Assembly (NCBI GenBank): GCA_030625925.1 | Contig: DAOUPY010000017.1 | Location: forward strand, 1 to 12,430 | DNA: 12,430 nt | Source of the DNA: Fusobacteriaceae bacterium | GTDB taxonomy: Bacteria > Fusobacteriota > Fusobacteriia > Fusobacteriales > Fusobacteriaceae | Direction: 5' to 3' | Part shown: piece after piece, positions 1-12,430 of the stretch | Layout: every line of letters starts with the position of its first letter | How positions within the stretch are numbered: the first letter of the stretch is position 1 | The notes under the pieces: generated by a model | Told to the model about the DNA's origin: nothing | The model's database searches: none | The model's input: only the letters and a program-made list of their open reading frames with translations | Translations under genes and position numbers: made by a program

Positions 1-140
1 GAGGATAAAAATGTTTCTTTAATTATATTTAAACAATTGATATTAGAACTTATCTCGGCAATCTTTCCAGCTTTTATATATAGATCTTTTATTTCATATT
101 GATTATCTATAGTATTTAATCTAGCGTTTTTTATTAACAA
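1..140 (-). CDS. pyrC: Dihydroorotase, N-terminal part (cut by window edge)
   Basis: The first 46 codons of a minus-strand gene continue past the left edge. The protein starts MLIKNARLNTIDNQYEIKD and goes on through YIKAGKIAEIS. This is the typical N-terminal beta-sandwich of cyclic amidohydrolases, and the last visible residues (ETFLS) fit the position just before the metal-binding PGxxDxHxH segment, which is outside the window. Dihydroorotase closes carbamoyl-aspartate to dihydroorotate. I chose the TTG at 140 because a strong Shine-Dalgarno (GGGGGAGG at 156-149) lies 8 bases upstream. An in-frame ATG at 158 overlaps that site and would add six residues. It follows pyrF by 45 bases in the same direction, so it is probably co-transcribed. 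The pathway context makes pyrC much more likely than another amidohydrolase, but the catalytic part is not seen. Confidence 0.8.
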   Translation of the reverse strand, partial: MLIKNARLNTIDNQYEIKDLYIKAGKIAEISSNINCLNIIKETFLS

Positions 141-185
141 AATTAATTCCTCCCCCATTTTTTTAAAACTTCTCTAGATAATTAT

Positions 186-905
186 TTATTTTAGTCCTTC
201 TTCGATTTCCTCTAAGATTAATTTAGCTGCATGGATAGGATTTTCCGATTTAGTTATGGGTCTTCCCACTACCAAGAAATCAGCACCATTTTCAATAGCC
301 ATCTTAGGAGTCATAATCCTCTTTTGATCATTTGAAGCTGCCCATAATGGTCTTACTCCTGGACAGATTGTGTAGAAGTTTTCTCCACAAAGTTCCTTTA
401 TTTTCTTGGCTTCTAATGGCGAACACACTACCCCGTGTAATCCTGATTCTTTAGTCTCTACAGCCCAGTGATTAGCTAATCCGCTGATATTTAAACTACT
501 TTTAAAGTGGGCAGCGGCCTCTTCCTCTGTAAAGGATGTTAATATTGTCACTGCTATTGCTATTGAGTCAGAATGAGTTTCTTTCAGCATATTAGCAACT
601 GACCTCATCATTGTAGGTCCTCCGCCTGCATGGACATTAAACATAAACACCTCTTGTTTATTTGCAAACATCGATGCCATAGTTGTTGTATTTGGGATAT
701 CATGAAATTTCAGGTCTAAAAATACTTTTTTATCTATGCTGTGGAGGTAATCGACTGCTTCTCCACGAGTATTTAAAAATAGTTCTAATCCTACCTTATA
801 TGTAGATATAGCATCTCCAATTTCATTTACAATATCTTTTACCTCATCTAATGTTTTATAATCTAATGCCACTATCAATCTATCTTTAGCTTTTAAATTC
901 ATCAT
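186..905 (-). CDS. pyrF: Orotidine 5'-phosphate decarboxylase
   Basis: This enzyme decarboxylates OMP to UMP, the last step of de novo UMP synthesis, in the cytoplasm. The 239-residue chain is the usual bacterial length. The catalytic motif DLKFHDIPNT is present (Asp64, Lys66, Asp69 are the charged active-site residues). The N-terminal DRLIVALD strand, YKVGLEL with Lys37, and the C-terminal phosphate-binding VVGRPIT loop are also there. The frame is intact. Two start codons are adjacent (ATG at 905 and at 902). The GGGAGG just upstream is better spaced from the second, so the true protein may be one residue shorter. The start lies inside the end of pyrD (about 20 bases overlap), which suggests translational coupling. 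It is the third gene of the minus-strand pyrK-pyrD-pyrF-pyrC group. Confidence 0.97.
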   Translation of the reverse strand: MMNLKAKDRLIVALDYKTLDEVKDIVNEIGDAISTYKVGLELFLNTRGEAVDYLHSIDKKVFLDLKFHDIPNTTTMASMFANKQEVFMFNVHAGGGPTMMRSVANMLKETHSDSIAIAVTILTSFTEEEAAAHFKSSLNISGLANHWAVETKESGLHGVVCSPLEAKKIKELCGENFYTICPGVRPLWAASNDQKRIMTPKMAIENGADFLVVGRPITKSENPIHAAKLILEEIEEGLK

Positions 906-1854
906 ACCCTCCCAATCTACTCCTGTAAGCTGCTCCTCCGTCAGGATGGGCAGCTCCTATAATCTCACTGATATTATCTATATTATTTTCTACACAGTAT
1001 TTTTCCAGTCCTTCTTTTATTTCTACTGGGAGCCTTGGGTTGGCAAACATTCCTGTTCCCAAAGATACAGCACTGGCACCTACCATAATAAATTCTATTG
1101 CATCCTCTGTAGAAGATATTCCACCCATTCCCAGGATCGGGATTGATACTGCTTGAGACACTTGGTATATCATTCTCAGTGCAACTGGTTTAACAGCAGG
1201 ACCAGATAAGCCACCCATTATATTTCCTAAAACTGGCTTTCTTTTTCTTATATCCACTGCCATTCCTAATAGCGTGTTGATAAGAGCAATACCATCTGCT
1301 CCCTCTTCCTCTACTATTTTTGCAATTTCTACTATATTGGTAACATTTGGTGATAATTTTACAATCATAGGTTTAGTCAAAACTTTTCTTACCTCACGGG
1401 TTACTAACCTCGCCATCTCTGGGTTGGCTCCAAAGGCCATCCCCCCATCCTATACATTGGGGCAGGATATGTTCAGTTCTACCATCTCTATCTCTGTAAT
1501 TTTTTCAACCTCTTTAGCAATTTCTATATATTCTTCTAAGATCTTACCATTTATATTGGCCACCAATGGAATATGAAGTTCTTTTTTTATAGATGGTATT
1601 ATCTTTTTAAATTCTTCAATTCCCGGATTTTCCAATCCTACTGAATTTAGCATTCCAGATGGTGTCTCAGCTATCCTAGTTCCGGGATTCCCGTTTCTAG
1701 GCTCCATAGTAATTCCTTTTAATACTGCTGCTCCTAATTCATTGGGGTTAAAATAATCTTTATATTCCAATCCATATCCAAAACACCCCGATGCTGTCAT
1801 TATTGGATTGTTTAATTTTTTTCCTAAAAAATTTATGTTTAATCTATTCTTCAT
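886..1854 (-). pseudogene. pyrD: Dihydroorotate dehydrogenase B catalytic subunit, interrupted by in-frame TAG
   Basis: This is a class 1B dihydroorotate dehydrogenase, the FMN subunit that oxidises dihydroorotate to orotate and passes electrons to PyrK. Reading from ATG 1854 (GGAGGG 8 bases upstream; a GTG at 1863 is less likely) gives 134 residues ending LNISCPNV, including the catalytic-base Cys131. A TAG stop follows at 1452-1450. The same frame then continues as DGGMAFGANPEMA, with VKLSPNV, GMGGISS and ASAVSLGTGMF, to a TAA at 886. Without the TAG the chain would be 322 residues, close to the family's ~311. There is no frameshift: both halves are in one frame and nothing is missing. Family members usually have lysine right after SCPNV, so AAG to TAG is a one-base change. 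The start overlaps the frameshifted end of pyrK by one base (TAATG), and the end overlaps pyrF. Possible readings are a nonsense mutation, a sequencing error, suppression, or two polypeptides from reinitiation at ATG 1440. Confidence 0.9.
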
Positions 1855-2650
1855 TAGCTGCACCCTCCATCTGGATCTGTCACATCTACATCGACTATGT
1901 CTGTACTTTCAAATACCGGACCATCATGACAAACTTTTTTCATACCTTTTTTGTCAATATAGAGCAGCCTACACAGGCTTTTATTCCACAGGCCATTCTT
2001 TCTTCTAAAGATATTTGACATCTTATATTATTTTCTTGTGCTATTTTTGCCACTGCTTCCATCATAGGATGAGGTCCACAAGTGTAGATTATATCTATAT
2101 TTTGATTTTGATCTTTCAAGATTTCCTTTAATAGATCTACAGTATTTCCTTTTATCCCTACACTGCCGTCATCTGTAGCTATCTTCACTTGAATATTTTC
2201 AAAATCAAATCTTTCTATGATTTTTACAGCTCCAGCATTTCTTCCGCCGCCTATAAAAGTGACCTTATTGCTGTCCTTTAAAGCTTTAATAAGGTACTTA
2301 ATGGGAGCCATTCCCATTCCGCCGCCTATTACTACTATATTTTTTTCCTCAAGATCTGTATCGTATCCATTTCCTAGAGGTCCCTGGATATTTATAGTTT
2401 CACCTATAGATAGTTTGGTGAATTCTTCAGTACCACGGCCCAAAGATTCATAATAAAATTCCAAAGTATCAGCATCTACATTGTGCAGACTTATAGGTCT
2501 TCTCAAAACCCTTGATTTATCCTTGCACTGGAGCATAAAAAACTGGCCTGGTTTAGAATATTTAGGTATTTTATCCCCTTTTACCCTCATTAAATAATAG
2601 TTATCTGCTATCTGTATATTCTCTATAATCTTAACATCTTCTAAAAACAT
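1854..2650 (-). CDS. pyrK: Dihydroorotate dehydrogenase electron-transfer subunit, full length only with a -1 frameshift
   Basis: PyrK carries FAD and a [2Fe-2S] cluster and moves electrons from PyrD to NAD+. In the zero frame the protein has 236 residues and stops at TGA 1942-1940. Visible motifs are the FAD-binding RPISLHN (51-57), GPLGNGYD (90-97), GGGMGMAPIKYLIKAL (109-124) and CGPHPMM (191-197). The cluster ligands Cys221, Cys226 and Cys229 follow. The fourth ligand is missing from this frame. A -1 shift at the heptamer A-AAA-AAG (1952-1946), two codons before the stop, continues as GMKKVCHDGPVFESTD. It restores the fourth cysteine (241) and ends at TAA 1856-1854, giving 265 residues, which is normal for the family. 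The restored end overlaps the pyrD ATG by one base, as expected for an intact operon. The start ATG 2650 has GGAGG 5 bases upstream. Whether the shift is programmed, a mutation in an A-run or a base-calling error cannot be decided here. Confidence 0.92.
1946..1952 (-). other. Candidate -1 ribosomal frameshift heptamer A-AAA-AAG in pyrK
   Basis: The zero-frame codons are ACA AAA AAG GTA TGA, so the heptamer is in the phase required for tandem -1 slippage and is identical to the E. coli dnaX slip site. The -1 frame recovers the rest of PyrK exactly. I do not see a strong Shine-Dalgarno-like stimulator upstream or a stable stem directly downstream. The alternative is loss of one A from an A7 run. 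Confidence 0.5.
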
Positions 2651-2681
2651 ATATTCCTCCTAGATACCCTTATATTGGTTT

Positions 2682-2722
2682 AAAAAAAAAGGAATAAAAA
2701 CTAAAATATTAGTTTTTATTCC
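2682..2722 (-). terminator. Intrinsic terminator in the pyrK leader (attenuator 1)
   Basis: On the minus strand a perfect 14-bp stem (GGAATAAAAACTAA / TTAGTTTTTATTCC, 2722-2709 and 2704-2691) with a 4-base loop is followed by nine U residues. It lies between a promoter and pyrK and not after a gene, so it can act as an attenuator. The last three bases of the 5' arm are the stop codon of the leader peptide, so a ribosome that reaches the stop would cover the arm and block termination. Confidence 0.85.
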
Positions 2723-2852
2723 CACTATTATAAATATAAAAATTAAAAATTGTATTGACTGCTCCAAATATAACATAGGGAACATCAGTTAAAAAAATAA
2801 GAAATTTATCTATGAAATTTATAAAACTATTCTTTGTCATTAAAAACTTCAT
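2709..2852 (-). CDS. Pyrimidine operon leader peptide 1 (47 residues)
   Basis: This short ORF starts at ATG 2852 with GGGAGG 5 bases upstream and ends at TAA 2711-2709, inside the 5' arm of the attenuator. The peptide begins MKFLMTKNSF and is rich in Phe, Ile, Leu, Asn and Tyr. Residues 23-31 are DVPYVIFGA. The leader upstream of carA has DVPYITYGA the same distance from its stop (21 against 22 codons between the Tyr and the stop codon). The coding RNA is U-rich on both sides of this core, including a U7 run at 2797-2791. By analogy with E. coli PyrL, tight coupling of ribosome and polymerase when UTP is low would prevent termination and raise pyrKDF expression. That mechanism is inferred; the ORF, its ribosome site and its position are seen directly. 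Confidence 0.75.
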   Translation of the reverse strand: MKFLMTKNSFINFIDKFLIFLTDVPYVIFGAVNTIFNFYIYNSGNKN

Positions 2853-2883
2853 ATTAACCTCCCTGTTTTTTTATCTTTTGAAG

Positions 2884-2913
2884 ATATTACCACAGTAATA
2901 CCAAGTTTGTCAA
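2884..2913 (-). promoter_or_regulatory. Sigma-70-type promoter for the pyrK leader operon
   Basis: A perfect -35 TTGACA (2913-2908) is followed after 18 bases by TAATAT (2889-2884), preceded by TG one base away (extended -10). Transcription would begin about 25-30 bases before the leader ATG. The promoter sits in the gap after dfx, so the pyr operon need not rely on read-through from dfx. Confidence 0.7.
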
Positions 2914-2934
2914 GGATTTTATTTTTATATTCTC

Positions 2935-3318
2935 TTATTTATTGGTTTTCCAGTGTCCATGGAGATTGCAATAAGCTCTAGCTTCTGCATGTTCTCCATA
3001 ACATGCTTTAAAGGTGATTTTTGGAATATCTCCTGGTTTTAAAAATTTAGTGGACACACAACCGTCTACTATTAGTTCTATCCATTCAATATAATGATCT
3101 TCCGTCATTGGATGAAGAGTCGATCCTATCTGTACTTCATAACCATCGCTTAATTTAGTCACTTTTGGAAGATGTTTTTCTACAGCAGCATCTCTTGTGT
3201 TTTCTACCTGTAAAATCATCTCCTTTCCACAACAACTTAGAGCTCCAGCTCCTCCATGCATCATCTCTGTGATGTTGCCACATATTTCACACTTGTAAAC
3301 TTCCAATCTTTTAGTCAT
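2935..3318 (-). CDS. dfx: Desulfoferrodoxin (superoxide reductase, two iron centres)
   Basis: The protein reduces superoxide to hydrogen peroxide in the cytoplasm, a typical oxygen defence of anaerobes. It has 127 residues, the family length. The N-terminal desulforedoxin domain shows all four iron-binding cysteines: Cys10 and Cys13 (KCEICG) and Cys29-Cys30 (SCCGKEM). The C-terminal neelaredoxin domain has the catalytic-centre ligands His49 (after Glu47-Lys48), His69, His75, Cys117 and His120 (AYCNLHGHW). The start ATG 3318 follows a G6 run 5 bases upstream, which serves as a Shine-Dalgarno. A TATACT (3358-3353, minus) could be its -10 box, but no well-spaced -35 is clear. It is divergent from the ychJ-like gene and lies just upstream of, but is probably separate from, the pyrK operon. 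Confidence 0.96.
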   Translation of the reverse strand: MTKRLEVYKCEICGNITEMMHGGAGALSCCGKEMILQVENTRDAAVEKHLPKVTKLSDGYEVQIGSTLHPMTEDHYIEWIELIVDGCVSTKFLKPGDIPKITFKACYGEHAEARAYCNLHGHWKTNK

Positions 3319-3458
3319 TTTTACCCCCCAATTTTTTTATTTCTTCTTGTCTAGTATACCCTATTTTAATTTTTTTCCTAGTACAATTTTTAATTTCTTT
3401 AAAATATTCATATTTTGTTATCTATCTCTAGGAACTCTTAGGAAAATTACTCTGCATA

Positions 3459-3467
3459 TGGTATAAT
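3459..3467 (+). promoter_or_regulatory. Extended -10 promoter for the ychJ-like gene
   Basis: An exact extended -10 sequence, TG-G-TATAAT, lies about 38 bases before the GTG start. No convincing -35 box is present at 17-18 bases, as is usual for extended -10 promoters. Confidence 0.6.
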
Positions 3468-3504
3468 TATAGGAAATTATACATAAAATTTAGGAGGAAA
3501 TCAA

Positions 3505-3990
3505 GTGAAAAATTGCCCTTGCGGAAAAGAATTAAGTTATGAAGAATGTTGTAAACCATATATATCAGGTGAAAAGGTACCGGCTACTGCTGAAGATATG
3601 ATGAGATCTAGATATACAGCTTATGTTGTAGGAGAGGTAGATTATGTCTACGACACACATAATCCTAAAACACGTGGAACTCTTAGTAAGGAAGAGATCA
3701 AACACTGGTCTGATACTACAGAGTGGAATAAGTTAGAGATCATTGAAACTTTAGATGGAGGTGCAGATGATTCTGAAGGTATCGTGGAATTTAAAGGCCA
3801 CTATTTAGAAGAGGGAGAAACATTATTTCACCATGAAAGAGCAGTATTTAAAAAAATAGACGGAGCATGGATGTATGATTCAGCACTATCTACACAAAAG
3901 ACAATAAAAAAAGAAGTTAAAATTGGTAGAAATGACCCATGTCCATGTGGATCAGGGAAAAAATATAAAAAATGTTGTGGAAAAAACTAA
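3505..3990 (+). CDS. ychJ: YchJ-like protein with SEC-C motifs at both ends
   Basis: This 161-residue protein has a zinc-binding SEC-C motif at each end. The N-terminal one is [13 protein letters not shown] (Cys4, 6, 15, 16) and the C-terminal one is [13 protein letters not shown] (Cys146, 148, 157, 158). Between them is the NTF2-like middle domain typical of YchJ (UPF0225), with MMRSRYTAY (32-40), WNKLEI and [17 protein letters not shown]. The molecular function of the family is not established. SEC-C motifs bind zinc, and in SecA they contact SecB and ribosomes. The GTG at 3505 is chosen because AGGAGG (3492-3497) lies 7 bases upstream and the N-terminal CPCG is then complete. It has its own promoter and terminator and no obvious link to the pyrimidine genes. 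Confidence 0.9.
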
Positions 3991-4001
3991 ATAGTTCTTT
4001 T

Positions 4002-4029
4002 AAAAAATGGGAGAAATCCCATTTTTTTT
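4002..4029 (+). terminator. Intrinsic terminator after the ychJ-like gene
   Basis: An 11-bp stem (AAAAAATGGGA / TCCCATTTTTT) with a GAAA loop ends in eight T residues, 12 bases after the stop codon. The run of A on the other arm means it may also end transcription arriving from the minus strand. The stretch from 4030 to 4182 shows no gene or clear structure. Confidence 0.9.
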
Positions 4030-4182
4030 ATGAATGATATCTATTAAAGAGTTCTAGTTATCGATAGTCCAAAATTCAATACATTTTCTGAAAAATAGAA
4101 AATTTAATATGATTTTTGAATCTAATAGGGATTTAACAGAATCTAACCTACAGATAAAAATTTATGATTATTAAAACAAAGT

Positions 4183-4210
4183 GCCCGAGAGGTTTGAGAT
4201 CCTCTCGGGC
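4183..4210 (-). terminator. GC-rich hairpin, probable terminator of the marR-type gene
   Basis: A perfect 10-bp stem GCCCGAGAGG / CCTCTCGGGC with an 8-base loop stands out in very AT-rich surroundings. On the minus strand it is followed by ACTTTGTTTT, a broken U-tract, about 90 bases beyond the MarR stop codon. On the plus strand it is followed by A residues, so it works best for the minus-strand gene. Confidence 0.7.
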
Positions 4211-4301
4211 AAAAATATTCTTGATATAATAATATTTTATCTAATCCTTTTAAAATACACCTTTTATACCCATTACATCTATATTTATAGTTTTTTGAGT
4301 T

Positions 4302-4739
4302 CTATTTTACTGGTTTTTTTAGGTTGTTTTTCATCTCCAAAAGTATTGTTTTCAATTCATCCTTCTGGTCTTGAGAAAGTCCAGATGTAATTTTTTCTAA
4401 AAATTCAGATGCTATTTCATCAAAGTCCTTTGCATATTTTATCCCTTCTTCGGTAAGCCTTACATACAGGTGTCTCCTGTCTAGAGTACAGCTTTCTTTC
4501 TCAATAAGTCCCTGCTCAGAATATTTGCATAAAACATCACAAAGTGTTGATTTAGATTTTCTCCATAGATAAGCTATGTCTTTAAACTCTAGATTATTAT
4601 TGGCGAAAAGTACCATAAATAAACCCACATGTTTTCCTTCAATTGGGATCTCTCTTTTTTTCAATTCTACCTTTAGATAGTCAGCGAAGTTGTTGCTGAT
4701 ATGATATATCACTCCTATTATAGAACTTGCTAAAACCAT
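4302..4739 (-). CDS. MarR-family transcriptional regulator
   Basis: This 145-residue protein has the layout of a MarR winged-helix dimer: an N-terminal dimerisation helix (about 1-25), a winged helix-turn-helix core (about 35-105), and a C-terminal amphipathic helix with many Lys and Glu. Recognisable parts are the recognition-helix region KSKSTLCDVLCKYSEQGLIE and the wing DRRHLYVRLTEEG. MarR proteins usually repress their own and neighbouring genes and respond to small ligands; the ligand here cannot be deduced. The ATG at 4739 has GGAGG 7 bases upstream. It has its own promoter (4772-4800), in which a TTCGAA dyad lies between the -35 and -10 boxes and could be an autoregulatory operator. 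Its upstream neighbour in the same direction is the membrane protein at 4945-5922, a possible target. It ends with TAG, so TAG works as a normal stop here. Confidence 0.85.
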   Translation of the reverse strand: MVLASSIIGVIYHISNNFADYLKVELKKREIPIEGKHVGLFMVLFANNNLEFKDIAYLWRKSKSTLCDVLCKYSEQGLIEKESCTLDRRHLYVRLTEEGIKYAKDFDEIASEFLEKITSGLSQDQKDELKTILLEMKNNLKKPVK

Positions 4740-4771
4740 ATTATTACCTCCATTTTTAATCTTCCTATAGC

Positions 4772-4800
4772 ATTATATACGATTTCGAATGATTTATCAA
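4772..4800 (-). promoter_or_regulatory. Sigma-70-type promoter for the MarR-type gene
   Basis: TTGATA (4800-4795) and TATAAT (4777-4772) are separated by exactly 17 bases, a near-consensus promoter, about 33 bases before the start codon. A TTCGAA palindrome lies in the spacer. Confidence 0.75.
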
Positions 4801-4944
4801 TTTTTTTTTACTTTCTAGGAGAGATAAATTCCATTATTTTCAATATTTTCAAAAGTGAAAAATATCTATTGGTCGGTATAAATGAACTAAAATAGATTGA
4901 AATCAAATATGAGTTAGATTTTTTCTAGTCAATAATTTTTATAT

Positions 4945-5922
4945 TTAGATCATTTTATTTCCAAACCTGTCTACTATACTTCCTAAGCCAAGTAAAATTA
5001 AGAACAATTTTATCAACCATCCTATAAAAGGCAAACTTATTAAAATTATTATAACCAGACTAGATAACAAAAGTTTGAAAAAGTTTATTTCATCAAAATA
5101 TTTAGTTGCTATAATTAGGTTTGCTACAGGGGTAGCCAAAAACAGTAAGATCATATAGAATAAAATCAGTAAGATCCCCACGGGAAATCCTAAAATTGTA
5201 ATAAATAACAATATAGCAGCTACCGGGGTGAGAACTAAAGCTGCAAATCCCTTAAATAAAATTAAACTTTTATTATTTAAATATCTATCCAACCTTTCTT
5301 TTCCCAATTCTTTTTTTAGTTTAAAGATTATATAGGTAAGTATAAACAAGTAAAATACTGAAAATAGTTTAAATGGAAGAAAAGTAAAGTGTCTTTCGTA
5401 GGTATAATTTTTCTCTGTCTTTTTTACAAGTTCTCCCATTACACGGCCTTCTATTACAGGCATTTCATCATTATAATAGATATCTCCTTTAACAACCGCT
5501 CCCTTAGATACCAGGAGGTTTCCATCTACCTCAATATCACCATTTATAACTGCCCCCTCTGAGACGATGGCGTTTTGAACAACCATTCTGACATCTCCAC
5601 CTACAGAAGCATTTATATATAAATTTTTAGCCATTATATTTAAATTACCCTCTACTAATCCGTCTATTGTAACATGTCTGCCTGCCAGGTAGAGTTCTTT
5701 AGACCTGCTTTTAATTGTAATTATTTCACCCGCAATAATTACACGTTTAGAGGAATTTCTATCTATAAGTACTTCTCTACCTGCTACAACCAAATCTCCT
5801 TCATCGCCATCATTTACAACTATATTTTCTCCTATTGCAAATTTCCCAAAAATATTTTCCGATTCTGAAAAACTGAAAACTGAAATTAAAGTTATAAATA
5901 ATATAATACATATTTTCTTCAT
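4945..5922 (-). CDS. Exported beta-helix (bactofilin-like) protein with C-terminal membrane segments
   Basis: This 325-residue protein starts with a signal peptide (MKKICIILFITLISVFSF, cleavage probably near residue 18-21). A run of short beta-strand repeats follows (about 28-165) with alternating hydrophobic residues and recurrent Gly-Asp/Asn turns, for example EGDLVVAGR, VEGNLNIMAKN, INGDIEVDGN and VKGDIYYND. This is the right-handed beta-helix pattern of polymer-forming (bactofilin-like) proteins. Four or so transmembrane helices (about 182-200, 222-244, 246-271 and 282-312) complete it. The beta-helix would therefore be outside the cytoplasm and the C-terminus in the inner membrane. The function is unknown, and a structural or envelope role is only suggested by the fold. 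The start has a very strong GGAGGAGG 5 bases upstream. The MarR-type gene follows in the same direction 205 bases on. That gap has no clear terminator and carries the MarR promoter. Confidence 0.8.
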   Translation of the reverse strand: MKKICIILFITLISVFSFSESENIFGKFAIGENIVVNDGDEGDLVVAGREVLIDRNSSKRVIIAGEIITIKSRSKELYLAGRHVTIDGLVEGNLNIMAKNLYINASVGGDVRMVVQNAIVSEGAVINGDIEVDGNLLVSKGAVVKGDIYYNDEMPVIEGRVMGELVKKTEKNYTYERHFTFLPFKLFSVFYLFILTYIIFKLKKELGKERLDRYLNNKSLILFKGFAALVLTPVAAILLFITILGFPVGILLILFYMILLFLATPVANLIIATKYFDEINFFKLLLSSLVIIILISLPFIGWLIKLFLILLGLGSIVDRFGNKMI

Positions 5923-6096
5923 CCTTACCTCCTCCTTTTATTTTTTATAAAATCCCCCAAGAACTCCCAATTTTAAGCAATAGGCTAAGGGGTGAGAGTA
6001 CATCAATTTTAGTTATATAACTTAATATACTGCATATTATGCTGATTTCTTTTAAAATAAAAAAAGCAACGTGACCTTAGATTAAAAAATAAAAAT
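5923..6096. other. Divergent intergenic region with two palindromes
   Basis: Between the membrane-protein gene (minus) and the car operon promoter (plus) there is no ORF with a ribosome site. Two dyads are visible: AGTTATATAACT, perfect 12 bp, at 6011-6022, and GCATATTATGC at 6032-6042. Either could be a protein-binding site. I cannot assign a clear promoter for the minus-strand gene. Confidence 0.4.
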
Positions 6097-6133
6097 TTGA
6101 CAAATCTAATTATTTTTGTTAATCTGATATAAG
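6097..6133 (+). promoter_or_regulatory. Promoter of the carA leader operon
   Basis: A perfect -35 TTGACA (6097-6102) is followed after 17 bases by TAATCT (6120-6125), a weak -10. Slightly downstream an extended -10, TG-A-TATAAG (6125-6133), is a better box but is 25 bases from this -35. Either gives a start about 10 bases or fewer before the leader Shine-Dalgarno. The -35 is part of the sequence AAATTTGACAAAT, which occurs again at the leader start (6152-6164). Confidence 0.6.
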
Positions 6134-6155
6134 AAATTTTAAGGAGGCGTTAAAT

Positions 6156-6314
6156 TTGACAAATAAAAGATTACTAATAATACCAATTAAATTTGATAAT
6201 CTGTTTCAATTTAACAAATTTTTATTTTTGAAAGATGTTCCTTATATAACATATGGAGCGATATCTTTGTTTTTAAATTTTAATAATAATTTTATTCTGA
6301 AGAATAATGACTAA
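6156..6314 (+). CDS. Pyrimidine operon leader peptide 2 (52 residues, TTG start)
   Basis: The ORF starts at TTG 6156, 8 bases after a perfect AAGGAGG (6141-6147), and stops at TAA 6312-6314. The protein begins MTNKRLLIIP and contains KFLFLKDVPYITYGA (21-35). It matches leader peptide 1 in the KFL.FL.DVPY...GA core and in the following Phe/Asn-rich stretch (NF before the stop). The shared residues use different synonymous codons (CCT against CCC, GCG against GCA), so the similarity is at protein level. U-rich tracts flank the core. The stop codon ends the 5' arm of the terminator hairpin, exactly as in leader 1. No ATG is available in frame, which makes the TTG start likely. The role inferred is UTP-sensitive control of carA-carB-pyrB. 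Confidence 0.75.
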   Translation: MTNKRLLIIPIKFDNLFQFNKFLFLKDVPYITYGAISLFLNFNNNFILKNND

Positions 6315-6342
6315 TCTATTTTAGTTATTATTCTTTTTTTTT
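6300..6342 (+). terminator. Intrinsic terminator in the carA leader (attenuator 2)
   Basis: A 15-bp stem with one G-U pair (6300-6314 with 6321-6335, loop TCTATT) runs into a T-tract that extends to 6342. It lies 31 bases before the carA start codon, so it ends transcription ahead of the operon. The final three bases of its 5' arm are the leader stop codon, the same arrangement as at 2682-2722. Confidence 0.87.
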
Positions 6343-6373
6343 AACATAAACACATGAGAACTAAGGAGGCGTT

Positions 6374-7435
6374 ATGAAAGCAAAACTAATATTAGAAAAT
6401 GGAATGGTGTTCGAGGGGAAAGCTTTTGGGTATACAGAGGAAGCTGTGGGAGAGCTGGTTTTTAATACCTCTATGACAGGATATCAGGAGGTCCTGACTG
6501 ATCCGTCTTACTACGGACAAATAGTTGTAATGACTTATCCAATGATAGGAAACTATGGTCTTAACCTAGATGATATAGAAAGTAATGGTGCAAAAGTAAG
6601 AGGCTTTGTAATAAAGGAACCTGCTAAATTACCAAATAACTTTAGATGTGAAATGACCCTGGATGGTTATTTAAAACAACATAAGATAATGGGATTTAAA
6701 GGGATTGATACAAGACACCTAACAAAGATTATAAGGGATAATGGATCCATGAAAGCTATCATCACTATAGAAGAGCTCACACAAAAAGAAATTAAAAATA
6801 CAATGAATGATTTTTCAAATGTAGACGCCGTAAGTATCGTAAGTACAAAGGAGATCTATGAAGCTCCTTGTGGTGCAGAACAAGTAAATAAAAAAATTGG
6901 AATGATTGATTTTGGAATAAAACGAAATATCATCAGATCATTTCATAAGAGAAACTGTGATCTAACTATCTTTCCATGGAACACAACTGCTGAGGAGATC
7001 TTATCCTATGATCTAGATGGTGTATTTTTATCCAATGGACCTGGAGATCCCGCAGATTTAACTGATGTAATAGATGAGATCAAAAAGATGATAGGGAAAA
7101 TTCCTATCATTGGAATATGTCTGGGGCATCAACTGTTAGCTTGGGCATTAGGCGGATCCACTAACAAGTTAAAGTTTGGTCATAGGGGAGTCAACCATCC
7201 AGTAAAAGATTTAGAAAAAAATAAGATATTTATAACATCTCAAAATCATGGGTATGTAGTAGACAAAATGCCAGAAGGTGTAGAGATAACTCAAATAAAC
7301 TTAAACGATAATTCAGTAGAGGGAATGAAAGATTATAAGAATAAAATAGCATCGGTACAATACCATCCAGAAGCAGCACCAGGACCGGAAGATTCACAGT
7401 ATGTGTTTGATGATTTCATTGATATGCTAGGATAA
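6374..7435 (+). CDS. carA: Carbamoyl-phosphate synthase small (glutaminase) subunit
   Basis: CarA hydrolyses glutamine and channels ammonia to CarB for carbamoyl phosphate synthesis, the entry to pyrimidines and arginine. The 353-residue chain has the CarA-specific N-terminal domain (VFEGKAFGY and SMTGYQEVLTDPSY, about 12-46). A class I glutamine amidotransferase domain follows: NGPGDP (221-226), the nucleophile Cys249 in GICLGHQ, TSQNHGYVV (288-296), and the catalytic His331 and Glu333 in QYHPEAAPGP. All key residues are present. The start ATG 6374 has AAGGAGG only 4 bases upstream; the sequence AAGGAGGCGTTA is the same at the leader peptide start. It is the first structural gene after attenuator 2, with carB 114 bases downstream. 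Confidence 0.98.
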   Translation: MKAKLILENGMVFEGKAFGYTEEAVGELVFNTSMTGYQEVLTDPSYYGQIVVMTYPMIGNYGLNLDDIESNGAKVRGFVIKEPAKLPNNFRCEMTLDGYLKQHKIMGFKGIDTRHLTKIIRDNGSMKAIITIEELTQKEIKNTMNDFSNVDAVSIVSTKEIYEAPCGAEQVNKKIGMIDFGIKRNIIRSFHKRNCDLTIFPWNTTAEEILSYDLDGVFLSNGPGDPADLTDVIDEIKKMIGKIPIIGICLGHQLLAWALGGSTNKLKFGHRGVNHPVKDLEKNKIFITSQNHGYVVDKMPEGVEITQINLNDNSVEGMKDYKNKIASVQYHPEAAPGPEDSQYVFDDFIDMLG

Positions 7436-7471
7436 CTCGTAAATCGGAAAACGATAATTTAATATTCTTCG

Positions 7472-7533
7472 TTGGTTTCTTTAACCAAGAGAAACCATAA
7501 AAAAGAAGAGTCATCTCTTTGGTAAATTTTTTT
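7472..7533 (+). promoter_or_regulatory. Competing hairpins between carA and carB (candidate attenuator)
   Basis: An upstream stem, TGGTTTCT / AGAAACCA (7473-7480 with 7490-7497), or a smaller TTGGTT / AACCAA version, overlaps a second possible stem. The second, ACCAAGAGA (7484-7492) with TCTCTTTGGT (7514-7523, one bulged base), is followed by AAA and seven T residues (7527-7533). The first and second stems cannot form together. This is the layout of an antiterminator/terminator pair or of partial termination, but the second stem has a long loop and is not strong. Confidence 0.45.
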
Positions 7534-7549
7534 AAAGTGAGGTAATAGA

Positions 7550-10500
7550 ATGTTAGATAAAAATATAAAGAAAACTCTTGTAATAGGATCTGGACCAATT
7601 GTAATAGGACAGGCTGCAGAATTTGATTATTCAGGAACTCAAGCTTGTGAGGCATTAAAAGAAGAGGGGGTAGAAGTAGTATTAATAAACTCTAACCCTG
7701 CAACTATCATGACAGATAAAAGTGTAGCCGACAGAATATATATTGAACCTATCACATTGGAGTTTGTAACTAAAGTAATAGTCAAGGAAAAACCTGATTC
7801 AATCTTAGTGGGGATGGGTGGACAAACTGCACTTAATATGGCAGTAGAATTAGAAGACAGTGGAATACTGGCTGAACATAATATCAAAGTACTGGGTACA
7901 AGTATCGATTCTATAAAAAGGGGAGAAGACAGAGACCTATTTAGAGATGCTATGAATAAGATAGGGGAACCCACTATAGAGAGTATGATAGTTGAGAACC
8001 TAGAAGACGGATTGGAATTTGCTGCCCAAATAGGGTATCCATTGATTGTAAGACCTGCATATACACTGGGGGGGACTGGTGGAGGAATGGCCAACAACCC
8101 TCAAGAGTTAGAAGACATCTTATTAAAGGGATTGGTTCTTTCTAGAGTAAAACAAGTATTGGTTGAAAAATCTATCCTTGGATGGAAAGAAGTAGAGTAT
8201 GAGGTAATGAGAGATATAAATGGCAATAGAATTACAGTATGTAATATGGAAAACATCGATCCAGTTGGAATCCATACAGGAGACAGTATCGTAGTCGCTC
8301 CTTCCCAAACATTATCCGATAAAGAATATCAAATGCTCAGAACATCTGCACTTAACATCATAGATGAAATTGGAATTGTAGGAGGATGTAATGTACAGTT
8401 TGCTCTCAACCCCGATTCATTTGAATATGCAATTATAGAGATCAACCCTAGGGTATCAAGATCATCAGCACTAGCTTCTAAAGCTACTGGTTACCCCATT
8501 GCAAGGGTAGCAGCAAAATTATCACTGGGTTATACCCTGGATGAAGTAAAAAATGAGGTTACAGGAAAAACATATGCTTGTTTTGAACCGGCACTGGACT
8601 ATATAGTAGTAAAGATTCCAAAATGGCCATTTGATAAATTCGATAAGGCTGACAGAAAATTAGGTACAAAGATGATGGCTACTGGAGAGATCATGGCTAT
8701 TGGAAACAACTTTGAATCTGCATTTCTAAAAGGTATAAGATCATTGGAGATAGGACAATACAGCTTAGAGCATAAAGCATCTAAGATAAGATCTATGGAA
8801 GAACTAAAAAAGAGGGTGGTAAGCCCGGATGATGAAAGAATATTTGATCTGGCTGAGATGCTGAGACGTGGGTATACTAAGACTATGTTACAAAAGATAA
8901 CTGGGATGGATCCATTCTTCATGGAAAAACTCCAATGGATAGTGGGACAGGAGGAAATTTTAAAAAAGACCACATTATCCGATCTTACTCCTAAAAACCT
9001 TAGAAACTGGAAGAAAAAAGGATTTTCAGACAGGGCCATGGCAGAATTTATGGGATTAAACGAAGATGATATAGTAGCTAAAAGAAAAGAGCTGAATGTT
9101 ATGCCTGTATATAAGATGGTAGATACTTGTGCTGGAGAATTTGAAGCTTCATCATCTTATTATTACTCAACTTATGACCTATATGATGAGGTAGAGATAT
9201 CGGACAGGAGAAAAGTTATAGTAATTGGATCTGGGCCTATTAGAATCGGGCAGGGAATTGAATTTGACTACTGTACAGTGCATACAGTAAAAGCACTGCA
9301 GAATTTAGATATAGAGACTATCATCATAAACAACAACCCTGAGACTGTTTCTACAGATTTCTCAACTGCTGATAAACTATACTTTGAACCATTAGTGCTA
9401 GAAGACGTAATGAATATTATTGAAAAAGAAAACCCAGAGGGAGTTATCCTGCAATTCGGCGGGCAGACTGCTATAAAATTAGCCAATGATTTAGCAGACT
9501 TAGGAATTAACATCATAGGTACTTCTGCTGAAATGATAGATGCTGCTGAAGATAGAGAGAAATTTGAGGCTATATTAGAAAAATTAGATATAAAAAGACC
9601 CAAGGGAAGAGCTGTTTGGAATACTGAAGATGGTGTAGCAGAGGCTGAAAAAGTAAAATATCCCGTATTAGTAAGACCTTCATATGTATTAGGAGGACAA
9701 GGGATGGAAATATGCTACTTAGAAGAAAACTTAAAGGGGTATTTAGAAGCTTCTTTCATCAGAGATCCTAAAAATCCAGTATTGGTAGATAAATACTTAA
9801 ATGGTGTGGAGATCGAAGTAGATGCAATCTGTGACGGTGAAGATGTACTTATTCCTGGAATCATGGAACATCTTGAGAGAGCAGGAATTCATTCTGGGGA
9901 CTCGATTACAGTTTACCCACAGCAAAATTTATACGAGGGTACGGAAGAAGAGATATTAGAAATAACCAGAAAATTAGCTAAGGAATTGAATATCATAGGG
10001 ATGATGAATATACAGTTTATTGCATATGAAAATGAGCTATATATCATAGAAGTGAATCCAAGATCATCTAGAACTGTTCCTTATATCTCCAAAGTAGCTG
10101 GAGTTCCAATGATTGAACTGGCAACAAAAGTAATGCTCGGACAAAAATTAACTGATCTGGCATATGGTACAGGAATATATAAAAAACCAAATCTAGTAGC
10201 AGTAAAAGTTCCTGTATTCTCTACAGAAAAACTTGGTGGAGTAGAAGTGTCTCTAGGACCTGAGATGAAATCCACAGGAGAAGTATTGGGAATAGGAAAC
10301 AATATGGATGAAGCTATCTACAAGGGCCTTGTAGGAGGATATAGAATACATGAGATTAAAAACAAGAGAGTTTTAGCTACTATAAAAGGAAGCGATAAAG
10401 ATGAATTCTTAAGCTTAGCCAAAAGACTTATAGGTCAAGGGTGTACAATGATCGGAACTGGTGGAACTGCTGAGTACCTGAATAATAACGGTGTTCCATG

Positions 10501-10756
10501 TGAAACTGTAAATAAGATCAATGAAGCATCTCCTAATATAATAGATAAATTAAAAACACAGCAAATAGATCTCCTTATCAACACTCCTACAAAGGCAAAT
10601 GATGCCCAAAGGGATGGTTTTAAGATAAGAAGAACAGCCATCGAATATGGTGTAGAAGTATTGACTTCACTGGATACACTGAATGCAGTATTAAACATCA
10701 TGGAAAAAGACGTAAATACTAGAGACTTAGATATCTTTGATATCAGTAAGATCTAG
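7550..10756 (+). CDS. carB: Carbamoyl-phosphate synthase large subunit
   Basis: CarB makes carbamoyl phosphate from bicarbonate, ammonia and two ATP in complex with CarA. The 1068 residues match the family length with no breaks. The order is: carboxyphosphate ATP-grasp half (1 to about 400, with [17 protein letters not shown] near the start, GTGGGMA and [20 protein letters not shown]), an oligomerisation region (about 400-550), the carbamoyl-phosphate half that repeats the pattern ([43 protein letters not shown]), and a C-terminal methylglyoxal-synthase-like allosteric domain (about 937-1068, with [11 protein letters not shown]). In E. coli that last domain binds UMP and ornithine. The ATG at 7550 has GAGG 7 bases upstream. 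It ends with TAG at 10754-10756; a readthrough there would run into another TAG after five codons, so TAG is a stop in this genome. Confidence 0.98.
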
Positions 10757-10826
10757 GAGACCCTGCCCTGTTAGGTATCCTCTCTCTGTCAAAGAGATAA
10801 AAAAATAAGAATTTAATAAAAAAATT

Positions 10827-10852
10827 GAAAGAGGTTGTATACAACCTCTTTC
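10827..10852. promoter_or_regulatory. 26-base perfect palindrome between carB and pyrB
   Basis: GAAAGAGGTTGTA is followed directly by its exact reverse complement. As RNA it would form an 11-bp stem with a TATA loop. On the plus strand no T-tract follows, so it is not a standard terminator for carB. On the minus strand it is followed by AATTTTTTT, but no minus-strand gene is near. It could be an operator, an mRNA processing or stability hairpin, or part of a switch with upstream CCTCTCTC or AAAGAG (10785-10796). Confidence 0.6.
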
Positions 10853-10869
10853 ATAATATCTAATTGACG

Positions 10870-10898
10870 TTCCTTTAGGAAAACCATTAAAGGAAAGG
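10870..10898 (+). promoter_or_regulatory. Small hairpin upstream of the pyrB ribosome site
   Basis: TTCCTTTA and TAAAGGAA form an 8-bp stem with a loop of about ten bases, ending roughly a dozen bases before the AGGAGG of pyrB. It might affect pyrB translation. No T-tract follows. Confidence 0.35.
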
Positions 10899-10919
10899 CA
10901 AAAATAAGGAGGAAAATAA

Positions 10920-11942
10920 ATGAAGGAAATACTATCATTAAATAATTTAACTGTAAAAGATATCGTAACTGTATTAGATAAGGCAAGAGAATTAGAAAAT
11001 AATCCTAAACCTTGTGAGTTAGAGAACAAAATTTTATCCACTGTATTTTTTGAACCCTCTACCCGGACTAAGTTATCTTTTATAAGTGCTATGTATAGAT
11101 TAGGAGGAAAAGTCATAGAGTTGGATGGAGGAGGGAATAACTCCCTGAAAAAAGGAGAAACCATTTCCGATACCCTCACTATGATGGGCCTCTATACTGA
11201 TATTATGGCAATTAGAAGTCCCTATGAGGGAACAGCCACAAGAGCAAGCGAAATTTTAGATATCCCTGTAATAAATGCAGGGGATGGAGCTAACCAACAC
11301 CCAACCCAAACTTTACTGGATCTTTATACCATACAAAAGGAAAAAGGCAGGTTAGATAATTTAGAGATTGCATTTGTTGGAGATCTCAAATATGGAAGAA
11401 CTGTTCATTCGTTAGCTAAGGCGTTGGATAAATTTAACGGGAATAAGATTTATTTTATAGCTCCTCCTGAGATGCAGATTCCCTCTTATATATTAGATTC
11501 TCTTTCTTTAGAATATGAAGTCCTAGAAAACTATGAAGCTATTATGAAAGACGTGGATATCCTATATATGACCAGGATACAGGAAGAACGATTTGATGAT
11601 CCCAAAGATTTTAAAAAATGTGCTGGTAAATATAAAATAGATAAAGAAATTTTAAAAATATCCAAACCTGATTTAAAAATTCTTCATCCATTACCAAGAG
11701 TGGGAGAGATCCATACAAATTTAGATTCTACTCTCAATGCGGTTTATTTTTCCCAGGCCAAAAATGGAGTTTTTGTAAGGCAGGCCATCATAAGTTTACT
11801 CATGAAAGATCATACTAAACTTACATATAAAGGATTAGAAAGAAAGTGTCATAATCCTAAATGTATCTCACAAATAGAGGATTTAGGCGGGAAATGGATA
11901 GAATTTAAAGGAAACAAAGTATGTTTCTACTGTGAAAAATAA
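10920..11942 (+). CDS. pyrB: Aspartate carbamoyltransferase catalytic chain fused to a PyrI-like zinc domain
   Basis: The enzyme joins carbamoyl phosphate and aspartate, the first committed step of pyrimidine synthesis. Residues 1 to about 300 are a complete catalytic chain of the E. coli type: FEPSTRTKLSF (44-54), KKGETISDT (77-85), NAGDGANQHPTQTLLDLYTI (119-138), VGDLKYGRTVHSL, ILYMTR and HPLPRVGEIH (256-265). After about residue 303 comes an extension, KCHNPKCIS ... VCFYC, with Cys310, Cys315, Cys335 and Cys338 spaced C-x4-C-x19-C-x2-C. This closely resembles the zinc domain of the regulatory chain PyrI (C-x4-C-x23-C-x2-C). The nucleotide-binding domain of PyrI is absent. The zinc domain in E. 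coli bridges catalytic and regulatory chains, so the fusion may stabilise assembly without allosteric ATP/CTP control; this is inference. The start has AGGAGG 7 bases upstream. It follows carB by 163 bases and is probably co-transcribed. Confidence 0.96.
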   Translation: MKEILSLNNLTVKDIVTVLDKARELENNPKPCELENKILSTVFFEPSTRTKLSFISAMYRLGGKVIELDGGGNNSLKKGETISDTLTMMGLYTDIMAIRSPYEGTATRASEILDIPVINAGDGANQHPTQTLLDLYTIQKEKGRLDNLEIAFVGDLKYGRTVHSLAKALDKFNGNKIYFIAPPEMQIPSYILDSLSLEYEVLENYEAIMKDVDILYMTRIQEERFDDPKDFKKCAGKYKIDKEILKISKPDLKILHPLPRVGEIHTNLDSTLNAVYFSQAKNGVFVRQAIISLLMKDHTKLTYKGLERKCHNPKCISQIEDLGGKWIEFKGNKVCFYCEK

Positions 11943-11957
11943 TTTATTCCCATAAAA

Positions 11958-12064
11958 TTTAGCATAAAATTCTATGTTCATGAGATAAATCACTAGTATT
12001 CTGGGGGTATCATTCCCAGGCTATTGAAAAAAGAGGTATGAAAATACATACCTATCAAGCTAAA
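11958..12064 (+). other. Possible structured RNA after pyrB
   Basis: This non-coding stretch before the terminator contains nested pairings. TTTAGC (11958-11963) can pair with GCTAAA (12059-12064), enclosing CTGGG/CCCAG (12001-12019) and AGGTATG/CATACCT (12034-12053). Together they would make a three-way junction. I do not recognise it as a known riboswitch or RNA family, and short pairings are easy to find in AT-rich DNA. Confidence 0.25.
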
Positions 12065-12071
12065 ATAATTC

Positions 12072-12105
12072 AAGGAGTTAATTTATATAATTAGCTCCTT
12101 TTTTT
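12072..12105 (+). terminator. Intrinsic terminator of the car-pyrB operon
   Basis: A 12-bp stem AAGGAGTTAATT / AATTAGCTCCTT with one G-U pair and a 5-base loop is followed by a T-tract, 130 bases after the pyrB stop codon. Confidence 0.85.
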
Positions 12106-12204
12106 AATTTTGTATGTTAACTTGGGATATTATCAAGTAATTTTAAGTATTACAAAAAAAACACTTGCAAAAATGTCTAAAAAATATTATTATTTTTATG
12201 AGTT

Positions 12205-12239
12205 GGTTCTTAGTAACTTTTTGTTGCTAAGACCTTTTT
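12205..12239 (+). terminator. Second strong hairpin with T-tract
   Basis: GGTTCTTAGTAAC and GTTGCTAAGACC (12205-12217 with 12223-12234) form a long stem with one bulge and one G-U pair around a T5 loop, then T5-C-T5. On the plus strand it looks like a terminator, although the pyrB operon already ends at 12105. It covers the stop codon of the minus-strand frame at 12210, so it may instead mark the end of a mobile or repeated element. Between 12106 and 12204 I see no gene. Confidence 0.55.
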
Positions 12240-12430
12240 CTTTTTATCTATAATTTTTCTTATTTTACTATTCAAGCGTTCGAACCTTTTGGAACATTTT
12301 AATAAATTTAAAAATCCATCTAATATTTGCAAAGAGCTTTTTAAAACCCTGCGAATACTCATTTCTTTTGGAAAACCATCATAAATATTTTTAGTAATTT
12401 CAAGTAATAAAATCATTTTAATTAATGTAG
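12210..12430 (-). CDS. Unrecognised C-terminal reading frame (cut by window edge)
   Basis: A minus-strand frame is open from the right edge to TAA at 12212-12210, about 73 residues. The sequence is basic and helical-looking, for example SIRRVLKSSLQILDGFLNLL and RFERLNSKIRKIIDKKKK. An internal ATG at 12416 exists, but there is no good Shine-Dalgarno before it and the frame stays open upstream, so this is probably the tail of a longer protein. The Lys/Arg-rich tail directly followed by a hairpin would suit a transposase or other mobile-element protein, but I do not recognise the family and chance ORFs of this size occur in AT-rich DNA. Confidence 0.35.
   Translation of the reverse strand, partial: TLIKMILLLEITKNIYDGFPKEMSIRRVLKSSLQILDGFLNLLKCSKRFERLNSKIRKIIDKKKKVLATKSY

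Follow-up and report, generated by a model that had tools for sequence, protein, structure and literature searches.

The window, meaning the whole stretch of DNA that was analysed (12,430 nucleotides), comes from a Psychrilyobacter-like bacterium of genus g1 and carries a leader attenuator ahead of each of its divergent pyrimidine operons, carAB-pyrB and pyrKDF. On the plus strand carA (6374-7435) is the first gene past the attenuator and is followed by carB (7550-10756) and pyrB (10920-11942). On the minus strand the corresponding position is taken by pyrK (1940-2650), after which come pyrD (886-1863, in two ORF pieces) and pyrF (186-905). A preliminary description of this DNA had proposed two homologous leader-ORF attenuators, one for each pyrimidine gene group, and the analysis supports this proposal: both leader ORFs and both terminators exist.

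The carA-side leader ORF (6156-6314, plus strand, 52 codons and 52 aa) starts with TTG, is preceded by the Shine-Dalgarno sequence AGGAGG (6142-6147) and ends with TAA at 6312-6314. The codons of a DVPYxxxGA core overlie a putative RNA hairpin (6231-6268), formed by an inner stem of GUUCC (6237-6241) with GGAGC (6255-6259) and an outer one of AAAGAU (6231-6236) with AUCUUU (6263-6268). A U-rich tract (6269-6298) leads from there to the intrinsic terminator (6299-6336), which consists of a 5' arm (6299-6314), a loop (6315-6320) and a 3' arm (6321-6336) followed by a T run. The pyrK-side leader ORF (2709-2852, minus strand, 47 codons and 47 aa) has an ATG start, the Shine-Dalgarno sequence GGGAGG (2858-2863) and its TAA at 2711-2709. 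The putative hairpin at its core codons (2761-2783) pairs GUUCC (2783-2779) with GGAGC (2765-2761), and a 37-nt U-rich tract (2724-2760, U 0.51) precedes the intrinsic terminator (2690-2723) and its T run (2689-2682). On both sides the leader TAA is the final codon of the terminator 5' arm (GGGAATAAAAACTAA and GAAGAATAATGACTAA). The two 81-nt terminator regions have folding energies of -16.9 and -16.6 kcal/mol, with z-scores of -3.85 and -3.99 relative to shuffles.

The promoters that had been described for both leaders fared differently. The pyrK-side one (2884-2913, minus strand) lies within the consensus scan, with TTGACA at 2913-2908, an 18-nt spacer, TAATAT at 2889-2884 and a TG ahead of the -10 element, whereas the probable carA-side promoter (6097-6125, plus strand; TTGACA 6097-6102, 17-nt spacer, TAATCT 6120-6125) is absent from that scan and was read by eye. 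Promoter-like sites in the window were not more frequent in the consensus scan than in shuffles (49 vs 58.5). The synonymous codon differences between the leaders, CCC/CCT and GCA/GCG, were found as named. The core does lie upstream of the stop, but not by 21-22 codons: counted with the residue itself, the Asp of DVPY is 26 codons ahead of the stop on the carA side and 25 on the pyrK side. Neither leader matches an NCBIfam or Pfam-A family at E 0.001, which was the search for homology to catalogued leader peptides, and a search of viral contigs gave no match.

Conservation of the two leaders within genus g1

Both leaders are present in all eight g1 genomes with the stop within the terminator, and the position of the stop is fixed in 16/16 leaders. 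Neither DVPY nor the Gly after it varies among the 16 leaders, while the N-terminal half of the peptide has diverged. At fixed spacing, the DNA pattern of DVPYxxxGA has just two occurrences in the host genome. The search for this core in relatives did recover it, in 7 of the 98 Fusobacteriota genomes, but all of these belong to g1; in the eighth g1 genome (G058), whose leaders were recovered separately, the last Ala of the core is replaced by Ser or Thr. The FLTDVPY DNA pattern is found in eight of the 98 genomes, again all g1, and outside g1 the core was seen only in unplaced metagenome proteins.

In their 3' half these leaders show constraint at the nucleotide level, and protein constraint over the whole leader is weak: dN/dS values calculated against G000 are 0.17-0.60 for the carA-side leader and 0.29-1.60 for the pyrK-side leader, compared with 0.02-0.05 for carA. 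Synonymous sites in the core are frozen, a single codon being used in 9 of 11 amino-acid-invariant core columns as opposed to 94 of 286 in carA. In the form in which it was put forward, the idea that a conserved DVPYxxxGA core is in itself a sign of nascent-peptide action found no support, given the frozen synonymous positions, the weak leader-wide protein constraint and the confinement of the core to one genus among the 98 genomes; the two attenuators and the pyrBI analogy are the parts of the overall interpretation that stood. From start codon to terminator the 16 g1 leaders have a U content of 0.41-0.50, compared with 0.27 in carA; they are also 78-85% A+T.

A putative hairpin at the core codons

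The DVPYxxxGA codons overlie a putative 5-bp hairpin in which 79 of 80 pair cells are standard, while registers slid along the alignment give 22.5-68.8%. A stem pair is broken in a single carA leader (G058), and in G059 one A-U pair is replaced by G-C through a double change. The paired third positions of the core Val and Gly are invariant in 16/16 leaders; in carA one codon is kept in only 2 of 13 Val columns and 4 of 29 Gly columns. From the end of the putative stem to the terminator there are 39 nt on the carA side and 37 nt on the pyrK side, and the corresponding distance in E. coli pyrL is 38 nt. What is preserved in the shared core may be an RNA hairpin no less than the peptide.

The RNA covariation check proposed earlier yielded no significance: in one test 64 of 500 shuffles reached the observed score, and in two further analyses no double change was found and a register slid by 3 scored higher. 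Synonymous recodings are matched but not exceeded in stability by the hairpin (mean z -0.06 to -0.93), and leaders generally show no hairpin enrichment (median p 0.78, 54 rows). In four genera a putative hairpin lies at near-E. coli distance from the terminator; the test of hairpin position is post hoc, its limits of -5 kcal/mol and 32-43 nt having been set after the enrichment results were seen, and its 54 rows include the G026 locus twice and a few doubtful terminators. An antiterminator formed by GUUCCC of the pyrK leader with GGGAAU of its own terminator arm was considered and rejected; the partner is missing in the G059 pyrK leader and in the carA leaders.

The leader and terminator design across Fusobacteriota

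The design extends further than the genus in which it was first observed. Matches to carA over the cut-off were obtained in 76 of the 98 genomes, of which the survey covered a chosen part of 71 loci, with two copies from some genomes and one of the 13 g21 genomes. A terminator was found in 58 of the 71 carA upstream regions, and in 54 of these 58 a leader ORF ends in or crosses the terminator, where shuffles predict 0.3. The four terminator loci lacking an automatic ORF (G003, G015, the second G038 copy and G045) have candidate ORFs by other criteria and were scored as misses, and the hairpin that was picked automatically as the G042 terminator is probably not the right one. No terminator was found at 13 loci, namely those of G016 and G017 (g4), two of g13, G040, G062, G065, G066 and G068, and the second copies of G041, G042, G043 and G045. 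In seven g3 genomes the leader ORF runs right through the terminator. Upstream of pyrB the design scored in 9 of 20 regions, one of which (G038) has ORFs of merely 18-26 aa; several further pyrB regions contain a hairpin and T run that the script missed and that are not in this count.

Between genera the leader peptides are unlike one another, and DVPYxxxGA is missing in other genera despite the same design; therefore it is the position of the ORF that is kept rather than its sequence. We infer that the leaders are translated from their Shine-Dalgarno sites and kept reading frames. In the carA survey the final 60 nt upstream of the terminator have a U content of 0.55, compared with 0.37 in the preceding 80 nt. 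PyrR did not exceed the cut-off (E 1e-10) in 95 of the 98 genomes, including all eight of g1, some of which are incomplete (the host genome is 82% complete); it did so only in G016-G018. The pattern of leader versus PyrR is imperfect, as the sampled carA loci of g13, g15, g18, g19 and g21 have neither a leader nor PyrR over the cut-off. The analogy with E. coli pyrBI drawn in the preliminary description is strengthened because the same design occurs in many Fusobacteriota, the leaders are U-rich and PyrR is absent over the cut-off from nearly all genomes.

Possible mechanisms and their meaning

The explanation that we favor, with a probability of roughly 70%, is that each leader is a transcription attenuator of the pyrBI type. 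A ribosome would translate the leader ORF behind the polymerase as the latter transcribes the U-rich leader. With ample UTP the polymerase would run ahead of the ribosome, the terminator would fold and transcription would stop before pyrK or carA. When UTP is scarce, the polymerase would pause in the U-rich stretch and the ribosome would catch up, covering the 5' arm of the terminator together with the leader stop codon in it, which would let transcription continue. The core codons would form a small RNA hairpin about 38 nt ahead of the terminator that may help to place the pause; DVPYxxxGA would then be retained at least partly for this hairpin, with the peptide mostly a by-product.

For E. 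coli pyrBI the attenuation mechanism is established (PMC10135430, PMC5021804, PMC3641672). According to PMC9291695, the pyrL pause is sequence-dependent, but with neither a NusA effect nor rescue by compensatory changes. By our own count U makes up only 0.34 of E. coli pyrL from ATG to terminator, although 49% U is given in PMC10135430 for its template. The likeness to the Fusobacteriota leaders is one of anatomy: a pyrimidine biosynthetic operon, a U-rich leader, a leader ORF overlapping the terminator and, for the Psychrilyobacter leaders, a putative hairpin at nearly the same distance from it. The annotated pyrL ORF crosses the terminator, as in some g3 genomes, whereas in Psychrilyobacter the stop closes the 5' arm; the peptides are unrelated. 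Further differences are that Psychrilyobacter has the arrangement on both of its divergent operons and that the Fusobacteriota leaders precede carA, not pyrB, at most loci examined.

A different role for the core is conceivable but unlikely, namely that the ribosome is slowed or stalled once DVPYxxxG has entered the exit tunnel, perhaps as a response to a pyrimidine, and that formation of the terminator depends on this. The invariance of DVPY and the next Gly next to a diverged N-terminal half would fit such nascent-peptide control, as would the metagenome peptides P0017 and P0018 (E 0.22 and 0.73), which share FLTDVPYVIFG between otherwise unrelated flanks, and the retention of DVPY in other metagenome relatives. 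However, the core is frozen at synonymous sites as well, the same design exists in other genera that lack the motif, and in P0010 and P0016 the core is retained but the frame, judged from their protein sequences, seems to change after it. The Asp lies 25, 26, 31 or 33 codons from the stop, depending on the peptide, which is a misfit with arrest at the stop codon, although arrest inside the core would tolerate such variation. TnaC and SpeFL are nascent-peptide leaders in which a short ORF with an invariant peptide motif lies upstream of a terminator. The g1 leaders have this layout in common with them but differ in the varying motif-to-stop distance, the restriction of the motif to one genus of 98 genomes and the conserved synonymous sites. 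We give an equally small chance to a combination in which the core would be a ribosome brake or nascent-chain sensor while the same codons form the polymerase pause hairpin, so that about 27 nt would time both machines. If true, such a core, present on both divergent operons of a single genus, would coordinate the two halves of the pathway.

Control through a regulatory protein or RNA switch that binds to the leader RNA, in which case the ORF would matter little, is improbable. It would be in line with the nucleotide-level constraint on the 3' half of the leader and with the fact that terminators ahead of pyrimidine genes are typical of PyrR-dependent attenuation in Bacillota, but PyrR was unmatched at E 1e-10 in the eight g1 genomes, not all of which are complete, no Rfam family reached its gathering score anywhere in the window, and Shine-Dalgarno-preceded ORFs are kept at 54/58 loci though the peptides differ. 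Compared with the Bacillota system the terminator is shared, and the translated leader ORF and the presence of PyrR over the cut-off in only 3 of 98 genomes are different. Constitutive terminators with chance ORFs and no regulation at all are very hard to reconcile with 54 observed leader ORFs where 0.3 were expected, and with a stop position that is the same in every g1 leader. The amino-acid leader attenuators trpL and hisL also couple a leader ORF to a terminator; the present leaders are without a regulatory codon run for one pathway amino acid, and, unlike in trpL and hisL, no conserved antiterminator pairing was seen in the g1 leader sequences.

A published description of fusobacterial pyrimidine leader attenuators was not found among the titles and abstract beginnings of the openly licensed literature. 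Attenuation at pyrBI is the textbook case of nucleotide sensing and is known mainly from enteric bacteria. To find this anatomy in so distant a phylum, with leader peptides that are unrelated, would mean that pyrimidine regulation is PyrR-free in many Fusobacteriota, and about fifty natural variants are available for dissecting which parts of the coupling between transcription and translation matter.

Leaders and neighbouring genes

A short leader ORF followed by a terminator lies upstream of each pyrimidine gene group in the window. The minus-strand group (pyrK, pyrD and pyrF) is preceded by an ORF of 47 codons (2709-2852, minus strand), the plus-strand group (carA, carB and pyrB) by one of 52 codons with a TTG start (6156-6314, plus strand). 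The terminators of the two leaders have folding z-scores of -3.85 and -3.99, which is strong for such AT-rich sequence, and the 5' arm of either has the leader TAA as its last codon. The leader and terminator anatomy of the preliminary description stands, while its distance from the shared DVPYxxxGA core to the stop codon needed a small correction.

Between the groups are genes for a desulfoferrodoxin (2935-3318, minus) and a YchJ/SEC-C protein (3505-3990, plus), and a gene with a bactofilin match just under cut-off (4945-5922, minus). An in-frame stop divides pyrD (886-1863, minus) into ORF pieces 886-1440 and 1450-1863. Both match dihydroorotate dehydrogenase, and in tblastn the joined pieces gave nearly full-length matches in related genomes; the interruption is either a sequencing error or real. 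A second small ORF (1854-2021, minus) overlaps the 3' end of pyrK and resembles the PyrK end in another frame; a frameshift in the assembled pyrK is therefore possible as well. PyrB (10920-11942, plus) continues about 45 residues past its two carbamoyltransferase domains, with matches ending at 293-295 of 340; this extension had no Pfam match and holds four Cys that we take to resemble the zinc part of PyrI. A 12-bp hairpin between carB and pyrB (10826-10853) has its T run on the minus strand, where no notable adjoining gene was found.

Distribution of the leader design

Among Fusobacteriota, a terminator was present within about 180 nt of carA in 58 of 71 upstream regions examined. Of these 58, 54 have a Shine-Dalgarno-like site and an ORF that either stops within the terminator stem or loop or continues across the terminator, against 0.3 such ORFs expected in total from shuffled upstream sequence. 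The leader peptides are unlike one another between genera and also inside genus group g5. Seven g3 genomes have an ORF that reads through the terminator; in the two whose ends were inspected, its stop lies at the ribosome site of carA, comparable to E. coli pyrL, which ends 3 nt before pyrB. The design also scored in 9 of 20 pyrB upstream regions. PyrR is the usual alternative control; matches above the cut-off were confined to 3 of 98 genomes. These three belong to g4, from which two carA loci were examined, both without a leader terminator. This is no clean exclusion pattern, because sampled carA loci of g13, g15, g18, g19 and g21 have neither leader nor PyrR.

Gene order varies: carA, carB, pyrB, pyrK, pyrD and pyrF are clustered in three genomes (G041, G045, G087), carA and carB stand alone in the stretch compared in four (G002, G006, G028, G042), and the g1 loci share with the named contig L017, whose CarA is 78% identical, an arrangement in two divergent groups. 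Metagenome genomes labelled Psychrilyobacter, Fusobacteriaceae or Fusobacteriia gave the nearest CarA matches that carry a name, and the two leader peptides of G059 are filed as Psychrilyobacter sp.; we infer that g1 is Psychrilyobacter. Both leaders are present in all eight g1 genomes, and all 16 have DVPY with a Gly four residues on. The DNA patterns for DVPYxxxGA and FLTDVPY were found in 7 and 8 of the 98 genomes, respectively, all g1. In L017 a leader precedes each group; both stop at the terminator and lack DVPY, as judged by eye for the pyrK side. The presence of a leader on both groups thus seems to predate the common core, for which duplication or conversion in the g1 line would be the origin. 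The two leaders of G059 (L127 and L128), the genome whose carA is furthest by dS from that of the window, have AAATCTTC in common immediately before the core, where other genomes' leaders differ; this reflects either common ancestry or conversion.

Constraint on the core

The core codons GAT GTT CCN TAT ... GGA GC can pair as a stem GUUCC/GGAGC, in which standard pairs fill 79 of 80 cells across the 16 leaders, against 22.5 to 68.8% in slid registers. The paired third positions of the Val and Gly codons do not vary in any of the 16, whereas in carA of the same eight genomes a single codon is kept in 2 of the 13 Val columns that are invariant and in 4 of the 29 for Gly. The unpaired Pro third position is variable in both leader groups, and on the carA side the Ala third position is variable too. 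Among amino-acid-invariant columns, 9 of 11 in the core use one codon, compared with 94 of 286 in carA. Relative to genome G000, dN/dS was 0.17-0.60 for the carA-side leader; the pyrK-side leader, in which changes are few, gave 0.29-1.60, and carA gave 0.02-0.05. Leader dS was below carA dS in seven of seven comparisons. The frozen synonymous sites, dN/dS and low leader dS suggest that the constraint acts at the level of RNA or DNA more strongly than on the protein; for the core alone, the odds of RNA constraint are a little better than even.

The core may instead be conserved for a function of the peptide, a less likely alternative suggested by two metagenome peptides that keep FLTDVPYVIFG amid unrelated flanks (weak E-values of 0.22 and 0.73). 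However, the metagenome proteins P0010 and P0016, relatives of the pyrK-side leader, retain DVPY while their ends appear to match another frame, which speaks against the C-terminal peptide being required; in the window that frame stays open across the terminator (2660-2785, minus).

Several results speak against a hairpin. Its stability was not above that of synonymous recodings. On the carA side the stem could be lengthened by AAAGAU/AUCUUU pairing, and a double change from A-U to G-C is seen once, in G059; covariation on this side was not significant (64 of 500 shuffles attain the observed value). The other two alignments had no double changes, and in them a register slid by 3 outscores the stem register on covariation. 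No general hairpin richness was found across leaders. For E. coli pyrL, the available text of PMC9291695 describes a sequence-dependent pause, without NusA effect or compensatory rescue, at a site about 24 nt off the earlier one.

Possible UTP sensing and position of the putative hairpin

The excerpts available describe pyrL as responding to low UTP by pausing on a U-requiring template, with the coupled ribosome preventing the terminator (PMC10135430; stated briefly in PMC5021804 and PMC3641672). Counted from the start codon as far as the terminator, U makes up 41-50% of the 16 leaders, against 27% of carA, and in the carA survey the U fraction reaches 0.55 over the 60 nt nearest the terminator, up from 0.37. 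These U-rich leaders agree with the pyrL way of sensing UTP; for pyrL we counted 34% from ATG to terminator, against 49% given in the available part of PMC10135430. The distance between the end of the inner stem and the terminator stem is 39 nt on the carA side and 37 nt on the pyrK side, close to the 38 nt of a pyrL hairpin that we chose from sequence (-11.0 kcal/mol). Simple hairpins of -5 kcal/mol or better occur in eight of 54 leader rows; these eight represent four genera, and in all of them the hairpin is 32-43 nt from the terminator. Shuffle fractions with one row per genus have a product of 9e-5 in this post hoc test of position.

Searches of openly licensed papers found no description of this leader-ORF attenuator. 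We consider it real and most likely pyrBI-like in working (probability roughly 0.7): by analogy with pyrBI, low UTP would cause polymerase pausing in the U-rich leader. One genus adds a twist, in that the codons of an invariant peptide core may double as a pause hairpin.
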